Assembly: GCF_004366375.1 (NCBI RefSeq)
Contig: NZ_SOEF01000006.1
Location: 1-64,000, forward strand
Direction of reading: 5' to 3'
Length of the DNA stretch: 64,000 nucleotides
Source of the DNA: Halanaerobium congolense
Lineage (GTDB): Bacteria > Bacillota > Halanaerobiia > Halanaerobiales > Halanaerobiaceae
The notes below the pieces were generated by a model. It saw only the letters and a list, made by a program, of their open reading frames with translations, was not told the origin of the DNA and ran no database searches. This document shows, one piece after another, positions 1-64,000 of this stretch. Position 1 is the stretch's first letter. Every line of letters starts with the position of its first letter. Position numbers and translations under genes: made by a program.

Positions 1-232
1 AATTCATAAGAGGTTTAAGCAGGAAATTAGGTAAATTTCGAGAAAACATAACTTAGGATCCCTTCCTTTCTGGGTGTAGTAAGTTGTGGTTCTCTTAATT
101 ACTATTTACGAGCTCAGGGGGAGGGATTCCTGCATTTTATACAGATTCCTAACCTGACAATTATGATAACTATTAATATTTTTAAAAAAACTATTAGATT
201 TGACGTAACGCATAATTTTAAAGGAGGAATAA

Positions 233-1504
<1,272 letters not shown>

Positions 1505-1573
1505 CTTTCTATAATTTTAATAAAAGTTTAATTAGTTTAAGTATTATTTATTTTGAAAATTAATACTGGATTA

Positions 1574-1602
1574 AAAGAGTCCTTTTAAGGGCTCTTTTTT
1601 TT
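1574..1602 (+). terminator. Rho-independent terminator of serS
   Basis: A stem AAAGAGTCC / GGGCTCTTT with a 6-base loop runs straight into a run of T. It lies 70 bases after the serS stop. Confidence 0.85.
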
Positions 1603-1723
1603 ACTAGCCAGGGAATTTGCCTAATGGTTTGTTGTGGCTAATATTTATAGTTTCATAATTTCCGCTATCAACAAAATTTAACCTTACTGTATGACAGATT
1701 GTCCGAAGGACATTTTGTTTCAA
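1595..1723 (-). repeat. Dispersed repeat, copy 1 (inverse of 48831-48956)
   Basis: About 125 bases recur in reverse complement at 48831-48956. The 92-base core (1629-1720) differs at only about five positions. One end is the palindrome TGTCCGAAGGACA followed by TTTTGTT, after which the two copies diverge abruptly; the other end is an A/T run near CTAGC. On this copy's minus strand a 38-codon frame ending in a stop is open, and the same frame is open in the other copy (shared peptide VRLNFVDSGNYETINI). It may be a miniature or decayed insertion element, or the 3' end of a transposase gene. No transposase is recognisable. Confidence 0.75.
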
Positions 1724-1743
1724 GAATAAACTTTAATTAAGTA

Positions 1744-3024
1744 TTAGTTTTCTTCTTTTTCAATTTCCCCTGCTTTAGAAATTGAATATTTGGTTGCAAG
1801 GGGTCCGATAATTTCTGTAAATGCAGTAGTAAAGAGTAGAACATTAAAAACAAGCGTTGATGTGGAGGTGGAAAATTTATTTTGTATAGTGTAGGCCATT
1901 GCTATTGCAACACCACTTTGCGGCAAAAGATTTAATCCGATATACTTTCTTATTTTTTTAGGAGCTTGGACTAAATAGGCAGCAGAAGAGGCTCCGCCAA
2001 CTTTACCAATTATTCTTGCAGTTATATATGTAATAGTGATTAAAGAAAAACCTGGTTTTAAACCTGTAAATTTGATTTCAGTACCTGCAAGAATAAAAAA
2101 CATTGCATATAATGGTACTGTTATTATTTCTAGATAATCAGATATCTCAAGGTTTTGATCAGTAAAATTTTTACAGGCAAACCCTACTGCCATATTTGTA
2201 ATTAATGGAGAATGACCGGTATAAATTGCAATTGCAGAAGCGCCGATAATTGCAGAAATCAAAGTTAGAATTTTTTTAGTTCTATTTTTAAATTTAATTA
2301 AAAAATATTGAGTAAGATAACCAATAATTACCCCAATTATTAGAGACCCCGTGATTTCAATTAGTGGTATTCCAATTGTTTTAATAATTGTTAATTTTGC
2401 TTTACCACTGTGGATTATTAGTGAAATTGGTTCAATTATACTGAAAATAATTAGAGCAAGTGCGTCATCAATTCCTACAACTGCCATAATGACAGAAGTT
2501 AAAGGACCTTTAGAATTATATTCTCGGAGAACCATTACTGTAGCAGCAGGTGCTGTAGCAGCAGCAATTGCGCCTAAAAGCATTGATATATATATAGGTT
2601 GCCCAATAAAATAAATAGCTAAAGTTACTAATCCAAAAGCAGCTATAGTCTGAAATATAACTATTACCAGAATATCTTTTCCTAATCTTTTGAATAATTT
2701 AATTGTAAGTTCACTTCCAATTCTAAATGCAATAAATCCAAGAGCAATATGTGTTAGATAGCCAAAACTATCAACTACAAACAAATACCATTCTATTTGT
2801 ATGTCACTTAAAAATGGTAGAGTGTTAATGATATCTTCACTTAATAAGATACCTAAAAAAACATAACCTACTACAATAGGAATTCTGTATCTTTTTGTTA
2901 TTAAAACAATGAGAAGAGCAAAAAAGACTAAAAGTGCAGTAATATATAAAATTTTATTACCTGCCTGAACATTAAAAAACCAGTTGTGAGCATCTATCAA
3001 ATTTGATAGATTATTAATCCCCAT
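1744..3024 (-). CDS. Cation/proton antiporter, CPA2 (Kef/NapA-like) family
   Basis: A 426-residue integral membrane protein with about 12-13 hydrophobic segments, which exchanges Na+ or K+ for protons in this family. The paired aspartates of CPA2 antiporters are seen in VVGIDDALALIIFS, preceded by the conserved helix-break region ATAPAATVMVLREY. There is no C-terminal RCK/TrkA domain, so it resembles the short Na+/H+ members rather than full Kef channels. The start ATG follows GAGGTG. It faces serS convergently. Ion specificity cannot be read from the sequence; Na+ extrusion would fit a halophile but is inference. Confidence 0.85.
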   Translation of the reverse strand: MGINNLSNLIDAHNWFFNVQAGNKILYITALLVFFALLIVLITKRYRIPIVVGYVFLGILLSEDIINTLPFLSDIQIEWYLFVVDSFGYLTHIALGFIAFRIGSELTIKLFKRLGKDILVIVIFQTIAAFGLVTLAIYFIGQPIYISMLLGAIAAATAPAATVMVLREYNSKGPLTSVIMAVVGIDDALALIIFSIIEPISLIIHSGKAKLTIIKTIGIPLIEITGSLIIGVIIGYLTQYFLIKFKNRTKKILTLISAIIGASAIAIYTGHSPLITNMAVGFACKNFTDQNLEISDYLEIITVPLYAMFFILAGTEIKFTGLKPGFSLITITYITARIIGKVGGASSAAYLVQAPKKIRKYIGLNLLPQSGVAIAMAYTIQNKFSTSTSTLVFNVLLFTTAFTEIIGPLATKYSISKAGEIEKEEN

Positions 3025-3394
3025 TTTATCACCTCATTCTATTGATTTAAAATTCTATAATTTTAATTATCATATATGATGGTCTAATATTAAATTAAGG
3101 ATCAATATTATTTCTCCTTTTATTATTTTTTAAATTTTTTTTAAAAAAAGAAGGAATATTACTTTGAGTCTAGAATTATATATACAGGATTTAAATAAAA
3201 CGTCGTTTTACTATTAGAAACACAATTTTATAAGCATGTTTTAATAGTAATTTTTTGAGATAAAGCCGGGTTTAAATTTAATTATTTAATTTCTTGTGCT
3301 CTCTAAAACGGATTATTAAAATACCGGCTAAAATTAGAGAAAATCGTTGAGTTGTTTTGACAAAAAGGTTTAAAATTTAAAGGAGGCTTATTTA
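3025..3394. promoter_or_regulatory. Divergent intergenic region with operator-like inverted repeat and overlapping stems
   Basis: This 370-base gap between the antiporter and the KDPG aldolase holds no gene. TTACTATTAGAAACA (3208-3222) and TGTTTTAATAGTAA (3237-3250) form an inverted repeat with one unpaired base around a 14-base centre, like a dimeric repressor site. Downstream, AGCCGG (3264-3269) can pair with CCGGCT (3324-3329), and TCTCTAA (3300-3306) with TTAGAGA (3334-3340). The two stems overlap in space, so they are alternative folds or a pseudoknot. A function in controlling kdgA is inferred from position only. Confidence 0.45.
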
Positions 3395-4045
3395 ATGAGT
3401 AAAGTTGAAGATTTAAAAAGAGTTGAGGAAACTGGTATTGTTGCAGTAGTTAGAGCTGAAAATGCAGAAAAAGCATTAAAAATTACAGAGGCTGTAAAAA
3501 AAGGTGGTATTGATGCCATTGAAATTACAATGACTGTTCCAGGAGCTGTTGATGTAATTAAACAGTTAACTGATGAATACAGTAAAGAAGAGGTTTTAAT
3601 TGGTGCTGGTTCTGTTTTAGATGCAGAAACAGCTCGTGCCTGTATTTTAGCTGGAGCGGAGTATATTGTTTCTCCTTCTCTAGATGAAGAAACTATCGCT
3701 ATGTGTAACCGTTATCAAAAAGCAGTTATGCCTGGTGCAATGAGTGTAACAGAAGTAGTTAAAGCAATGAAATATGGTGCAGATATCGTTAAGATTTTCC
3801 CGGCAACTTTATTTGGTCCTAAGATTATCAAAGCTGTTAAAGGGCCTTTACCACAGGCACCTTTAATGCCTACTGGTGGAGTAAGCTTGGATAATGTTAA
3901 AGATTGGATTAAAGCTGGAAGTTTAGCAGTTGGTGTAGGTAGTTCCTTAAGCAAAGGTGCAAAAACTGGTGACTATGAACAGGTAACAGAAACTGCTAAA
4001 GAATTTATTCGTTTAATTAAGGAAGCCAGAGCAGAAATGGCTTAA
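3395..4045 (+). CDS. kdgA: 2-keto-3-deoxy-6-phosphogluconate (KDPG/KHG) aldolase
   Basis: Cleaves KDPG to pyruvate and glyceraldehyde-3-phosphate, the last step of hexuronate/Entner-Doudoroff-type catabolism. The 216-residue product is a complete class I TIM barrel. VAVVRAENAEKALKITEA opens the barrel, IEITMTVPGA carries the family's glutamate, and IVKIFPATLFGPKIIKAV carries the Schiff-base lysine (the K of VKIFPA). LMPTGGVSLDNV forms the phosphate-binding loop. The ATG follows AAAGGAGG. Two KDG kinase genes lie downstream, which fits a kinase-then-aldolase route for 2-keto-3-deoxygluconate. Confidence 0.93.
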   Translation: MSKVEDLKRVEETGIVAVVRAENAEKALKITEAVKKGGIDAIEITMTVPGAVDVIKQLTDEYSKEEVLIGAGSVLDAETARACILAGAEYIVSPSLDEETIAMCNRYQKAVMPGAMSVTEVVKAMKYGADIVKIFPATLFGPKIIKAVKGPLPQAPLMPTGGVSLDNVKDWIKAGSLAVGVGSSLSKGAKTGDYEQVTETAKEFIRLIKEARAEMA

Positions 4046-4088
4046 ATCTCATTTCAGAAATAACTTTAGAGAACAACTAAAATTCATC

Positions 4089-4179
4089 TTTTTAATAAAT
4101 AAGGCACACTTCTCGATTGCCATATTCTGTGGCACGGTCAGTTCAGGGCGTCCTGCCCTTCAGCCTGATTTATTAAAAA
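4089..4179. repeat. Long inverted repeat enclosing a G+C-rich core
   Basis: TTTTTAATAAAT (4089-4100) is the exact reverse complement of ATTTATTAAAAA (4168-4179). The pairing extends inward to 16 of 17 positions (AAGGC against GCCTG). The enclosed core is clearly richer in G+C than the surroundings and has its own hairpin, GGGCG TCC TGCCC (near 4146-4158). There is no T run directly after it, so it is not a simple terminator. It may be a small mobile repeat or a structured RNA. Confidence 0.5.
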
Positions 4180-4228
4180 TCTTCATTAAGTTATTCTAGA
4201 TAAAGTCATTAAATTCAATGAGATTTAA

Positions 4229-4302
4229 GACCATTTCTTTTAGGTGAGAAGGTTGACTGGATTGCTCTTATATTTGTGAGCAGGTTAGTCAGCTGAGAGG
4301 TC
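4229..4302 (+). ncRNA. Three-way-junction-like leader structure before kdgK
   Basis: GACC (4229-4232) pairs with GGTC (4299-4302). Inside are a short TTCT/AGAA hairpin and a long stem GTTGACT / AGTCAGC that continues, after a symmetrical GGAT/GGTT internal loop, as TGCTC / GAGCA. It ends about 60 bases before the kdgK start. I do not recognise it as any known riboswitch. A cis-regulatory role is inferred from the fold and position. Confidence 0.35.
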
Positions 4303-4362
4303 CATTTTATTACTAGAAGTACATTTAAATTTAATCAAAATTTAACAGGAGGTTTTTATTTT

Positions 4363-5385
4363 ATGTCTAAGAAAGTTGTTACTTTTGGAGAAATTATGCT
4401 GCGTTTGACACCACCTAACCATGAGCGTTTTATTCAGGCGGATTCTTTTAATGTGATTTATGGTGGAGGAGAGGCAAATACTGCTGTATCTTTGGCTAAT
4501 TATGGCCTGGATGCTCGTTTTGTAACTAAGTTACCTAACAATCCGATCGGTCAGGCTGCTTTAAATGAAGTTCGTCGTTTTGGTGTTGATACTGATTATA
4601 TTGCACGTGGTGGAGACCGTTTAGGAATCTATTACTGTGAAAATGGTGCAAGCCAGAGACCGTCTAACGTAGTTTATGATAGAGCTCATTCTGCAATTGC
4701 TGAAGCTGAAAGTGCAGATTTTGACTGGGAAGTAATTTTTGCTGATGTTGACTGGTTCCACTATACAGGAATTACTCCTGCTTTAAGTGAGCAGATGTCA
4801 GATGTTACTTTAGAAGCTGTTAAAGCTGCTAAAAAACACGGAGTCAAGGTAAGCTGCGACTTAAACTATCGCGCTAAGCTTTGGAGCAGAGAAAGAGCTG
4901 GTCAGGTAATGGAAGGTTTAATGGAATATACTGATGTTGTAATAGCAAATGAAGAAGATGCCGAAATGGTATTTGATATCAAGAGTGGTTCTGACATTAC
5001 CAGTGGTGATTTAAATGTTGAAGGTTACAAAGATGTTGCTAAACAGTTAATCGACCGCTTTGATTTAGAATTAGTTGGTAGTCACTTAAGAATCAGCCAT
5101 AGTGCTTCGCATAATGGTTGGTTAGTTGTACTTTTTGATGGTGAAAACTTTGTGCAATCAACAAAGTATGAGATTACAATTATTGATCGTGTTGGAGGAG
5201 GAGACTCCTTTGCCGGTGGTTTAATATATTCTCTAGTTACTGGCAAAAAGCTTCAAGAAGCTGCTGAGTTCGGAGCCGCTGCATCCTGCTTAAAGCAGTC
5301 AATTCCTGGTGACTTTAACCATGTAAGTGTTAAAGAAGTAGAAACTCTAGCTGGAGGAAATGCTTCTGGTAGAGTTAAGAGATAA
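4363..5385 (+). CDS. kdgK: Sugar kinase, PfkB/ribokinase family, probable 2-keto-3-deoxygluconate kinase
   Basis: Phosphorylates 2-keto-3-deoxygluconate at C6 with ATP, feeding the aldolase encoded just upstream. The 340-residue product has the ribokinase fold. The N-terminal PfkB signature is at YGGGEANTAVSLANYG, and the C-terminal signature with the catalytic base and anion hole is at DRVGGGDSFAGGL (D of GGGDSF). The ATG follows ACAGGAGG. It is only moderately similar to the second kinase downstream. The sugar is inferred from the neighbouring KDPG aldolase; fructokinase-like activity is a less likely alternative. Confidence 0.8.
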   Translation: MSKKVVTFGEIMLRLTPPNHERFIQADSFNVIYGGGEANTAVSLANYGLDARFVTKLPNNPIGQAALNEVRRFGVDTDYIARGGDRLGIYYCENGASQRPSNVVYDRAHSAIAEAESADFDWEVIFADVDWFHYTGITPALSEQMSDVTLEAVKAAKKHGVKVSCDLNYRAKLWSRERAGQVMEGLMEYTDVVIANEEDAEMVFDIKSGSDITSGDLNVEGYKDVAKQLIDRFDLELVGSHLRISHSASHNGWLVVLFDGENFVQSTKYEITIIDRVGGGDSFAGGLIYSLVTGKKLQEAAEFGAAASCLKQSIPGDFNHVSVKEVETLAGGNASGRVKR

Positions 5386-5414
5386 ATAAATAATTAATAA
5401 ATTTATTCAAATAG

Positions 5415-5443
5415 AGGCTGCAGCTTAGGCTGTGGCCTTTTTT
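5415..5443 (+). terminator. Rho-independent terminator after the first KDG kinase
   Basis: AGGCTGCAGC and GCTGTGGCCT form a 10-base stem with a 4-base loop, followed by six T. It separates the two kinase genes, so the second may need its own promoter or read-through. Confidence 0.8.
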
Positions 5444-5492
5444 CAGTTTTAGTATTAGAGGCAAATATTTATTTTTTTAGGAGGAATTTAAA

Positions 5493-6452
5493 ATGATTGA
5501 TCTTGTTACTATTGGGGAAACAATGGCAGCTATGGCACCACAAGAGGTAGGATCTTTAAAGTATTTAAATAATTTTTCGAAATATATAGCCGGAGCAGAA
5601 TCAAATGTAGCAATTGGGGTAAAAAGATTGGGCTTTAATTCTGGTTGGATTAGTAAATTGGGTAAAGATCCACTTGGTGATTATGTAGAATTTTTTGTAA
5701 GAGGTGAAGGGGTAGATGTTTCTCAAGTTAAAAGGGATGCCAAGCATAGAACTGGACTTATGATCAAAGAAATGCATACAACTAAAGAACCAAAAATTTT
5801 TTATTATCGAGATAATTCTGCTGCAAGCTATCTAAATAAAGAAGATATTAATGCAGATTATATTAAAAAGGCTAAGCATCTTCATTTAACTGGAATTACT
5901 CCAGCTTTAAGTCAGAGTGCTCAAGCTGCTTTTTTCGAAGCCTTGAGGGTAGCAAAAGAAAACAATTTAAAAATTTCTTTTGATCCCAATTTAAGGCTTA
6001 AGCTCTGGGATTCAATTGAAAAAATGCGTAAAGTAATGCTAGAAATAATTCCTCAGGTAAATGTTTTACTTCCTGGAATTGAAGAAGGAGAAATTTTACT
6101 TGGCCTTTCTGATCCAAAAGAAATTATTAAAGGTTTTTATGAGATGATGGATCCTGGATCATTAATAGTTCTCAAAATTGGTTCTAAGGGAGCTTTATAT
6201 TATCAGGGAGATCAAATAAAGCATGTTGATCCTTATTGTGTTAATAATATTGTTGATTTAATTGGAGCCGGAGATGCTTTTGCAGCAGGTTTAATTACGG
6301 GGCTTCTAAGAGAGCTTCCAATTAGAAAAACTGTTGAACTTGCTAATTTAGTTGGAGCATTATGTATAACTGTTAAAGGTGATATAGAAGGACTTCCCAC
6401 TTGGGAGCAGGTTGAAGTTTATCAGGGTAAAAAAGAAGAAATTTTTCGTTAA
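5493..6452 (+). CDS. kdgK: 2-keto-3-deoxygluconate kinase, Bacillus KdgK type (PfkB family)
   Basis: A second ribokinase-fold sugar kinase of 319 residues. It resembles the Bacillus-type KdgK closely along its length: FSKYIAGAESNVAIGVKRLG at the N-terminal signature, KHLHLTGITPALS, ISFDPNLRLKLW, and the catalytic DLIGAGDAFAAGL near residue 255. The ATG follows AGGAGG. The gene lies after a terminator that closes the first kinase gene. Two non-identical KDG kinases in tandem suggest different sugar acids or different expression. That is inference; the sequence does not separate the substrates. Confidence 0.82.
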   Translation: MIDLVTIGETMAAMAPQEVGSLKYLNNFSKYIAGAESNVAIGVKRLGFNSGWISKLGKDPLGDYVEFFVRGEGVDVSQVKRDAKHRTGLMIKEMHTTKEPKIFYYRDNSAASYLNKEDINADYIKKAKHLHLTGITPALSQSAQAAFFEALRVAKENNLKISFDPNLRLKLWDSIEKMRKVMLEIIPQVNVLLPGIEEGEILLGLSDPKEIIKGFYEMMDPGSLIVLKIGSKGALYYQGDQIKHVDPYCVNNIVDLIGAGDAFAAGLITGLLRELPIRKTVELANLVGALCITVKGDIEGLPTWEQVEVYQGKKEEIFR

Positions 6453-6713
6453 AAGGATTTAAGAAAATAATTGATATTTGACTATATTAATCTTATAATA
6501 AATAATATAGCTAAATACTAAAGATTAGTTATTTTTTACTTTCTGTTTTTAAAATAGATATAATTAACTGTCAATAACTAAGTTTTTGTTTAGATTTGTA
6601 GTTTAATGCAAAGTTAAGCAGATTAATCAAGCTTTAATTAAATGCAATTTAAATATTAGTATGTTATAATTATGTTTTAGAATTAGAGAAAAAATTTTAA
6701 GGAGGTTTTTATT

Positions 6714-9107
6714 TTGAGCAAATCCGATATGACGGTGATTAAGCGAGATGATAGAGAGGTTGCTTACAGCCGAGATAAGATTACCAAAGCGATTTATAGA
6801 GCTATGATCGAATCAGGAGAAGATGCGACTGAGGATGATGCAGAACAGGTTGCCTTAGATGTAGAATCTGATTTGATAATAGATTTCTACAATGAAGATC
6901 AGGTGCCTAAAGTAGAAGAAATCCAGGATTTAGTAGAAGAAAAACTTATGAAGGCGGCATATGTAACAACAGCTAAAGCATATATTTTATATAGAAATAA
7001 AAGACAGCAGTCTAGGCTGCATAGAAAAAAGAAAGACCGGGAAAATGCACTTTTATCAAATGATTTTTTAAGTAAATATAAGCATCAGCCTAACCCTTTT
7101 CCAACTGAATTGGGAGAGTTTATTTACTATAGAACATATTCGCGCTGGTTAGAAGAAGAGCAGCGTCGTGAATATTGGTGGGAAACAGTTAAAAGAGCTG
7201 TTGAATATAACTGTTCATTGGCTCCGACAACTAAAAAAGAAGCGGAAAAACTATATGATAATGTATATAATTTAAAAAACTTTTTAGCAGGGCGTACACT
7301 CTGGACAGCTTCTACAGAATCATCTAAAAAATATGGAATGAGTAATTACAACTGTTCTTTTACAGTCATTGACAGCTTTAAAGCTTATCAGGATTTGTTT
7401 TATCTTTTAATGATCGGATCAGGAGTTGGTTTCCGAGTCCTGCCTCGTGATGTAGAGCAGCTGCCTAAGATTAGAACTGATATTGAAGTAATCCATAAAT
7501 ATTATGAGCCAGTTGATAAAGATGAGAGAAGAGAATATACAGATTTTGATTTTGATGAAGATGATGTTGTAACAATTAATGTCGGTGATTCTAAAGAAGG
7601 TTGGATTCAATCCTTAGAATATTATTTCAAATTCTTAGTTAATCATGCTTATCGACCTTTAAAGAGAATCATTTTTAATTATGATTCTGTACGTCCAAAA
7701 GGTGAAAAACTCAAGACTTTTGGGGGGACAGCTTCCGGACATCAGAGTTTAAAGCGGATGTTTACTAAAATAGATAAGCTGCTTACAGAAAAACCAGATC
7801 GTGAACTTGATGATATTAAACGAGTTAAATTAAAGCCAATCGACGCAATGGATCTAGCAAATATTGTAGCTGAAAATGTTGTGTCGGGTGGAGTTAGACG
7901 TTCATCTCAAATCTGTCTTTTCAGTGAAGATGATAAAGAAATTGCTCAGGCAAAAAGTAATTTATATGTCAAAGAAAATGATGAGTGGGTAATCAATAAG
8001 GAAATATCTCACCGTCAGATGAGTAACAATAGTATTTTTTATGAAGGAAAACCTTCTAAAGAACAGCTTAAGTGGCATGTTAAGCAGATGCGTTTCAGTG
8101 GTGAGCCAGGATTTATCAATGCTGTTGAGGGAAGCAGACGCCGAGAAAACTTTAAAGGTGTTAATCCCTGTGCGGAAATTCTGCTGGACTCGAGAGGAGT
8201 TTGTAATCTGACATCATTGAATGTAATGGCTTTTGTAGATGAAGAAGGTAATATTGATCGAGAAGCTATGTTTGAGGCTCAACAACTTTCAGCCAGAGCG
8301 GGTTACAGAATGGCTTTAATTGAATTTGAATTACCAGAATGGGATCAAATAAATAAAAGAGACAGGTTGATTGGAACTTCTTTAACTGGCTGGCAGGATA
8401 TGAAAAATGCAGCTGGACTAAATGAAGCTCAAGAGGCTCAATTATTAGAAGAGTTGCGCGAAGTTGCTCATAAAGCAGGTAGAGAAATAGCTAAAGAAGT
8501 TGGAGATAATGAGCCAAAACTAATTACAACCGTTAAACCTGAGGGAACACAGACTCAGATGCCAACTGTTTCCAGTGGTTTACACTATTCTCACAGTGCA
8601 TATTATGTTAGACGAGTAAGAATCTCTGCTTCTGATCCACTGGCTAGAGTCTGTGAAGAACTGGATTATCCGATTCATCCAGAAGTTGGCCAGAATCCGG
8701 ATGACCCTGAAACTCTAGTGGTTGAATTCCCTGTTAAAGCGCCAGAAGGAGAAGTTAAAGGGGATGTAGATGCAATTGATCAGCTGGAAACATATAAGAT
8801 GTTTATGGAAAATTATGTTGATCATAATGCATCAATTACTGTTCATGTTCGTGATGATGAATGGAAAGATGTAGAAGAATGGTTATGGGAGAATTGGAAT
8901 AGTGTTGTGGGTATTTCTTTTATTTCTTATAATGATAATTTCTATGATTTAATGCCTTATGAAGAAATAACAGAAGAAGAATATAATGAAAGAGTTAAAA
9001 AAATGGAAAAATTCAATCCGTCCTTAGTTTCTAAGTATGAAACTGAGTTTCTAGAAAGAGAAATTGATGATGCTTCTTGTGAAACTGGAGCTTGTCCGGT
9101 ACGATAA
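6714..9107 (+). CDS. nrdJ: Adenosylcobalamin-dependent ribonucleoside-triphosphate reductase (class II, monomeric)
   Basis: Reduces ribonucleoside triphosphates to deoxy forms with a B12-generated radical, so needs no oxygen. The 797-residue protein begins with an ATP-cone (about residues 5-100, TVIKRDDREVAYSRDKITKA) and continues as the monomeric RTPR type. NYNCSFTVIDS, GSGVGFRVLPRD, the active-site loop VNPCAEILL and the substrate-binding TTVKPEGTQTQMPTVSSG are all visible. It ends in a cysteine pair, SCETGACPVR, for re-reduction. The ATP-cone makes it longer than the Lactobacillus enzyme. The start is TTG, well placed after AAGGAGG. No cobalamin riboswitch is visible in the 261 bases upstream. 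Confidence 0.93.
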   Translation: MSKSDMTVIKRDDREVAYSRDKITKAIYRAMIESGEDATEDDAEQVALDVESDLIIDFYNEDQVPKVEEIQDLVEEKLMKAAYVTTAKAYILYRNKRQQSRLHRKKKDRENALLSNDFLSKYKHQPNPFPTELGEFIYYRTYSRWLEEEQRREYWWETVKRAVEYNCSLAPTTKKEAEKLYDNVYNLKNFLAGRTLWTASTESSKKYGMSNYNCSFTVIDSFKAYQDLFYLLMIGSGVGFRVLPRDVEQLPKIRTDIEVIHKYYEPVDKDERREYTDFDFDEDDVVTINVGDSKEGWIQSLEYYFKFLVNHAYRPLKRIIFNYDSVRPKGEKLKTFGGTASGHQSLKRMFTKIDKLLTEKPDRELDDIKRVKLKPIDAMDLANIVAENVVSGGVRRSSQICLFSEDDKEIAQAKSNLYVKENDEWVINKEISHRQMSNNSIFYEGKPSKEQLKWHVKQMRFSGEPGFINAVEGSRRRENFKGVNPCAEILLDSRGVCNLTSLNVMAFVDEEGNIDREAMFEAQQLSARAGYRMALIEFELPEWDQINKRDRLIGTSLTGWQDMKNAAGLNEAQEAQLLEELREVAHKAGREIAKEVGDNEPKLITTVKPEGTQTQMPTVSSGLHYSHSAYYVRRVRISASDPLARVCEELDYPIHPEVGQNPDDPETLVVEFPVKAPEGEVKGDVDAIDQLETYKMFMENYVDHNASITVHVRDDEWKDVEEWLWENWNSVVGISFISYNDNFYDLMPYEEITEEEYNERVKKMEKFNPSLVSKYETEFLEREIDDASCETGACPVR

Positions 9108-9164
9108 ATGTTCTAAATTCAAATAATAATTGAAGTTTAATTGAATAAAAAATATTTAGATAGA

Positions 9165-9202
9165 AAAAACTCCTGACAAATATTATCTGCCAGGAGTTTT
9201 TG
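9165..9202. terminator. Bidirectional terminator between nrdJ and the membrane-protein gene
   Basis: AAAAACTCCTG (9165-9175) and CAGGAGTTTTT (9191-9201) form a perfect 11-base stem with A and T runs on either side. It can stop transcription from both convergent genes. Confidence 0.88.
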
Positions 9203-9209
9203 ATCTTAT

Positions 9210-10085
9210 TTAAAATGTAAAACCTAAAAATAACATAGCAGCTGTTATTAAAGTAGCTATTGTACAGGCTGGAGGGTCAATGTGAGTATCTCCCCAGTCA
9301 TAGAATAGACGAGCAAAAAACTCACCAATAAAAGCACCTAGTATACCGAAAATTCCTCCCCAGATAACACTTCCTGTTGCAATTGCTGCAGCTGCAGCCG
9401 GAAAAGCAATATGGTGGGTAACAGGTCCTTTGCCCTTGGTCTCTAAGATGATTAAAGAAGCAGCTGTTATACCAAACATAATAAATTTACTTCCTGTAAT
9501 AATAGTAATATATCCTGAAACCAAGCCGACACTGAGTCCTAAAGCCAGCAGCTGCGAAAAGTTCATCTGCCATGGCAGCCAGGCAATTTCTGCTGGTGGT
9601 TTCCAGCGAGAATCACTTTTATCAGGATCATAAGTACCAAAAATACCAGTTTTACTAAAAACAAGTCTATGAATAAGTGCTGAAATTGCTACAGTTAAAG
9701 CAATTGTATCAGTGGGTGTGCCAATAGAAGAAAAAAACTGATTAATTACCATACCTAAAATACCAAAAATACCACCAACGAGTAGAATATCCCAATTTTC
9801 ATCAATTCCATAAAGTGGAGCCAAAATGTTCGCACCATCATCAAGTTTCCCTTTTTGACCAGCATAGGCTGTTGCCGCAGCGCCACCGGCAAAAGCAATA
9901 TGAGGACCAAATAAAGCACCAAAACCTATGGAACCAGTAATAACACCTCCACCAGTTGCCAGAGCTAAAGCTTCACCAGCCATTACAGCAAAACCACAGA
10001 AAATAAATGCAGGTAATGCTCCTAAAGCAGCTCCAAATGCGCCTCCCCCAAAAGCAGCAAGAACTAAGTTTAAAGTAATACCCAT
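9210..10085 (-). CDS. Multi-pass membrane protein of unknown function with an internal repeat
   Basis: I do not recognise the family. The 291-residue product is very rich in G, A, I and L, with about eight hydrophobic segments and no signal peptide. Two halves repeat the same motifs: GPHIAFAGGAAATAYA (near residue 60) and GGIFGILGMVINQFF (near 104) reappear as THHIAFPAAAAAIATG (near 223) and GGIFGILGAFIGEFF (near 242). This suggests an ancient duplication, as in many channels and carriers. The start ATG follows AGGAGG. It stands alone between a terminator and a 385-base gap, so context gives no clue to the substrate. Confidence 0.8.
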   Translation of the reverse strand: MGITLNLVLAAFGGGAFGAALGALPAFIFCGFAVMAGEALALATGGGVITGSIGFGALFGPHIAFAGGAAATAYAGQKGKLDDGANILAPLYGIDENWDILLVGGIFGILGMVINQFFSSIGTPTDTIALTVAISALIHRLVFSKTGIFGTYDPDKSDSRWKPPAEIAWLPWQMNFSQLLALGLSVGLVSGYITIITGSKFIMFGITAASLIILETKGKGPVTHHIAFPAAAAAIATGSVIWGGIFGILGAFIGEFFARLFYDWGDTHIDPPACTIATLITAAMLFLGFTF

Positions 10086-10470
10086 TATTATTCCTCCTTT
10101 TTTAACATAAAAAAGATTTTAAGAAATACCTTATCCTAAAAAAATTCAGAAATTATCCCCCCTTCTTTGTGTATTTTGTATATATTTTGAGTTATTTATA
10201 ATATTTTTATATAAATGAAAATAATTAAATATCTATTTCCTACTTCTCTATATAAATTTTATCACTTCAAATAACCAATGTCAAAGAATTTGAAATATTA
10301 TGGCTATTAATTTAGTTAAAAAATATTGATCGGGCTAATAAATCAAGTAAATAACCAGCTTTTGTTAAGTAAATTATTGTTTTTTTTGAGTATAGATGCT
10401 AAAATTAAAGCAGTATGTTTTAAAAAATAAATTACCTTAATTATAATTTTGTTATTAATGGAGGGTTAAG
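10086..10470. promoter_or_regulatory. Divergent promoter region of the membrane protein and MATE exporter
   Basis: This is a 385-base gap without a gene. On the plus strand TTGTTT (10377-10382) and TAAAAT (10400-10405) are 17 bases apart, a plausible sigma-A promoter for the exporter, about 65 bases before its start. The rest is AT-rich without clear repeats. Confidence 0.45.
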
Positions 10471-11838
10471 ATGGAAATTCAATCAAAATCAGACCGCATG
10501 GGTCAGGAGCCAATAATAAAATTGCTTTTCAGATTATCCGCTCCGGCCATAGTCGGTATGATTATTCAAGCAATGTATAATATTGTAGATAGTATTTATG
10601 TTGGCCGACTGAGTACAGATGCTTTATCTGCATTATCGATTTCTTTTCCAGTTCAAATGGTGTTAATTGCGGTTGGAGTTGGGACTGGTGTTGGTACTAG
10701 TTCTTTAATTTCAAGGCTTTTGGGTCAGGGAGATAACTGCCGAGCAAATAATGTTGCAGAACATGTCTTTTTTATTGCAATTATTTATGGAATAATAGGT
10801 GGGTTAGTAGGTGTGTTTTTTGCAGAAGATATAATTAAAATTTTTACAGATGACCCAGTCTTAATTGATCTTGGTTACCAGTATATTAATATAATTTTAA
10901 CTGGTTCAATGGCTGTCTTTATTCCAGCAACTTTTAATTATATATTACGGGGAGAAGGAAACACTTTTTTGCCGATGATGACTATGATCATTGGTGCAGT
11001 TTTAAATATGATAATAGATCCTTTTTTGATTTTTGGTTTAGGTCCATTTCCTCAGCTTGGAGTAGCAGGTGCTGCTTATGCAACTATCTTTTCGCGTGCA
11101 GTTGGAGGGGTATTTATTATTTTTGTTTTATTTAGTGATAAAAATGAATTAACATTGAAATTGGAGGATTTTAAGTTTGATTTTCAGATAATAAAAGAAA
11201 TATATAATGTAGGAATACCTGCAATGGCTAATAGACTGCTCTTTAGTATTGCAGTTGTCTTTATTAATCTTATTTTGGGGGCTTTTAGTTCTACAGCGAT
11301 AGCGGTAATGGGTTTGATTTTTAGAATGCAGTCCTTCTTTTTAATGATGGTCTTTGGTTTAACTCAGGGCTATCTGCCTATTGTTGGTTATAATTTTGGT
11401 CATAATAATCCTGAGCGGATGAAAAAAACAATTTTAATCGGTAATGCAGCTGCTTTGAGCTTTGGAGTTATTGGTTTTGCGGTATTTCAACTATTTCCAG
11501 AAGTTATAATTAAATTATTTAATAGTGATCCCAAGCTTTTAAATATTGGAGTTAGTGCTTTAAAAAGAGTAAGTTTATCATATTTCTTTATGGTTTTAAA
11601 TATAATTGGTGTAGCTACATTTCAAGCAGTTGGAAAAGGAATGCCTAGTTTTGCTATCACATTTTTAAGACAGGCCGTGTTTTTAGTTCCAGGGATGTAT
11701 ATTTTAGGAGAAATATTCGGTCTTGATGCTGTCTGGTATTCTTTCCCTATCGCAGAACTAACTGCTTTTATAATAATGTCAACCTGGTTGATGGCTTCAA
11801 TTAAAGATTCAATGTCTAAAATGAGAGAAACAGTTTAA
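10471..11838 (+). CDS. MATE family multidrug/cation antiporter
   Basis: A 455-residue inner-membrane exporter of the MATE family, which expels drugs or metabolites in exchange for Na+ or H+. About 12 transmembrane segments are arranged as two similar halves. Typical motifs are LFRLSAPAIVGMIIQAMYNI at the start, VGTGVGTSSLISRLLGQGD, and IIDPFLIFGLGPFPQLGVAG in the first half, with LTQGYLPIVGYNFG opening the second. The ATG follows GGAGGG. An ABC exporter follows 50 bases downstream on the same strand and may be co-transcribed. Substrate unknown. Confidence 0.9.
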   Translation: MEIQSKSDRMGQEPIIKLLFRLSAPAIVGMIIQAMYNIVDSIYVGRLSTDALSALSISFPVQMVLIAVGVGTGVGTSSLISRLLGQGDNCRANNVAEHVFFIAIIYGIIGGLVGVFFAEDIIKIFTDDPVLIDLGYQYINIILTGSMAVFIPATFNYILRGEGNTFLPMMTMIIGAVLNMIIDPFLIFGLGPFPQLGVAGAAYATIFSRAVGGVFIIFVLFSDKNELTLKLEDFKFDFQIIKEIYNVGIPAMANRLLFSIAVVFINLILGAFSSTAIAVMGLIFRMQSFFLMMVFGLTQGYLPIVGYNFGHNNPERMKKTILIGNAAALSFGVIGFAVFQLFPEVIIKLFNSDPKLLNIGVSALKRVSLSYFFMVLNIIGVATFQAVGKGMPSFAITFLRQAVFLVPGMYILGEIFGLDAVWYSFPIAELTAFIIMSTWLMASIKDSMSKMRETV

Positions 11839-11888
11839 ATGGAAGTATTAATTTAGTATCAAAAGATAGTTTATTAAGGAGGATTTTC

Positions 11889-12809
11889 ATGTCTACAGCT
11901 ATAAAAATTAGAAATACAAATAAAAGTTATGGTCATCTACAGGCTTTAAGTGATATTAATTTAGATATTAAAAAAGGAGAATTTTTTGGACTGTTGGGAC
12001 CTAATGGTGCTGGCAAAAGTACTTTAATCGGAGTTCTTGGTGGTTTAGTTAAAAAAGATTCAGGTAGTATTACAGTTTTGGGTAAGGATATTATTTCAAA
12101 TTATAGGGAAACAAAAAAATCTTTAGGAATTGTGCCCCAGGAGATAACTTTTGATCCTTACTTTACAGTTCGTGAAACTCTAAAAATTCATTCTGGTTAT
12201 TTTGGAATTAAAGATAATTCAGAGAAAATAGATGAATTATTAGAAGCATTAAGCCTGACTGATAAAGCAGAAATTGGTCCACGTGAACTTTCAGGTGGAA
12301 TGAAAAGGCGGCTTTTAATTGCTAAGGCTTTAGTCCATGATCCTGAAATAATTGTTTTAGATGAACCGACTGCAGGGGTTGATGTTGAATTAAGAAATAG
12401 CCTCTGGGAATATGTTATTAATTTAAATAAGCAGGGTAAAACAATCATATTGACAACTCATTATTTAGAAGAAGCGGAAGCTTTATGTGATCGGATTGCT
12501 ATTATGAATAAGGGAAAGATAGTTAAGGTTGACACTAAGGAAAATCTGATCAATTCGATTGATAAAAAGCTGATTAAGATTCAATTTGCTGATTCAGTTC
12601 ACGGATTGAATAAAGAGCTGTTGGGGATTGATTTTAATTTAAATAAAGAAAAGAAAGAGATTGAAATTGAAACTGCAAAAGGAAATTTAGATAAAATACT
12701 AAAAACGATAAACGATTTAAATTTAGATATTGTAGATATGAATATTGAAAGTGCAAAATTAGAAGATGTCTTTATTAAGTTAACTAATTTAGGGGATGAT
12801 GAAAATTAA
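11889..12809 (+). CDS. ABC transporter ATP-binding protein (ABC-2 exporter type)
   Basis: ATPase subunit of an exporter, working with the permease encoded next. The 306-residue protein shows Walker A GPNGAGKST (near residue 38), the Q-loop VPQE, signature LSGGMKRRL, Walker B IIVLDEPTAGVD and the switch histidine in LTTHYLEEAEAL. A C-terminal accessory region of about 90 residues, common in drug/polysaccharide exporters of the CcmA/DrrA type, follows. The ATG follows AAGGAGG. The end overlaps the permease gene by 14 bases, so the two are translationally coupled. Confidence 0.93.
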   Translation: MSTAIKIRNTNKSYGHLQALSDINLDIKKGEFFGLLGPNGAGKSTLIGVLGGLVKKDSGSITVLGKDIISNYRETKKSLGIVPQEITFDPYFTVRETLKIHSGYFGIKDNSEKIDELLEALSLTDKAEIGPRELSGGMKRRLLIAKALVHDPEIIVLDEPTAGVDVELRNSLWEYVINLNKQGKTIILTTHYLEEAEALCDRIAIMNKGKIVKVDTKENLINSIDKKLIKIQFADSVHGLNKELLGIDFNLNKEKKEIEIETAKGNLDKILKTINDLNLDIVDMNIESAKLEDVFIKLTNLGDDEN

Positions 12810-13566
12810 TACTATTACTTTTTCGAGCCTTGTTAAAAGAGAAGTTCTTAGATTCTCAAAGGTGGCAATTCAAACTGTGTTTGCACCTTTGATCTCTACA
12901 GGTTTATATTTAATTATCTTCTCTTATTCTTTTCAAAATAGAGAGGTTCCGAGATATGGGATTCCATATATCAGTTTTATAGTACCGGGATTAATTATGA
13001 TGAGTTTAATCCAAAACTCTTTTGCAAACACTTCATCTTCTTTAATTGGAGCTAAATATAATGGGATTATCATTGATTTTTTGCTGGCCCCTTTTTCTTA
13101 CATCGAATTAAGCCTAGGTTTTATGATTGGTGGGATGGTAAGAGGTTTACTGGTTGGAACTGTAACTTACTTGGTTTCAATTTATTTCTATGGAGGAGCA
13201 GTTGCACATCCATTTTTGGCTTTGTTTTTTGCTGTTTTAGTGTCTTCAATTTTCTCGCTTTTTGGAATAATTGCTGGCCTTTGGGCGGAAAAATTTGATC
13301 ATGTATCAATTTTTTCAAACTTTTTTATTACTCCTTTGACATTTTTAAGTGGTGTCTTTTATTCAGTTAAAGGCCTGCCAGGAATCTGGAGTAAGGTATC
13401 TTTATTTAATCCAGTTTTTTACATGGTAGATGCAGTTCGTTATTCTTTTGTTGGACAGTCTGATATTTCACCTTTAATATCTGCACTTATTATTGGATCT
13501 TTTGCCCTAATCTTATTTGTTTTAGTTACTTATTTATTTAAAATTGGCTATAAGGTTAAAAGTTAA
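12796..13566 (+). CDS. ABC-2 type transporter permease
   Basis: Membrane subunit of the exporter whose ATPase is encoded upstream. The 256-residue product has six predicted transmembrane segments and the ABC-2 layout, with GIPYISFIVPGLIMMSLIQN after the first helix and FFITPLTFLSGVFYSVKGLP before the last pair. Two ATG codons (12796 and 12799) can serve as start, both inside the end of the ATPase gene. The substrate is not evident. Confidence 0.88.
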   Translation: MMKINTITFSSLVKREVLRFSKVAIQTVFAPLISTGLYLIIFSYSFQNREVPRYGIPYISFIVPGLIMMSLIQNSFANTSSSLIGAKYNGIIIDFLLAPFSYIELSLGFMIGGMVRGLLVGTVTYLVSIYFYGGAVAHPFLALFFAVLVSSIFSLFGIIAGLWAEKFDHVSIFSNFFITPLTFLSGVFYSVKGLPGIWSKVSLFNPVFYMVDAVRYSFVGQSDISPLISALIIGSFALILFVLVTYLFKIGYKVKS

Positions 13567-13689
13567 TTAAGTCTTAAAATATTTGTCTTGTTTTTGGAAC
13601 AATGCTAAAATTAAGTTAATGAAATCAAATTTAATGGCGGTTTAAAACATAACATGGCCTAAATGGGAAAAATTCTTGGAGGAGATAAT

Positions 13690-14643
13690 ATGAAAATTGT
13701 GATGGTTGAACCAATTAATATTTCAATGATGAAAATTGAAGAGTATCGGCAGCAGCTGGAAGCTGAGGGACATCAGCTAATTGCTTATTCAAGTCGGGCA
13801 GAAAATGATCAGGAAATGATTAAGAGAGTTAAAGAAGCTGATATTTTAATTATAGCCAATCAGCCTTTATCTGCGAAAGTTATTAATGCTTCTAAAGATT
13901 TAAAGATGATTTCTGTTGCTTTTACTGGTTTTGATCATATAGCTATGGAAGCCTGCAGAGAAAATGATATTTTAGTTTCAAATTCATCTGGTTATGCCAA
14001 TCAGGCTGTGGCAGAGTTAGCTTTTGGTCTAGTAATTAATCTAATGCGTAATATTAAAGATTCTGATGGGGCAGTAAGAGTTGGTAAAACAAGAAAAAAT
14101 TTAATTGGGAATGAACTTTTCGGAAAAAACTTTGGGATAATTGGTTTTGGTTCAATAGGACAAAAAACTGCTAAAATAGCTGCTGCCTTTGGCTGCAATA
14201 TTCTGGTTGATGACCATAAACAACATAAACTGGGAGAAGAATTAGGGGTAGAATATCTTCCGATTGATAAATTAATGCAGAATAGTGATATTGTGAGCCT
14301 GCATGTTCCACTTAAAGACTCAACTGTAGATTTAATCGGTGTAGAAGAGATTGCTTTAATGAAAAAGGATGCAATTTTGATTAATACGGCACGTGGACCT
14401 GTAGTTAACAGTGAAGCTTTGGCTGAGGCTTTAAATAATGAAAAAATTGCAGGAGCTGGAATTGATGTTTTTGAAATGGAGCCTCCGATTCCTTCAGATC
14501 ATCCACTTTTAAATGCTAAAAATACAATTCTAACTCCACATACAGCCTTTGCAACAGAAGAAGCTTTTATCAAAAGAGCAGAGATAGTATTTGATAATAT
14601 TGAAGCCTGGTTAGCAGAAAAACCTCAGAATGTAGTTAGTTGA
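13690..14643 (+). CDS. D-isomer-specific 2-hydroxyacid dehydrogenase
   Basis: An NAD(P)-dependent oxidoreductase of the phosphoglycerate/glycerate dehydrogenase superfamily, 317 residues from this start. The Rossmann loop is GIIGFGSIGQ; the catalytic arginine lies in INTARGPVVN, the glutamate in AGIDVFEMEPP and the histidine in LTPHTAFAT. I chose the ATG at 13690 because GGAGGAG precedes it by a normal distance; an in-frame ATG at 13663 has no such site. The substrate (glycerate, lactate or another 2-keto acid) cannot be decided. Confidence 0.88.
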   Translation: MKIVMVEPINISMMKIEEYRQQLEAEGHQLIAYSSRAENDQEMIKRVKEADILIIANQPLSAKVINASKDLKMISVAFTGFDHIAMEACRENDILVSNSSGYANQAVAELAFGLVINLMRNIKDSDGAVRVGKTRKNLIGNELFGKNFGIIGFGSIGQKTAKIAAAFGCNILVDDHKQHKLGEELGVEYLPIDKLMQNSDIVSLHVPLKDSTVDLIGVEEIALMKKDAILINTARGPVVNSEALAEALNNEKIAGAGIDVFEMEPPIPSDHPLLNAKNTILTPHTAFATEEAFIKRAEIVFDNIEAWLAEKPQNVVS

Positions 14644-14687
14644 AGTAATGATGGAATTTAAATTTTTTATAAGGGAGGTATTTCAGA

Positions 14688-15971
14688 ATGGATTTAAAAG
14701 AAAAAGCGAAAACACTCTTATATGATTTTAAAGGAGAGGAATATGCTTTAGGTATAGGAATCTTAAATGAAGTAGGAGAATATGCTAAAAAATATGGTGA
14801 GAAGGTTTTGTTAATTTCTAATGATACTTATCGAGAAACAGCAGTAACTGAAGTTAAAAAATCACTTAAGAAAAACAATCTAAAAATTGCTGGAAATAGA
14901 ATATTTCCTGGGGCTAATCCAAATGCTCCCAGAGAAGATGTTTATCGTTTAGCAGGATATTTACATACTTTTGAAGCTGATTCCATAATAGTTATTGGTG
15001 GAGGAAGTACAATTGATGCAGTTAAAGCTGCTAATATAGTAGCTTCACTCGGTCATTATAGTCCTCATATAGACGAATATTTTGGAACAGGAATTGTGAC
15101 AGAGGCACTACAGCACAGCAAAGAACATCTAATTCCTACAATCGCTATTCAAACAGCGGCAAGTTCTGGAGCGCATCTGACAAAATATTCTAATGTTACT
15201 GATCTAGTAAGTGGCCAGAAGAAATTGATTGTAGATAATGCTATCATTCCTCATAAATCTGTTTTTGATTATGCAGTAACCGAAACAATGCCGCTTAAGG
15301 TAACTATTGATGGTGCTTTTGATGGGATAGCACACTGCTTAGAAGTGTTTTATGGAATCGATGCTGAAAATTATGATTTAGAAAAGGAGATTGCTTCTAC
15401 AGCTATTGAACTGATAGTTAAAAATACGCCCAAAGTTATTAATGATTTGCATGATACTGAAGCACGTGAAGCTTTAGGATTAGCCACAGATTTAGGTGCT
15501 TATTCGATAATGGTAGGTGGAACTAATGGTGGGCACCTTACCAGTTTTTCTTTAGTAGATGTGAGCAGTCATGGAAGAGCCTGTGGAATTATGAATATCT
15601 ATTACACTGTATTTTTTGCACCAGCTATAGAAGAACAATTAAAAGTTTTAGGGGATATATTTAAAAGAAATGGATATATAGATGTAGATATTAATAATTT
15701 AAATGGTCGCAAATTAGGTGAAGCAGTTGCAGAGGGAATGATAAAATTTGCTAAAGAGGTTAACTTTCCTACTACTCTTTCTGAATTAGATGGATTTACT
15801 GATCAGCATATAGAGAGAGCTTTAAAGGCTGCTAAAGATCCACAGTTGGATATGAAATTGAAAAATATGCCGATACCACTTGATGCATCACTTGTAGACG
15901 AGTATATGGGTCCTATTCTAGAAGCAGCAAAAACAGGCGATTTGAGTTTAATAAAAAATATGGAAGACTAA
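14688..15971 (+). CDS. Iron-containing alcohol dehydrogenase family protein
   Basis: A 427-residue group III (Fe-dependent) dehydrogenase. The nucleotide-binding GGGSTIDAVKAAN is near residue 105. Metal ligands are offered by IDGAFDGIAHCLEV and by two histidine-containing segments, GGTNGGHLTSFS and DVSSHGRACGIM. The sequence is unlike the butanol-type enzyme at 29438. The ATG follows GGGAGG. It may be co-transcribed with the hydroxyacid dehydrogenase 45 bases upstream and is closed by a terminator. Substrate unknown. Confidence 0.85.
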   Translation: MDLKEKAKTLLYDFKGEEYALGIGILNEVGEYAKKYGEKVLLISNDTYRETAVTEVKKSLKKNNLKIAGNRIFPGANPNAPREDVYRLAGYLHTFEADSIIVIGGGSTIDAVKAANIVASLGHYSPHIDEYFGTGIVTEALQHSKEHLIPTIAIQTAASSGAHLTKYSNVTDLVSGQKKLIVDNAIIPHKSVFDYAVTETMPLKVTIDGAFDGIAHCLEVFYGIDAENYDLEKEIASTAIELIVKNTPKVINDLHDTEAREALGLATDLGAYSIMVGGTNGGHLTSFSLVDVSSHGRACGIMNIYYTVFFAPAIEEQLKVLGDIFKRNGYIDVDINNLNGRKLGEAVAEGMIKFAKEVNFPTTLSELDGFTDQHIERALKAAKDPQLDMKLKNMPIPLDASLVDEYMGPILEAAKTGDLSLIKNMED

Positions 15972-16031
15972 AGACTAAAATGAGCTAAAAATATTTTTTA
16001 AAAAATAAATTCAATTTAATGCTTAAATATT

Positions 16032-16077
16032 AAAGCACCTATTAGCTGAAATAAATCAGCTTTTGGGTGCTTTTTTT
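16032..16077 (+). terminator. Rho-independent terminator
   Basis: AAAGCACC pairs with GGGTGCTTT, with an inner AGCTGA / TCAGCT stem, and seven T follow. It closes the dehydrogenase unit before the PTS operon. Confidence 0.88.
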
Positions 16078-16207
16078 AATAAATAAAATACTTTGCCACA
16101 ATTTCTAGAAAAAGAAGTAGTTTATTAACTCTTGCTATCTCGGGGATTACGGGAGTATAATAGAATCAGAAGTTAAAGAAACAAATTAAATCAGGAGGTG
16201 AAAAGAT

Positions 16208-16663
16208 TTGATTTTAGATCTTTTGCAAAAGAAAAATATAGCCGTAAATGTGGAAGCTGCTGACTGGAAAGAAGTGGTTGCTGAAACAGGAAAGCTATTA
16301 TTAGAGGCAGGTCAAATTGAAAAAAGATATATTGAAGCAATGAAGCAGTCAATAATTGACAACGGACCCTATGTGGTTATCGGTAAGGGAATTGCTCTTT
16401 TACACGCCAGACCGGAGGATGGGGTTAAAGAAAACTGCCTCAGCTTAATTACTCTGGCTGAGCCGGTAGAATTTGGAAATAAAAATAATGATCCTGTAAA
16501 AATTGCCTTTGCTTTTGGTACAGTAGATAATGAAAAGCACGTAAAAACAATTTCGGAATTATCAGTAGTTTTAATGGAAGAATCTGCAGTGGACAATATT
16601 GCAGAAATGGGAAGTGCAGGGGAAATCTTAAGCTATATTGAGGATATTCTGGCACAGCAGTGA
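16208..16663 (+). CDS. PTS IIA component (mannitol/fructose/ascorbate type)
   Basis: Accepts phosphate from HPr and passes it to the IIB protein encoded next. The 151-residue protein is a stand-alone EIIA of the UlaC/MtlA class; the phosphorylated histidine lies in ALLHARPEDGV near residue 65. It is a clear paralogue of the C-terminal EIIA domain of the regulator in the same operon (shared AADWKE, RYI, GPY, HA..EDGVKE). The start is TTG, after a strong AGGAGGTG. First gene of a six-gene operon. Confidence 0.92.
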   Translation: MILDLLQKKNIAVNVEAADWKEVVAETGKLLLEAGQIEKRYIEAMKQSIIDNGPYVVIGKGIALLHARPEDGVKENCLSLITLAEPVEFGNKNNDPVKIAFAFGTVDNEKHVKTISELSVVLMEESAVDNIAEMGSAGEILSYIEDILAQQ

Positions 16664-16732
16664 TTTTAATTAAAATAATTTTAAGATTCTTAAATTTATT
16701 GATCAATCAACAAAAAATAGGAGGAGAAAAGC

Positions 16733-17002
16733 ATGAGAGTACTAGCAGTATGTGGAATGGGTCTGGGCAGCAGTCTGGTTTTAAAGATGAATATAGAAAA
16801 GATAATGGAGCAGGAAGGTATCGAAGGCTCAGTTGAGGTTAAGGATCTTTCATCTATTATGGGGGAACAGGCAGATTACATTTTTGCCAGTGAAGAAATC
16901 GGGGAAAAAATTGAGCATCCGGCAGAAGTAATAAGTGTCAAAAATATGACAGATAAAAAAGAGATTAAGGAAAAAGTTTTGGCAGCATATAAAAAACTTT
17001 AA
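16733..17002 (+). CDS. PTS IIB component, ascorbate (Ula) type
   Basis: An 89-residue cytoplasmic phosphocarrier. The phosphorylated cysteine is residue 7, in the P-loop VCGMGLGSSLVLK typical of UlaB/lactose-type IIB proteins. The ATG follows AGGAGG. The IIC gene follows 14 bases later. Confidence 0.92.
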   Translation: MRVLAVCGMGLGSSLVLKMNIEKIMEQEGIEGSVEVKDLSSIMGEQADYIFASEEIGEKIEHPAEVISVKNMTDKKEIKEKVLAAYKKL

Positions 17003-17016
17003 GGAGGGAATAGTTT

Positions 17017-18294
17017 ATGGATTTTTTAATGTCTTTTATTAATTTTTTAGTTTATGAAGTTTTAAATCAACCTGCAACTTTAGTTGGTTTAATGGCATTT
17101 TTGGGACTGGCACTGCTTAAAAAACCATTTTCTAAGATAATGTCAGGGACCTTAAAGAGTATCTTAGGTTTTGTAATCTTAGGTGCTGGTGCTAATGTAT
17201 TAATTGGTAGTCTGAATAATTTAGGGCCGATGATTCAACAGGCTTTCAATATTCAGGGAGTTATACCAACAAATGAAGCAATTGTGGCTTTGGCACAGCA
17301 GACACTTGGTACTCAAACTGCTTTGATTATGGCTTTTGGTTTTATAGCTAATCTGCTTTTTGCAAGATTTACACCATTAAAATATGTATTCCTTACCGGG
17401 CATCATATTTTCTTTATGGCAGCCTTATTATCAGCAGTTTTAAGTACAGCAGGATTAACAGGAGTACCTTTAATAGCTGTTGGAGCTGTAATTTTAGGTT
17501 TTGTAATGGTGCTTTTCCCGGCTTTAGCAGAACCGTTTATGAAAAAAATTACCGGTGGTACTGATGTTGCACTCGGTCATTTTGGAACAACTGGCTATGT
17601 TGCAGCAGGTCTTGTTGGTAAGGTAGTTGGAGATCCAGAAGACAGCACTGAAGATATTAAAGTTCCTAAATATTTGAGCTTCTTAAAAGAATCAGTTCTT
17701 GCTACTATGCTGACTATGATCATTATTTTCTTTATAGTTTCTTTAATTGCTGGTCGTGACATTTATTCTCAGTATTCGGGTGGACAGAGTATCTTTATGT
17801 TCGCACTGATGCAGGGTATTACTTTTGCAGCTGGTGTTCACATTATCTTAACTGGTGTAAGAATGATCATTGGTGAGATTGTTCCTGCCTTCCAGGGTAT
17901 TGGTGAAAAATTAGTTCCGGATGCAAAGCCTGCACTGGACTGTCCGATAACCTTTACCTATGCACCAAATGCAGTAATTATTGGTTTTTTATTCAGCTTT
18001 TTAGGGGGGCTTGTCAGCATGTTCTTCCTTGGACCTCTGGGTCTGGCCTTAATTATTCCCGGAATGGTTCCTCACTTCTTTACCGGAGCAACTGCGGGAG
18101 TATTTGGTAATTCCACAGGTGGTAAGAAGGGAGCAATGCTTGGTGCCTTTGTTAATGGTGTCTTAATCTCATTTTTACCAGCGCTCTTATTACCGGTCTT
18201 AGGATCACTTGGTTTTGCAAATACAACCTTTGGTGATGCCGATTTCGGAGTTGTTGGTATAATAATTGGTTATATAGCGAAGCTGTTCGCTTAA
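17017..18294 (+). CDS. PTS IIC component, UlaA (ascorbate) type
   Basis: The membrane channel of the PTS, 425 residues with about 11 hydrophobic segments. The UlaA family pattern is clear: MSGTLKSILGFVILGAGANV near the start, FTPLKYVFLTGHHIFFMAAL, and the TFTYAPNAVIIGFLFSFLGG segment. The family is named for L-ascorbate, but no ascorbate-phosphate lactonase or ketopentose-phosphate epimerase gene is present nearby, so the imported sugar is uncertain. Confidence 0.92.
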   Translation: MDFLMSFINFLVYEVLNQPATLVGLMAFLGLALLKKPFSKIMSGTLKSILGFVILGAGANVLIGSLNNLGPMIQQAFNIQGVIPTNEAIVALAQQTLGTQTALIMAFGFIANLLFARFTPLKYVFLTGHHIFFMAALLSAVLSTAGLTGVPLIAVGAVILGFVMVLFPALAEPFMKKITGGTDVALGHFGTTGYVAAGLVGKVVGDPEDSTEDIKVPKYLSFLKESVLATMLTMIIIFFIVSLIAGRDIYSQYSGGQSIFMFALMQGITFAAGVHIILTGVRMIIGEIVPAFQGIGEKLVPDAKPALDCPITFTYAPNAVIIGFLFSFLGGLVSMFFLGPLGLALIIPGMVPHFFTGATAGVFGNSTGGKKGAMLGAFVNGVLISFLPALLLPVLGSLGFANTTFGDADFGVVGIIIGYIAKLFA

Positions 18295-18295
18295 A

Positions 18296-20518
18296 ATGAA
18301 AAAAAGTACCAGATTATTTGAGTTATATAAATACCTAGTTGATCAGAAAGGGCCTGTATCTATCCAGGTTCTTTCTGAAATTCTGGATGTAAGCAGCAGA
18401 ACAATTCGCTATGACCTGAATGAGATTGAAGATTTGATTCAAAAATATGAATTAAAGCTGACTAAAAAACCAAATTTCGGTGTGCTTTTAGAAGGAGAAG
18501 CAGAAGAGCAGTTTAAAGTTTTTGCAGAGTTTAATGATTTTTACAACAGCCGTCATTTTCGTTCTGCCAAAATGAGGAAATACCTTATCTTATATAGACT
18601 TTTCCAAAAAAAAGAACCAATTTTAATTTTTGAACTGGCTGATCTTTTAGATGTGAGTTCGACAACAGTAAGCAAGGATTTGGATCAGGTGGAAAATTGG
18701 CTGACTAAAAAAAATCTGGCTTTAATCAGGCGCAGAAATTACGGAGTTCAAATTGAAGGTGCAGAAATTGATATCAGACATGCAATGAAAAGTCTGCTCA
18801 ATGAAAGCTATGAAACTGGCAATATGATTGAACTATTAAATAAGAGCAATAAAAAGGTTGATTTTAAAAGCCGCTTAGAGCACGGATATGATGAAGAAAT
18901 AAAAAATCTTTTAGGTGAGCTCAATTTGGAAGAAATTGAGTCAGTTGTCAAAATGGCAGAAAAAGAACTCGGTATTCGCTTTACTGATAGTGCATTTACC
19001 GGTCTGATCGTTCATGTAGCTTTTGCTATTTCTCGTCTTTTAGCAGAACAGGACATAAAGATCGACCCTGAAAGATTGAAAATGATTAAAAAGAAAAATG
19101 AATTTGAGATTGCCAGAAAAATAGGAGATTTACTGGAAGAAAAATTCCCGGTAGAAATTCCAAAAGATGAGATTGGATTTATTACGATTCATCTTTTAGG
19201 AGCAAAAATGAGAGAAGGAAAAGCAAGCAGTGAGTTAAAGGAAGATGAGCTTGAATATCTGGTTAAAGAAATGATAAGAGTTGTAGAAAAATATTTTTCT
19301 ACCAGTTTTGCTGGAGATCAGAAACTATATTCAGGTCTTCTTGTTCACCTGCAGGCAATTGTCAACCGGATTATTTTTAATCTACCAATTCAGAATCCGC
19401 TGCTGGAAGATATTAAAGAAAAGTACGGCGAGGTTTTTGAAGCTTCAAAACTGGCAGCGAGGCTGATTCAGAGTGAATTTTATGTCGAAATCAGTGAAGA
19501 CGAGGTTGGATACCTGACTATTCATTTTGGTGCTGCTCTGGAGAGAATTAATTTTCAAAAAAGGAAAAAGGCAAAGGTTGCAATTGTTTGCTCCAGTGGA
19601 GTTGGAACCACCAATCTTCTGGAAGTCCGTCTAAAAAATGAGTTTAAAGCAATTGAGATAGTTGACAGCCTCTCCAGTCTGGATTTGGAGGACAATGAGA
19701 TTCTAAAAGAAATTGATTTTGTAATTTCTACAATCCCTTTAAGTTTGGAAGCAAAGGATGTAATTGAGGTTAATCCATTTTTAGAGGAAAATGATATTGA
19801 AAAAATTAAAGACTATCTTCAGCAGAGAAAAATGGAATATGGGATTTTTAATGAAGAGAAGCAAAAAGTCAGTTCAGAACAGAAGCCGGTGGACTATGAG
19901 TCCCTGCTGGCAGAAAATACTGGTCTGGAGCCGGAAGAAATTATTGAGCTGTTGAGACCTTTTTTGGATAAAGAGCGGATTCCAGCAGCTTTAGAGAAAA
20001 TCAGGGATTATTTTGCTGCTGAAAAAATGAAAAGAGAAGCTGGAACTGGCCTAAAAGACAGGAAAAAAGATCTTTTAAAGCTGTTTAAAAGGGATCAGAT
20101 TAAAATTATAGAAAGAGCAGCTGACTGGAAAGAAGCAATTAAAGAAGCTGGTAGTCTGCTTTTAGCTAAAGACTTAATTGAGCCCCGCTATATTAAAAGG
20201 ATGATCGAAATTGTAGAAGATAAGGGGCCCTATATTGCAATTGCTCCCGAAATCTGTCTGGCCCACGCTGGAATAGAAGATGGTGTCAAAGAGTCAGCGA
20301 TTAGTCTGCTGGTAATTAAAAAAGGAATTAAACTCGGCCATCAATTTGACCCAATAAAATTTATTTTTGTGCTGGCACCAATAGATAAAAAATCTCATAT
20401 GCCGGCACTGACAGATATTATGGAATTTGCAAACAACAGAAAATTAATGGATGATCTTTTAGCGGCAGAATCTGAGGGTGCTGCATATAAACTGTTGCAG
20501 AATAATTTTAATAAATAA
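18296..20518 (+). CDS. PRD-containing transcriptional regulator (MtlR/BglG family) with EIIB and EIIA domains
   Basis: A 740-residue PTS-controlled activator. In order: an HTH domain (residues 1-60, ISIQVLSEILDVSSRTIRYD-like), a second HTH near 90-140 (DVSSTTVSKDLDQV), two PRD domains (about 190-300 and 310-415) with phosphorylatable histidines (VHVAF, IHLLG, VHLQA, IHFGA), an EIIB domain with cysteine CSSGVGTTN near 433, and an EIIA domain from about 595 with its histidine in CLAHAGIEDGV. The ATG comes one base after the IIC stop with no good ribosome site, so it relies on translational coupling. It probably activates its own operon according to transport and HPr phosphorylation. Confidence 0.92.
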   Translation: MKKSTRLFELYKYLVDQKGPVSIQVLSEILDVSSRTIRYDLNEIEDLIQKYELKLTKKPNFGVLLEGEAEEQFKVFAEFNDFYNSRHFRSAKMRKYLILYRLFQKKEPILIFELADLLDVSSTTVSKDLDQVENWLTKKNLALIRRRNYGVQIEGAEIDIRHAMKSLLNESYETGNMIELLNKSNKKVDFKSRLEHGYDEEIKNLLGELNLEEIESVVKMAEKELGIRFTDSAFTGLIVHVAFAISRLLAEQDIKIDPERLKMIKKKNEFEIARKIGDLLEEKFPVEIPKDEIGFITIHLLGAKMREGKASSELKEDELEYLVKEMIRVVEKYFSTSFAGDQKLYSGLLVHLQAIVNRIIFNLPIQNPLLEDIKEKYGEVFEASKLAARLIQSEFYVEISEDEVGYLTIHFGAALERINFQKRKKAKVAIVCSSGVGTTNLLEVRLKNEFKAIEIVDSLSSLDLEDNEILKEIDFVISTIPLSLEAKDVIEVNPFLEENDIEKIKDYLQQRKMEYGIFNEEKQKVSSEQKPVDYESLLAENTGLEPEEIIELLRPFLDKERIPAALEKIRDYFAAEKMKREAGTGLKDRKKDLLKLFKRDQIKIIERAADWKEAIKEAGSLLLAKDLIEPRYIKRMIEIVEDKGPYIAIAPEICLAHAGIEDGVKESAISLLVIKKGIKLGHQFDPIKFIFVLAPIDKKSHMPALTDIMEFANNRKLMDDLLAAESEGAAYKLLQNNFNK

Positions 20519-20570
20519 GATAATGTTAAAAATATGGAGATCTTCAATTAAATCTAGAAAGGATGCTAAA

Positions 20571-20840
20571 ATGACAGTAGAAAAAAATGTTGAAATAACT
20601 AATGAAACCGGACTTCATGCCAGACCTGCTTCAAAATTTGTTCAAAAAGTAGGAACTTTTAAATCTGATGTAACGATTATTTATGGAGAAAAAGAAGTTA
20701 ATGCCAAAAGTATAATGGGGGTTTTGAGTCTGGGAGTAAGTCAGGGTAATGAAATAATAATTAAATGTAAAGGTGAAGATGCAGAAACTGCACTGGAAGA
20801 ATTAGTTAACTTTCTTCATGAACAGATGGCAGAAGAATAG
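20571..20840 (+). CDS. HPr-family phosphocarrier protein
   Basis: Carries phosphate from enzyme I to the PTS IIA. The 89-residue protein keeps the histidine-15 region NETGLHARPASKF and a serine-46 region AKSIMGVLSLG that HPr kinase would modify. I use the ATG at 20571 because AAAGGATG precedes it; an in-frame upstream start overlaps the regulator gene and adds a non-HPr tail. Its place inside a sugar-specific operon, without ptsI, suggests a dedicated copy rather than the housekeeping HPr. Confidence 0.92.
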   Translation: MTVEKNVEITNETGLHARPASKFVQKVGTFKSDVTIIYGEKEVNAKSIMGVLSLGVSQGNEIIIKCKGEDAETALEELVNFLHEQMAEE

Positions 20841-20853
20841 AGGAGGGAAATAA

Positions 20854-22812
20854 ATGCTGCAAAAAATTGCTGATACAGTTAGAGCTCTTTCTGCAGATGC
20901 AGTTGAATATGCCGGTTCTGGACATGCTGGAATGCCTCTGGGATGTGCAGAAATTGGTGCCTATCTTTTTGCAGAGGAAATGAAATATAATCCTGAAGCC
21001 CCTGATTGGTTTAATAGAGATCGTCTGATTTTATCTGCCGGACACGGTTCAATTTGGCTTTATTCACTGCTTCATCTCAGCGGTTATGACTTGAGTCTTG
21101 AAGACCTAAAAAAGTATAGGAAATTTCATTCTAAAACTCCAGGACATCCAGAATATGGGCTAACTCCTGGAGTTGAAATGACTACTGGACCTTTAGGTCA
21201 GGGGCTTGCTCATGCTGTTGGAATTGCATTTGCTGAAGAAATTTTAGCTGAAAAATACAATAAAGAGAATTATAAGTTAATTGATCATTATACCTATGTG
21301 GTAGCTGGTGATGGAGATTTAATGGAAGGAATAAGCTATGAGGCAGCCTCGCTGGCAGGTAGTCTGGAGCTTGATAAATTAATTGTTATTTATGATAATA
21401 ATGGGGTTTCAATTGATGGACCAACTGAAATAACTTTTATAGATGATATTAAAAAAAGGTTTGAGTCTGCTAACTGGCAGGTTATTTCTGATGTTGATGG
21501 GAGCAGCTTTTCTGATTTAGAAGCTGCATTTAAAAAAGCAAAAGCAGAACAGAAGAGACCGACTTTAATAGTTGCAGATACTGTTATAGCAAAAGGAATT
21601 GCTGGCAAAGAAGGTGACAGTTCCGCCCATGCCTCACCACTCGGGAAAGAAGAGATAATTGAAATGAAGAAGAAAGCCGGACTGCCGACAGGAGATTTTG
21701 AGGTTCCAGAAAAGGTCTATGAATATTTTAGTGATTACCTGGCTGAACTGAAAAAAGAATTTGCTGAGTGGAAGGAACTTGAAAGTAACTATGAGGCAGA
21801 ATTTGAGAAAGAATATCAGGAATTAATGTCGGGAATTGAGCTTGAGGCAGATTTCGATTTAGATGTTTTAGATGTTCAGGAAAAAGAGGGGAAGCCGATT
21901 AGAAATTATGCAGGTGAATATTATCAACTGCTGGCCGAAAAGCTTCCTTATTTAGTTGGAGGAACAGCTGATCTCTCTGCTTCGACAAGAATCAATCTGG
22001 ATCAGTATCCGGATATTAAAAGAGGTTATTTTGCCGGCAGGAACATTAAATTTGGAATTAGAGAACATGCAATGGCAGCGGCAGCAGGTGGAATAATGCT
22101 GCATGGCGGTTTAAGACCTGTGACTGCAACTTATTTAACCTTTTCTGATTATATGCGGCCTTCAATCAGGATGGCAGCTCTGATGGGGTTACCGGTAATT
22201 TACGTGTTCACACATGATTCTATTTATGTTGGTGAAGATGGTCCTACTCATCAGCCGATAGAGCAGCTTGAATCTTTAAGAATGATTCCGGGTCTGAGAG
22301 TTATTAGACCTGCCACAGAAACTGAAGTGAAGTTGGCCTGGAAGGCTGCAGTTGAGGAAAAGAATAAGCCAGTAATTTTAGTGATGGCCCGTCAGAATGT
22401 TAATGCTTATGAAAAGGAAATATCGGCAGCAGAATTTGAAAAAGGAGCCTTTGTAGTTTCTGGTGAAGCTGAACCGGATATTGCTGTTATGGCTTCCGGT
22501 AGTGAAATTGAAACCGCTCTGGAGGTTAAAGAACTGCTAAAAAGAGATTACAGAGTTCGAATAATTTCTGTACCTGAAAAAGAAAAATTATATCAAAATC
22601 AAAATTATTTGGAGCTGCTGCTCCAAAATGTTAAATTAAGTGTGGCGGTAGAAGCTGGTAATCCAACTGGTTGGTACAGAATTTTAAGAGGAAGTGCTCT
22701 AATTTTTGGTGTTGAAGAGTTTGGCTTTAGTGCTGCTGGAGATGAAATAGCTGCAGAATTTGGATTGACAGCAGAAAAGATAGCAGAAAAAATCAAAAAA
22801 TATTTAAGCTAA
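20854..22812 (+). CDS. tkt: Transketolase
   Basis: Moves two-carbon units between ketose and aldose phosphates with thiamine diphosphate. The 652-residue product is a full single-chain enzyme: SGHAGMPLGCAEIGAYLF at the N-terminal TPP site, GPLGQGLAHAVGIAFAE, the Mg/TPP motif GDGDLMEG...NNGVSIDG, and the pyrimidine-domain GIREHAMAAAAGGIMLHGG and HDSIYVGEDGPTHQPIEQ. The ATG follows AGGAGGG, 13 bases after the HPr gene. As last gene of the PTS operon it suggests that the imported sugar is turned into a pentulose phosphate. Confidence 0.95.
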   Translation: MLQKIADTVRALSADAVEYAGSGHAGMPLGCAEIGAYLFAEEMKYNPEAPDWFNRDRLILSAGHGSIWLYSLLHLSGYDLSLEDLKKYRKFHSKTPGHPEYGLTPGVEMTTGPLGQGLAHAVGIAFAEEILAEKYNKENYKLIDHYTYVVAGDGDLMEGISYEAASLAGSLELDKLIVIYDNNGVSIDGPTEITFIDDIKKRFESANWQVISDVDGSSFSDLEAAFKKAKAEQKRPTLIVADTVIAKGIAGKEGDSSAHASPLGKEEIIEMKKKAGLPTGDFEVPEKVYEYFSDYLAELKKEFAEWKELESNYEAEFEKEYQELMSGIELEADFDLDVLDVQEKEGKPIRNYAGEYYQLLAEKLPYLVGGTADLSASTRINLDQYPDIKRGYFAGRNIKFGIREHAMAAAAGGIMLHGGLRPVTATYLTFSDYMRPSIRMAALMGLPVIYVFTHDSIYVGEDGPTHQPIEQLESLRMIPGLRVIRPATETEVKLAWKAAVEEKNKPVILVMARQNVNAYEKEISAAEFEKGAFVVSGEAEPDIAVMASGSEIETALEVKELLKRDYRVRIISVPEKEKLYQNQNYLELLLQNVKLSVAVEAGNPTGWYRILRGSALIFGVEEFGFSAAGDEIAAEFGLTAEKIAEKIKKYLS

Positions 22813-22828
22813 GAAGTTAATATTAATT

Positions 22829-22882
22829 AGAACTAAAAGGCTGTACAATGATTATGACAGCAGTTTTAGTTCTTTTATTTTT
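22829..22882 (+). terminator. Terminator of the PTS-transketolase operon
   Basis: AGAACTAAAA pairs with TTTTAGTTCT, with an inner CTGT/ACAG stem, followed by a T-rich tail. Confidence 0.75.
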
Positions 22883-22890
22883 GATTATAT

Positions 22891-22916
22891 CTTTAATATT
22901 ACCTGTAATATTAAAG
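22891..22916. promoter_or_regulatory. Perfect 12-base inverted repeat upstream of the PH-domain gene
   Basis: CTTTAATATTAC and GTAATATTAAAG flank a 2-base centre. It is either a repressor operator or a weak AT hairpin. It ends 80 bases before the gene. No regulator is identified. Confidence 0.4.
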
Positions 22917-22996
22917 GATTATTCTTTGTATTATAGAATTATAATAAGTAGATAAAATAATAAAAATTTTAATTATAGAATATCAGGAGGTTGAAT

Positions 22997-23377
22997 ATGG
23001 GATTATTAGACGGAATTCTCGGAAATGCAGGAGAAGTTGAAATAGAGAAATTGGAAAAAGAGTTAGCAGAAATAATAATTGAAGGAGAAAAGATTGAAAG
23101 TGGATATAATGTATTGAGAGACTATTTTGTTTTTACAGATAAAAGGTTGATTTTAGTAGATAAACAGGGAGTTACCGGTAAAAAAATAGAATACCACACA
23201 ATACCTTATAAAAACATTCGTCATTTTAGTATTGAATCAGCGGGAACCTTTGATCGAGATGCTGAACTTAAACTTTGGACAGCAGGTCTTACTGAACCCA
23301 TTGAAAAAAAATTTGGCAAAAAATCTAGTGATATTTTAAAGATTCAACGAACTTTAGCTAATTATATTTTAAAGTAA
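22997..23377 (+). CDS. Bacterial PH-domain protein (YvbH/bPH_1-like)
   Basis: A 126-residue soluble protein in which nearly the whole length (about 20-125) is a bacterial pleckstrin-homology domain, with the typical NVLRDYFVFTDKRLILVDKQ, the basic IEYHTIPYKNIRHFSIE and ELKLWTAG strands. Function in this family is unknown. I take the ATG at 22997 because AGGAGG ends six bases before it; an in-frame TTG at 22991 overlaps that site. It stands alone, 33 bases before the DASS transporter gene. Confidence 0.85.
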   Translation: MGLLDGILGNAGEVEIEKLEKELAEIIIEGEKIESGYNVLRDYFVFTDKRLILVDKQGVTGKKIEYHTIPYKNIRHFSIESAGTFDRDAELKLWTAGLTEPIEKKFGKKSSDILKIQRTLANYILK

Positions 23378-23416
23378 CTTTATTTTAATTGTCTAATATG
23401 ATAGGAGGTTGTGGTG

Positions 23417-24886
23417 ATGAAAAATGACGGTAGATATATGGTAGATAATTTTGGAATAGATATGAATAAAATTAAAATAATCATATTAGGACCTCTTGCG
23501 TTTTTAATAATTTTATTAGTACCACTATCAGTCATAGACATGCAGGCCCGAGGGGGTCTTGGAATATTAATTTGGATGGCCCTGTGGTGGACAAGTGGTA
23601 ATATATCTGTTGTAATTACAGCCTTAGTTCCAATTTTTGTGACAACCTTTATTCCGATTGCTCCAGTTGCTGAAATAGTAAATGTTTTCAGCCACCGAAT
23701 TGTATTTCTAATAGCAGGAAGCTGTGCAATGGGAGCAGCCTGGCAGCGGTGGGGCCTTGCTCGAAGATTATCTTTAAAAATATTATCTTTGATCGGCAAT
23801 AGTGCAAGAAAACAGATTTGGGCCTGGTTTTTGATTTCTGCGACCTTAAGTTCAATAATTGCAGATACAGTTACTGCAGCTGTTTTTGTGCCTGTTGCTG
23901 TGACTTTATTAAAATATCTTGGTTATGATTCTAATTCTAAACGCTGGAATAATCCAGCTGCAACTAATATTTTGTTAGCAATTGCCTGGGGTGCCTCAAT
24001 AGGTAGTCTGCCTACACCGCTTGGTGGAGGTCAAAACTTATTGATTTATGAATTTCTTTCCGAGGCAGTTGGCAGAAAAATATATTTTTATGAATGGACA
24101 ATTAGAATGCTGCCTTTTACTTTGATTTTCATTCCTTTTATTGGCTTCTATATTAGTCATATTTTGCAAAAAAAAGATATGAAATTACCTGGAACAAAAG
24201 AAATATACAAAAAAGAATTGAAAAAAATGGGGAGTTTAAGTAAAGGAGAGTTGTTTTCGGCTTTAGTTTTTATAATAGCAGTAGCAGCAGCTTTTTTAGA
24301 GCCAATATATACTCAATTATTTCCATTTTTGGATCCTGCTTTCATATTTTTTAGTCTGGCTTTTTTATTGTTTTTTATTCCAACAGAAGAAGAGGAAAAT
24401 GTTCTTTCAATTAAAAGTATGAGATATTTTCCAATAACTGTTTTAATTGTTTGGCCGAGTGCTTTAGCACTGGCTAAAGTTCTTGAATTTTCAGGTTTAG
24501 CAGAAATTTTAAGTTCATTATTGACTTTTTTTGTTGATGGTCATGGTATCATACCATTTTTGATTTTTGGTGGTGTTACAGCATTTTTAACAAATATTTC
24601 TACTAATACTGCGTCGGCTGCTTTATTAATGCCAATAATTATTAAACTTTTTATTTCCCAGAACATAAATCCAGTTCCTATTATTTTATTACTTACAGTT
24701 TCGGTTAATTTGTCTTTTGCAATTGCTTCTGGTAATGGCTGCCTGGCTGTTAGTGCAGGTTATGGAGTTAACTTAAAAACAATGTTTAAACATGGAGTCA
24801 TTATTGCTTTTTTTGGTTTCCTGATTTCAACTGGATTAGCATATTTGCTTGATAATTTATTTAGTTGGTGGGGAATTTTGATTTAA
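23417..24886 (+). CDS. DASS/SLC13-family anion:sodium symporter
   Basis: A 489-residue inner-membrane carrier of the divalent-anion:Na+ symporter family, importing dicarboxylates, citrate or sulfate. About 11-12 transmembrane segments are present. The two hairpin/NT-type motifs are recognisable at AWGASIGSLPTPLGGGQNLL in the first half and at FLTNISTNTASAALLMPII in the second. AGGAGG precedes the ATG at 23417 by eight bases; upstream GTG codons are too close to that site. Substrate unresolved. Confidence 0.86.
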   Translation: MKNDGRYMVDNFGIDMNKIKIIILGPLAFLIILLVPLSVIDMQARGGLGILIWMALWWTSGNISVVITALVPIFVTTFIPIAPVAEIVNVFSHRIVFLIAGSCAMGAAWQRWGLARRLSLKILSLIGNSARKQIWAWFLISATLSSIIADTVTAAVFVPVAVTLLKYLGYDSNSKRWNNPAATNILLAIAWGASIGSLPTPLGGGQNLLIYEFLSEAVGRKIYFYEWTIRMLPFTLIFIPFIGFYISHILQKKDMKLPGTKEIYKKELKKMGSLSKGELFSALVFIIAVAAAFLEPIYTQLFPFLDPAFIFFSLAFLLFFIPTEEEENVLSIKSMRYFPITVLIVWPSALALAKVLEFSGLAEILSSLLTFFVDGHGIIPFLIFGGVTAFLTNISTNTASAALLMPIIIKLFISQNINPVPIILLLTVSVNLSFAIASGNGCLAVSAGYGVNLKTMFKHGVIIAFFGFLISTGLAYLLDNLFSWWGILI

Positions 24887-24914
24887 TAGATATTAAAATA
24901 ATTACTATAAAAAT

Positions 24915-24942
24915 AAGAATCCGCTGTTCAGCGGATTCTTTA
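24915..24942. terminator. Bidirectional terminator between the DASS transporter and yaaA
   Basis: AAGAATCCGCTG and CAGCGGATTCTT form a perfect 12-base stem with a 2-base loop and T/A runs on each side, between convergent genes. Confidence 0.88.
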
Positions 24943-24959
24943 ATAAAAGTAATTGAATA

Positions 24960-25697
24960 TTATTTTTCAAATGGTTTAATAAAATAGAATTCATTTTCAT
25001 TAGAATGTTCTTTATTGTATTGATAACCATCTAAATCTATCTTTTTAATTTCATCAATGCTCTCAACCTGATTTTTAACTAGTTCATTCAGCAGTTTACC
25101 ACGATTATGTTTAACATAATAACCCACGGTTTTAAGGCTGCCATCCTCTTTTTCTTCTTTAAAATAAAAGTCAATTATTTTTCCTCGATAATTATCTTCT
25201 ACAACTTTACTATATTCATTTGAAGCTAAATTAATAATTAAATCAATATCATCAAAATAATCTTTCATTATATCTTGCCAGTACTCATTGAGATTAATTC
25301 CATTAGGTTTAAGCCTCATTTCTAATCTGTAGGGCCAAATCTCAGTGTCTGAATGAAGGGGACCATACATTGGAGAAATTATAATAAGCTTTTCCTGCAT
25401 ATATGAAAACTGATCTTTATTGTAGCTATCTAAATCAATTTGCTTAAATGCGGAACCATTATAACATTCAATAGCCGGGAGAGTTTGATCATCATAGCTA
25501 TGTTCTTGATACAGCTCATAGGTTCTATCTAAAAGATTACCTTGAATATCTAATTCTTTTTTTAGTTCTTCTTTTGATAAAGATTTAAGATAATCGAATA
25601 ATTCTTTAGTCATTTCTTCTTTTAAAATATTTCTACCTTTTTCTTCTCTTTTTCTTTCGTGGTTTTGAGTTTTGCTTGGTGATAAAATTATTTTCAC
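24960..25697 (-). CDS. yaaA: YaaA family protein (peroxide stress response, DUF328)
   Basis: A 245-residue protein of the YaaA family. In E. coli, YaaA lowers free iron during peroxide stress and binds DNA; biochemical activity in Firmicutes is unproven. Visible signatures are the N-terminal MKIILSPSKTQ, the segment ECYNGSAFKQIDLDSY, SPMYGPLHSDTEIWPYRLEM and the C-terminal NLASNEYSKVV. The start is GTG after AAGGAAGG. Convergent with the DASS gene, divergent from larE across a long gap. Confidence 0.9.
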   Translation of the reverse strand: MKIILSPSKTQNHERKREEKGRNILKEEMTKELFDYLKSLSKEELKKELDIQGNLLDRTYELYQEHSYDDQTLPAIECYNGSAFKQIDLDSYNKDQFSYMQEKLIIISPMYGPLHSDTEIWPYRLEMRLKPNGINLNEYWQDIMKDYFDDIDLIINLASNEYSKVVEDNYRGKIIDFYFKEEKEDGSLKTVGYYVKHNRGKLLNELVKNQVESIDEIKKIDLDGYQYNKEHSNENEFYFIKPFEK

Positions 25698-25923
25698 AGT
25701 ATCCTTCCTTTCTTTATCTTAAATAAATTATTTTCTTACTTAATTATATTCAAGATAAGATAGTTTATCCCTTTAAAAGATAGTATTATCATTAATAAAA
25801 GATTCAATTGCATTGATATAATTTTTCTTAATTTAATCCTGATTATCAAAATTTTTTAAATTTTTTGACAGGCGATCAGTAGTCTTTTTTAGTAATTTTA
25901 TTTGAAAAAGTTGATAAATTTCG

Positions 25924-25952
25924 TTTCAATTTATAGATAAGTCTGCTATAAT
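25924..25952 (+). promoter_or_regulatory. Extended -10 promoter for the hairpin RNA
   Basis: TTTCAA (25924-25929) and TATAAT (25947-25952) are 17 bases apart, and TG stands one base before the -10 box. Transcription would begin seven or eight bases later, which is exactly the start of the hairpin at 25960. Confidence 0.6.
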
Positions 25953-25959
25953 TAATCAC

Positions 25960-26034
25960 AGGTGAAACAACTCCTTTTTGGTTTTTTGTGGTGAATTAAT
26001 TATACCAAAAATCGGAGCTTGTTTCACCTTTTTT
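25960..26034 (+). ncRNA. Candidate small hairpin RNA with its own promoter and terminator
   Basis: AGGTGAAACAA (25960-25970) pairs with TTGTTTCACCT (26019-26029), CTCC with GGAG, and TTTTTGGT with ACCAAAAA, leaving only small bulges and a loop of about 21 bases. A run of six T ends it. With the promoter just upstream this gives a transcript of about 70-75 bases that is almost entirely one hairpin. It has no reading frame of note. It could equally be an attenuator for a longer transcript. I do not recognise the family. Confidence 0.5.
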
Positions 26035-26042
26035 GCGTAATC

Positions 26043-26105
26043 TGTTGATAACTAATTCTCATCAGTTTTGAAGGAGAATTATCCACAAATTTGCCTGTTG
26101 ATAAC
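26043..26105. promoter_or_regulatory. Cluster of DnaA-box-like sites
   Basis: TTATCCACA (26079-26087) matches the DnaA-box consensus exactly. It is flanked by two TGTTGATAA sites (26043-26051 and 26097-26105), whose complement TTATCAACA differs from the consensus by one base. Three sites in 63 bases lie in the 555-base gene-free region between yaaA and larE (25698-26252), which also has very AT-rich stretches. No dnaA gene is nearby. It may bind DnaA for gene control or titration; it is not shown to be an origin. Confidence 0.45.
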
Positions 26106-26252
26106 TTTTGATTTGTTTCTAAATAAAAAATGGAGAAACTCATTCTATTTATATCTTTTCTTTACAACTTTAATTTTATATAATAAGATTAACAAATTAT
26201 TTAATTTGGTCAATTTCTTAAATTCAGAATAACACAATAGGGAGGATTTTTA

Positions 26253-27071
26253 ATGACAACAGCAACCACAAAAGCTAAATACAATTTATTAATTGATAAT
26301 TTAAAAGAGCTGGAACCATTTGTGATAGCTTTTTCAGGAGGGGTAGACAGTACCTTTTTAACAGCGGCTGCTCAAGAAGCTGGGGTGGAATTTGAAGCAG
26401 TTACTGTTAACAGCCCCTTTGTTCCGGATAGAGAAATAAAAGAGGTTGAAAATTTAGTTCGGTCAATGGACTTTAAGCACCAGCAAATGTCAATCGAGCT
26501 TCAGGAGTTAAAAAAGGCTGCAGATAATACAGCTGAACGATGTTATTACTGTAAAAAAGTAATTTTTGACAAGATTATAAATTATGCAAATGGGAAAACA
26601 GTAATTGAAGGTTCTAATCTAGATGATACAGGTGACTACAGGCCGGGTCGTAAAGCTTTAAAAGAACTTGGGATTAAAAGTCCACTACTTAAGGTTGAAC
26701 TGACCAAAAAAGAAATTAGAATGCTTTCTAAAGAATTGGGTTTAAGTACCTGGGATAAACCAAGCCTTTCCTGTTTAGCTACCCGTGTTTCTTATGATAA
26801 TCAAATTACAGCTGAGAGATTAGAAAAAATAGAGCTGGCAGAAGAACTGCTGCGCCGAAATGGTTTCCACCAGTTTAGAGTGCGGGATCATAATAATCTG
26901 GCCCGGATAGAATTATCTGAAGCTGATCGAGAAAAAATTTTAGATTTGAATTTAATGGATAAATTGTCTGATAAATTACAGAAATTAGGATTCCAATATG
27001 TTACTTTGGACTTGTCAGCTTATAAAAGTGGAAGTATGAATAAGGAAATTCTGGAGGCTAAAGATGAATAA
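26253..27071 (+). CDS. larE: ATP-dependent sacrificial sulfur transferase LarE
   Basis: Adds sulfur to the pyridinium dicarboxylate precursor of the nickel-pincer nucleotide used by lactate racemase and related enzymes. The 272-residue protein has the PP-loop ATP site FSGGVDSTFLTAAA near residue 28. Cysteines lie in RCYYCKKVIFDKI near 90 and in SLSCLATRVSYD near 172; the last is at the sulfur-donor position of the family. The presence of extra cysteines leaves open a [4Fe-4S]-type LarE that is not consumed. The ATG follows GGGAGG. It overlaps larB by eight bases. Confidence 0.92.
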   Translation: MTTATTKAKYNLLIDNLKELEPFVIAFSGGVDSTFLTAAAQEAGVEFEAVTVNSPFVPDREIKEVENLVRSMDFKHQQMSIELQELKKAADNTAERCYYCKKVIFDKIINYANGKTVIEGSNLDDTGDYRPGRKALKELGIKSPLLKVELTKKEIRMLSKELGLSTWDKPSLSCLATRVSYDNQITAERLEKIELAEELLRRNGFHQFRVRDHNNLARIELSEADREKILDLNLMDKLSDKLQKLGFQYVTLDLSAYKSGSMNKEILEAKDE

Positions 27072-27834
27072 AGAAGATATTAGAGTAATTTTAGAAAAAG
27101 TTAAAAAGGGAGAACTTGAGGTTGACGCTGCAGCATCATCTCTAAAAGACCTTCCGTTTAAAGATCTGGGTTTTGCCAAAGTAGATAATCACCGCAGCCT
27201 GCGCAATGGTTTTCCCGAGGTTATTTACTGTGAAGGGAAATCATTAGACGAGATTGAAGGTATAGTTAAGGAAATGCTTAAACATGAGAATAATATTTTA
27301 GCAAGCAGGGCTGAAAAAGAAGTTTATCAGCGGATTAAAGAAATTGCACCTGAGGCTGTGTACCATGAACGCCCAAAAATGATTTTTATAGAAAAACAAA
27401 AGCTCAAAAAAACTAAGAGCAAGATTTTGGTTGTCAGTGGAGGGACTTCTGATATTCCAGTGGCAGAAGAAGCGGTGATGACAGCTGAAGCTTTAGGAAA
27501 TTCTGTTGAACGTCTTTACGATGTTGGAGTGGCTGGTATACACAGGCTGCTTGGAAATTTAGATAAATTAAATGATGCTGAAGTTATAATTACTGTAGCT
27601 GGAATGGAAGGTGCACTGGCCAGTGTAGTTGGTGGTCTGGTTGACAAACCGGTAATTGCTGTTCCGACCAGTGTTGGTTACGGTGCTAATTTTGGTGGAG
27701 TTTCAGCACTTTTAACAATGCTCAATAGTTGTGCCAGCGGGATAGGTGTTGTCAACATCGATAATGGCTTTGGTGCCGCTTATTTAGCCAGTACAATTAA
27801 CTTACAGATAGAAAAAGCCAGGAAGGAAGGATAA
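27064..27834 (+). CDS. larB: Nickel-pincer cofactor biosynthesis protein LarB
   Basis: Carboxylates and hydrolyses nicotinic acid adenine dinucleotide to give pyridinium-3,5-dicarboxylate mononucleotide. The 256-residue protein shows the PurE-like core: VVSGGTSDIPVAEEAVMTAE near residue 120, YDVGVAGIHRLL, and TVAGMEGALASVVGGL, followed by AVPTSVGYGANFGGVSALLT. The ATG is preceded by GGAGG inside the end of larE. larC begins one base after its stop. Confidence 0.93.
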   Translation: MNKEDIRVILEKVKKGELEVDAAASSLKDLPFKDLGFAKVDNHRSLRNGFPEVIYCEGKSLDEIEGIVKEMLKHENNILASRAEKEVYQRIKEIAPEAVYHERPKMIFIEKQKLKKTKSKILVVSGGTSDIPVAEEAVMTAEALGNSVERLYDVGVAGIHRLLGNLDKLNDAEVIITVAGMEGALASVVGGLVDKPVIAVPTSVGYGANFGGVSALLTMLNSCASGIGVVNIDNGFGAAYLASTINLQIEKARKEG

Positions 27835-27835
27835 G

Positions 27836-28714
27836 ATGGAAAATATATTATATTTTGATATAAATTCAGGAATCAGTGGAGATATGACAATTGCATCTTT
27901 ACTAGATTTAGGATTGGAACAGGATAAATTTTTAAAAGAGTTAAAGAAGTTAAACCTTGCAGGTTATGAAATTAAGATTTCTACTGTTCAGAAAAATGGA
28001 ATTACAGCTACCGATTTTAAAGTTATTTTAGATGATGACAGTCACCCAGATCATTTAGAGGTTGAGCACAATCATTCTTATCATGAGCATGAACACAAGC
28101 ACTCTGAGCATGAACATAATCACGATGATCATAGTCATCAGCACAATCATGACAAAGGACATTCTCACAGTCACAGCAGCAGTCATCTTCATCGTAATTT
28201 TAATGATATTAAGGAATTAATTAATCAAAGTGGCTTAAGTCAGCAGGTTAAAGATTTAAGTATTGATATCTTTGCTGAAGTAGCAAAAGCAGAGGCAAAG
28301 GTTCATAATAAAGAGATTAATGAAGTCCACTTTCATGAAGTTGGAGCAGTTGATTCTATAGTAGATATTGTTGGAACTGCAATTTTGATTGAAATGCTGA
28401 ATCCAGATCATATATATGCTTCAGCGGTAGCTTTAGGAACAGGATTTGTTGATGCTGCTCACGGCAGAATTCCGGTACCAGCACCAGCAACAATTGAAAT
28501 TTTAAAAGGTGTACCTGTATTTTCAACTGGAGTTAGGGGAGAGCTGGTTACTCCAACTGGAGCTGCTATTATTAAGACTCTGGCAGAAGATTTCATCCAG
28601 CTGCCAGAAGTTGAGATATCAAAAATAGCCTATGGGGCCGGCAAAAAAGATTTTGAAATCACAAATCTGCTGCGGGTTTATCAGGCTAAAAAAAAAGTAA
28701 AAAAAAGCTATTAA
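27836..28714 (+). CDS. larC: Nickel insertion protein LarC, N-terminal part (LarC1), with histidine-rich segment
   Basis: CTP-dependent nickel insertion into the pincer cofactor. This frame gives 292 residues: the N-terminal domain with YFDINSGISGDMTIASLLDL, then about 20 histidines between residues 70 and 119, then the conserved VHFHEVGAVDSIVDIVG and TPTGAAIIKTLAE. It stops at 28712-28714 just after two A runs (28688-28696 and 28699-28706). The remaining C-terminal domain continues in the -1 frame. The sequence A AAA AAA in the zero frame is a classical slippery site, as reported for larC1/larC2 of Lactobacillus plantarum. Confidence 0.9.
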   Translation: MENILYFDINSGISGDMTIASLLDLGLEQDKFLKELKKLNLAGYEIKISTVQKNGITATDFKVILDDDSHPDHLEVEHNHSYHEHEHKHSEHEHNHDDHSHQHNHDKGHSHSHSSSHLHRNFNDIKELINQSGLSQQVKDLSIDIFAEVAKAEAKVHNKEINEVHFHEVGAVDSIVDIVGTAILIEMLNPDHIYASAVALGTGFVDAAHGRIPVPAPATIEILKGVPVFSTGVRGELVTPTGAAIIKTLAEDFIQLPEVEISKIAYGAGKKDFEITNLLRVYQAKKKVKKSY

Positions 28715-29160
28715 TCTTAGAAACTAATATCGATGATATGAGTGGAGAAATTTATTCTTATCTTTTCCCAAGCTTATTAGATGCGGGCGCCAAAGATGTT
28801 TATTTAACAAATATAATGATGAAAAAAAATCGCCCGGCTCAAAAACTATCAGTCCTAATAGCTGAGGATCAGAGAGAAAAAATAGAAGAAATAATATTTA
28901 AAGAAACATCTACCTTAGGAATCAGACGCAGAGAAGTCGAGCGAAGCTGTCTGCAGCGAAAATATTTTGAGCTAAATTCTTCAATTGGGAACATCACAAT
29001 TAAGGCTGCTTATTATAAGGGAGAATTAATTAAGTATTCTCCGGAATATGAAGAATGCAGGCAGATAGCGGCAGAAAAGGATATGAGTCTGCAGCAGGTC
29101 TATGATTTGATCAAAAAAGAAGCAGCAGAAAAATTATTGGACCAAAAGAGTCAGAAATAG
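28699..29160 (+). CDS. larC: Nickel insertion protein LarC, C-terminal part (LarC2), -1 frame
   Basis: The C-terminal domain of LarC, read in the -1 frame relative to LarC1. After the slippery A runs the frame reads LLILETNIDDMSGEIYSYLF, the conserved start of this domain, and goes on through KDVYLTNIMMKKNRPAQKL to the stop. The internal ATG at 28738 lies inside the ETNIDDM motif and lacks a ribosome site, so independent initiation would give a damaged domain. A -1 frameshift gives a full protein of about 440 residues; a shorter LarC1 alone would also be made. Confidence 0.85.
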   Translation, partial: KKKLLILETNIDDMSGEIYSYLFPSLLDAGAKDVYLTNIMMKKNRPAQKLSVLIAEDQREKIEEIIFKETSTLGIRRREVERSCLQRKYFELNSSIGNITIKAAYYKGELIKYSPEYEECRQIAAEKDMSLQQVYDLIKKEAAEKLLDQKSQK

Positions 29161-29375
29161 TAGAAAATATGTTAATAGCTGCCGAAAGTATTGATCTAGG
29201 TGGGGTCTGGATTGGTCTGACTAGGTTCTTTTTTCAAAATGAAGAAAATATTAAAAAATCAGATTTACCCACAGGTTATAAACCGTTTTGTGCAGTAGCT
29301 TTAGGCTATAAAGGAGAAGATATTCCAACAGGACCTTCAAAAAGAAATATGGATGTTATAAATTATATAAAATAA
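29142..29375 (+). pseudogene. Nitroreductase family C-terminal remnant
   Basis: Only the last 70-odd residues of a nitroreductase-like flavoprotein remain: MLIAAESIDLGGVWIG followed by FCAVALGYKGED, the family's C-terminal pattern. The N-terminal two thirds, including the FMN-binding residues, are missing and the fragment abuts the end of larC. No ribosome site precedes the ATG at 29169. Confidence 0.65.
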
Positions 29376-29437
29376 TTAATTATAGAAAAAAATAGATTAA
29401 TTAACTGTAAATCAAATTAAGGAGAGTGAAGTAAATA

Positions 29438-30601
29438 ATGCTAAACTTTAATTATTCAGTCCCAACAAAAGTATTTTTTGGCAAGAATAAAATCGACTTA
29501 CTGGCAGAAAACATAAAGAAATATGGTTCTAATGTTTTGCTTGTTTATGGTGGAGGTAGTATAAAAAGAAATGGTATTTATGATAATCTAATAGAAATTT
29601 TTAATGAAAATGATATCAATTTTTGGGAACTAGGAGGAGTAAAGCCTAATCCTCGAATTTCAAGTGTCAGAAAAGGAATAGAAATCTGTCAAGAACAAGG
29701 AATAGATATTATCCTGGCAGTTGGGGGAGGAAGTACAATTGATTGTGCCAAAGTTATAGGTGCAGGCTTTTATTATAATGGAGATCCCTGGGAAATAGTT
29801 ACTGATCCAAGTAAAATAGAGGATTCGCTGCCAATTGCAACTATTTTAACTCTAGCTGCTACAGGTTCGGAAATGAATGCCGGAGCTGTAATTACCAATT
29901 TAGAGACCAAAGAAAAATTAGGAACTGGTCATCCAAGTATGGCTCCTAAATTTTCTATCTTAGACCCAACTTATACATTTACAGTTCCTCAAAAACACAC
30001 AGCAGCTGGTACAGCAGATATAATGAGTCATATTTTCGAAGTATATTTTAGTAAAACAAAAGGAGCATATGTGCAAAATAGAATGGCAGAGGCTCTTTTA
30101 AAAACATGTATCAATTATGGGACAAAAGCTCTTCAAGAACCTGAAAATTATGAGGCAAGAGCTAATTTGATGTGGACAGCTAGTCTGGCTATAAATGGTC
30201 TTTTAAGTGATGGTAAAGAAACAGAGTGGAGTGTACATGCAATGGAACATGAGCTTAGTGCTTTTTACGACATTACTCATGGTACGGGACTTGCAATTTT
30301 AACTCCTTATTGGATGGAATATTCCTTAAATAAAAAGACAGTAGATAAATTTGTCGAATATGGTGTTAATGTTTGGGGAATTAATTCTGATAATGATAAA
30401 TATGAAATAGCCCAAACTGCTATCGAAAAAACAAGAGAGTATTTTAATTTACTAGGAATCCCTTCGAATTTGAGTGAAGTTGGGATTGAAGCAGAAAAAT
30501 TAAAAGAAATGGCTAAACAAGCTACCAGAAGAGGCAAATTAGGCAACTTTAAACCTTTGACAAAACAGGATGTATTAAATATTTATAAAAAAGCTTTATA
30601 A
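29438..30601 (+). CDS. Iron-containing alcohol dehydrogenase, NADPH-dependent butanol dehydrogenase type
   Basis: Interconverts aldehydes and alcohols in fermentation. The 387-residue protein is of the BdhA/YqhD type, with PTKVFFGKNKIDLL at the start, GGGSTIDCAKVIGAG at the nucleotide site, and metal ligands in AAGTADIMSHIFEVYF, WSVHAMEHELSAFYDITHG. The ATG follows AAGGAGAG. It lies between two decayed oxidoreductase genes, so it may be the surviving member of a degraded redox cluster. Confidence 0.92.
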   Translation: MLNFNYSVPTKVFFGKNKIDLLAENIKKYGSNVLLVYGGGSIKRNGIYDNLIEIFNENDINFWELGGVKPNPRISSVRKGIEICQEQGIDIILAVGGGSTIDCAKVIGAGFYYNGDPWEIVTDPSKIEDSLPIATILTLAATGSEMNAGAVITNLETKEKLGTGHPSMAPKFSILDPTYTFTVPQKHTAAGTADIMSHIFEVYFSKTKGAYVQNRMAEALLKTCINYGTKALQEPENYEARANLMWTASLAINGLLSDGKETEWSVHAMEHELSAFYDITHGTGLAILTPYWMEYSLNKKTVDKFVEYGVNVWGINSDNDKYEIAQTAIEKTREYFNLLGIPSNLSEVGIEAEKLKEMAKQATRRGKLGNFKPLTKQDVLNIYKKAL

Positions 30602-30615
30602 ACTTAAAATAGATT

Positions 30616-31240
<625 letters not shown>

Positions 31241-31402
31241 ACTTATGTTTTAGAGGAAAATGAAGATACATTAAAAAAATATTTATTTAAATTTAGATTT
31301 AAAATTAAATATAAAATTAAAGAAAAAGAAGGAATTAATAACTTAAAAGCGGAAGAAGAATTTAAATGCACTCATACAATCACTATCAAATAGAGGTGAA
31401 AT

Positions 31403-32578
31403 ATGTTTAATATAACTAAAATGCTGACAGAATTTAATACTTATGGGGATCAGCTTCGCTATGATAAAGACTGCAGTAAATCCCCAATTGGTACCCGGCC
31501 TGGCCTGGGGCCTGTTGTTGCCTGGAATATTAATTCTCAGTGTAATTTGAATTGTAAACACTGTTATTCAAATTCTACTGCAGTTAAAAAAGATGAAACT
31601 TTAAATACAAAAGAGGCCTTTGCTTTAATTGATCAACTGGCCAATTTTAAAGTCCCAGTTTTACTTTTATCAGGCGGAGAACCACTTTTAAGACCTGATT
31701 TATTTAATTTGATTAAAAAGGCTAAAAGCAGAAATTTAAGGGTTGTAATTTCTACCAATGGAACTCTGCTGATAGAAAAGATGGTTGAGCAATTAAAATC
31801 TCTGGGAGTTAGCTATATCGGGATCAGTCTTGATGGTCTAGAAGCTGTCAATGATCAATTCCGCGGCAAAAACGGAGCCTTTAACGCTGCTTTAGATGGA
31901 ATCCGAATCTGTCAGAAACATGGACAAAAAGTTGGACTTCGTTTCACCATTAATCAGGATAATTATCAGCAAATTGATGAGCTTTTTCAGCTGATTGAAA
32001 AGGAGAATATTCCCCGCATCTGTTTTTATCATCTGGTTTATTCAGGTCGTGGAGAAAATATTAAAGAAGCTGAATTGAATAACCTGGACAAAAAGATGAC
32101 AATCGATAAAATTATTGACTGGACTCAGTATTTTATAGATCAGGGAGATCCCAGAGAAATATTAACAGTTGATAACCATGCTGATGGGGCCTATCTATAT
32201 TTAAAAACTAAGGAAAATGACCCGGAGCAGGCTGAATATATCTACAGTCAGCTTTTAAAAAGTGGGGGTAACCGCAGCGGCAGTGCAATTGCCAATATTG
32301 ATCATAAGGGAGATGTTTTTGCAGATCAATTTAGCCGTTTTAGAACCCTGGGTAATATTAGAGAAAATAAATTTTCTGAGATCTGGCAGGATCAGAATAA
32401 TGAATTTCTAAATAAAATGAGAAACAGAAAAGAACATCTTAAGGGCCGCTGTGCAGACTGCAGGTTTTTAGAAATCTGTAATGGTAATCTTCGAGCTCGT
32501 GCTTATGCAGCTGATGATTTATGGGGAGCCGATCCCGGCTGTTATTTAAGTAAAAAAGAAATCGGAGGAGATTTATAG
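31403..32578 (+). CDS. ahbC: Radical SAM protein AhbC (NirJ1-like), 12,18-didecarboxysiroheme deacetylase
   Basis: In the siroheme-dependent heme route, AhbC removes the two acetate side chains of didecarboxysiroheme to give Fe-coproporphyrin III. The 391-residue protein has the radical SAM triad CNLNCKHC near residue 48, LLLSGGEPLLRPDLF, and a C-terminal SPASM-like cysteine set CADCRFLEICNGNLRARAY near 350. The ATG follows GAGGTG. The next radical SAM gene starts directly after its stop. An alternative is NirJ1 of heme d1 synthesis, but no cytochrome cd1 gene is seen. Confidence 0.87.
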   Translation: MFNITKMLTEFNTYGDQLRYDKDCSKSPIGTRPGLGPVVAWNINSQCNLNCKHCYSNSTAVKKDETLNTKEAFALIDQLANFKVPVLLLSGGEPLLRPDLFNLIKKAKSRNLRVVISTNGTLLIEKMVEQLKSLGVSYIGISLDGLEAVNDQFRGKNGAFNAALDGIRICQKHGQKVGLRFTINQDNYQQIDELFQLIEKENIPRICFYHLVYSGRGENIKEAELNNLDKKMTIDKIIDWTQYFIDQGDPREILTVDNHADGAYLYLKTKENDPEQAEYIYSQLLKSGGNRSGSAIANIDHKGDVFADQFSRFRTLGNIRENKFSEIWQDQNNEFLNKMRNRKEHLKGRCADCRFLEICNGNLRARAYAADDLWGADPGCYLSKKEIGGDL

Positions 32579-33571
32579 ATGAATATAATATCCTGGAATT
32601 CTACAAATCAATGTCATTTAAGCTGTCCTCACTGCTATCGTGATGCAGGAAGTGATATGGGGAAAGAATTAAATACCGCTGAAGCAAAAAGAATGCTGGA
32701 TCAGATTAAAGCAGCTAATTTTCATTTGATGGTTTTTTCTGGTGGTGAACCACTCTTAAGGAATGATATTTTTGAGTTAATGGCTTATGCTTCAAAAATT
32801 GGACTTCGACCTGTACTGGGAACAGGTGGAGGGTTAATTGATGCTGCAGCTGCTCTTAAATTAAAAGCGGCTGGTGTTCTAGCAGCAGGTATAAGTTTAG
32901 ATAGTGTTAATGCTGAAAAACATGATCGATTCAGGGGAGAAGAAGGACTTTTTGCCAGAGTGGAAAATGCCTTTCTGGAACTTAAAAAAGTAGGTATTCC
33001 TTTTCAAACTCATATGACTGTTATGGATTGGAATCTGGGGGAGTTAGAATCTATAATAGATTATTCAGCTCAAATTGGAGCCAAAGCAGCTCATATTTTC
33101 TTTATGGTTCCCACAGGAAGAGCAGCTTATATAGAAGAGAGTGCGATTTCTAAAAAAGAATATCAGCTGGCAGTAGAGAGAATTATGAGAAAATCGGAAG
33201 AGGTAGAGATTGAGGTTAAGCCTGTCTGTGCTCCTCAATTTATTGCCACAGCTGACCAGCTTGATATTAACTCCCGCTTTAAAAACGGCTGTCTGGCAGG
33301 AGTAAGTTATTGTATTGTCAATCCTGTAGGAGATGTTCAGCCCTGTGCCTATCTTGATCTTAAAGTTGGAAATGTTAAAGAAGAAAGTTTTAAATCTATC
33401 TGGGAAAATAGTAAAATTTTAAATGAGATGAGAACTTTAGACTGGGAAGGAAAATGCGGCAGCTGCAAATATGGCAGCAGCTGTAGAGGATGTAGAGCCA
33501 GAGCTTATTATTACAGTGGTGACTACATGAAAGCAGATCCCTTTTGCTCAATAGAAAATACTGGTCTGTAG
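32579..33571 (+). CDS. ahbD: Radical SAM protein AhbD (NirJ2-like), heme synthase of the siroheme route
   Basis: AhbD oxidatively decarboxylates two propionates of Fe-coproporphyrin III to vinyl groups, giving heme b. The 330-residue protein has CHLSCPHC near residue 12, FSGGEPLLRNDIFEL, and a C-terminal cluster CGSCKYGSSCRGCRARAYYY. GGAGGAG sits just before the start, which is immediately after the ahbC stop. It resembles NirJ2/AhbD; the exact reaction is inferred from the company of ahbA, ahbB and ahbC. Confidence 0.85.
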   Translation: MNIISWNSTNQCHLSCPHCYRDAGSDMGKELNTAEAKRMLDQIKAANFHLMVFSGGEPLLRNDIFELMAYASKIGLRPVLGTGGGLIDAAAALKLKAAGVLAAGISLDSVNAEKHDRFRGEEGLFARVENAFLELKKVGIPFQTHMTVMDWNLGELESIIDYSAQIGAKAAHIFFMVPTGRAAYIEESAISKKEYQLAVERIMRKSEEVEIEVKPVCAPQFIATADQLDINSRFKNGCLAGVSYCIVNPVGDVQPCAYLDLKVGNVKEESFKSIWENSKILNEMRTLDWEGKCGSCKYGSSCRGCRARAYYYSGDYMKADPFCSIENTGL

Positions 33572-33584
33572 TTCTGTGATATAA

Positions 33585-33767
33585 TCAGATTCAGATAGTA
33601 GAAAAAAGAGAAGCAAAAATTGTTGAGCAATTTTCTAACAAGTATTCAACAGAAGAGGTTAATAATCTAATTGGACTTTATCGTGATCAGTATGGAGAAT
33701 TAAAGGAAGAAAAGCTGGAAATATCAGAGCCGTCTGCATCAGGAATTCTGGAAGCAGACCGCGATTG
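33585..33767 (+). other. Short unassigned open stretch after ahbD
   Basis: The 308 bases between ahbD and ahbA hold about 58 open codons, charged and probably helical (e.g. KYSTEEVNNLIGLYRDQYGE), ending in a stop at 33765. There is no start codon with a ribosome site and I recognise no family, so it is probably the tail of a lost gene. Confidence 0.3.
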
Positions 33768-33879
33768 AGCTGGAGTTAATGTATAATCTATAAATTTATT
33801 TTAAATATTTTAATTAATAATTATTAAGTTCAGTTTATAAAATCATAGGCTGAGCTTATTTTATTTAGGAGCTGTTTTT

Positions 33880-34353
33880 ATGGAAAAAATTGATAAGAAA
33901 ATTCTCGATAGACTGCAGACTGGCTTAAAATTAGAAGCCTCACCTTTTCAAAAAATAGCGGCAGAACTGGGAATCGAAGCAGAGGAACTGCTGCGGCGAA
34001 TTAAAAAGCTTAAAAAAGAAGGTTATATTCGTCGACTGGGGGGAATTTTTAGATCTTCAAGATTGGGTTATAAAAGTACTCTTGTAGCCTTAAAAGTGGA
34101 GGAAAAAAACTTTTATCAGGTAGCTGAAATTATCAATCAGCACTCAGGTGTAACTCACAATTATCGCAGAGATCATCAATTAAATCTCTGGTTTACCCTC
34201 TCAACTACCAGTGAACTTGAGCAAGATAATTTTCTGGCACAAATTAAAGCTTTGCCAGGAGTAAAAGAACTCTATCAGCTGCCAAAAGAGAAATTTTTTA
34301 AATTAAATGTTTTTTTTAAAATGGAAGAGGAAGCCGGTGATGATCATGAATAA
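33880..34353 (+). CDS. ahbA: Siroheme decarboxylase subunit AhbA (Lrp/AsnC-like)
   Basis: One of two paralogous subunits that decarboxylate siroheme to 12,18-didecarboxysiroheme. The 157-residue protein has an Lrp-type HTH (residues 1-60, LEASPFQKIAAELGIEAEEL) and a RAM-like domain containing the family's catalytic-region histidine and arginines in THNYRRDHQLNLWFTLS. The ATG follows TAGGAG. It overlaps ahbB by 14 bases, so the two are coupled. AhbA/AhbB assignment between the pair follows gene order and is tentative. Confidence 0.85.
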   Translation: MEKIDKKILDRLQTGLKLEASPFQKIAAELGIEAEELLRRIKKLKKEGYIRRLGGIFRSSRLGYKSTLVALKVEEKNFYQVAEIINQHSGVTHNYRRDHQLNLWFTLSTTSELEQDNFLAQIKALPGVKELYQLPKEKFFKLNVFFKMEEEAGDDHE

Positions 34354-34858
34354 TATTTCTGATAAAAAATTCGGAGAAATCGTGGATGAGCTTGATAAAA
34401 AGATTATTAAGGTTTTAGAAACTGATATACCACTGACCTTAAACCCCTATCAGAAAATAGCTGAAGATTTAAACATTGATCGGGCTGAACTTTTAACAAG
34501 ACTGCAGAAGCTTAAAGAAAGAAAAATTTTAAAAAGAATTTCTGCTATTTTACACCATAGAGATTCAGGTTATCAGGCAAATGGAATGTTTGTTTGCCAT
34601 TTTAGTGAGCAGGAGATTGATCAGCTGGGAAAGGAAATTTCTAAACTGGAAGCAGTGAGCCACTGTTATCAGCGCCAGACTTATCAAAACTGGCCCTATA
34701 ATTTTTATGCAATGATGCACGCTAAAAATAAAGAAGAACTGGAAAAGAAGGTTAATCAGCTGGTTGAAAAGTATAAGATCGAAGATTATCAAATTTTATA
34801 TTCGACGGAAGAATTAAAAAAAACCAGTATGAAGTATTTTGGTTGTGGTGTAAAATAA
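34340..34858 (+). CDS. ahbB: Siroheme decarboxylase subunit AhbB (Lrp/AsnC-like)
   Basis: The second subunit of siroheme decarboxylase, 172 residues. The HTH region (LTLNPYQKIAEDLNIDRAEL) is followed by LKRISAILHHRDSGYQANGM and the signature SHCYQRQTYQNWPYNFYAMM. I place the start at the ATG at 34340, inside the end of ahbA and after AGAGGA; a further in-frame ATG upstream would read through the tail of ahbA in another frame. Confidence 0.85.
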   Translation: MIMNNISDKKFGEIVDELDKKIIKVLETDIPLTLNPYQKIAEDLNIDRAELLTRLQKLKERKILKRISAILHHRDSGYQANGMFVCHFSEQEIDQLGKEISKLEAVSHCYQRQTYQNWPYNFYAMMHAKNKEELEKKVNQLVEKYKIEDYQILYSTEELKKTSMKYFGCGVK

Positions 34859-35506
34859 GTTTTGGAGATTCATTTTGAAATTATCTAAAAAATTAAAAAG
34901 AAGACTCTCTTTTTGATAAAATGTTTTTAGAACCAAAAACAGGTTAATTAAAGCTGAAAGACAGGAAATAATGAAGTCCCAAACAGTAAAGAATTCGCAG
35001 ATATTCTGAGTCATTTCCCAGCCAGAATATGTAACTTTAAATTCAATGAATACTGCTGAAGTAGAAAAATATCTCAAGCAGCAGAATTCTTAAATGACCA
35101 CTGAGAAGAGTTTAAGATCAAACATCTTCCAGGTAAAGTTCCTGCTGATATTTTATTTCTATCAAGACTTAAGAGTAATGCTAAAATTAAAGTTCTAAAA
35201 TCTAAAATTGTAATTATTGATGGCCAGGAAGTTAAAGATTCTACTGTTCTTTTAGGAGACAAAAAAACAGGATAAACAGATGAGAAATGTTTTAAGAATC
35301 TTAGAAATACCCGACAGAGAAAACCCTGGCAGTATACAGTTGGTACCTAATTTTTTTTGCTTTTAAAGCAGGTATTATTTCCTCAATCAAGAATAATTAA
35401 ATATAGCTTAATTTATTAAGCTATATTTATTTAAACTATGTTTTAAGATAAAGGAAAAAAATTCTATTGAAATTTTGAAATTAAAATTATTACTGGGGGG
35501 AAGTAT
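34859..35506. other. Gene-poor stretch with decayed coding sequence and a hairpin
   Basis: No intact gene. Between about 35105 and 35275 the plus strand is open and codon-like (KHLPGKVPADILFLSRLKSN, IVIIDGQEVKDSTVLLG), but it lacks a start and I cannot assign it. A perfect 13-base stem, AAATATAGCTTAA / TTAAGCTATATTT with loop TTTA, occupies 35399-35428; it could end transcription from the ahb genes. Confidence 0.4.
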
Positions 35507-37321
35507 ATGAAGGGAACAGTCGTTTCGACCTGGCTTAAAACTCTTACCAAAACTTATGGAGAGGAAGTAGTCAACAGTGCAAAAAAGAAAGCGGGATTTA
35601 AAGAAGATTTAATTATCACACCAATGACAACAATTGAAGATCAAAAAACAAAGGATTTAATGAAATATATAGGACAGGAGGTAGGTAAAAAGCCCGGTGA
35701 AATCTGGCATAATATGGGGATGAAAAATATTGAAACTTTTTCAAACTGGTTTCCCTCATATTTCAGCAATCGCACTTTAAAAAACTTTTTAATGTTGATG
35801 GACACCGTACATCTGCAGTTAACAGAAATGATTCCAGGAGCCAACCCTCCTCGCCTGCGGGCAAAGGAATTAAATGACCATAAAATAGAAATGACATATA
35901 AGTCTGAAAGAGGGATGTACGATTATTTTTTAGGGCTTTTAGAGGGCAGTTCTTCATTTTTTAAAACTCCTATTGAAGTTGAAGAAATTGACAGAGGAAC
36001 CCTGGATGATGGACGAGATTTCTTAACTATACATATTAGCTTTGAAAAATCATTTAGAAATGAAAAAAAATACTTATTCTCTAAAATTCTGGGACTGGGC
36101 ATATTTAAAAGTATTCCTGCTAAAATGGGGCTTACTGTTTTTGTTTTAAGCTTTGCCTTAACATCTCTACCGCAGTTTTCAGCAGGTTGGACAATTAATC
36201 TGGCTGCAGCTGTCGGACTGGGTATTATTTTAGCCCTAATCAGCAGACTTTTAATGTCCCCGGTTAAAGCAATTGATAATGAGTTAAGTAAAATAGAAAT
36301 ATTAAATCTTGATGATGAAAATAGACTAAAAACCGCTGATGATTTTGAAAGATTATTTAATAAACTGCGTCAGATAAAAGCCAAATTGAGAGAAGATATT
36401 CTTTTCTTAAAAGGTGGAACAGATGATATGCACAACTTTACTAAAGATTTTGTTGAGCTGGCAGAAGATATGGAAGAAGTTTCTGACAGTATTGCAACCG
36501 TTGTAGATGAAGTTGCGAAGGGAGCTCAGGCTCAGGCTCAGGAAACTGAAGAATCAGCTTATATCGTCAATCAAAATGTTGAAGAAATTGAAAAATTGGT
36601 TGAAGCCGGTCAGGACAGCCGTGAAAATTTAGAAAATGCTGTTACAAATATTCGTTCTTCCACCCAGGCTGTTGTTGATGTTAATCAGAGGATCAGTGGA
36701 GTTCGAGAAGCATTTGCCAATGTTAATCAGTTAGGAAAACAGCTTTCGGAAAAAATAGAGACAATCATGGAAATTGTAGATACAGTTGAAGATATTGCTG
36801 GTCAGACTAATCTGCTTTCACTCAATGCTTCTATTGAAGCTGCCCGTTCTTCTGATAATGGTCGCGGTTTTACAGTAGTTGCAGAAGAAGTAAGAAAACT
36901 TGCCGAAGAATCTCAGCAGGCAGTAGAAACAATCAGAAAAAATCTGGGAGAGTTTACCGAACATGTTGAAACTCTTAGCTCCAGTATTAGTGAGCAGTTT
37001 ACCAATCTTGAGACAAGTAATCAAGCTCTAGAGGAAGTTGCTAAATCAAGTAATAGTGCTACCAATGATATTGAATCTGCTACTAATCAGGTTGTCGATA
37101 TAGTAAACAGCTTAAATACTGAGACAAAAAAAATTAGAGAAGTCATTGAAAACTTTAATAATCTGGCTGCAATTGCTCAGGAAAATTCAGCTTCCAGTGA
37201 AGAAATGAGTGCCAGCGTTAATAATTATTCTGAAAAAATTAAAGAAATGACAGGTTATATTGAACAGATGGAAGACTTAACAGAAAACTTCCGCAAAAAC
37301 CTTAAAAGTTACAATGTCTAA
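35507..37321 (+). CDS. H-NOX (heme NO/O2-binding) chemoreceptor
   Basis: A heme gas sensor fused to a chemotaxis transducer, 604 residues. Residues 1-190 are an H-NOX domain that aligns without gaps to the Thermoanaerobacter (Caldanaerobacter) Tar4 H-NOX from memory. It has heme ligand His102 (DTVHLQL), the Y131-S133-R135 heme-propionate motif ([11 protein letters not shown]) and Pro115. Trp9, Asn74 and Tyr140, the distal residues that bind O2 in that protein, are all present. Two membrane segments follow (about 207-250), then the MCP signalling domain with hairpin tip [20 protein letters not shown] near 425. The ATG follows GGGGGGAAG. It lies inside the heme biosynthesis cluster. Confidence 0.94.
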
Positions 37322-37355
37322 AAAATTAAAATAGAACATCCAGAAAGATAAATTT

Positions 37356-37399
37356 ATAGGTACCAGGTACAAATCGTCCGATTTGTACCTGGTACCTAT
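37356..37399. repeat. Perfect 21-base-pair palindrome
   Basis: ATAGGTACCAGGTACAAATC and the following G, then TC, then the exact reverse complement. There is no T run behind it. It lies between the H-NOX gene and hemA, 111 bases before hemA. It could be a hairpin that stabilises RNA ends, a small repeat unit or a protein site. Confidence 0.7.
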
Positions 37400-37509
37400 C
37401 GTTCTTCCAAACTTTTTTGCAGTAGAAGAAAATTTGTAATATAATTAAAGTTGAGTAAAAGTAAAATTTAGAAACAAGATATAAAAATTATAAAAAAGGA
37501 GGCCTTTTG

Positions 37510-38808
37510 ATGCAGCTTTTAGTATCCGGAATTAATCATAAAACAGCTCCAATTTCAATTAGAGATCAGCTTTCTCAAAAAACAGCTGAGATCAAAAAAG
37601 AACTAAAACAGGAATTGAGCAAAAATAGTTTTAAAGAATTTTTTATATTAAATACCTGTAATCGTTTTGAGATCTATCTTTATTCTGAAAAAGAAGTTGA
37701 AACTAGAAATACTTTAAAAAAATATATTTATAAGCTGCTAGGAAACACTCTCAAAGGCCATTTTAGATATAAAATTAATGACTTAAATGACTATCTTTAT
37801 CAGTACCATGATCTGCAGGCTGTTGAACATCTATACCGGGTGGCAGCCGGGCTTGATTCTCTGATCAAAGGAGAAGATCAGATTTTAGCACAGCTTAAAA
37901 AACAGTTTAGAGAATATAAAGAAGACAATCTAACTGGCTCTTATTTAAATCAGCTCTGTTTGGAAGCGATTAAAGTTGGAAAAATGGTAAGAACCAAAAC
38001 TAAAATTAATGAGCGGGCGGTTTCGATAAGTTATGCGGCAGTAGAGCTGGCCCGGGATATTTTTGGCAGCCTTAGGGGAGAAAAAGTGATGATTCTCGGC
38101 GCTGGTGAGACAGCAGAGTTAACTCTTAAAAACTTACTTAATTATGGTGTAGAAGGAATTATGGTGGCAAACCGTACTTATGCTAATGGACAGAAACTGG
38201 CAGCTGAATATGGGGGAGAAGCTATTCACTGGGAAGAATTTAAAGCTAGAGTTGAAGAAGTTGATATTATAATTGCTTCTACAGCAGCTCCTCATACAGT
38301 ACTTCATAAAAATGATCTTTTAGATAAAGTAGAGGAAAAACATGGGCCAATGTTTTTAATTGATATTGCTCTACCAAGAGATATTGATCAAAATGTTGAA
38401 GAGCTTCCTGGAGTTCATTTATATAATATAGATGATTTAAAGAGGGTAATTGATAAAAATTTAAACTTAAGGGAAAATGAAGTTACTAAAGCAGAAGCAA
38501 TAATTGAAGAAGAAAAATATAATTTTCAGCGCTGGCTGCGAGAACGACGCTGTGTTCCTCTGATTAAGGAAATGAGAGAGGATGCACAGAATATTAAAGA
38601 AAAAGAAGTGAAAAGAGCTTTGCATCAGCTTAGAAATTCAGAGCTTGAATCGGAAGAAATTATTGAACAGCTGGCCCACCGCCTCTTAAATAAATTATTA
38701 CACCAGCCAACTGTTGGACTTAAAGAGCTGGCGGTAGAAAGTAAAAAACCAAAAGAAGCTCAATTAGAAGCTGTAAAAACAATTTTTGCAGTAGGCGAAA
38801 AAGAATAA
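37510..38808 (+). CDS. hemA: Glutamyl-tRNA reductase
   Basis: First committed step of tetrapyrrole synthesis: reduces glutamyl-tRNA to glutamate-1-semialdehyde with NADPH. The 432-residue protein has the nucleophilic cysteine in NTCNRFEIYLY near residue 50, the substrate site GLDSLIKGEDQILAQLK, the NADPH loop VMILGAGETAELTL near 195, and a C-terminal helical dimerisation domain. GGAGG lies eight bases before this ATG; an in-frame TTG three bases earlier is less likely. It opens the hem part of the cluster. Confidence 0.95.
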   Translation: MQLLVSGINHKTAPISIRDQLSQKTAEIKKELKQELSKNSFKEFFILNTCNRFEIYLYSEKEVETRNTLKKYIYKLLGNTLKGHFRYKINDLNDYLYQYHDLQAVEHLYRVAAGLDSLIKGEDQILAQLKKQFREYKEDNLTGSYLNQLCLEAIKVGKMVRTKTKINERAVSISYAAVELARDIFGSLRGEKVMILGAGETAELTLKNLLNYGVEGIMVANRTYANGQKLAAEYGGEAIHWEEFKARVEEVDIIIASTAAPHTVLHKNDLLDKVEEKHGPMFLIDIALPRDIDQNVEELPGVHLYNIDDLKRVIDKNLNLRENEVTKAEAIIEEEKYNFQRWLRERRCVPLIKEMREDAQNIKEKEVKRALHQLRNSELESEEIIEQLAHRLLNKLLHQPTVGLKELAVESKKPKEAQLEAVKTIFAVGEKE

Positions 38809-38832
38809 TTGTATTTTTAAAGGAGAACAGCT

Positions 38833-39561
38833 GTGAAATTTTACCCGATAAATTTAAATTTAAAAGATAAAAATGTATTAATTGTAGGCGCGGGTAAAGT
38901 AGCACTGCGTAAATTTAAGCGTTTACTGCAGACCAGAGCGCAGATAAAAATAATTTCTCCAGAATTTAATTGGGAATTCTTACCCTATTTAAATCAGGAA
39001 TCAGAAAAATATATTTTTTTAAAAAGAAAATTTAAAGATGAAGATTTAATTGGACAATTTTTAGTTTTTGCTGCCACTGATAATTCAGAATTAAATCAAC
39101 GAATTGCTTTTCTGGCCAGAGGAAAAAATATTCTGGTTAATATAATAGATAATGCTGAACTTTCAGATTTTACTGTTCCAGCAGTGGTAAATAGAGGTGA
39201 ATTGCTTTTGACTGCTGCTTCCGGTTCAAATCTGCCTGCTCTTTCAAAAAATATTAGAAAAAAATTGGAATCTGATTTTGGGATTGAATACCGGCTTCTG
39301 CTTGATATAATGTCAGAAAAAAGGAAGGCAATTATAGAGGATATTGATAGTATTGAACTTAGAAAATTAATTTTCAGGGAAATAGCTTCTGCTGACTTTT
39401 TAACTAAAATAAGAAAAATTATAGTTGATTACAATCCCCAAATTTTATCTAACAGTAATTATCAGCCTAATGACTCGGAATATCAATTAATTAAAAAAGA
39501 GATAGAAAAAGCTATTTCACAGCTGATAGAAAGAAAGAAGTTTCATAATGAAGAACTTTAA
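38833..39561 (+). CDS. Precorrin-2 dehydrogenase / sirohydrochlorin ferrochelatase-type protein (Met8/CysG-N)
   Basis: Oxidises precorrin-2 to sirohydrochlorin with NAD+. The 242-residue protein begins with the Rossmann motif NVLIVGAGKVALRKFKRLL, continues with FVFAATDNSELNQRI-like sequence, NIIDNAELSDFTVPAVVNRG and the ASGSNLPALSKNIRKKLE segment. It lacks the SUMT half of CysG, which is encoded separately at 46108. The C-terminal 80 residues are less conserved. The start is GTG after AGGAG. Iron insertion may be done by it or by the CbiX-like protein at 50369. Confidence 0.88.
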   Translation: MKFYPINLNLKDKNVLIVGAGKVALRKFKRLLQTRAQIKIISPEFNWEFLPYLNQESEKYIFLKRKFKDEDLIGQFLVFAATDNSELNQRIAFLARGKNILVNIIDNAELSDFTVPAVVNRGELLLTAASGSNLPALSKNIRKKLESDFGIEYRLLLDIMSEKRKAIIEDIDSIELRKLIFREIASADFLTKIRKIIVDYNPQILSNSNYQPNDSEYQLIKKEIEKAISQLIERKKFHNEEL

Positions 39562-39572
39562 GGTGGAGATCT

Positions 39573-39852
39573 GATGTTAACCAGATTATATTTATTAAGA
39601 TATGGAGAAGCTGACTGGAATCAGAAGTTTTTTTTCGAGAAGATTATTGAGAGACATCAGGGCAATAAAATACTGGTGGTTACTCATGGAGGGGTTATCA
39701 AATTATAACTGATAGCTGTTCTGTCAATTAAGCTCGAAAATTTTTGGCAGTTTCAGATAGATAATTGTTCTCTAACTGAGCTGAAAATTTATGATCAGGA
39801 GATAATTTTAAGTAAATTAAATTTTACAAATGACCTTGGGAACAGGTATTAG
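39573..39852 (+). pseudogene. cobC: Alpha-ribazole phosphatase / histidine phosphatase remnant
   Basis: MLTRLYLLRYGEADWN keeps the N-terminal shape of the histidine phosphatase family, but the catalytic RHG is RYG. It jumps to KILVVTHGGVIKL, losing about 100 residues, then meets a stop; LENFWQFQIDNCSLTELKIY follows in the same region, the usual C-terminus of CobC. The middle of the gene has been deleted. A lost step of cobalamin nucleotide-loop assembly is suggested. Confidence 0.75.
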
Positions 39853-40094
39853 GTAGATAATTATTTAATTTAGCTGTTTGTTTAAAGTTATTAGATTTTT
39901 GATTTAAGTAACTTTAATTATGATTATATACTTTTAATCTCAATCTGATGGTTGGGATCTTTTTTTATCTACTTTTTAAGGCATCCTATATAAAGTTAAA
40001 AATTTCCATGGAAGAAAATGGGGTTGGTTTTTAGGCTAAGAATCCTCCGAGACTAGATATTAGCTTTTTTAAAGTCTGCTGGAAATTTAAATTA

Positions 40095-40330
40095 ACCAGC
40101 TTTATCAAGCGCTTCAGCATCAATTTAATCAGATTTAGCACTGTGATGATTTTTTTTTGGTTAGAGCAGGCGTGACTTCTTTAACAGTATAGCCCTGATC
40201 TAAGAGCCATGAGCAAGAGAATGACCAAGCTCCTGGGTATCTTCCAGTCCAAAGATGATTTTCTTATCAGGTTGAGATTCAACTGCAGGGACTTGGAGAA
40301 TATAAGGGTGTTCAGCAGTGTTATTCAAAT
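40095..40330 (-). pseudogene. IS110-family transposase remnant
   Basis: The minus strand encodes pieces of the N-terminal DEDD transposase domain: KIIFGLEDTQELGHSLAHGS and, after stops and shifts, SDxIDAEALDKAG. The order matches IS110-type proteins. The rest of the 917 bases between the Met8-type gene and cbiM (39562-40478) shows no intact frame besides this and the cobC remnant. Confidence 0.65.
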
Positions 40331-40478
40331 AAAATCACTGAATCAATTAAAAGTTAAAAGATAGCTAAATTTAATTTACACAATTTATTATACAATACTG
40401 AGTAAAAAAACAATTTATATTTAAATAGTGATATATTTCAATATCACTAAGTATATATATTATAAGAGGAGGGTGACT

Positions 40479-41090
40479 ATGCATATTTCGGAAGGTGTTT
40501 TGTCTGCGCCAGTTTTAATCAGTGGAGCTGTGCTTACAGCAGCTGGAGTGGCAGTTGGATTAAAAAAGATGAAGGACCAGGATATACCCAGAACAGCATT
40601 AATATCGGCAGCTTTATTTGTAGCTTCCTTAATTCATTTGCCGCTGGGGCCGACAAGTGTTCATTTAATCTTAAATGGTACAGCCGGGATAATACTCGGC
40701 TGGCAGATTTTCCCGGCAATTTTAATTTCTTTATTTTTACAGAGTATTTTATTTCAATTTGGAGGAATTACCACTCTGGGTATTAATACATTTAATATAG
40801 CTTTTCCTGGAATTGCAGCTTATTATCTATTCGCTTTTGCCAGGATAAATAGTAATCTTCGGCTAGGTATTCTTTCTTTTATCAGTGGTGGTTTTGCAGT
40901 TTTTTTAACTTCTATTCTGGTTGCTTTTTCTCTTGCTTTTACAGATCAATCTTTTTTAGAAATTGCAAAACTGTCGGTTGTCTCATATTTACCAGTTATA
41001 ATTATTGAAGGAATAATAACTGTATTTGTAGTTTTTTCAATCAAAAAAATAAATATAAATATTTTAGGGGGAATCAAAGAAGATGTTTAA
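40479..41090 (+). CDS. cbiM: Cobalt/nickel ECF transporter S component CbiM/NikM
   Basis: The substrate-capture membrane subunit of a Co2+/Ni2+ energy-coupling-factor transporter. The start at 40479 is set by GGAGGG and by the product beginning Met-His-Ile, since the free N-terminus and His2 bind the metal in this family; a longer reading would bury it. The 203-residue protein has about seven membrane segments with FVASLIHLPLGPTSVHLILN and FQFGGITTLGINTFNIAFPG, both family motifs. It overlaps the next gene by eight bases. Co versus Ni is undecided. Confidence 0.92.
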   Translation: MHISEGVLSAPVLISGAVLTAAGVAVGLKKMKDQDIPRTALISAALFVASLIHLPLGPTSVHLILNGTAGIILGWQIFPAILISLFLQSILFQFGGITTLGINTFNIAFPGIAAYYLFAFARINSNLRLGILSFISGGFAVFLTSILVAFSLAFTDQSFLEIAKLSVVSYLPVIIIEGIITVFVVFSIKKININILGGIKEDV

Positions 41091-41649
41091 TAAATTAAAT
41101 CTATCAATTTTGTTACTTTTGTTGTTAGCTGTTTTGTTATTTTTAACCTCTGCAGTTCTGGCTCACGGAGTTCATTTAGATGCCTATGTAGAGGGAAACA
41201 AAATTATTGCTGAAGCTTCTTTTTCAGATGGAGCAGCTATAAAAAATTCTGAGATTAATATTTATGATGAGCACGGTTATCTTTTAAACACCTATCAGAC
41301 TGATGAAAATGGAATAGTAGAGTTTAAAATACCTGTACTGGAAGATCTGAAATTAGTTTTAAACGATAATCTGGGTCATCAGGATCAATATATTGTAAAA
41401 AGATCTAAACTTCCAGCTGAGTTCCAAAGTTCAAATTCTGAATCAAAAATGGAAGCAGTAAATGATGTTAGTGAAGAACAATTACGAATAATAGTTAGTG
41501 AAGAGCTGGATAAAAAACTGGCCCCTATTAATCATGATTTAGATCAGTTGTCTAATAGTGGTCCAGGAATGACGGAGATAATTGGTGGAATAGGTTATAT
41601 ATTTGGACTAATGGGTCTTTATTTTTATTTTAAAAAGAGAGAAAATTAA
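41083..41649 (+). CDS. Accessory component of the Co/Ni transporter (CbiL/NikL-like)
   Basis: A 188-residue protein with an N-terminal signal/anchor (LLLLLLAVLLFLTSAVLA), a short extracytoplasmic beta domain starting directly after it with the metal-friendly AHGVHLDAYVEGNKI, and a C-terminal membrane helix (IIGGIGYIFGLMGLYFYF) before a basic tail. This is the layout of the CbiL/NikL proteins that replace CbiN in many Co/Ni systems. It lies between cbiM and cbiQ, in the expected order. Confidence 0.75.
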   Translation: MFNKLNLSILLLLLLAVLLFLTSAVLAHGVHLDAYVEGNKIIAEASFSDGAAIKNSEINIYDEHGYLLNTYQTDENGIVEFKIPVLEDLKLVLNDNLGHQDQYIVKRSKLPAEFQSSNSESKMEAVNDVSEEQLRIIVSEELDKKLAPINHDLDQLSNSGPGMTEIIGGIGYIFGLMGLYFYFKKREN

Positions 41650-41651
41650 TA

Positions 41652-41784
41652 ATGCTGGAAGAAAAATTAGCGGCTGGTTCCAGCTGGATTCACAAACTTG
41701 ATCCCCGGGCCAAATTAGTGGTTGGATTATTTTTTTCTTTTCTAATTACATTTAGGACAAATGTCCGGTCCTATTCTTCCTGAT
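41652..41784 (+). pseudogene. cbiQ: cbiQ (EcfT), 5' fragment before the insertion
   Basis: MLEEKLAAGSSWIHKLDPRA is the typical N-terminus of the EcfT membrane coupling subunit, followed by the first membrane segment KLVVGLFFSFLITF. At 41755 the gene meets the inserted element and the frame ends after a few foreign codons. The rest of cbiQ resumes at 43476. Removing the element does not restore the frame exactly: the two halves are one base out of phase, so there is an extra indel as well. Confidence 0.85.
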
Positions 41785-41807
41785 TCTTAGTATTTCAAAT
41801 TAATCAA

Positions 41808-42581
41808 TTATTTATCGTTATCAGAATCAAAATATTCAGGATGATATTTTTCTATAAGCTTCCTGTATTGTTTGATAACAGAAGCTCCTCTTCCTGTCAT
41901 ATGTTTGATCTGGGTTGTGCTTATACCGCGCCTGATAAGGAATTTAACGCGTTCATAGTCTTTGATATATCTATCTACAGCATTTAATGAATGATTTGTT
42001 TTTCTGGCTATATCAGGTGGCTGAACCTTTTGCTCATAAAGCTCTATTATCGCTTTTTTATGAGTGGTTCCACGACCCATATCCAGTATATAACCTTTAA
42101 GAGGTAACACATCATCATGACTATTATGGTATTCACCAATACGCTTTGAAATAGTTGCTGTAGAACGGTTCATTATTGCTGCTAGTTCTTCAACAGTTAG
42201 CATAGCACCCTGTTTTTTAGCTGCTTTAGTCAGCCTGGCAATACGGATCATATCATGTTCTGTTTTGGATACATTCTGTCTTTTTAATTCTATATCTTCC
42301 TCGGTAACATAGGGAAGTTCAATAACTTCCTGTTTATATTCTTCACGTTTTTGCCCCAGTTTTGGTTTGTTATTCTGGTCGGAAGTACTAATCCAGCTTA
42401 AACTTCCAAACTGATTGGTCTTTTTACGAGGATGATATTTATACTCTAATTCAACTATATCGTTGGCTATTAATTCCAGTATTTTATGGCTGCCAAGTAA
42501 TTTATATTCACTCTCTAAAAGCTCAATGATAGCCTGCCTGAAAGTCTTTTTATCCAGGTTAGCAAAAGGGTCCTGTCTCAT
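41808..42581 (-). CDS. HTH protein of the insertion element, second gene (DUF1670-like)
   Basis: A 257-residue protein, paralogous to the product of the gene before it. N-terminal 60 residues are charged (KTFRQAIIELLESEYKLLGS); then comes an HTH (MLTVEELAAIMNRSTATISK, near 135); then the shared motif DMGRGTTHKKAIIELYEQ; then a second HTH-like segment PPDIARKTNHSLNAVDRYIK and a third near ISTTQIKHMTGRGASVIKQY. The resemblance to DUF1670 is from memory. Its ATG overlaps the stop of the first gene (ATGA), preceded by AAGGGGGT. Function unknown; transposition or control of the element is inferred. Confidence 0.75.
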   Translation of the reverse strand: MRQDPFANLDKKTFRQAIIELLESEYKLLGSHKILELIANDIVELEYKYHPRKKTNQFGSLSWISTSDQNNKPKLGQKREEYKQEVIELPYVTEEDIELKRQNVSKTEHDMIRIARLTKAAKKQGAMLTVEELAAIMNRSTATISKRIGEYHNSHDDVLPLKGYILDMGRGTTHKKAIIELYEQKVQPPDIARKTNHSLNAVDRYIKDYERVKFLIRRGISTTQIKHMTGRGASVIKQYRKLIEKYHPEYFDSDNDK

Positions 42582-43399
42582 TTTATGACCCCCTTTTTTG
42601 CCTCAGTTTTTACTGAAGCTTTTTTCTCAGCTATGTTGACTATATCAGCAATACGCTCTTTATGTTCAGAGCTATTATATTTAAAATACAGTTCGGTATA
42701 TTCTTTAACCAGTCTTTCTGAGATACCAACTATATGAGCTGTTTCTTTAATTGAAAGCTTATTCTTTATTGCCAGCAATACACGACCAAAATCATTGATA
42801 TATCTTTTAATTGCCCCAGGAGAATGCCTGGTTTTTCGCTGTATTTCAGAGTAGGTGTTATATTCCAGATACAGTTCAATTATCTTTGTTTTATGGGACA
42901 CTCCAGGTCCAATATCCTGATATGTACCTCTGGTAGGGACAGAAAAGCCCTTACCTTTAAGCTTTTTTATATCACGTCTGATGGTTCTGGGGGATACCTC
43001 CAGTATATCAGCCAGATCCTCCTGGGTTAAAAGACCACCCTGTTCCAGTGATTCTTCTGCCATTCTTAGAATTTTAACTCTTCTGAGAGCTGATTTATTC
43101 TCTATTCTAAAGAGTGTTTTATCCTCTTTGGTTATTGATTTAGTCAGGGTTACCTGAACCTTTGGTAAATCTTCTAGAACTGGACCGTGTTTTGCTTTCT
43201 TAGAGATTACAGTCTTAACTATTTTATCTTTACTTTCATGATATGATGGATCATAATGTTTAAGTTGGTAAACTTCATTAGCAGCTTCTACAATTGCTTT
43301 TGCTTCACGCGGTGAATATTCAAATAGTTCTTTAAGAATGTATTCAAATTGACTATCTAAAGTTTTAACTTTTACACGATCAAGTTCAGTTTTAGGCAT
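42578..43399 (-). CDS. HTH protein of the insertion element, first gene (DUF1670-like)
   Basis: A 273-residue protein with the same plan as its neighbour: an N-terminal region (LDSQFEYILKELFEYSPREA), an HTH in LLTQEDLADILEVSPRTIRR near 130, then DIGPGVSHKTKIIELYLEY, TYSEIQRKTRHSPGAIKRYI and a last HTH-like LSIKETAHIVGISERLVKEY. The common motif D-x-G-x-G-x-x-H-K-x-x-I-I-E-L-Y links the pair. The ATG follows AAGGGGGAA and the two genes are translationally coupled. No nuclease or recombinase motif is visible. It could be a novel transposition protein, a DNA-bending partner or a regulator. Confidence 0.75.
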   Translation of the reverse strand: MPKTELDRVKVKTLDSQFEYILKELFEYSPREAKAIVEAANEVYQLKHYDPSYHESKDKIVKTVISKKAKHGPVLEDLPKVQVTLTKSITKEDKTLFRIENKSALRRVKILRMAEESLEQGGLLTQEDLADILEVSPRTIRRDIKKLKGKGFSVPTRGTYQDIGPGVSHKTKIIELYLEYNTYSEIQRKTRHSPGAIKRYINDFGRVLLAIKNKLSIKETAHIVGISERLVKEYTELYFKYNSSEHKERIADIVNIAEKKASVKTEAKKGVIK

Positions 43400-43469
43400 T
43401 TGTTGTTCCCCCTTAACTATATCTTATATCAAACTCTTTTGTTAGTCGAACTTGATTAGGGGCGGACAA

Positions 43470-44141
43470 ATGTCCTTATTTGCTTTATCAAATGAATTAA
43501 AGACTTTGAGCCTGTTTTTTGCTTTAGCAGTGATTTTAATAATTTCAATTGAAATTGATTTTAAATATCTCTTAAAAAGACTCCTGCTGTTTAATTTATT
43601 TATTTGTTTAATCTGGATTTTTATTCCGTTTACTTTTCCTGGCAAAGAAATTTTGACTGTCTGGCAGTTTTCGGTTTCCAGAGAAGGGCTTTTCTATGCT
43701 TTGAAAATCACTTTAAGTTCAAACAGTATTATCTTATTAGTGATTTCATTGTTATCTACTTCTCCAGTTCTGGATTTAATCCATGCAATGAGCAGGCTCC
43801 GGATTCCGCCAAAACTAATTTATTTATTATTTTTTGTTTATAGATATTTATATGTAATAAAAAAGGAATTTAATACAATACATCAGGCTATGCTACTTAG
43901 AGGATTTAAGGCAAAAACTAATCTGCATACCTATAGATCATATGCTTATTTGATTGCAATGTTATTGATAAAAAGCTACGAAAGATCCAAAAAAGTTTAT
44001 CAGGCAATGATCTGCAGGGGTTTTAAAGGAGATTTTGTAATGATAGATCATTTTAAATTCAAACAAAAGGACTATCTGTTTATAATAGTTTCATCTCTGT
44101 TTTTAATATTTTTATTAGCTATTGAAAAGGGATTGATTTAA
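43470..44141 (+). pseudogene. cbiQ: cbiQ (EcfT), 3' part after the insertion
   Basis: The remaining 220 codons of EcfT: four or five membrane segments and both coupling-helix motifs, LLRGFKAKTNLHTYRSYA and MICRGFKGDF (R-G pairs that contact the ATPase). The reading frame is open from inside the element. ATG at 43470 is part of the terminal GGACAAATGTCC and has AGGGG seven bases upstream, so a shortened EcfT without its N-terminus and first helix might still be translated. Whether that is functional is doubtful. Confidence 0.75.
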
Positions 44142-44143
44142 TA

Positions 44144-44764
44144 ATGATAAAATTAGAAAATATTTATTTTGAATATGAAAACGGAAATAAAGTTTTAGAG
44201 GCTTTTGATTTTGAAATTAAAGCTGGAGAAAGAATTGCCCTAAAAGGTTCAAATGGTGCCGGAAAAACTACTGTTTTTAAGCTGATAATGGGTTTAATTA
44301 AAGCTCAAAAAGGTAAACTACATATTTTTGGAAAGGAAAGAAAAAAAGAAAAAGATTTTTTAGAAGTAAGGGAAAGAGTTGGGTATTTATTTCAGGATTC
44401 AGATAATCAATTATTTTGTCCAACAGTAGAAGAAGATATTGCCTTTGGTCCGATTAATCTTGGTAAGAGCCGCAGTCAGGCAAAAAAAATTGTTGAAGAA
44501 AAATTGAAGCTGGTTGAAATGGAAGGTTTTGAAAAAAAAGCAAGTTATAATCTTTCTCAGGGGCAGAAGAAAATAATTGCCTTTGCTTCAGTGCTGGCAA
44601 TGGAACCAGAACTGCTTTTGTTAGATGAGCCTTTTGCCAGTCTTGATAAAGAATCAGCAGCAAGAATGGTTTATATTTTAAAGAAAATCTCTCAGCCCTT
44701 TGTTTTAGTTTCTCATAATGATAAACTTTCGCAAAAAGTAATAGATAAATCATATTCAATTTGA
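44144..44764 (+). CDS. cbiO: Cobalt/nickel ECF transporter ATPase CbiO/NikO
   Basis: Energises the CbiM-type transporter. The 206-residue ATPase has Walker A GSNGAGKTT near residue 38, Q-loop LFQDSDNQLF (the ECF-type Q), signature LSQGQKKIIAFAS, Walker B LLLDEPFASLD and switch histidine VLVSHND. It is on the short side for the family, lacking a C-terminal extension. It starts two bases after the cbiQ stop. Confidence 0.9.
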   Translation: MIKLENIYFEYENGNKVLEAFDFEIKAGERIALKGSNGAGKTTVFKLIMGLIKAQKGKLHIFGKERKKEKDFLEVRERVGYLFQDSDNQLFCPTVEEDIAFGPINLGKSRSQAKKIVEEKLKLVEMEGFEKKASYNLSQGQKKIIAFASVLAMEPELLLLDEPFASLDKESAARMVYILKKISQPFVLVSHNDKLSQKVIDKSYSI

Positions 44765-44779
44765 AGGGAGCTGTTATAA

Positions 44780-45054
44780 GTGTCAGCAGCAAAAAAATTA
44801 TATATAATTGAGAGCAGAGTCAGCAGGAGCGGAAATTAAATATTTTAAATTAAGAAGCTAGGCTATTTTAATTCGGAATTGTGGCAGTTATCAGGGACTG
44901 CTGCTGGCGTGATTATTATCCTGGGTGAATACTTTTTGTCATTTATTTTTGCCGGTAGAGATCAAGCTAAAACTATAAAGATTATGCATGATTCTAATTC
45001 TGGAATTTTTGCACTGGGAACTTTAATTTTGCAATTAAGCACCTTTCTGTTATA
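44780..45054 (+). pseudogene. Decayed small membrane-protein gene between cbiO and hemC
   Basis: The 325-base gap contains a GTG-started stub with stops and then about 65 open codons with two hydrophobic segments (GTAAGVIIILGEYFLSFIFA, SGIFALGTLILQLSTFLL) ending at 45054. The family is not recognised. Confidence 0.35.
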
Positions 45055-45089
45055 AAATTAAGAAAATAGAAGTAAATTAAGGAACAGGG

Positions 45090-46031
45090 ATGATTAAATT
45101 GAAGAAAAATTATATTATAGGAACTCGCAGCAGTAATCTGGCCTTAAAACAGTGTCAGCTAGTAAAAGAAAAGCTGCAGAACAAATTTCCGGAAGTAGAA
45201 TTTGAGATTAAAGAAATTTCGACAGCCGGTGATCGCGAAAGAGATAAAAAGTTTTCTGAAATAAATGGAGAAGGTATTTTTGTGAGAGAAATAGAGCTAG
45301 CACTGCTGGCTGGAGAAATTGATCTGGCAGTCCACAGTTTTAAGGATTTACCGACAGAGCTGCCCGAAGATTTAGAGGTGGCAGCTGTTATTGATCGGGC
45401 CAACCGACATGATGTTCTTGCCGGGGCAGAAAAGAAGCTGGCGGAACTACCCGAAGGAGCAAGACTGGGAACAGGTAGTCTGCGCCGCAAATCACAGCTT
45501 TTAGCTTACCGTTCTGATTTAGAGATTGTTCCGATCAGAGGAAATATAGAAACAAGATTAAAAAAGATTAAAACTCAAAATTTGGATGGTGTTATTTTAG
45601 CTGCGGCCGGACTGGAGCGGTTGGGACTTCAAGATCAGATTACAGAATATTTATCAACTGAGATCTGTCTTCCCGCTGCCCGACAGGGAGCAGTGGCAGT
45701 AGAAATCAGAAAAGAAAGTACTGAGCTTAAAAAGATTCTAAAAGAGGCTGAAGCACAAACTACAGCTCTGGAAGTCTGGGCAGAACATGCTTTTTTAAAA
45801 GAAATGAAAGCTGGTTGTCATGCACCTCTGGCAGCAGAGGCTGTAATTGAAGACCAAAAATTAACTTTAACAGCTGCCGCTGGAGAACTTGACGGCAGCA
45901 GAATAATTAGAAGAAAAGTCAGTACAAATGATTTAAACTTAAATTCTGTTCAAAAGCTGGGACGAAAGTTGGCCCGGGAAATTAAAGCAGCCGGGGGAGC
46001 AGAAATCTTAGCCAGTCTGCAAAATAATTAA
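45090..46031 (+). CDS. hemC: Porphobilinogen deaminase (hydroxymethylbilane synthase)
   Basis: Condenses four porphobilinogens into hydroxymethylbilane. The 313-residue protein shows IGTRSSNLALKQCQLVKEKL, the catalytic-aspartate region HSFKDLPTELPEDL, LGTGSLRRKSQLLAYR and PIRGNIETRLKK. The dipyrromethane-cofactor cysteine lies in EMKAGCHAPLAAEA near residue 240. The ATG follows GGAACAGGG. Between the metal transporter genes and cobA-hemD. Confidence 0.96.
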   Translation: MIKLKKNYIIGTRSSNLALKQCQLVKEKLQNKFPEVEFEIKEISTAGDRERDKKFSEINGEGIFVREIELALLAGEIDLAVHSFKDLPTELPEDLEVAAVIDRANRHDVLAGAEKKLAELPEGARLGTGSLRRKSQLLAYRSDLEIVPIRGNIETRLKKIKTQNLDGVILAAAGLERLGLQDQITEYLSTEICLPAARQGAVAVEIRKESTELKKILKEAEAQTTALEVWAEHAFLKEMKAGCHAPLAAEAVIEDQKLTLTAAAGELDGSRIIRRKVSTNDLNLNSVQKLGRKLAREIKAAGGAEILASLQNN

Positions 46032-46107
46032 TTTTAAACTGAAAGAGAAGAATATTGTGGAATATCAATTAAAAGAATTATAAGGATAGATAAAAGGGGC
46101 ATAAAAA

Positions 46108-47694
46108 ATGGAAGCAAAGGTGTATTTAACTGGAGCAGGTCCTGGTGATCCGGATCTTTTAACATTAAAAGCTAAAAAAGCAATCGAAAAAGCAGATGTT
46201 GTGTTATATGACAGACTGGCAAATGATCGTTTTTTGGAATATGCCGGTAGTGAGGCTGAAAAAATTTATGTTGGCAAAAAAGCAGAGGACCATCATTATA
46301 CCCAGAGTGAAATTGAAACTCTGATGGTCGAAAAAGTTGAAGCAGGAAAAACGGTTTGCCGTCTGAAAGGAGGCGATCCCTTTATTTATGGGCGCGGAGG
46401 TGAAGAAGCTTTAAAATTAAAAGAGGCCGGGATTGATTTTGAAATAATCCCCGGGATCAGTTCTTCTCTGGCAGTTCCGCTTTATGCAGGAATTCCGCTG
46501 ACTCAGAGACATCTGGCTTCTTCTTTTGCTGTGATTACCGGACATGAGGCGGCTGATAAAGAAGAGAGTACAATTAAAATTGAAAAAATTGCAGCAGCTG
46601 TGGATACTCTGGTAGTCTTGATGGGAGTCGGTAAACTGCCTCAGATTGTAGAAAGAGTTTTAGAGGCAGGTAAAAATCCAGACACACCCGCTGCTCTCGT
46701 TCGCTGGGGAACTCGCTCCCATCAGGAGACTTTAACCGGGACTCTGGCTAATATTGTAGAGAAAGTTGAGGCTGCAGATTTTAAGCCGCCGGCAGTGATT
46801 GTAATAGGTAAGGTTGTTAATTTAAGAGAAAAGTTAGGCTGGTTTGAAAATAAAAAACTGCTCGGGAAAAATATTCTAGTCACCCGTCCCCGGAAACAGG
46901 CATCTTCTTTTGTAAATCTGATAGAGGCCGAAGCCGGTAATGCGGTTTTAGCACCTACAATCAGGATCAAGGAAGCTCAAAATATTAAACCTCTGCAAAA
47001 AGCCGTTAAAAATTTAGCTGAATATACTCATATAATATTTACTTCAGTTAATGGGGTTAAATATTTTATGGAGGCTCTGGAAAGTCAGCAGCTCGATTTA
47101 AGAGCTCTGGCCGGAATCAAAGTTATAACAATTGGTTCTAAAACGGCAGCTGAATTAAAGCAGAATGGCATTAGAGCAGATTTTATACCAGCTGATTATT
47201 CAACAGCTGGAATTTTGGAATATTTAAAGAAGCTTGAAAGCGAGAATAAAATTAATCTCAGTCAGGCCTCATTTTTACTGCCGCGGGCTGATATTGCACC
47301 ACAGCTGCTGGAAAAAGAACTTAAAAAGCTGGGGGCGAAAGTCAATAATGTTGAGGCCTACAGAACAGAGCCAGTAAAATTGGAAGCAGAAATGTTGGAG
47401 CTGCTTCTAAATGATGAACTTGATTTATTAACTTTTACCAGTTCTTCGACTGTTGAAAATTTTATCAGCGGGGTAGAGAAATTAATTGAGAATCAAAATC
47501 AAATTTTAGAGTTTGAAACAGCAGAAAAGATTAGTGATCAGCAGCTCTGGCGGCAGCTAAAAGAAATTCCGATCGCCTGTATTGGACCGGTGACAGCTGA
47601 TAAAGCCGGTGATTATGGTCTTAATGTTAAAATATCGGCTGCAGAATATACGCTCGAAGGCTTATTTACTGCTATTTTAAAATATTATTCTTAA
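46108..47694 (+). CDS. cobA-hemD: Uroporphyrinogen-III C-methyltransferase / uroporphyrinogen-III synthase fusion
   Basis: A 528-residue bifunctional enzyme. Residues 1-245 are the SAM-dependent methyltransferase (SUMT): VYLTGAGPGDPDLLTLKA, LKGGDPFIYGRGGEE, PGISSSLAVPLYAGIPLTQR. Residues 255-528 are uroporphyrinogen-III synthase (HemD), with ILVTRPRKQASSFVNLI and the conserved FTSVNGVKYF and FTSSSTVENF segments. Together they take hydroxymethylbilane to precorrin-2, the branch point to siroheme, heme and cobalamin. The fusion is common in Clostridia. The ATG follows AAAGGGG. Confidence 0.95.
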   Translation: MEAKVYLTGAGPGDPDLLTLKAKKAIEKADVVLYDRLANDRFLEYAGSEAEKIYVGKKAEDHHYTQSEIETLMVEKVEAGKTVCRLKGGDPFIYGRGGEEALKLKEAGIDFEIIPGISSSLAVPLYAGIPLTQRHLASSFAVITGHEAADKEESTIKIEKIAAAVDTLVVLMGVGKLPQIVERVLEAGKNPDTPAALVRWGTRSHQETLTGTLANIVEKVEAADFKPPAVIVIGKVVNLREKLGWFENKKLLGKNILVTRPRKQASSFVNLIEAEAGNAVLAPTIRIKEAQNIKPLQKAVKNLAEYTHIIFTSVNGVKYFMEALESQQLDLRALAGIKVITIGSKTAAELKQNGIRADFIPADYSTAGILEYLKKLESENKINLSQASFLLPRADIAPQLLEKELKKLGAKVNNVEAYRTEPVKLEAEMLELLLNDELDLLTFTSSSTVENFISGVEKLIENQNQILEFETAEKISDQQLWRQLKEIPIACIGPVTADKAGDYGLNVKISAAEYTLEGLFTAILKYYS

Positions 47695-47728
47695 AATAAA
47701 TAAAGTTAATTTAAGGGGGAAGTTTTAA

Positions 47729-48700
47729 ATGAATTTAATAAATAGACCACGGAGACTGCGCAGTTCTCAAAGTATTAGAGATTTAGTTCGAGAGACAAAT
47801 TTATCTGCTGCAGATTTTGTTAAGCCCTTATTTGTAGTTAAGGGGGAGAATATTAGAGAAGAAATTTCTTCAATGCCTGATAATTATCATTTATCCCTAG
47901 ATCAGCTGCTAAAAGAAGTTGAGGAACTGATAGATCTGGGGATCAGAGCTGTTATACTTTTTGGACTGCCTGAATACAAAGATGCAGAAGGTTCCAGTGC
48001 CTGGCAGCAGGATGGAATAGTACAGCAGGCTGTACGCAGTCTAAAAAACAACTTTCCAGAACTTCTGGTAATCACTGACCTCTGTTTATGCCAGTATACG
48101 GATCACGGCCACTGCGGTATTTTAGAAGGAGGTAAGGTCAAAAATGATGCTACTTTAAGCAGGCTGGCAAAAATCGCAATATCTCATGCAGAAGCAGGAG
48201 CAGATATGATTGCTCCTTCGGATATGATGGATGGTCGAGTAGCTAAAATAAGGCAGGCTTTAGATCAGAATGGATTTACAGAAGTAGGAATCATGGCTTA
48301 TTCTGCCAAATATCATTCCGCTTTTTATGGACCTTTTCGTGATGCAGCACATTCGGCTCCAGCTGAGGGTGACCGCAGCAGCTACCAGATGGATCCTGCT
48401 AATTCCGACGAAGCCTTAAAAGAAATGAAACTGGATATTGAAGAGGGTGCAGATATTATTATGGTTAAACCTGCACTATCTTATTTAGATATTATTCAGA
48501 AAGCTAGCCTTAACTTTAACCTGCCAATTGCAGCCTATAATGTAAGTGGAGAATATGCAGTGGTTAAAGCAGCAGCAGAAAAGGGCTGGATTGATGAGAA
48601 AAGTGTTGCTTTAGAAATTTTAATATCAATTAAGAGAGCAGGTGCAGATATTATCATTACATACTGGGCTGATAGTGCTGCTCGCTGGTTAAATGATTAA
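47729..48700 (+). CDS. hemB: Delta-aminolevulinic acid dehydratase (porphobilinogen synthase)
   Basis: Joins two 5-aminolevulinates into porphobilinogen. The 323-residue protein has the cysteine zinc site [16 protein letters not shown], and the two Schiff-base lysines in [19 protein letters not shown] (near 195) and [13 protein letters not shown] (near 250). It is thus the zinc-dependent type. The ATG follows AAGGGGGG. Confidence 0.96.
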
Positions 48701-48830
48701 CTTAAAATTGTAAAATAATAAGATGGGATAATTTTAAAATTCCACTGCCTTTTAATGAAATAAATATCAGAGTCAATGATTTTTTTGAGGTAAAAAAGAG
48801 GACAGGAAAGAAGACTTTAAAAGCGGAAAG

Positions 48831-48956
48831 AACAAAATGTCCTTCGGACAATCTATAATATAGTAAGGTTAAATTTTGTTGATAGCGGAAATTATGAAAC
48901 TATAAATATTATTCACAACAAACCATCAGGTATAATTTCCTAGCTAATAAAAAAAG
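48831..48956 (+). repeat. Dispersed repeat, copy 2 (inverse of 1595-1723)
   Basis: The same sequence as at 1595-1723 in opposite orientation, about 95 percent identical over the core. It starts AACAAAATGTCCTTCGGACA and ends near TAGCTAATAAAAAAA. It fills part of the 367-base gap between hemB and hemL; the rest of that gap (48701-48830 and 48957-49067) shows nothing I can name apart from the hemL ribosome site. Confidence 0.75.
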
Positions 48957-49067
48957 TGATGCAGAGATAGTTAAAATTTAAGTAAAGTCTAAGCAAAAAT
49001 AGAGTTGGAAATTAGTAAGCTAAATTTTTATATTTTCAAGAAAGTAATCAGCTAAGGAGTGATTTTT

Positions 49068-50369
49068 ATGGGAGATCAGAGAAAAAAATCAGCAAAAGCT
49101 TTTAAGAAAGCTGAAAAGGTAATTCCGGGTGGAGTTAACAGTCCAGCCAGGGCTTTTTCGGCTGTGGAAATGGATCCAATTTTTATCGAAAAAGGTGAGG
49201 GTGCTTATCTTTATGATATCGACGGTAATCAGTACTTAGATTATGTTAATTCCTGGGGGCCAATGATTTTAGGTTACAATCCTCCTCAGGTAATTAAAAA
49301 GTTAAAAGAGCAGCTTAAAAAGGGAACCAGTTTTGGTGCACCAACTGAAATTGAAACGGAAATTGCGGAACTAATAGTGGGTTTTTATCCGGCAGTCGAC
49401 AAAGTACGGATGGTCAATTCGGGAACTGAAGCTACCATGAGTGCGATCAGGCTGGCCCGGGGTTATACAGGCAGAGATAAGATTATCAAACTCGAAGGCT
49501 GTTATCACGGCCATGGAGATAGTCTGCTGGTTGATGCAGGGTCTGGTGCTGCTACTCTGGGTATCAAAGGCAGCCCGGGTGTGACTGAAAATACTGCTAA
49601 AGAAACTATAGTAGTTCCTTATAACAATCAGCAGGCTGTAGAAAAGGTTTTTACGGAATATGGTTCTGAGATTGCAGGTATTATTTTAGAACCGGTAACT
49701 GGAAATATGGGAGTTATTGGTCCTGAGCCAGGTTATATAGATTTTTTAAGAAAAATAACCCGTAAAAATGGTGCCCTTTTAATTTTTGATGAGGTAATGA
49801 CAGGTTTTCGTCTGGCCCGGGGTGGTGCTCAGGAACTTTATAAGATTGAGCCTGATTTAAGTACTTTTGGTAAAATTATTGGGGGAGGAATGCCAGTTGG
49901 TGCCTATGCTGGTCGAAGAGAAATTATGGATTATGTTGCCCCAGTTGGCCCCGTTTATCAGGCAGGAACTTTATCGGGTAATCCAATGGCCATGCAGGCA
50001 GGGCTGGCTACTTTAAAAGAATTAAAGAATAAAAAGATTTATACTCAGCTGGAAGCAAAGGCAGAAAAACTGGAAAAAGGATTTAAAAAGAATATTGAAG
50101 AGCTTGAATTTCCAGCCTATTTTAATCGAGTTGGATCAATGTTTACTCTATTTTTTACTGCCAAAAAAGTAAAAAATTATCAGGATGTCAAAAGCTGTGA
50201 TCAAAAACTTTTTGCAGCTTATTTTAGAAATATGATAGAGGCCGGAATTTATTTACCGCCTTCTCAGTTTGAAGCTAACTTTATTTCTCTGGCTTTGAGT
50301 GAAGAAAATTTGGATCAAACAATTGCTGTCAATTATCAGGTCTTAAAAAAATTAAAGGCGGAATTATAA
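49068..50369 (+). CDS. hemL: Glutamate-1-semialdehyde 2,1-aminomutase
   Basis: PLP enzyme giving 5-aminolevulinate from glutamate-1-semialdehyde, the second step after HemA. The 433-residue product has [13 protein letters not shown] at the start, [18 protein letters not shown], the [14 protein letters not shown] segment, the PLP aspartate region [11 protein letters not shown] and the PLP lysine in [16 protein letters not shown] near 265. I chose the ATG at 49068 because AAGGAG lies eight bases before it. Its stop overlaps the next gene by one base. Confidence 0.95.
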
Positions 50370-50854
50370 TGGACAGCCAAAAAGTATTAGTTGTAGTCAG
50401 TCATGGAAGTAAGTGCCAGGAAAGCAAGCAGGAGTTTAAAAATTTTATTCAGAAGTTAAATGAAATTAATTCTGAAAATAAAAAGAGAAAAGAGTTTGAA
50501 TCGTTATCAGGAATGACGGATCAGGTTGGAAAATCTGATTCAAGAGGGAGCTATGTATTAATTAGAGGGGCCTGTCTGGAATTTGCTTCTCCGCAGCTGG
50601 AAACAGTAATTGAGGATTTAGTTAAGAAGGGATATGAGCAGTTTAATATTTTTCCTCTTTTTATTTTTGCAGGCTACCATGTGCGAGAGGATATACCCCA
50701 GCGGCTGGAAAAGTTGAAAGCTGAGTTTGAGCAGCTGCAGTATAATGTTTTACCACATCCGGCTGCTGCTGATGATTTTGCACCTTATATCTTAAACAAT
50801 GTTTTAAATAATAAAGTAAAAATAAATCCGCTCAATTATTTTGATCGGATTTAA
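50369..50854 (+). CDS. cbiX: Sirohydrochlorin chelatase, short CbiX/SirB type
   Basis: Inserts Co2+ or Fe2+ into sirohydrochlorin. The 161-residue protein is about the size of the short chelatases plus a 35-residue insert. The two metal-binding histidines are in VVVSHGSKCQES near residue 11 and AGYHVREDIPQRL near 108. FPLFIFAG is the conserved segment before the second. Next to hemL and with the ahb genes in the same cluster, iron insertion to siroheme is the likely role; cobalt insertion cannot be excluded. Confidence 0.85.
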   Translation: MDSQKVLVVVSHGSKCQESKQEFKNFIQKLNEINSENKKRKEFESLSGMTDQVGKSDSRGSYVLIRGACLEFASPQLETVIEDLVKKGYEQFNIFPLFIFAGYHVREDIPQRLEKLKAEFEQLQYNVLPHPAAADDFAPYILNNVLNNKVKINPLNYFDRI

Positions 50855-50875
50855 AGGCTTTAGGAATTCTTTCTT

Positions 50876-51095
50876 ATTTTCTATCATAAATGGACAGCAT
50901 TAGCATTTTGCGGTGTCAATAACGTTACCTTTGCTATACATGAATCACAGAGTATAACAGTGGGATACTGAGATAATTAATCTCATTCTCTCCGGTAGAA
51001 ACGGGTATAGAAATGGCCAGTGCCATAAAACTATTATCCTTAAGATAACTGCTGTTGTTGCGTCTGACATGATCAAATAAACTCTAAAAAATTTT
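50876..51095 (-). pseudogene. DDE transposase remnant (IS4/IS701-like)
   Basis: The minus strand encodes SLFDHVRRNNSSYLKDNSFM and ALAISIPVSTGENEINYLSI, followed by IPLLYSVIHV and stops. This resembles the first conserved region of IS4/IS701-type DDE transposases. The rest of the gene is gone. It occupies most of the 329-base gap before the chemoreceptor. Confidence 0.5.
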
Positions 51096-51183
51096 TTAGT
51101 AAAGACAGCACGGTATTTATTTAAAATTTTTTTATTTAGTTTTCTTATAAAGTAGTGTTTAAATCATCCAAGGGGGTAAATTA

Positions 51184-53697
51184 ATGTTTAAAGCATTTAG
51201 GAATCTGAATTTAGGTATCAAAATTGGTGGGGGATTTACATTACTGTTAATTATTGCAGCTGTAATGGCTTTTATGGGCTACAGTGGTCTAAATAATGTG
51301 GATCATGATGCAACAATTGCAATGGATGCAGTTGGTTTTGCAGAAACTGCTTTAGAAATGAGGCAGAATGAAAAAGATTTTATGCTGAGAGAAGAACAAA
51401 TCTATATTGATAATATTAATTCTTTAGCTGAAAAGATGAATGAGCAGGCAGAAGAAACTAAAGCCCTGATGAATGAGCAGGGGGACAAAGATAGAGTTAC
51501 TCAGATGCAGACACTTGCAGGTGAATATAGTAATGCTGCAAATAATTATGCAGATTCACTTTTTCAGCAGAATGAGTTAAGAAGCAAATTTATAAATACT
51601 GAAGAAGATCTGAACATTCATATTAATACCATACTTACAAATCAGGAGGAAGAATATGAACAGGCTCTTGAAGAATTAACGAAAATTGAGGAAGAAATAG
51701 TATCTGAATTTGCAGAAAATTATTTACCTACTTTTAATTACTTATTAAATGCTGATCGGGATTTTCAGCAGTCCAAAGTTGCCCTAATGAAAGCTGTTAA
51801 TGAAAATAACAGGGGAGAGATAGAACAGTTAAAAGGTGTTTTTGATGAAAATATTGCTCAAACAGCAGAACGCTTTGAAAAATATGAGAATACAGATACA
51901 ATTTTTGCAGAAGAAATAGAAATTAGAGAAAACTTTTATACAGGATTTCAAACATATAAAACTAAGACCTCCCAAATTTGGGATAATATATCTGGTGGTA
52001 ATTATAACAATCTTGATTCTCTTTTAGAACAGGAAAACCAGATATTTGGAGAAGTCAGAGAAAAGCTGGATAAGATACAACAAAAATATATGGATGCTTC
52101 GAATTCATTACAGCAAGAAACAGATACTAATATAGAAACAACTTTAAATAAGGTTAACCAAAAATATTCAACTAGAAAGCTGGCTAATGATTTAAAAGCA
52201 AATATTAATGAAATTGGGATTCAGGAAAGAAACTATATAATTAATCTCGCAAATGCTGAAATGCAGAGTCAATATGCAGATAGCACTTTAGCAGCTTTTG
52301 AAACAGCCAAAAGCACAGCTGCTGAATTAAGAGATTCCTTTAACGAAGCACAGGACATTGAAGCAGCAGAAAACATTATAGCTCAATTAGAAAATACAGA
52401 GCAGGTATTTAGGGAAATACATAATGTTGAGCTTGTCAAAGATGAAAACAAAGCATTGCTGGAAGAAAAGGCAGAAGAATTTATTGTTCAGGCTAACTCC
52501 TTAAAGGATCTTCATGTAGAAGAGATGCATGAAGCCCAGTCAACAGCCATTAGAAATCTGATTATCGCTTTAGTTATTGCTGTATTAATTGGTATAATTT
52601 TAGCCTTCTTCATTACAAGAAGCATAACTAAACCTGTTAACTTAGGTGTTGCTTTTGCCAAAGAAATAGCAGATGGTAATCTTGCTGCAGAAAAAATTGA
52701 TGTTGATAGTAATGATGAAATAGGAACTTTAGCAAAGGCTCTAAATACAATGCAGGACCAGTTAAGAAATGTGATTACAAATGTATCTAATATAGCTGAA
52801 AATTTATCTGCCTCAAGTGAAGAACTTTCTGCTTCGGGAGAAGAAGTTGCTGTAGCTGCCCAGCAGGTGGGAGAATCTATTCAGCAGGTAGCATCTGGAG
52901 CAGAAGAACAGTCAGCTCAGGTTGAAGAAACAAACAGTAAGATTAATGAACTGATTGAGCAGATAAATGATGTAGAGAAAATGTCAACGGAGATGGATGA
53001 ACAGGCTGATAATGTTATGAATAACATAAATGAAGGGAATCAATCAGTAGATAATTCAGTCGAACAAATCGAAAATGTAAAAGGAAATACTAAGGATGTT
53101 GCAAATACTATCAACAACTTAGGAGATTTATCAAATAAGATTGGAGAAATAGTAGAGTTGATTAATGATATAGCAGCTCAGACTAATCTTTTAGCCTTAA
53201 ACGCGGCAATAGAAGCAGCCAGAGCAGGAGAAGCAGGCAGAGGATTTTCTGTAGTCGCAGATGAAATAAGACAGCTGGCAGAAGAGTCAGAAGAGGCAAC
53301 AACTCAAATTGGTGGTCTGGTAAAAGAAATCCAGGGTGGAGTTGGAGATGCTGTTAATAAAATGAATAATACAGAGGAAGTAGTTGACGGCAGTGTAAGT
53401 GCTATAAAAAATACAGGGAATACCTTTGAAAAGATAAATAGTGCTGCTTTGAGACTGAGCGAGTTAATAGAAAATATTAGCCAGCAGTCTGAGAGAGTAA
53501 ATGTTAATAGTAGAGAAGTTGAAGCAACTGTGCAGGAGATTGCAAGGGTAAGTGAAGAAGCTGCCAGTAACTCAGAAGAGGTAGCTGCAGCCAGTGAGGA
53601 ACAATCTGCATCAACAGAAGAAATTGTTTCTGCTGCTGAAAACTTGGCAGATATGGCCAATAATCTAACAGAAGCGGTAAATAAATTCAAACTATAA
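51184..53697 (+). CDS. Methyl-accepting chemotaxis protein with large helical sensor domain
   Basis: A transmembrane chemoreceptor of 837 residues. A first membrane helix (about 12-32), an all-helical extracytoplasmic region of about 420 residues, a second membrane helix ([20 protein letters not shown], near 460), a HAMP domain, and the MCP signalling domain with tip [20 protein letters not shown]. The sensor looks like the helical bimodular (HBM) type, with two similar helices [13 protein letters not shown] and [15 protein letters not shown]. The ATG follows AAGGGGG. It is closed by a terminator. The ligand is unknown. Confidence 0.92.
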
Positions 53698-53720
53698 TAA
53701 TCACAAATTATTCTTAAAAA

Positions 53721-53759
53721 GGGTTAATACAAAAACAATTTGTATTAGCCCCTCTTTTT
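53721..53759 (+). terminator. Terminator of the chemoreceptor gene
   Basis: GGGTTAATACAAA pairs with TTTGTATTAGCCC around a 5-base loop, with a CTCTTTTT tail. Confidence 0.85.
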
Positions 53760-53798
53760 CCTATAAGTTAAACCTGCAGGCAATATGGAGGTAATTAA

Positions 53799-54124
53799 AT
53801 GAATAAAAAAATAACTTAGATTTAGAAAATCTTGATAAGATAATGAATTTAGTTGGAGAATTATTAATCAGCAAATCAAGACTTGAAACCTTAGAAGCTT
53901 TTAAGGATGAAGGTAAAGAGGATGATAATTAATACCGTCGAAAATATAACTTTAAGATTTATGGTAGATCAAATGCAGGGCATATTAACACTAGCAGTTG
54001 AAGATATTAAAAGAGAAAATAAGAAAATAAAATGAAATTAGTTCGGAATTTATAAAAGGGATTTTAACACTTAACGAGAAATTAGTAATAGTAATCAATA
54101 CGGAAAAATTATTTAATGTCTAAA
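53799..54124 (+). pseudogene. Remnants of cheA and cheW
   Basis: Short fragments of chemotaxis genes: LDKIMNLVGELLISKSRLET is the dimerisation helix of the CheA kinase, and ISSEFIKGILTLNEKLVIVI with NTEKLFNV is the C-terminus of a CheW-like domain. All between them, including the kinase domain, is missing or shifted. The fragments fill the 466-base gap after the chemoreceptor. Confidence 0.7.
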
Positions 54125-54163
54125 TTAACAGACCAGGATTGAATTATAAAAGGAGAATTTTAA

Positions 54164-57037
54164 GTGAGTAAAAAAGATTATAACAAAAAAATCCCAGTAA
54201 AAATGCAGGATAAATGGCAGAACATTGTCGATATACTTGTTAAAACAGCAGGCAGTTCAGATGCTTTGATAACACGGTTTGATCCTCCTTTTCTTGATGT
54301 TTTTAAGGCAAGTGATAATCTTGAGAATATCTTTGAAGAAGGAATGAGATCTAGATTATCAGGTCATTATTGTGAGGCTGTTATTAAAAATGAGAAGAAA
54401 GTAATGATTGTCAATGCTCTAGAAAACAGCAAGTGGAAAGATTCAATTGATGCTCAGGCTGGACTAAATGCATATTTAGGCTACCCTTTAAAATGGCCTG
54501 ATGATAAAATCTTTGGTACACTCTGTATTCACGACAAAAAGACCCATCATTTTTCTAAAAACACTCAGGAAATTATGCTGCAGTTTAAAGAACTAATAGA
54601 ATCTCACCTTGAAATAATTAATAAAAATATTGAAATAAAAAGAGATAATGAAATAATAAAAAGGAAAAGCGATAAATATGATAATTTAGTTAATAAAGCA
54701 CCAATAGGTATTTTTGAAACAACTTCTAACGGGAAAATAATTTCTATTAATGAAAGCATGGCAGAGATTCTGGGATTTTCCAGTATAGATGAGACTTTAA
54801 AACATTATAATGACTTAAAAAAAGATCTTTATTTAAATCAAAAACGAAGAGAAGAATTTATCATGGAATTAAATGAAAATGATGAAGTCAAAAACTTTGA
54901 ATATCAGGCGATAGGAAAAAATGAAGTTCATAAATGGATTAGTATGAATGCTATAAAAAGCAGAACAAAAGAAGATGGGACTTATGTAATTGAAGGTTTT
55001 GTTTTTGATGTTACAGAAAGAAAAGATAAAGAAGAAAAGATTAGAGAACAAAAAGAAGAATTAGCTGCTGCTTTTGAACAGCTAACAGCCTATAATGAAG
55101 AAGTTATGGCTATGAATGAGGAATTAGAACAGTCCTTTGAAGAAATAAATTCACTCAACCAGAGATTTGTTAAAATGATTGAACTTGTATCTAATATGAC
55201 AGATGAGGGCTTATTAACTGAAAAAGATTTTTTGGGAGAACTTTTGAATAATGCTATAAAAATTATACCTGAAGCTGATTATGGTAGTGTTTATATATAC
55301 GAAAAAGGAAAGGTTAATTTTATAAATACTATTGGTTATGAACTCTCCAGTCTTAAAGATATCAATATACCAGAAGAAGCATTTTTCAATAAAAATGATA
55401 ATATTGAGATTATAAATTTTAGCGAAGTAAAAAGAAGAAATAAAAAATTTATGGACCAAAAGAATTATAATAAATTGAAAAAATTAAGCTATAAAATGAA
55501 AGAAATATTATATATGGATTTAGAAATTTCAGGTCAGAAAAAAGCAGGCTTAAGTCTGGATATTAGCGAAAAGAGCAGCAAAAATTTTACTAATAATTCT
55601 CTTAGTGTTTTTAAAGCGTTTCATAATATTGCTTTAAGTTTTTACACAATAAAAGAATATACCAATCTACAAAATTCATTTACCAGGGAACTTATAACTT
55701 CGATTATTAAGATAATGGAAATGTATGATCTCTACACCAAAGGTCATTCCGAAAATGTAGCAAAAATAGCTGCAGCTATAGCTAAAGAAATGAACTTGCC
55801 TGAAACAACAATTAGAAACACCTACTGGGCAGGATTAGTTCATGATATAGGCAAATTGCTTATCCCGCTCGATATTATAAATAAAAAAGGAAAATTAACT
55901 GATAAAGAGTATGAACTGATCAAAAAACATCCTGTCTGGGGAAGTAAAGCCTTGAGTAGTTCTGAAACATTAAAACCGATTGCAAAATATTTACTGTATC
56001 ATCATGAAAGATGGGACGGTAGAGGCTATCCTGAAGGGCTAAAAGAAGAAGAAATTCCTGTTATTTCTCAAATATTAGGAGTGGCAGATGCGTGGGATGC
56101 TATGTTATCTAAAAGGGCATATCGTAATTCTTTAAGTTTTGAAAAAGCAGTGGCAGAAATTAAAAGTAATAAAGGAAGCCAGTTTTCACCTCAGGTGGCA
56201 GATACCTTTATCAGGATTATCGAAGATGATAAAATTGACCAGCTTAAATTAGATATTTTAGATGATGAAATTAGCGATTCTAAAATAGAAAATCAAATTT
56301 TAAAAAGAAATGAAGATTATAAAGAATTATTTCAAAAAACAGAAGAGGGTATAGTAATTGTGGATGAAGACTTTCATATTATTAAAGTTAATGATTATTT
56401 CATTGAAATGTTTGGCTATGATGAGCAAAAAATAATAGGAGAAAATATCAAAAAAATAGTTCCAATAGATAGAACTAGAGAAACTGATAATTATATTTAT
56501 AAATTATCTCAGGGAGAAAATGTAAATTCAAGGACAATTAGAGAGAAAGCAAATGGTGAACTAATTGATGTTTCAATTCAGGCTTTTCCTGTTTCTTTAG
56601 AAGAAGAAAATATGGGTTATTATATTATCTACAGAGATATTACTGAACTTAAGGAAACAAAAAGCAAATATAAAAATATTAAAGATAGATATAAAGCACT
56701 CTTTGAAAATGATTACACAGTTATGTTAATTATTGACCCTGATAATGGTAAGATAGTTGATGCTAATCCTGCAGCCGTAAATTTTTATGGCTGGAGTAAA
56801 GAAGAATTGACATCAATGAAAATATCAGATATAAATGTCTTAAATAAAGAAGAGGTAAAAAAAGAAATGGAAGAGGCAAGGGAGAAAAGCAAAAACTATT
56901 TTAATTTTAAGCATCGAACAGTTAATGAAGAAGCTAAGGATGTAGAGGTTTATAGTCAGCCAATACCTTTTGCAGAAAAAGAATATTTATATTTGATTAT
57001 ACATGAAAAAAAAATAAAAATATTTGAGGGTGAGTGA
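54164..57037 (+). CDS. GAF-PAS-HD-GYP-PAS-PAS signalling protein, probable cyclic-di-GMP phosphodiesterase
   Basis: A 957-residue cytoplasmic sensor with no membrane segment. An N-terminal GAF-like domain (about 10-150), a PAS domain (170-290), a coiled coil (290-330), a second GAF-like region (340-490), an HD-GYP domain (510-690), then two PAS domains (about 720-830 and 840-950). The HD-GYP motifs are intact: HSENVAKIAAAIAKEM, VHDIGKLLIPLDI, HHERWDGRGYPEGL. It should hydrolyse c-di-GMP under control of the sensors. PAS domains after the catalytic domain are less usual. GTG start after AGGAG. Confidence 0.88.
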   Translation: MSKKDYNKKIPVKMQDKWQNIVDILVKTAGSSDALITRFDPPFLDVFKASDNLENIFEEGMRSRLSGHYCEAVIKNEKKVMIVNALENSKWKDSIDAQAGLNAYLGYPLKWPDDKIFGTLCIHDKKTHHFSKNTQEIMLQFKELIESHLEIINKNIEIKRDNEIIKRKSDKYDNLVNKAPIGIFETTSNGKIISINESMAEILGFSSIDETLKHYNDLKKDLYLNQKRREEFIMELNENDEVKNFEYQAIGKNEVHKWISMNAIKSRTKEDGTYVIEGFVFDVTERKDKEEKIREQKEELAAAFEQLTAYNEEVMAMNEELEQSFEEINSLNQRFVKMIELVSNMTDEGLLTEKDFLGELLNNAIKIIPEADYGSVYIYEKGKVNFINTIGYELSSLKDINIPEEAFFNKNDNIEIINFSEVKRRNKKFMDQKNYNKLKKLSYKMKEILYMDLEISGQKKAGLSLDISEKSSKNFTNNSLSVFKAFHNIALSFYTIKEYTNLQNSFTRELITSIIKIMEMYDLYTKGHSENVAKIAAAIAKEMNLPETTIRNTYWAGLVHDIGKLLIPLDIINKKGKLTDKEYELIKKHPVWGSKALSSSETLKPIAKYLLYHHERWDGRGYPEGLKEEEIPVISQILGVADAWDAMLSKRAYRNSLSFEKAVAEIKSNKGSQFSPQVADTFIRIIEDDKIDQLKLDILDDEISDSKIENQILKRNEDYKELFQKTEEGIVIVDEDFHIIKVNDYFIEMFGYDEQKIIGENIKKIVPIDRTRETDNYIYKLSQGENVNSRTIREKANGELIDVSIQAFPVSLEEENMGYYIIYRDITELKETKSKYKNIKDRYKALFENDYTVMLIIDPDNGKIVDANPAAVNFYGWSKEELTSMKISDINVLNKEEVKKEMEEAREKSKNYFNFKHRTVNEEAKDVEVYSQPIPFAEKEYLYLIIHEKKIKIFEGE

Positions 57038-57177
57038 TCATATGTTAAATATGGGAGATTAAATTACTTCAAGCCTGGGGAAAAGATACATTTTAAACTG
57101 AAAAATATTATTCAAATTAAAGGGGCTTATTTTAAAGTCCTTTGCTAATTTAATGCTTGATAATCACAAACTATTTG

Positions 57178-57935
57178 TCAAAGAATCTGATTCCAGAAAA
57201 GATTTAATTTAGACTGACTAACATTTTCATACCAGTGATTTAAAGCTTGAATAGACTCTTTAACATCAGGAATTTGTAATAAATCACAGAATTCTTCTTT
57301 TAGCTCCCATGCTTTATAAAGCATGGGAGCTAGTTTGAAGATCTCTATCAGCCTCTGATATCCGTCATCATCAAGTTTTTCACCAGCCATTAAAAGAGTG
57401 AGACTTGATTTGTAGAATTTAGTCCTATTTAGCAGGTGTCTGCTCCTTCTGTTCCTTGATTCTGAGCTTATCCAGAGCTTTATTGATAGATGGAACTTAT
57501 CAACCACTATCTTAGCATGGGAAAGATAGTTTCTGTTACTGCTTTATATGGGATCCACATATCCATGGAGAAGTACTTGATCTGTTCTTTCAATTCCTCA
57601 GGCCAGGTATTGAAGTACTCGATTAGATCTTTCTTTTTACGGGAAGATAAAATATCAATTAACTTACCGTTAATCGGACCAGTTAGAGCAGCTGCGTATT
57701 TATGTTTTTTCTTAATTGTAAATTTATCTATACTGATAGCTTCAATTTCATCTAAAGTTGCAAGCTGAGCTTTTTCTATCATGAACTTCAGCTGTTTTTT
57801 TTACCGCAGATCGGACATTTAACATGATCTGTTTTATAGTCAACTACAAAAACTAAATATTCCTCTGTTTGAATTAAATATGTTGCAACCAGGTCTGGTA
57901 AATCCATTAAATCTGTGATAAACTTATTATGCATT
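57178..57935 (-). pseudogene. ISL3-family transposase, frameshifted
   Basis: Most of an ISL3 transposase in three frames. The N-terminal part has MHNKFITDLMDLPDLV and a zinc-binding VKCPICGKK; after a break comes ISIDKFTIKKKHKYAAAL and KKKDLIEYFNTWPEELK; a one-base shift near 57510 leads to HAKIVVDKFHLSIKL and LLNRTKFYKSSLTLL. The middle is shortened. It cannot give a full transposase. The gap 57038-57177 holds only AT-rich sequence. Confidence 0.82.
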
Positions 57936-58082
57936 TGCTTGACTCCTTTATTGAATTTTTTGTTGTCTCAAATAATTAATTCAACGGAGCCAGGCAGATG
58001 CCTTTTTTTATTTAGATATTTTTAGATTTACAGTTTTTTCTTTACAATATTAATTATACAACCACTAAAATCAACTAAAAAT

Positions 58083-58604
58083 GAATTGGAAAATTTCAAT
58101 AAACTTTATCAGACTTTTATAGATGCTAACGATAATCTAATTTATCTAAAAGATAATAAAATGAACTATTTATTTGTAAATGAAGCAGCTGCTGAATTTT
58201 ATAATAAATCCAAAAAAGAAATAATCGGGAAGAATGATTATCAGATAAGCAATAGAGAATTTGCTAAATTTCGCAGATTAACTGATGACAAGGTTTACCA
58301 TCAATTAATGGTTAGTAGTGAAAAGAAAAGAATAGTTGAAGAAGTTGAATGGAATGATAGAGTTTATAAGGTTACTAAATTCCCAGTAAAACTTTTAGAT
58401 GGCAGTTATGGAGTGGGTGCATTTATTGGAGATATTACAGAACAATTTGAAAAAGAAAAGCAGATAAAATACCTTTTATATAGGGATAGTTTAACTGAGT
58501 TATATAATCGGCGTTTTTTTGAAGAAGAAATTAGTGATTGTGCAGGCAGCCAATTCGACCCAGATTTAGCAGCTGAATTTATTAATTTGATCAGAACCGA
58601 ATAA
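58083..58604 (+). pseudogene. Collapsed PAS-GGDEF-HD-GYP gene
   Basis: An open frame of about 172 codons. It contains a PAS domain (YQTFIDANDNLIYLKDNKMN to GAFIGDITEQ), the first helix of a GGDEF domain (LTELYNRRFFEEEI), and then directly GSQFDPDLAAEFINLI, which is the C-terminal helix of an HD-GYP domain. The whole GGDEF active site and HD-GYP core, several hundred codons, have been deleted in frame. The frame is also open upstream past the TTG at 58086, so the true N-terminus seems lost next to the ISL3 remnant. Confidence 0.65.
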
Positions 58605-58630
58605 TATTTAATTAGATAGAGGTGAAAAAG

Positions 58631-60346
58631 TTGAAAGAAATAACTATTGAAGATAAAGCTGAAAAGAAAGGAACCGAAAAGATAATAAAAGAATTACATC
58701 AAATAGCTTTAGATTTTAAAGAATTAGAAACTGAAAAAGAAATTTTAGAAATAACTCTTAAAGCAGCTGAAAACCTTTTGAATTTTAATTTATGTAATAT
58801 TCTTTTTGTTAAAGAAGAAAAATTTGTTTCCGCTGCTTCCAGCAGTGAGTTTGAAGAGGAAAAAAGATCAATATCAGATACGAGTATAGCAGCTAAAACC
58901 TATAACGAAAAGAGAAGTTTTATCATTGATGATTTGCAAAACCATCCAGAAGCTTTATCAGTTAAAAGTATATACAAATCCGCCCTTAGTATTCCGATTG
59001 GCAGGTATGGTGTTTTTCAGGCTGCGGCTCCTGATAAAAATTCTTTTACAGAAAATGATTTAGAACTGGCTGAAATTTTAATTTCACATTTTACAGCTGC
59101 CTTAGATAGAGTATATGCTCAAGATAAAATAACTGAACAAAAAAAATATTTAAGTACAGTTTTAAAAGCTATCCCCGAGATAATAATTTTACTGGATAAA
59201 GAGGGTAATTATTTAAATATTTTGACTTCAGATTCTGATGATTTAGTTGATGCCAGGGACAAGCTTATTGGTAAAAATGTTAAAAATATTTTACCTAAAA
59301 ATATAGCAGATAAATATTTAAAATACTGCAAAATGGTTTATCAGGAAGAAAAGCAGAAAAGTTTTGATTATAGGCTTAATATTAAGGGACAAGAAAAATA
59401 TTTTGATGTAATTTTTTCTCCTTTAACTTCAAAAGAAAAAAAGGATAAGATTATAGTATCAACTATCAGAAATATTACTGAATTGAAAATAAACGAAAAC
59501 CAACTTAAAGAACAAAAAATATATTTTGAACAGCTTTTTAATAATTCTACCGAGGCAATTGTACTTTTAGATAATGATTTTCGAGTGTTAAAAATTAATA
59601 AAAAATTTGAGTCATTGTTTGGATTTAAAGAGAGTGAGCTTTTAAATAAAAATTTAGATGATTTTCTTCTTCCAGATGATTTTATTAAAAAAGGACGGGA
59701 ATACACAAAAAAAGTAAAAAATGGTGAAAAAATTGAAGCTGAAAGTATTAGAAAAACTAAAAGTGGTGGGAAAATAAATGTATATTTACAGGGCTTTCCT
59801 ATTAAACTGGTAGATGGGCAGATAGGTATTTACGCATTATATAAGGATATAACTGAAAGAAAAAAGAAAGAAAAGCAGATACAATACCTTTCCTTTCACG
59901 ATGAGATAACAGGTCTATATAATAGAAGATATTTTGAAAATGAATTAAATCGATTAAATTCTTCACGAAAATATCCGATTACAATTGTAATTGGAGATCT
60001 TGATGAATTAAAAATGGTAAATGATACTTATGGTCATAAAAAGGGTGATGAGTATATAATTAATGCTGCAGATATTTTGAAATCGACAGCTAGAGCTGAA
60101 GATGTAGTCTCCCGCATAGGAGGAGATGAATTCGCTGTAATTTTACCAACTACTAACCAAAAAGAGGCGGAAAGTTTCTGTCAGCGACTACAACAAAATA
60201 TTAATGAATTTAATAAGGGTGAAAAACTGGTAAAACCCTTATCTATTTCTTTAGGTTTTGAAGTGATGGAAGACAGCAGTCAGAGTTTAAGAGAGGTTTT
60301 TAATAAGGCGGACCAGAAGATGTATATTAATAAAGGGAGAAAATAA
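58631..60346 (+). CDS. GAF-PAS-PAS-GGDEF protein, probable diguanylate cyclase
   Basis: Makes c-di-GMP. The product of about 571 residues has a GAF domain (about 15-165), two PAS domains (about 175-285 and 290-410) and a C-terminal GGDEF domain. The active site is intact, SRIGGDEFAVILP, and the inhibitory I-site RAED stands five residues before it. No membrane segment. I prefer TTG at 58631, six bases after GAGGTG, over the in-frame GTG at 58622, which is part of that site. Next to two HD-GYP proteins with the opposite activity. Confidence 0.9.
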   Translation: MKEITIEDKAEKKGTEKIIKELHQIALDFKELETEKEILEITLKAAENLLNFNLCNILFVKEEKFVSAASSSEFEEEKRSISDTSIAAKTYNEKRSFIIDDLQNHPEALSVKSIYKSALSIPIGRYGVFQAAAPDKNSFTENDLELAEILISHFTAALDRVYAQDKITEQKKYLSTVLKAIPEIIILLDKEGNYLNILTSDSDDLVDARDKLIGKNVKNILPKNIADKYLKYCKMVYQEEKQKSFDYRLNIKGQEKYFDVIFSPLTSKEKKDKIIVSTIRNITELKINENQLKEQKIYFEQLFNNSTEAIVLLDNDFRVLKINKKFESLFGFKESELLNKNLDDFLLPDDFIKKGREYTKKVKNGEKIEAESIRKTKSGGKINVYLQGFPIKLVDGQIGIYALYKDITERKKKEKQIQYLSFHDEITGLYNRRYFENELNRLNSSRKYPITIVIGDLDELKMVNDTYGHKKGDEYIINAADILKSTARAEDVVSRIGGDEFAVILPTTNQKEAESFCQRLQQNINEFNKGEKLVKPLSISLGFEVMEDSSQSLREVFNKADQKMYINKGRK

Positions 60347-60396
60347 GGTGAAACAATTTATTGAGTTTATGAAAAATTATGAGAGGTGCGAGTAAT

Positions 60397-61677
60397 ATGA
60401 AGGAGAATTATAATTTTTATAACATTATAAAGTCATTAAGTTATGCAATGGATTTAATCAGTAAAACTTTAGTTGGCCATCATAAAAGAGTAGCTTATGT
60501 AAGCTATAGATTTGGCTTAAAGTTAGGTTTAGACATCAAAGAAATGAAAAAATTAATTGCAGCTTCTTTGCTTCATGATTTAGGTATATTTTATTTAGAT
60601 CAGGAATATCAGGATTTAAATTCTGATGATGAAAATAATTTTCATGCTGAAGTAGGATATAAACTGCTTGAGCAAAACTATTTTGACCCTGAAATTGCTG
60701 ATATTATTAGATATCATCACCATGATTATTCTAATAATCAAAATCAGTTAAGCAATATTATCCATCTTGCAGATCGAATAGTAGTTTTAATTTCAGATGG
60801 TAAATCAGTTTTAAATCAGGTTAACCATATAAAAAAAGTTATTGAGAACAATAAAGAACAATTTTGTCCTGAATGTCTAAAATTATTTCCAGAACTAATA
60901 GAAAATGAAGCATTTTGCCTGGATATAATTTCTGAGAAAGTGATAAGTAAGGAGCTGGATAACTTTTTTGAAGATATTGACTGGAAGCTGGATCTGGATG
61001 AATTAATTAATGTATCCAAATTAATCAGTCATATTACAGATTTTCGCAGTCCTTTTACTGCTGCTCATTCTCAGGGACTTGCTGCAGTAGCACCTGCTTT
61101 AGCAGAAAAGTATAATTACAGTAAAAGAGAATGTAAAGAAATTAAGGCTGCAGCTTACCTACATGATATTGGAAAATTAATGGTACCAACTGAAATCTTG
61201 AATAAAAAGGGAAAGCCTACAAAGAAAGAATGGAACATTTTAAGGAGTCATACATATTATACTTACCAGGCACTATCTACCAGTCCCAAATTAGATAAAA
61301 TTAGAAATATGGCAGCTTATCACCATGAAAAGTTAGATGGTACTGGGTATCCATTTCAACTTGATAAAAAGGATTTAAATTTAAGTGAAAGAATTATGGC
61401 AGTGGCAGATATTTTTACTGCAATTACTGAAGATAGGCCTTACAGAAAGGGCATGAAAAAAAATAAAGTTGAAAAGATTTTGACAGAAATGAGTCTCAGT
61501 AATAAAATTGATAAAGATATCGTAGCAACCCTTTTAGAAAATTATAATGAGATTAACCAATTACGAATAGAGAAACAGAAGAATGCCAGTGATTATTATC
61601 AAGATTTTAGAGAAAAAATTAATGAGAAAAGGTTGTTTTATTTATTAAAAGAAACATCCAATGAATTATATAAATAG
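60397..61677 (+). CDS. Tandem HD / HD-GYP domain protein
   Basis: A 426-residue cytoplasmic protein with two HD-type domains. The first (about 20-160) has HHKRVAYVSYRFGL, LLHDLGIFYL and YHHHDYS but lacks GYP. The second (about 200-390) is a full HD-GYP: AAHSQGLAAVAPALAEK, LHDIGKLMVPTEI, HHEKLDGTGYPFQL. A c-di-GMP phosphodiesterase role is likely for the second; the first may be regulatory. GAGAGGTG precedes the ATG at 60397; an in-frame ATG at 60379 overlaps that site. Confidence 0.87.
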   Translation: MKENYNFYNIIKSLSYAMDLISKTLVGHHKRVAYVSYRFGLKLGLDIKEMKKLIAASLLHDLGIFYLDQEYQDLNSDDENNFHAEVGYKLLEQNYFDPEIADIIRYHHHDYSNNQNQLSNIIHLADRIVVLISDGKSVLNQVNHIKKVIENNKEQFCPECLKLFPELIENEAFCLDIISEKVISKELDNFFEDIDWKLDLDELINVSKLISHITDFRSPFTAAHSQGLAAVAPALAEKYNYSKRECKEIKAAAYLHDIGKLMVPTEILNKKGKPTKKEWNILRSHTYYTYQALSTSPKLDKIRNMAAYHHEKLDGTGYPFQLDKKDLNLSERIMAVADIFTAITEDRPYRKGMKKNKVEKILTEMSLSNKIDKDIVATLLENYNEINQLRIEKQKNASDYYQDFREKINEKRLFYLLKETSNELYK

Positions 61678-61772
61678 GAATCGTTATTTTAAAAAGCAGA
61701 GTAAATTATAAATTATATTTAAAATTTTGATGTAATTTAAGGATATAGGATTGCCAAAAAAGGGGGAAAGTT

Positions 61773-63971
61773 ATGAAAAAAATAAATTTATCATTAAGGA
61801 ATTTACTACTTTTAACTATCAGTCTTAGTATGATAATCATAATTTCGGTTTTAAGCTATTTTATTTATTCTAACATGTCAGCAGTGATTAAAGAACAGGA
61901 AAAAGAAAAAATTAATGCAATTTCAACAACAATGAAGATAAAATTAAACGACATGCAGGAAGAGGGAGAAATTGCAATCAGTTTGGTTGCTAAAAATACT
62001 GCAGTTCAAAAGGCATTTGCTGAGAGAAATAGGGAACTGCTTAAAGAAATGCTTTTAGAATCTTACCAGGACATAAATGAAGAAATGGCTCAATTTCATT
62101 TTCACCTACCTGACTCAACTTCTTTTTTAAGGTTACATAATCTAGAAAAATATGGAGATAATCTTTCATCTTTCCGTTTTACAGTCAATCAGGCAAATGA
62201 AAATAAAAAATTAGTTTCTGGAATTGAAGAAGGGAGAGGAGGATATGGTTTACGGGTAGTTTCTCCTATAGAATATCAGGGGGAACATTTGGGAACTGTT
62301 GAATTAGGGTCAAGTCTGGGCTCAGGTTTTTTAGAAGAAATCAAAACACAATTTAATGGTGATTATTATCTTTACTCCCTTACAGATAAGGAGAATATAA
62401 GCTGGGAAGAAGATAGCAGCAGCTGGATAGCAAGTACAGAAGATAATGATCCTTATGAAGTTAGTGGACAGCTAATTTCCCGTTTAGAAAAAGGGGAAAC
62501 TATTATTGAAAGTCGAGGTAAAAGTAATCTTCTTTTACTACCGTTTAAAGATTATCAGGGAAAAGTGAGCGGATATTTCAAAGCTGCTTTTGATCGCAGT
62601 CAGTTAGTAAATAGCTTAAATACACTGGCCAGAAATGTTATTATTTTTGCTCTGATTGGAATTTTAATTACTTTAATTATTACTTTCTATATTTCAAAGA
62701 AGATCTTTGATCCCTTAGAAGATTTTGAAGGTATGTTTGCTGCTTTAGCACTTGGTAATTTAAATGTTTCATATCCAATTAAAACAGTAAAGTGCTCAGA
62801 AATTATGGATTGTGGTGAAGAAAGCTGTCCTGATTTTGATAGAGATGGTGTAACCTGCTGGTTTGATGTAGGATCTTATGCACCTGAGTTTGGTAAAGAA
62901 GTACACTGTCCTAAAATAACAACTGGAGAATATGAAGACTGTACTGAATGTAAAGTCTATAAAGAAGTAAATAAAAATGAAATAGAAAAATTGGGTGCCT
63001 GGTTTAATAAATTTGCAGATGTACTACGCGACTTGATTAGAGATATGATGGATATGTCAAATAATCTATCTGCTTCCAGCCAGGAGTTAACCGCAACTGG
63101 AGAAGAATTGTCAGCATCTGCTGAAGAAATTGGTGATGCAATGCAGACTGTGGCTTCTGGAGCAGAGGAACAGTCAGCTCAGGTTGAAGAAACATCTGCT
63201 ACTATTGCAGAACTAAGAGAACAGATTAAGTCCGTTAATCAAAATTCTGATAATATGACAGAAAGATCTGAAAATGTAATGAATAATATTGAATCGGGTA
63301 ATCAGGCTCTAAATAGTTCTGAAGAAAGTATTTCTCGGGTTAAAAATAATACTAAAACAACTGCAGAAGCTATTGATTCATTAGGTCAGTCTTCAGAAAA
63401 AATAGGTGAAATAGTTAATTTAATCAATGGGATTTCTGAACAGACAAATCTTTTAGCCTTAAATGCTGCTATTGAAGCTGCCAGAGCAGGAGAAGCTGGA
63501 AGAGGTTTTTCAGTAGTGGCAGAAGAAATTAGAGAGCTGGCAGAACAGTCGTCTAATGCAACTGATGATATAGCTAAATTAATTAAATCAATTCAAAAAG
63601 ATGTTGAAAAAGCGGTAGAAAATATGGATGAAAATGAAGAAGCCGTAGAGGAAAGTGTGGAGGCAATAAATGTAACAGCTTCCTCTTTTGGAAAAATAAC
63701 AAATGAAGCTGAAGATTTAGAGACTTTAATTATTAATATAAGAAATGAAGTCGAAAAAATGAATCAAAATAGTGTTCATGTGAAAAATTCAGTGGATGAG
63801 ATTGCTGATGTCAGTGAACAGGCAGCTGCTAATGCAGAAGAAGTAGCTGCTTCCAGTGAAGAACAGGCTGCTTCAACTCAAACAGTTGTAAATGCTTCAG
63901 AAGAATTGGTTGATATGGTTGAAAAATTAAATAATATTGTTTCCAGATTTAATCTTGAGGATAAAGAATAA
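61773..63971 (+). CDS. Chemoreceptor with Cache-like sensor and a cysteine-rich (two-CW-like) insert
   Basis: A 732-residue MCP. Membrane helix 1 (about 10-30), an extracytoplasmic Cache-like domain (about 35-285; [20 protein letters not shown] and [20 protein letters not shown]), and helix 2 near 290. Then, in place of a plain HAMP linker, a stretch from about 345 to 400 with seven cysteines ([46 protein letters not shown]). The signalling domain has [20 protein letters not shown] at its tip. The cysteine pattern resembles 'two-CW' segments in other receptors; metal or Fe-S binding is inferred. Confidence 0.9.
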
Positions 63972-64000
63972 ATTATCATTTAAAACCAAAGTTAAAATTA

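What the first reader, a model, noticed from the sequence alone, without database searches (positions are those of the whole stretch)
41755..43475. A 1.7-kb insertion made only of two coupled HTH genes, with palindromic ends and no known transposase
The block cleanly interrupts cbiQ, whose two halves are recognisable on either side. The near-palindrome GGACAAATGTCC is at both edges, and inward reading gives a 19-base inverted repeat with four mismatches. Both genes are apparently intact, overlap by ATGA and have matching GGGGG-type ribosome sites. The proteins are paralogues with several HTH-like segments and the shared motif D-x-G-x-G-x-x-H-K-x-x-I-I-E-L-Y. I see no catalytic signature of DDE, serine, tyrosine, HUH or DEDD enzymes. 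Either a divergent transposase is hidden here, or the element is moved in trans by an unknown enzyme.
Basis: partly seen in the sequence, partly recalled or inferred. Interest (0 to 1): 0.88.

Follow-up and report, generated by a model that had tools for sequence, protein, structure and literature searches.

The report
Two-gene DUF1670 jumping DNA element
A 1.7-kb piece of DNA that has jumped into several genes of a salt-loving bacterium carries only two DNA-binding genes of unknown function (the DUF1670 family) and no recognisable cutting enzyme, so it looks like an undescribed kind of insertion sequence.

Summary
The block is a mobile element of 1734 bp (41748-43481). It has three full copies and one truncated copy in its own Halanaerobium-related genome and further copies in relatives. 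Orthologous empty sites of three interrupted genes (19 sequences) join exactly, so it inserts at TT without losing bases and with at most a 2-bp TT duplication. Both genes belong to Pfam DUF1670, a family of unknown function, and are under strong purifying selection (dN/dS 0.03-0.12). They are the only genes inside. The palindromic ends occur in this genome only on this element and on short "solo" scars. Longer DUF1670 pairs, also translationally coupled and bounded by lineage-specific inverted repeats, are scattered through Bacillota; some are multicopy with sharp edges. Profile scans and low-confidence AlphaFold models show arrays of three HTH domains and no known nuclease, transposase or recombinase; the N-terminal ~90 residues stay unresolved. 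Best reading: a new insertion-sequence family whose mobility proteins are the DUF1670 pair, the strand-cutting chemistry being unknown. I found no paper on DUF1670 in the library; ISfinder could not be checked.

The parts
41748..43481 (.). whole inserted element, 1734 bp (or 1732 bp plus one TT of the target)
   Evidence: exact join of orthologous empty cbiQ sites
41746..41747 (.). target dinucleotide TT left of the element; TT is repeated at 43480-43481
   Evidence: TT flanks the left end at all 7 insertion sites found without selecting for it
41748..41766 (+). B-side end: ACATTTA + palindrome GGACAAATGTCC (GGACATTTGTCC in most other copies)
   Evidence: conserved in all copies and, as ACACTTA + palindrome, in a contig whose B protein is 71% identical
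43464..43481 (+). A-side end: palindrome GGACAAATGTCC + TTATTT
   Evidence: identical in all full copies
42578..43399 (-). gene A, 273 aa, DUF1670, first gene of the pair
   Evidence: PF07900 E 3e-53; intact in copies, dN/dS 0.03-0.12
41808..42581 (-). gene B, 257 aa, DUF1670, overlaps A by ATGA
   Evidence: PF07900 E 7e-55; dN/dS 0.05-0.08
43408..43412 (-). GGGGG ribosome-binding site of gene A
   Evidence: read from sequence
42589..42593 (-). GGGGG ribosome-binding site of gene B, inside the 3' end of gene A
   Evidence: read from sequence
41652..41747 (+). 5' fragment of the interrupted cbiQ
   Evidence: aligns with intact orthologues
43482..44141 (+). 3' part of the interrupted cbiQ
   Evidence: aligns with intact orthologues

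Best explanation
A self-mobile insertion sequence of an undescribed family. Its only genes, the translationally coupled DUF1670 pair A and B, are its mobility proteins. Shown: it is mobile, multicopy, precisely bounded, inserts at TT with at most 2 bp duplicated, and both proteins are kept by selection. Inferred: A and B bind the palindromic inverted ends through their arrays of three HTH domains, probably as a hetero-oligomer, pair the ends and carry out (or set up with a host enzyme) excision and insertion at a TT dinucleotide. The cutting active site would lie in the unresolved N-terminal domain or in an unrecognised part of the HTH region. Solo copies (outer left + one palindrome + outer right) are read as footprints of excision between the two palindromes.
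For: Copies at 94-95% identity in unrelated genes of one genome. Exact empty sites: 4 cbiQ orthologues, 6 of a MupG/DUF871-like gene, 9 of a TIGR03915-like gene (gene names are my reading, not a scan). dN/dS 0.03-0.12 for both genes. Ends found only on this element and solos in the own genome and conserved in a distant copy inserted at the start of ssb. Paired DUF1670 genes recur in Bacillota (41 of 398 genomes have a DUF1670 match), coupled by overlapping frames and bounded by inverted repeats that differ by lineage. Same-genome copies in G223 are 98.6-100% identical over 353 bp and then diverge abruptly. A deletion derivative keeps the same ends (L085). No other domain in either protein.
Against: No catalytic motif or nuclease fold was found; the confident part of the models is HTH only. 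The models are poor (mean pLDDT 60 and 63), so absence of a fold is weak evidence. No transposition was observed. For the long forms I could not show an empty site. Whether TT is duplicated or the insertion has no duplication cannot be told from sequence.
Confidence: 0.57

Rival explanations
1. A and B are DNA-binding accessory or regulatory proteins, and the element is moved in trans by an unrelated transposase or recombinase of the host genome.
For: No catalytic domain recognised. Insertion with a 2-bp core at most resembles what several recombinases leave. Two Y1 (HUH) transposase genes and an IS110-like gene are present in the genome.
Against: No other element of the genome has these ends, even with 3 mismatches. 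Long-form pairs have different inverted repeats in each lineage but always the same gene pair, so a different helper would be needed each time. Both genes are under purifying selection.
Confidence: 0.24
2. A single-strand, IS200/IS605-like element: palindromic ends, insertion 3' of a short target (TT) without duplication, with A and B replacing or assisting a TnpA.
For: Palindromes near both ends, asymmetric outer sequences, no duplication needed to explain the junctions.
Against: A and B do not match Y1_Tnp. The long forms have true, non-palindromic inverted repeats, which IS200/IS605 lack. IS605 of Halanaerobium hydrogeniformans has different, longer end hairpins (PMC7290912).
Confidence: 0.08
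3. A DDE (RNase H-like) transposase so diverged, or so split between A and B, that profiles miss it; apart from the enzyme it is an ordinary insertion sequence.
For: Inverted ends, a short possible duplication as in IS630/mariner (2 bp), HTH segments that weakly resemble those of IS630. The N-terminal part is unresolved.
Against: The unresolved N-terminal part is only about 90 residues per protein, less than a full RNase H-like core. Invariant columns (R112, D162, H169, H192, Y200 of A) all lie in the HTH region.
Confidence: 0.11

Closest known systems
Pfam DUF1670 (PF07900)
   Same: Both proteins match full length, far above the cut-off.
   Different: The family has no assigned function; its link to a mobile element is not stated in the family name or in any paper of the library.
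Two-gene insertion sequences such as IS21 (istA/istB) and unclassified (ISNCY) elements
   Same: Short, only transposition genes, overlapping reading frames, inverted ends.
   Different: No DDE integrase or AAA+ ATPase; HTH-only proteins; at most 2 bp duplicated.
IS630/Tc1-mariner
   Same: 2-bp target, HTH domains, inverted ends.
   Different: Target TT, not TA; no DDE domain; two genes. The NCBIfam IS630 match is far below its cut-off (13.7 and 14.7 of 100 bits).
IS200/IS605 palindrome-ended elements (PATE)
   Same: Short palindromes near the ends and no loss of target bases.
   Different: No TnpA; inverted repeats in the long forms; solo scars with a single palindrome.
IS110/IS1111 and IS607
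   Same: A dinucleotide core at both junctions would look like this.
   Different: No DEDD or serine recombinase in the element, and little non-coding room (about 60 and 82 bp) for a bridge RNA.

Membership tests
DUF1670 (PF07900) | match to the profile above the gathering score | tested here: met
   186.2 and 180.8 bits against 25
Insertion sequence (general) | multicopy at unrelated sites, with clean empty sites | tested here: met
Insertion sequence (general) | terminal inverted repeats conserved between copies | tested here: met
Insertion sequence (general) | target-site duplication | tested here: inconclusive
   a TT on both sides may be a 2-bp duplication or part of the ends
Insertion sequence (general) | encodes its own transposase activity | not testable with these tools
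   needs a transposition assay
DDE insertion sequences (IS630, IS21 and others) | RNase H-like catalytic domain with DDE triad | tested here: inconclusive
   no Pfam or NCBIfam match above cut-off; low-confidence N-terminal models
IS200/IS605 (HUH Y1) | Y1_Tnp domain in the element | tested here: not met
   no match in A or B; nothing else is encoded between the ends
IS110/IS1111 | DEDD transposase and a non-coding bridge-RNA region | tested here: not met
   no such domain; non-coding ends of about 60 and 82 bp
Serine or tyrosine recombinase elements (IS607, XerC/D) | resolvase or phage-integrase catalytic domain | tested here: not met
   only HTH-type matches, no catalytic domain

The most novel reading that the evidence does not exclude
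The DUF1670 pair is a transposition machine without any of the known catalytic folds (DDE, HUH, serine, tyrosine, DEDD): either a new nuclease chemistry hidden in an HTH-rich protein, or DNA-binding proteins that pair the ends and leave the cutting to a general host enzyme. In either case it is a categorically new way of moving DNA, spread widely in Bacillota and present in at least one archaeon.
Probability: 0.3. Interest if true: 0.92.

Novelty: new variant of a known kind. Interest (0 to 1): 0.7.

Why it matters
Prokaryotic insertion sequences are nearly all explained by a few catalytic folds. A widespread, recently active element family whose only genes are an uncharacterised DUF pair either gives DUF1670 its first function and adds a transposase family, or reveals a new chemistry or host-enzyme hijack for DNA transposition. 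The exact ends, target, empty sites and intact copies reported here make it directly testable in a laboratory strain.

Tried and rejected
Artefact or assembly edge: rejected (interior of contigs, repeated in other genomes). Cargo of a phage or plasmid: A and two long-form proteins searched against plasmids and B against phages gave nothing. The only relative in viral contigs is a fragment at a contig start; two further viral scans with long-form proteins and one with an end pattern gave no other relevant hit. Defence system: PADLOC matches are HTH-only and weak. Nuclease fold by structure: Foldseek gave no match at E <= 0.001 and VIA-align gave mainly HTH and winged-helix matches around residues 98-257, none at Z >= 8; the low-confidence N-terminal part is in effect untested. 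PDB sequence profile search: nothing useful. Long-form target duplication: A-ends often follow CT and B-ends of several groups read TTAT-CT, suggesting a CT core, but the L077 group does not fit and no empty site was found, so I do not claim it. Literature: no paper holds DUF1670 or PF07900.

Full report
Observation. The described block is real. ORF A (42578-43399, 273 aa) and ORF B (41808-42581, 257 aa) lie on the minus strand, overlap by ATGA and are each preceded by GGGGG. The genome holds 2.83 Mb in 93 contigs. The block occurs full length three times (window; C10, 95%; C2, 94%) and once as a 363-bp left end (C26). Named relatives of the element are from Halanaerobium.

Exact borders. I aligned the three interrupted genes of the own genome with orthologues from other species of the genus: cbiQ (4 sequences), a MupG/DUF871-like gene (6) and a TIGR03915-like gene (9) (gene names by eye). 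In all of them the left flank ending at TT joins directly to the base after TTATTT, and the reading frame is restored. So the insertion is 1734 bp, 41748-43481, written TT[ACATTTA...TTATTT]. Because TT precedes the left end at every site found without selecting for it (window, C10, C2, C26, L026, L027, and the viral-collection contig L089/L138), a 2-bp TT duplication with a 1732-bp element is equally possible. I count this as inconclusive for a target-site duplication.

What the genes are. Both proteins match Pfam DUF1670 over nearly its full length at E 7e-55 and 3e-53; other matches are generic HTH models. NCBIfam gives nothing above cut-off. AlphaFold models from a six-sequence alignment are of low quality (mean pLDDT 60.2 for A, 62.9 for B). 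The confident part is a winged HTH followed by two further HTH units; the first ~90 residues are below pLDDT 50 for most of their length. Structure searches find mainly HTH and winged-helix matches around residues 98-257. In a 19-protein alignment the invariant residues of A are R112, L124, G158, D162, G164, H169, I186, H192 and Y200, all in the HTH region.

The genes matter to the element. Between four intact copies from different genomes or loci, changes fall mainly at third codon positions and dN/dS is 0.03-0.12 for A and 0.05-0.08 for B (the C2 copy was not measured because the script missed its start, but its frames are open). Selection has therefore kept both proteins while copies spread. 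The ends are conserved even where the B protein is only 71% identical: TTACACTTA-GGACATTTGTCC-GCCC, inserted at the start of an ssb gene.

Wider family. A search of 398 genomes of the phylum found DUF1670 in 41 genomes; one of 14 control genomes, Methanosarcina acetivorans, also has it. Many hits are tandem pairs with overlapping frames: A of about 510-570 aa, usually with two DUF1670 units, and B of about 420-450 aa. Apart from DUF1670, Pfam finds only HTH-type matches in them. These long pairs are bounded by inverted repeats that differ by lineage: ATATRATGGATTAAA (three genomes, L077, L082, L085), ACCGGTWTARCCCGTAAGG (L080, B-end repeated in L053), AACCGCCAWTAACC (L075), and the palindrome CGTCRTGACG + GCCCC (L076), the last recalling the GGACATTTGTCC + GCCCC of the Halanaerobium right end. 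In genome G223 three copies are 98.6-100% identical over the last 353 bp and then have unrelated flanks. L085 joins the start of A to the end of B, a deletion that keeps both ends. Many copies sit at contig ends or make up whole short contigs (L045, 3155 bp; L052, 3004 bp), as repeats do. I infer that the association of gene pair and ends is general. No long-form empty site was shown.

Who moves it? In the own genome no sequence within 3 mismatches of TTACATTTAGGACAWWTGTCC belongs to any other transposon. The genome has two intact Y1 transposase genes, but their loci lack these ends, and the IS605 elements described in Halanaerobium hydrogeniformans have different end hairpins (PMC7290912). 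Trans mobilisation would need a different unknown helper in each lineage with its own repeats. I therefore favour the pair as the mobility machinery (0.57), with trans mobilisation second (0.24), a hidden DDE enzyme (0.11) and a single-strand mechanism (0.08).

Solo scars. Species of the genus, including some without any DUF1670 gene (G005, G008, G011), carry 25-27 bp sequences of the form TTACATTTA-GGACAAATGTCC-TTATTT: the two outer ends with a single palindrome. The one between the rpmI and rplT genes of the own genome (gene names by eye) is absent from 11 relatives. Another is shared by G008 and G006 and absent, as a clean ~25-bp insertion, from G000, G002, G004, G005 and G007. They look like solo LTRs in form. 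Deletion between two 12-bp palindromes, by element-encoded excision or by slippage, explains them; a miniature mobile element is the alternative. Which of these is right is not settled.

What is known. The library of open papers holds no mention of DUF1670 or PF07900. ISfinder was not available, so I cannot exclude that such an element is deposited there as unclassified. As a system it is an insertion sequence in form; what differs is the gene content. I file it as a new variant of a known kind, and keep the stronger claim, a new transposition chemistry, as the novel case.

Noticed in passing
L015 (G000:C1:37022-37048), L173, L176, L178, L181, L182, L186: Solo ends: outer left end, one palindrome and outer right end (about 25-27 bp) in intergenic sites, also in genomes without DUF1670 genes; one is shared by two species. 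They look like excision footprints or mini-elements.
   Followed up: partly
L025 (G000:C50:11371-11382) with L024, L175, L183: A palindrome whose inner left-end sequence faces the outer sequence TGGTATTATAT next to an IS110-like gene; L024 and L183 have TTATATTTR-palindrome-TGGTATTATAT. This suggests a second end type and possibly an inversion between palindromes, or an IS110 insertion at the palindrome.
   Followed up: partly
G006:C27:72-92 and G006:C48:72-92 (L180, L184): Full left ends run into contig ends in G006, so this genome probably has DUF1670 elements lost in assembly although the gene search found none.
   Followed up: no
L061 83-727 and L062 585-1247 (G148, G276): A single, unpaired DUF1670 gene in the same gene neighbourhood in two species of one genus, perhaps a domesticated copy.
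   Followed up: partly
L045 (G234:C47, 3155 bp) and L066/L148/L149 (G223): Long-form B-ends nearly always read TTAT-CT at the junction and A-ends start with CT, hinting at a CT core in these lineages in place of TT.
   Followed up: partly
G000:C26:10547-10909 (L004): Truncated copy with only the left 363 bp of the element, followed by unrelated sequence.
   Followed up: no
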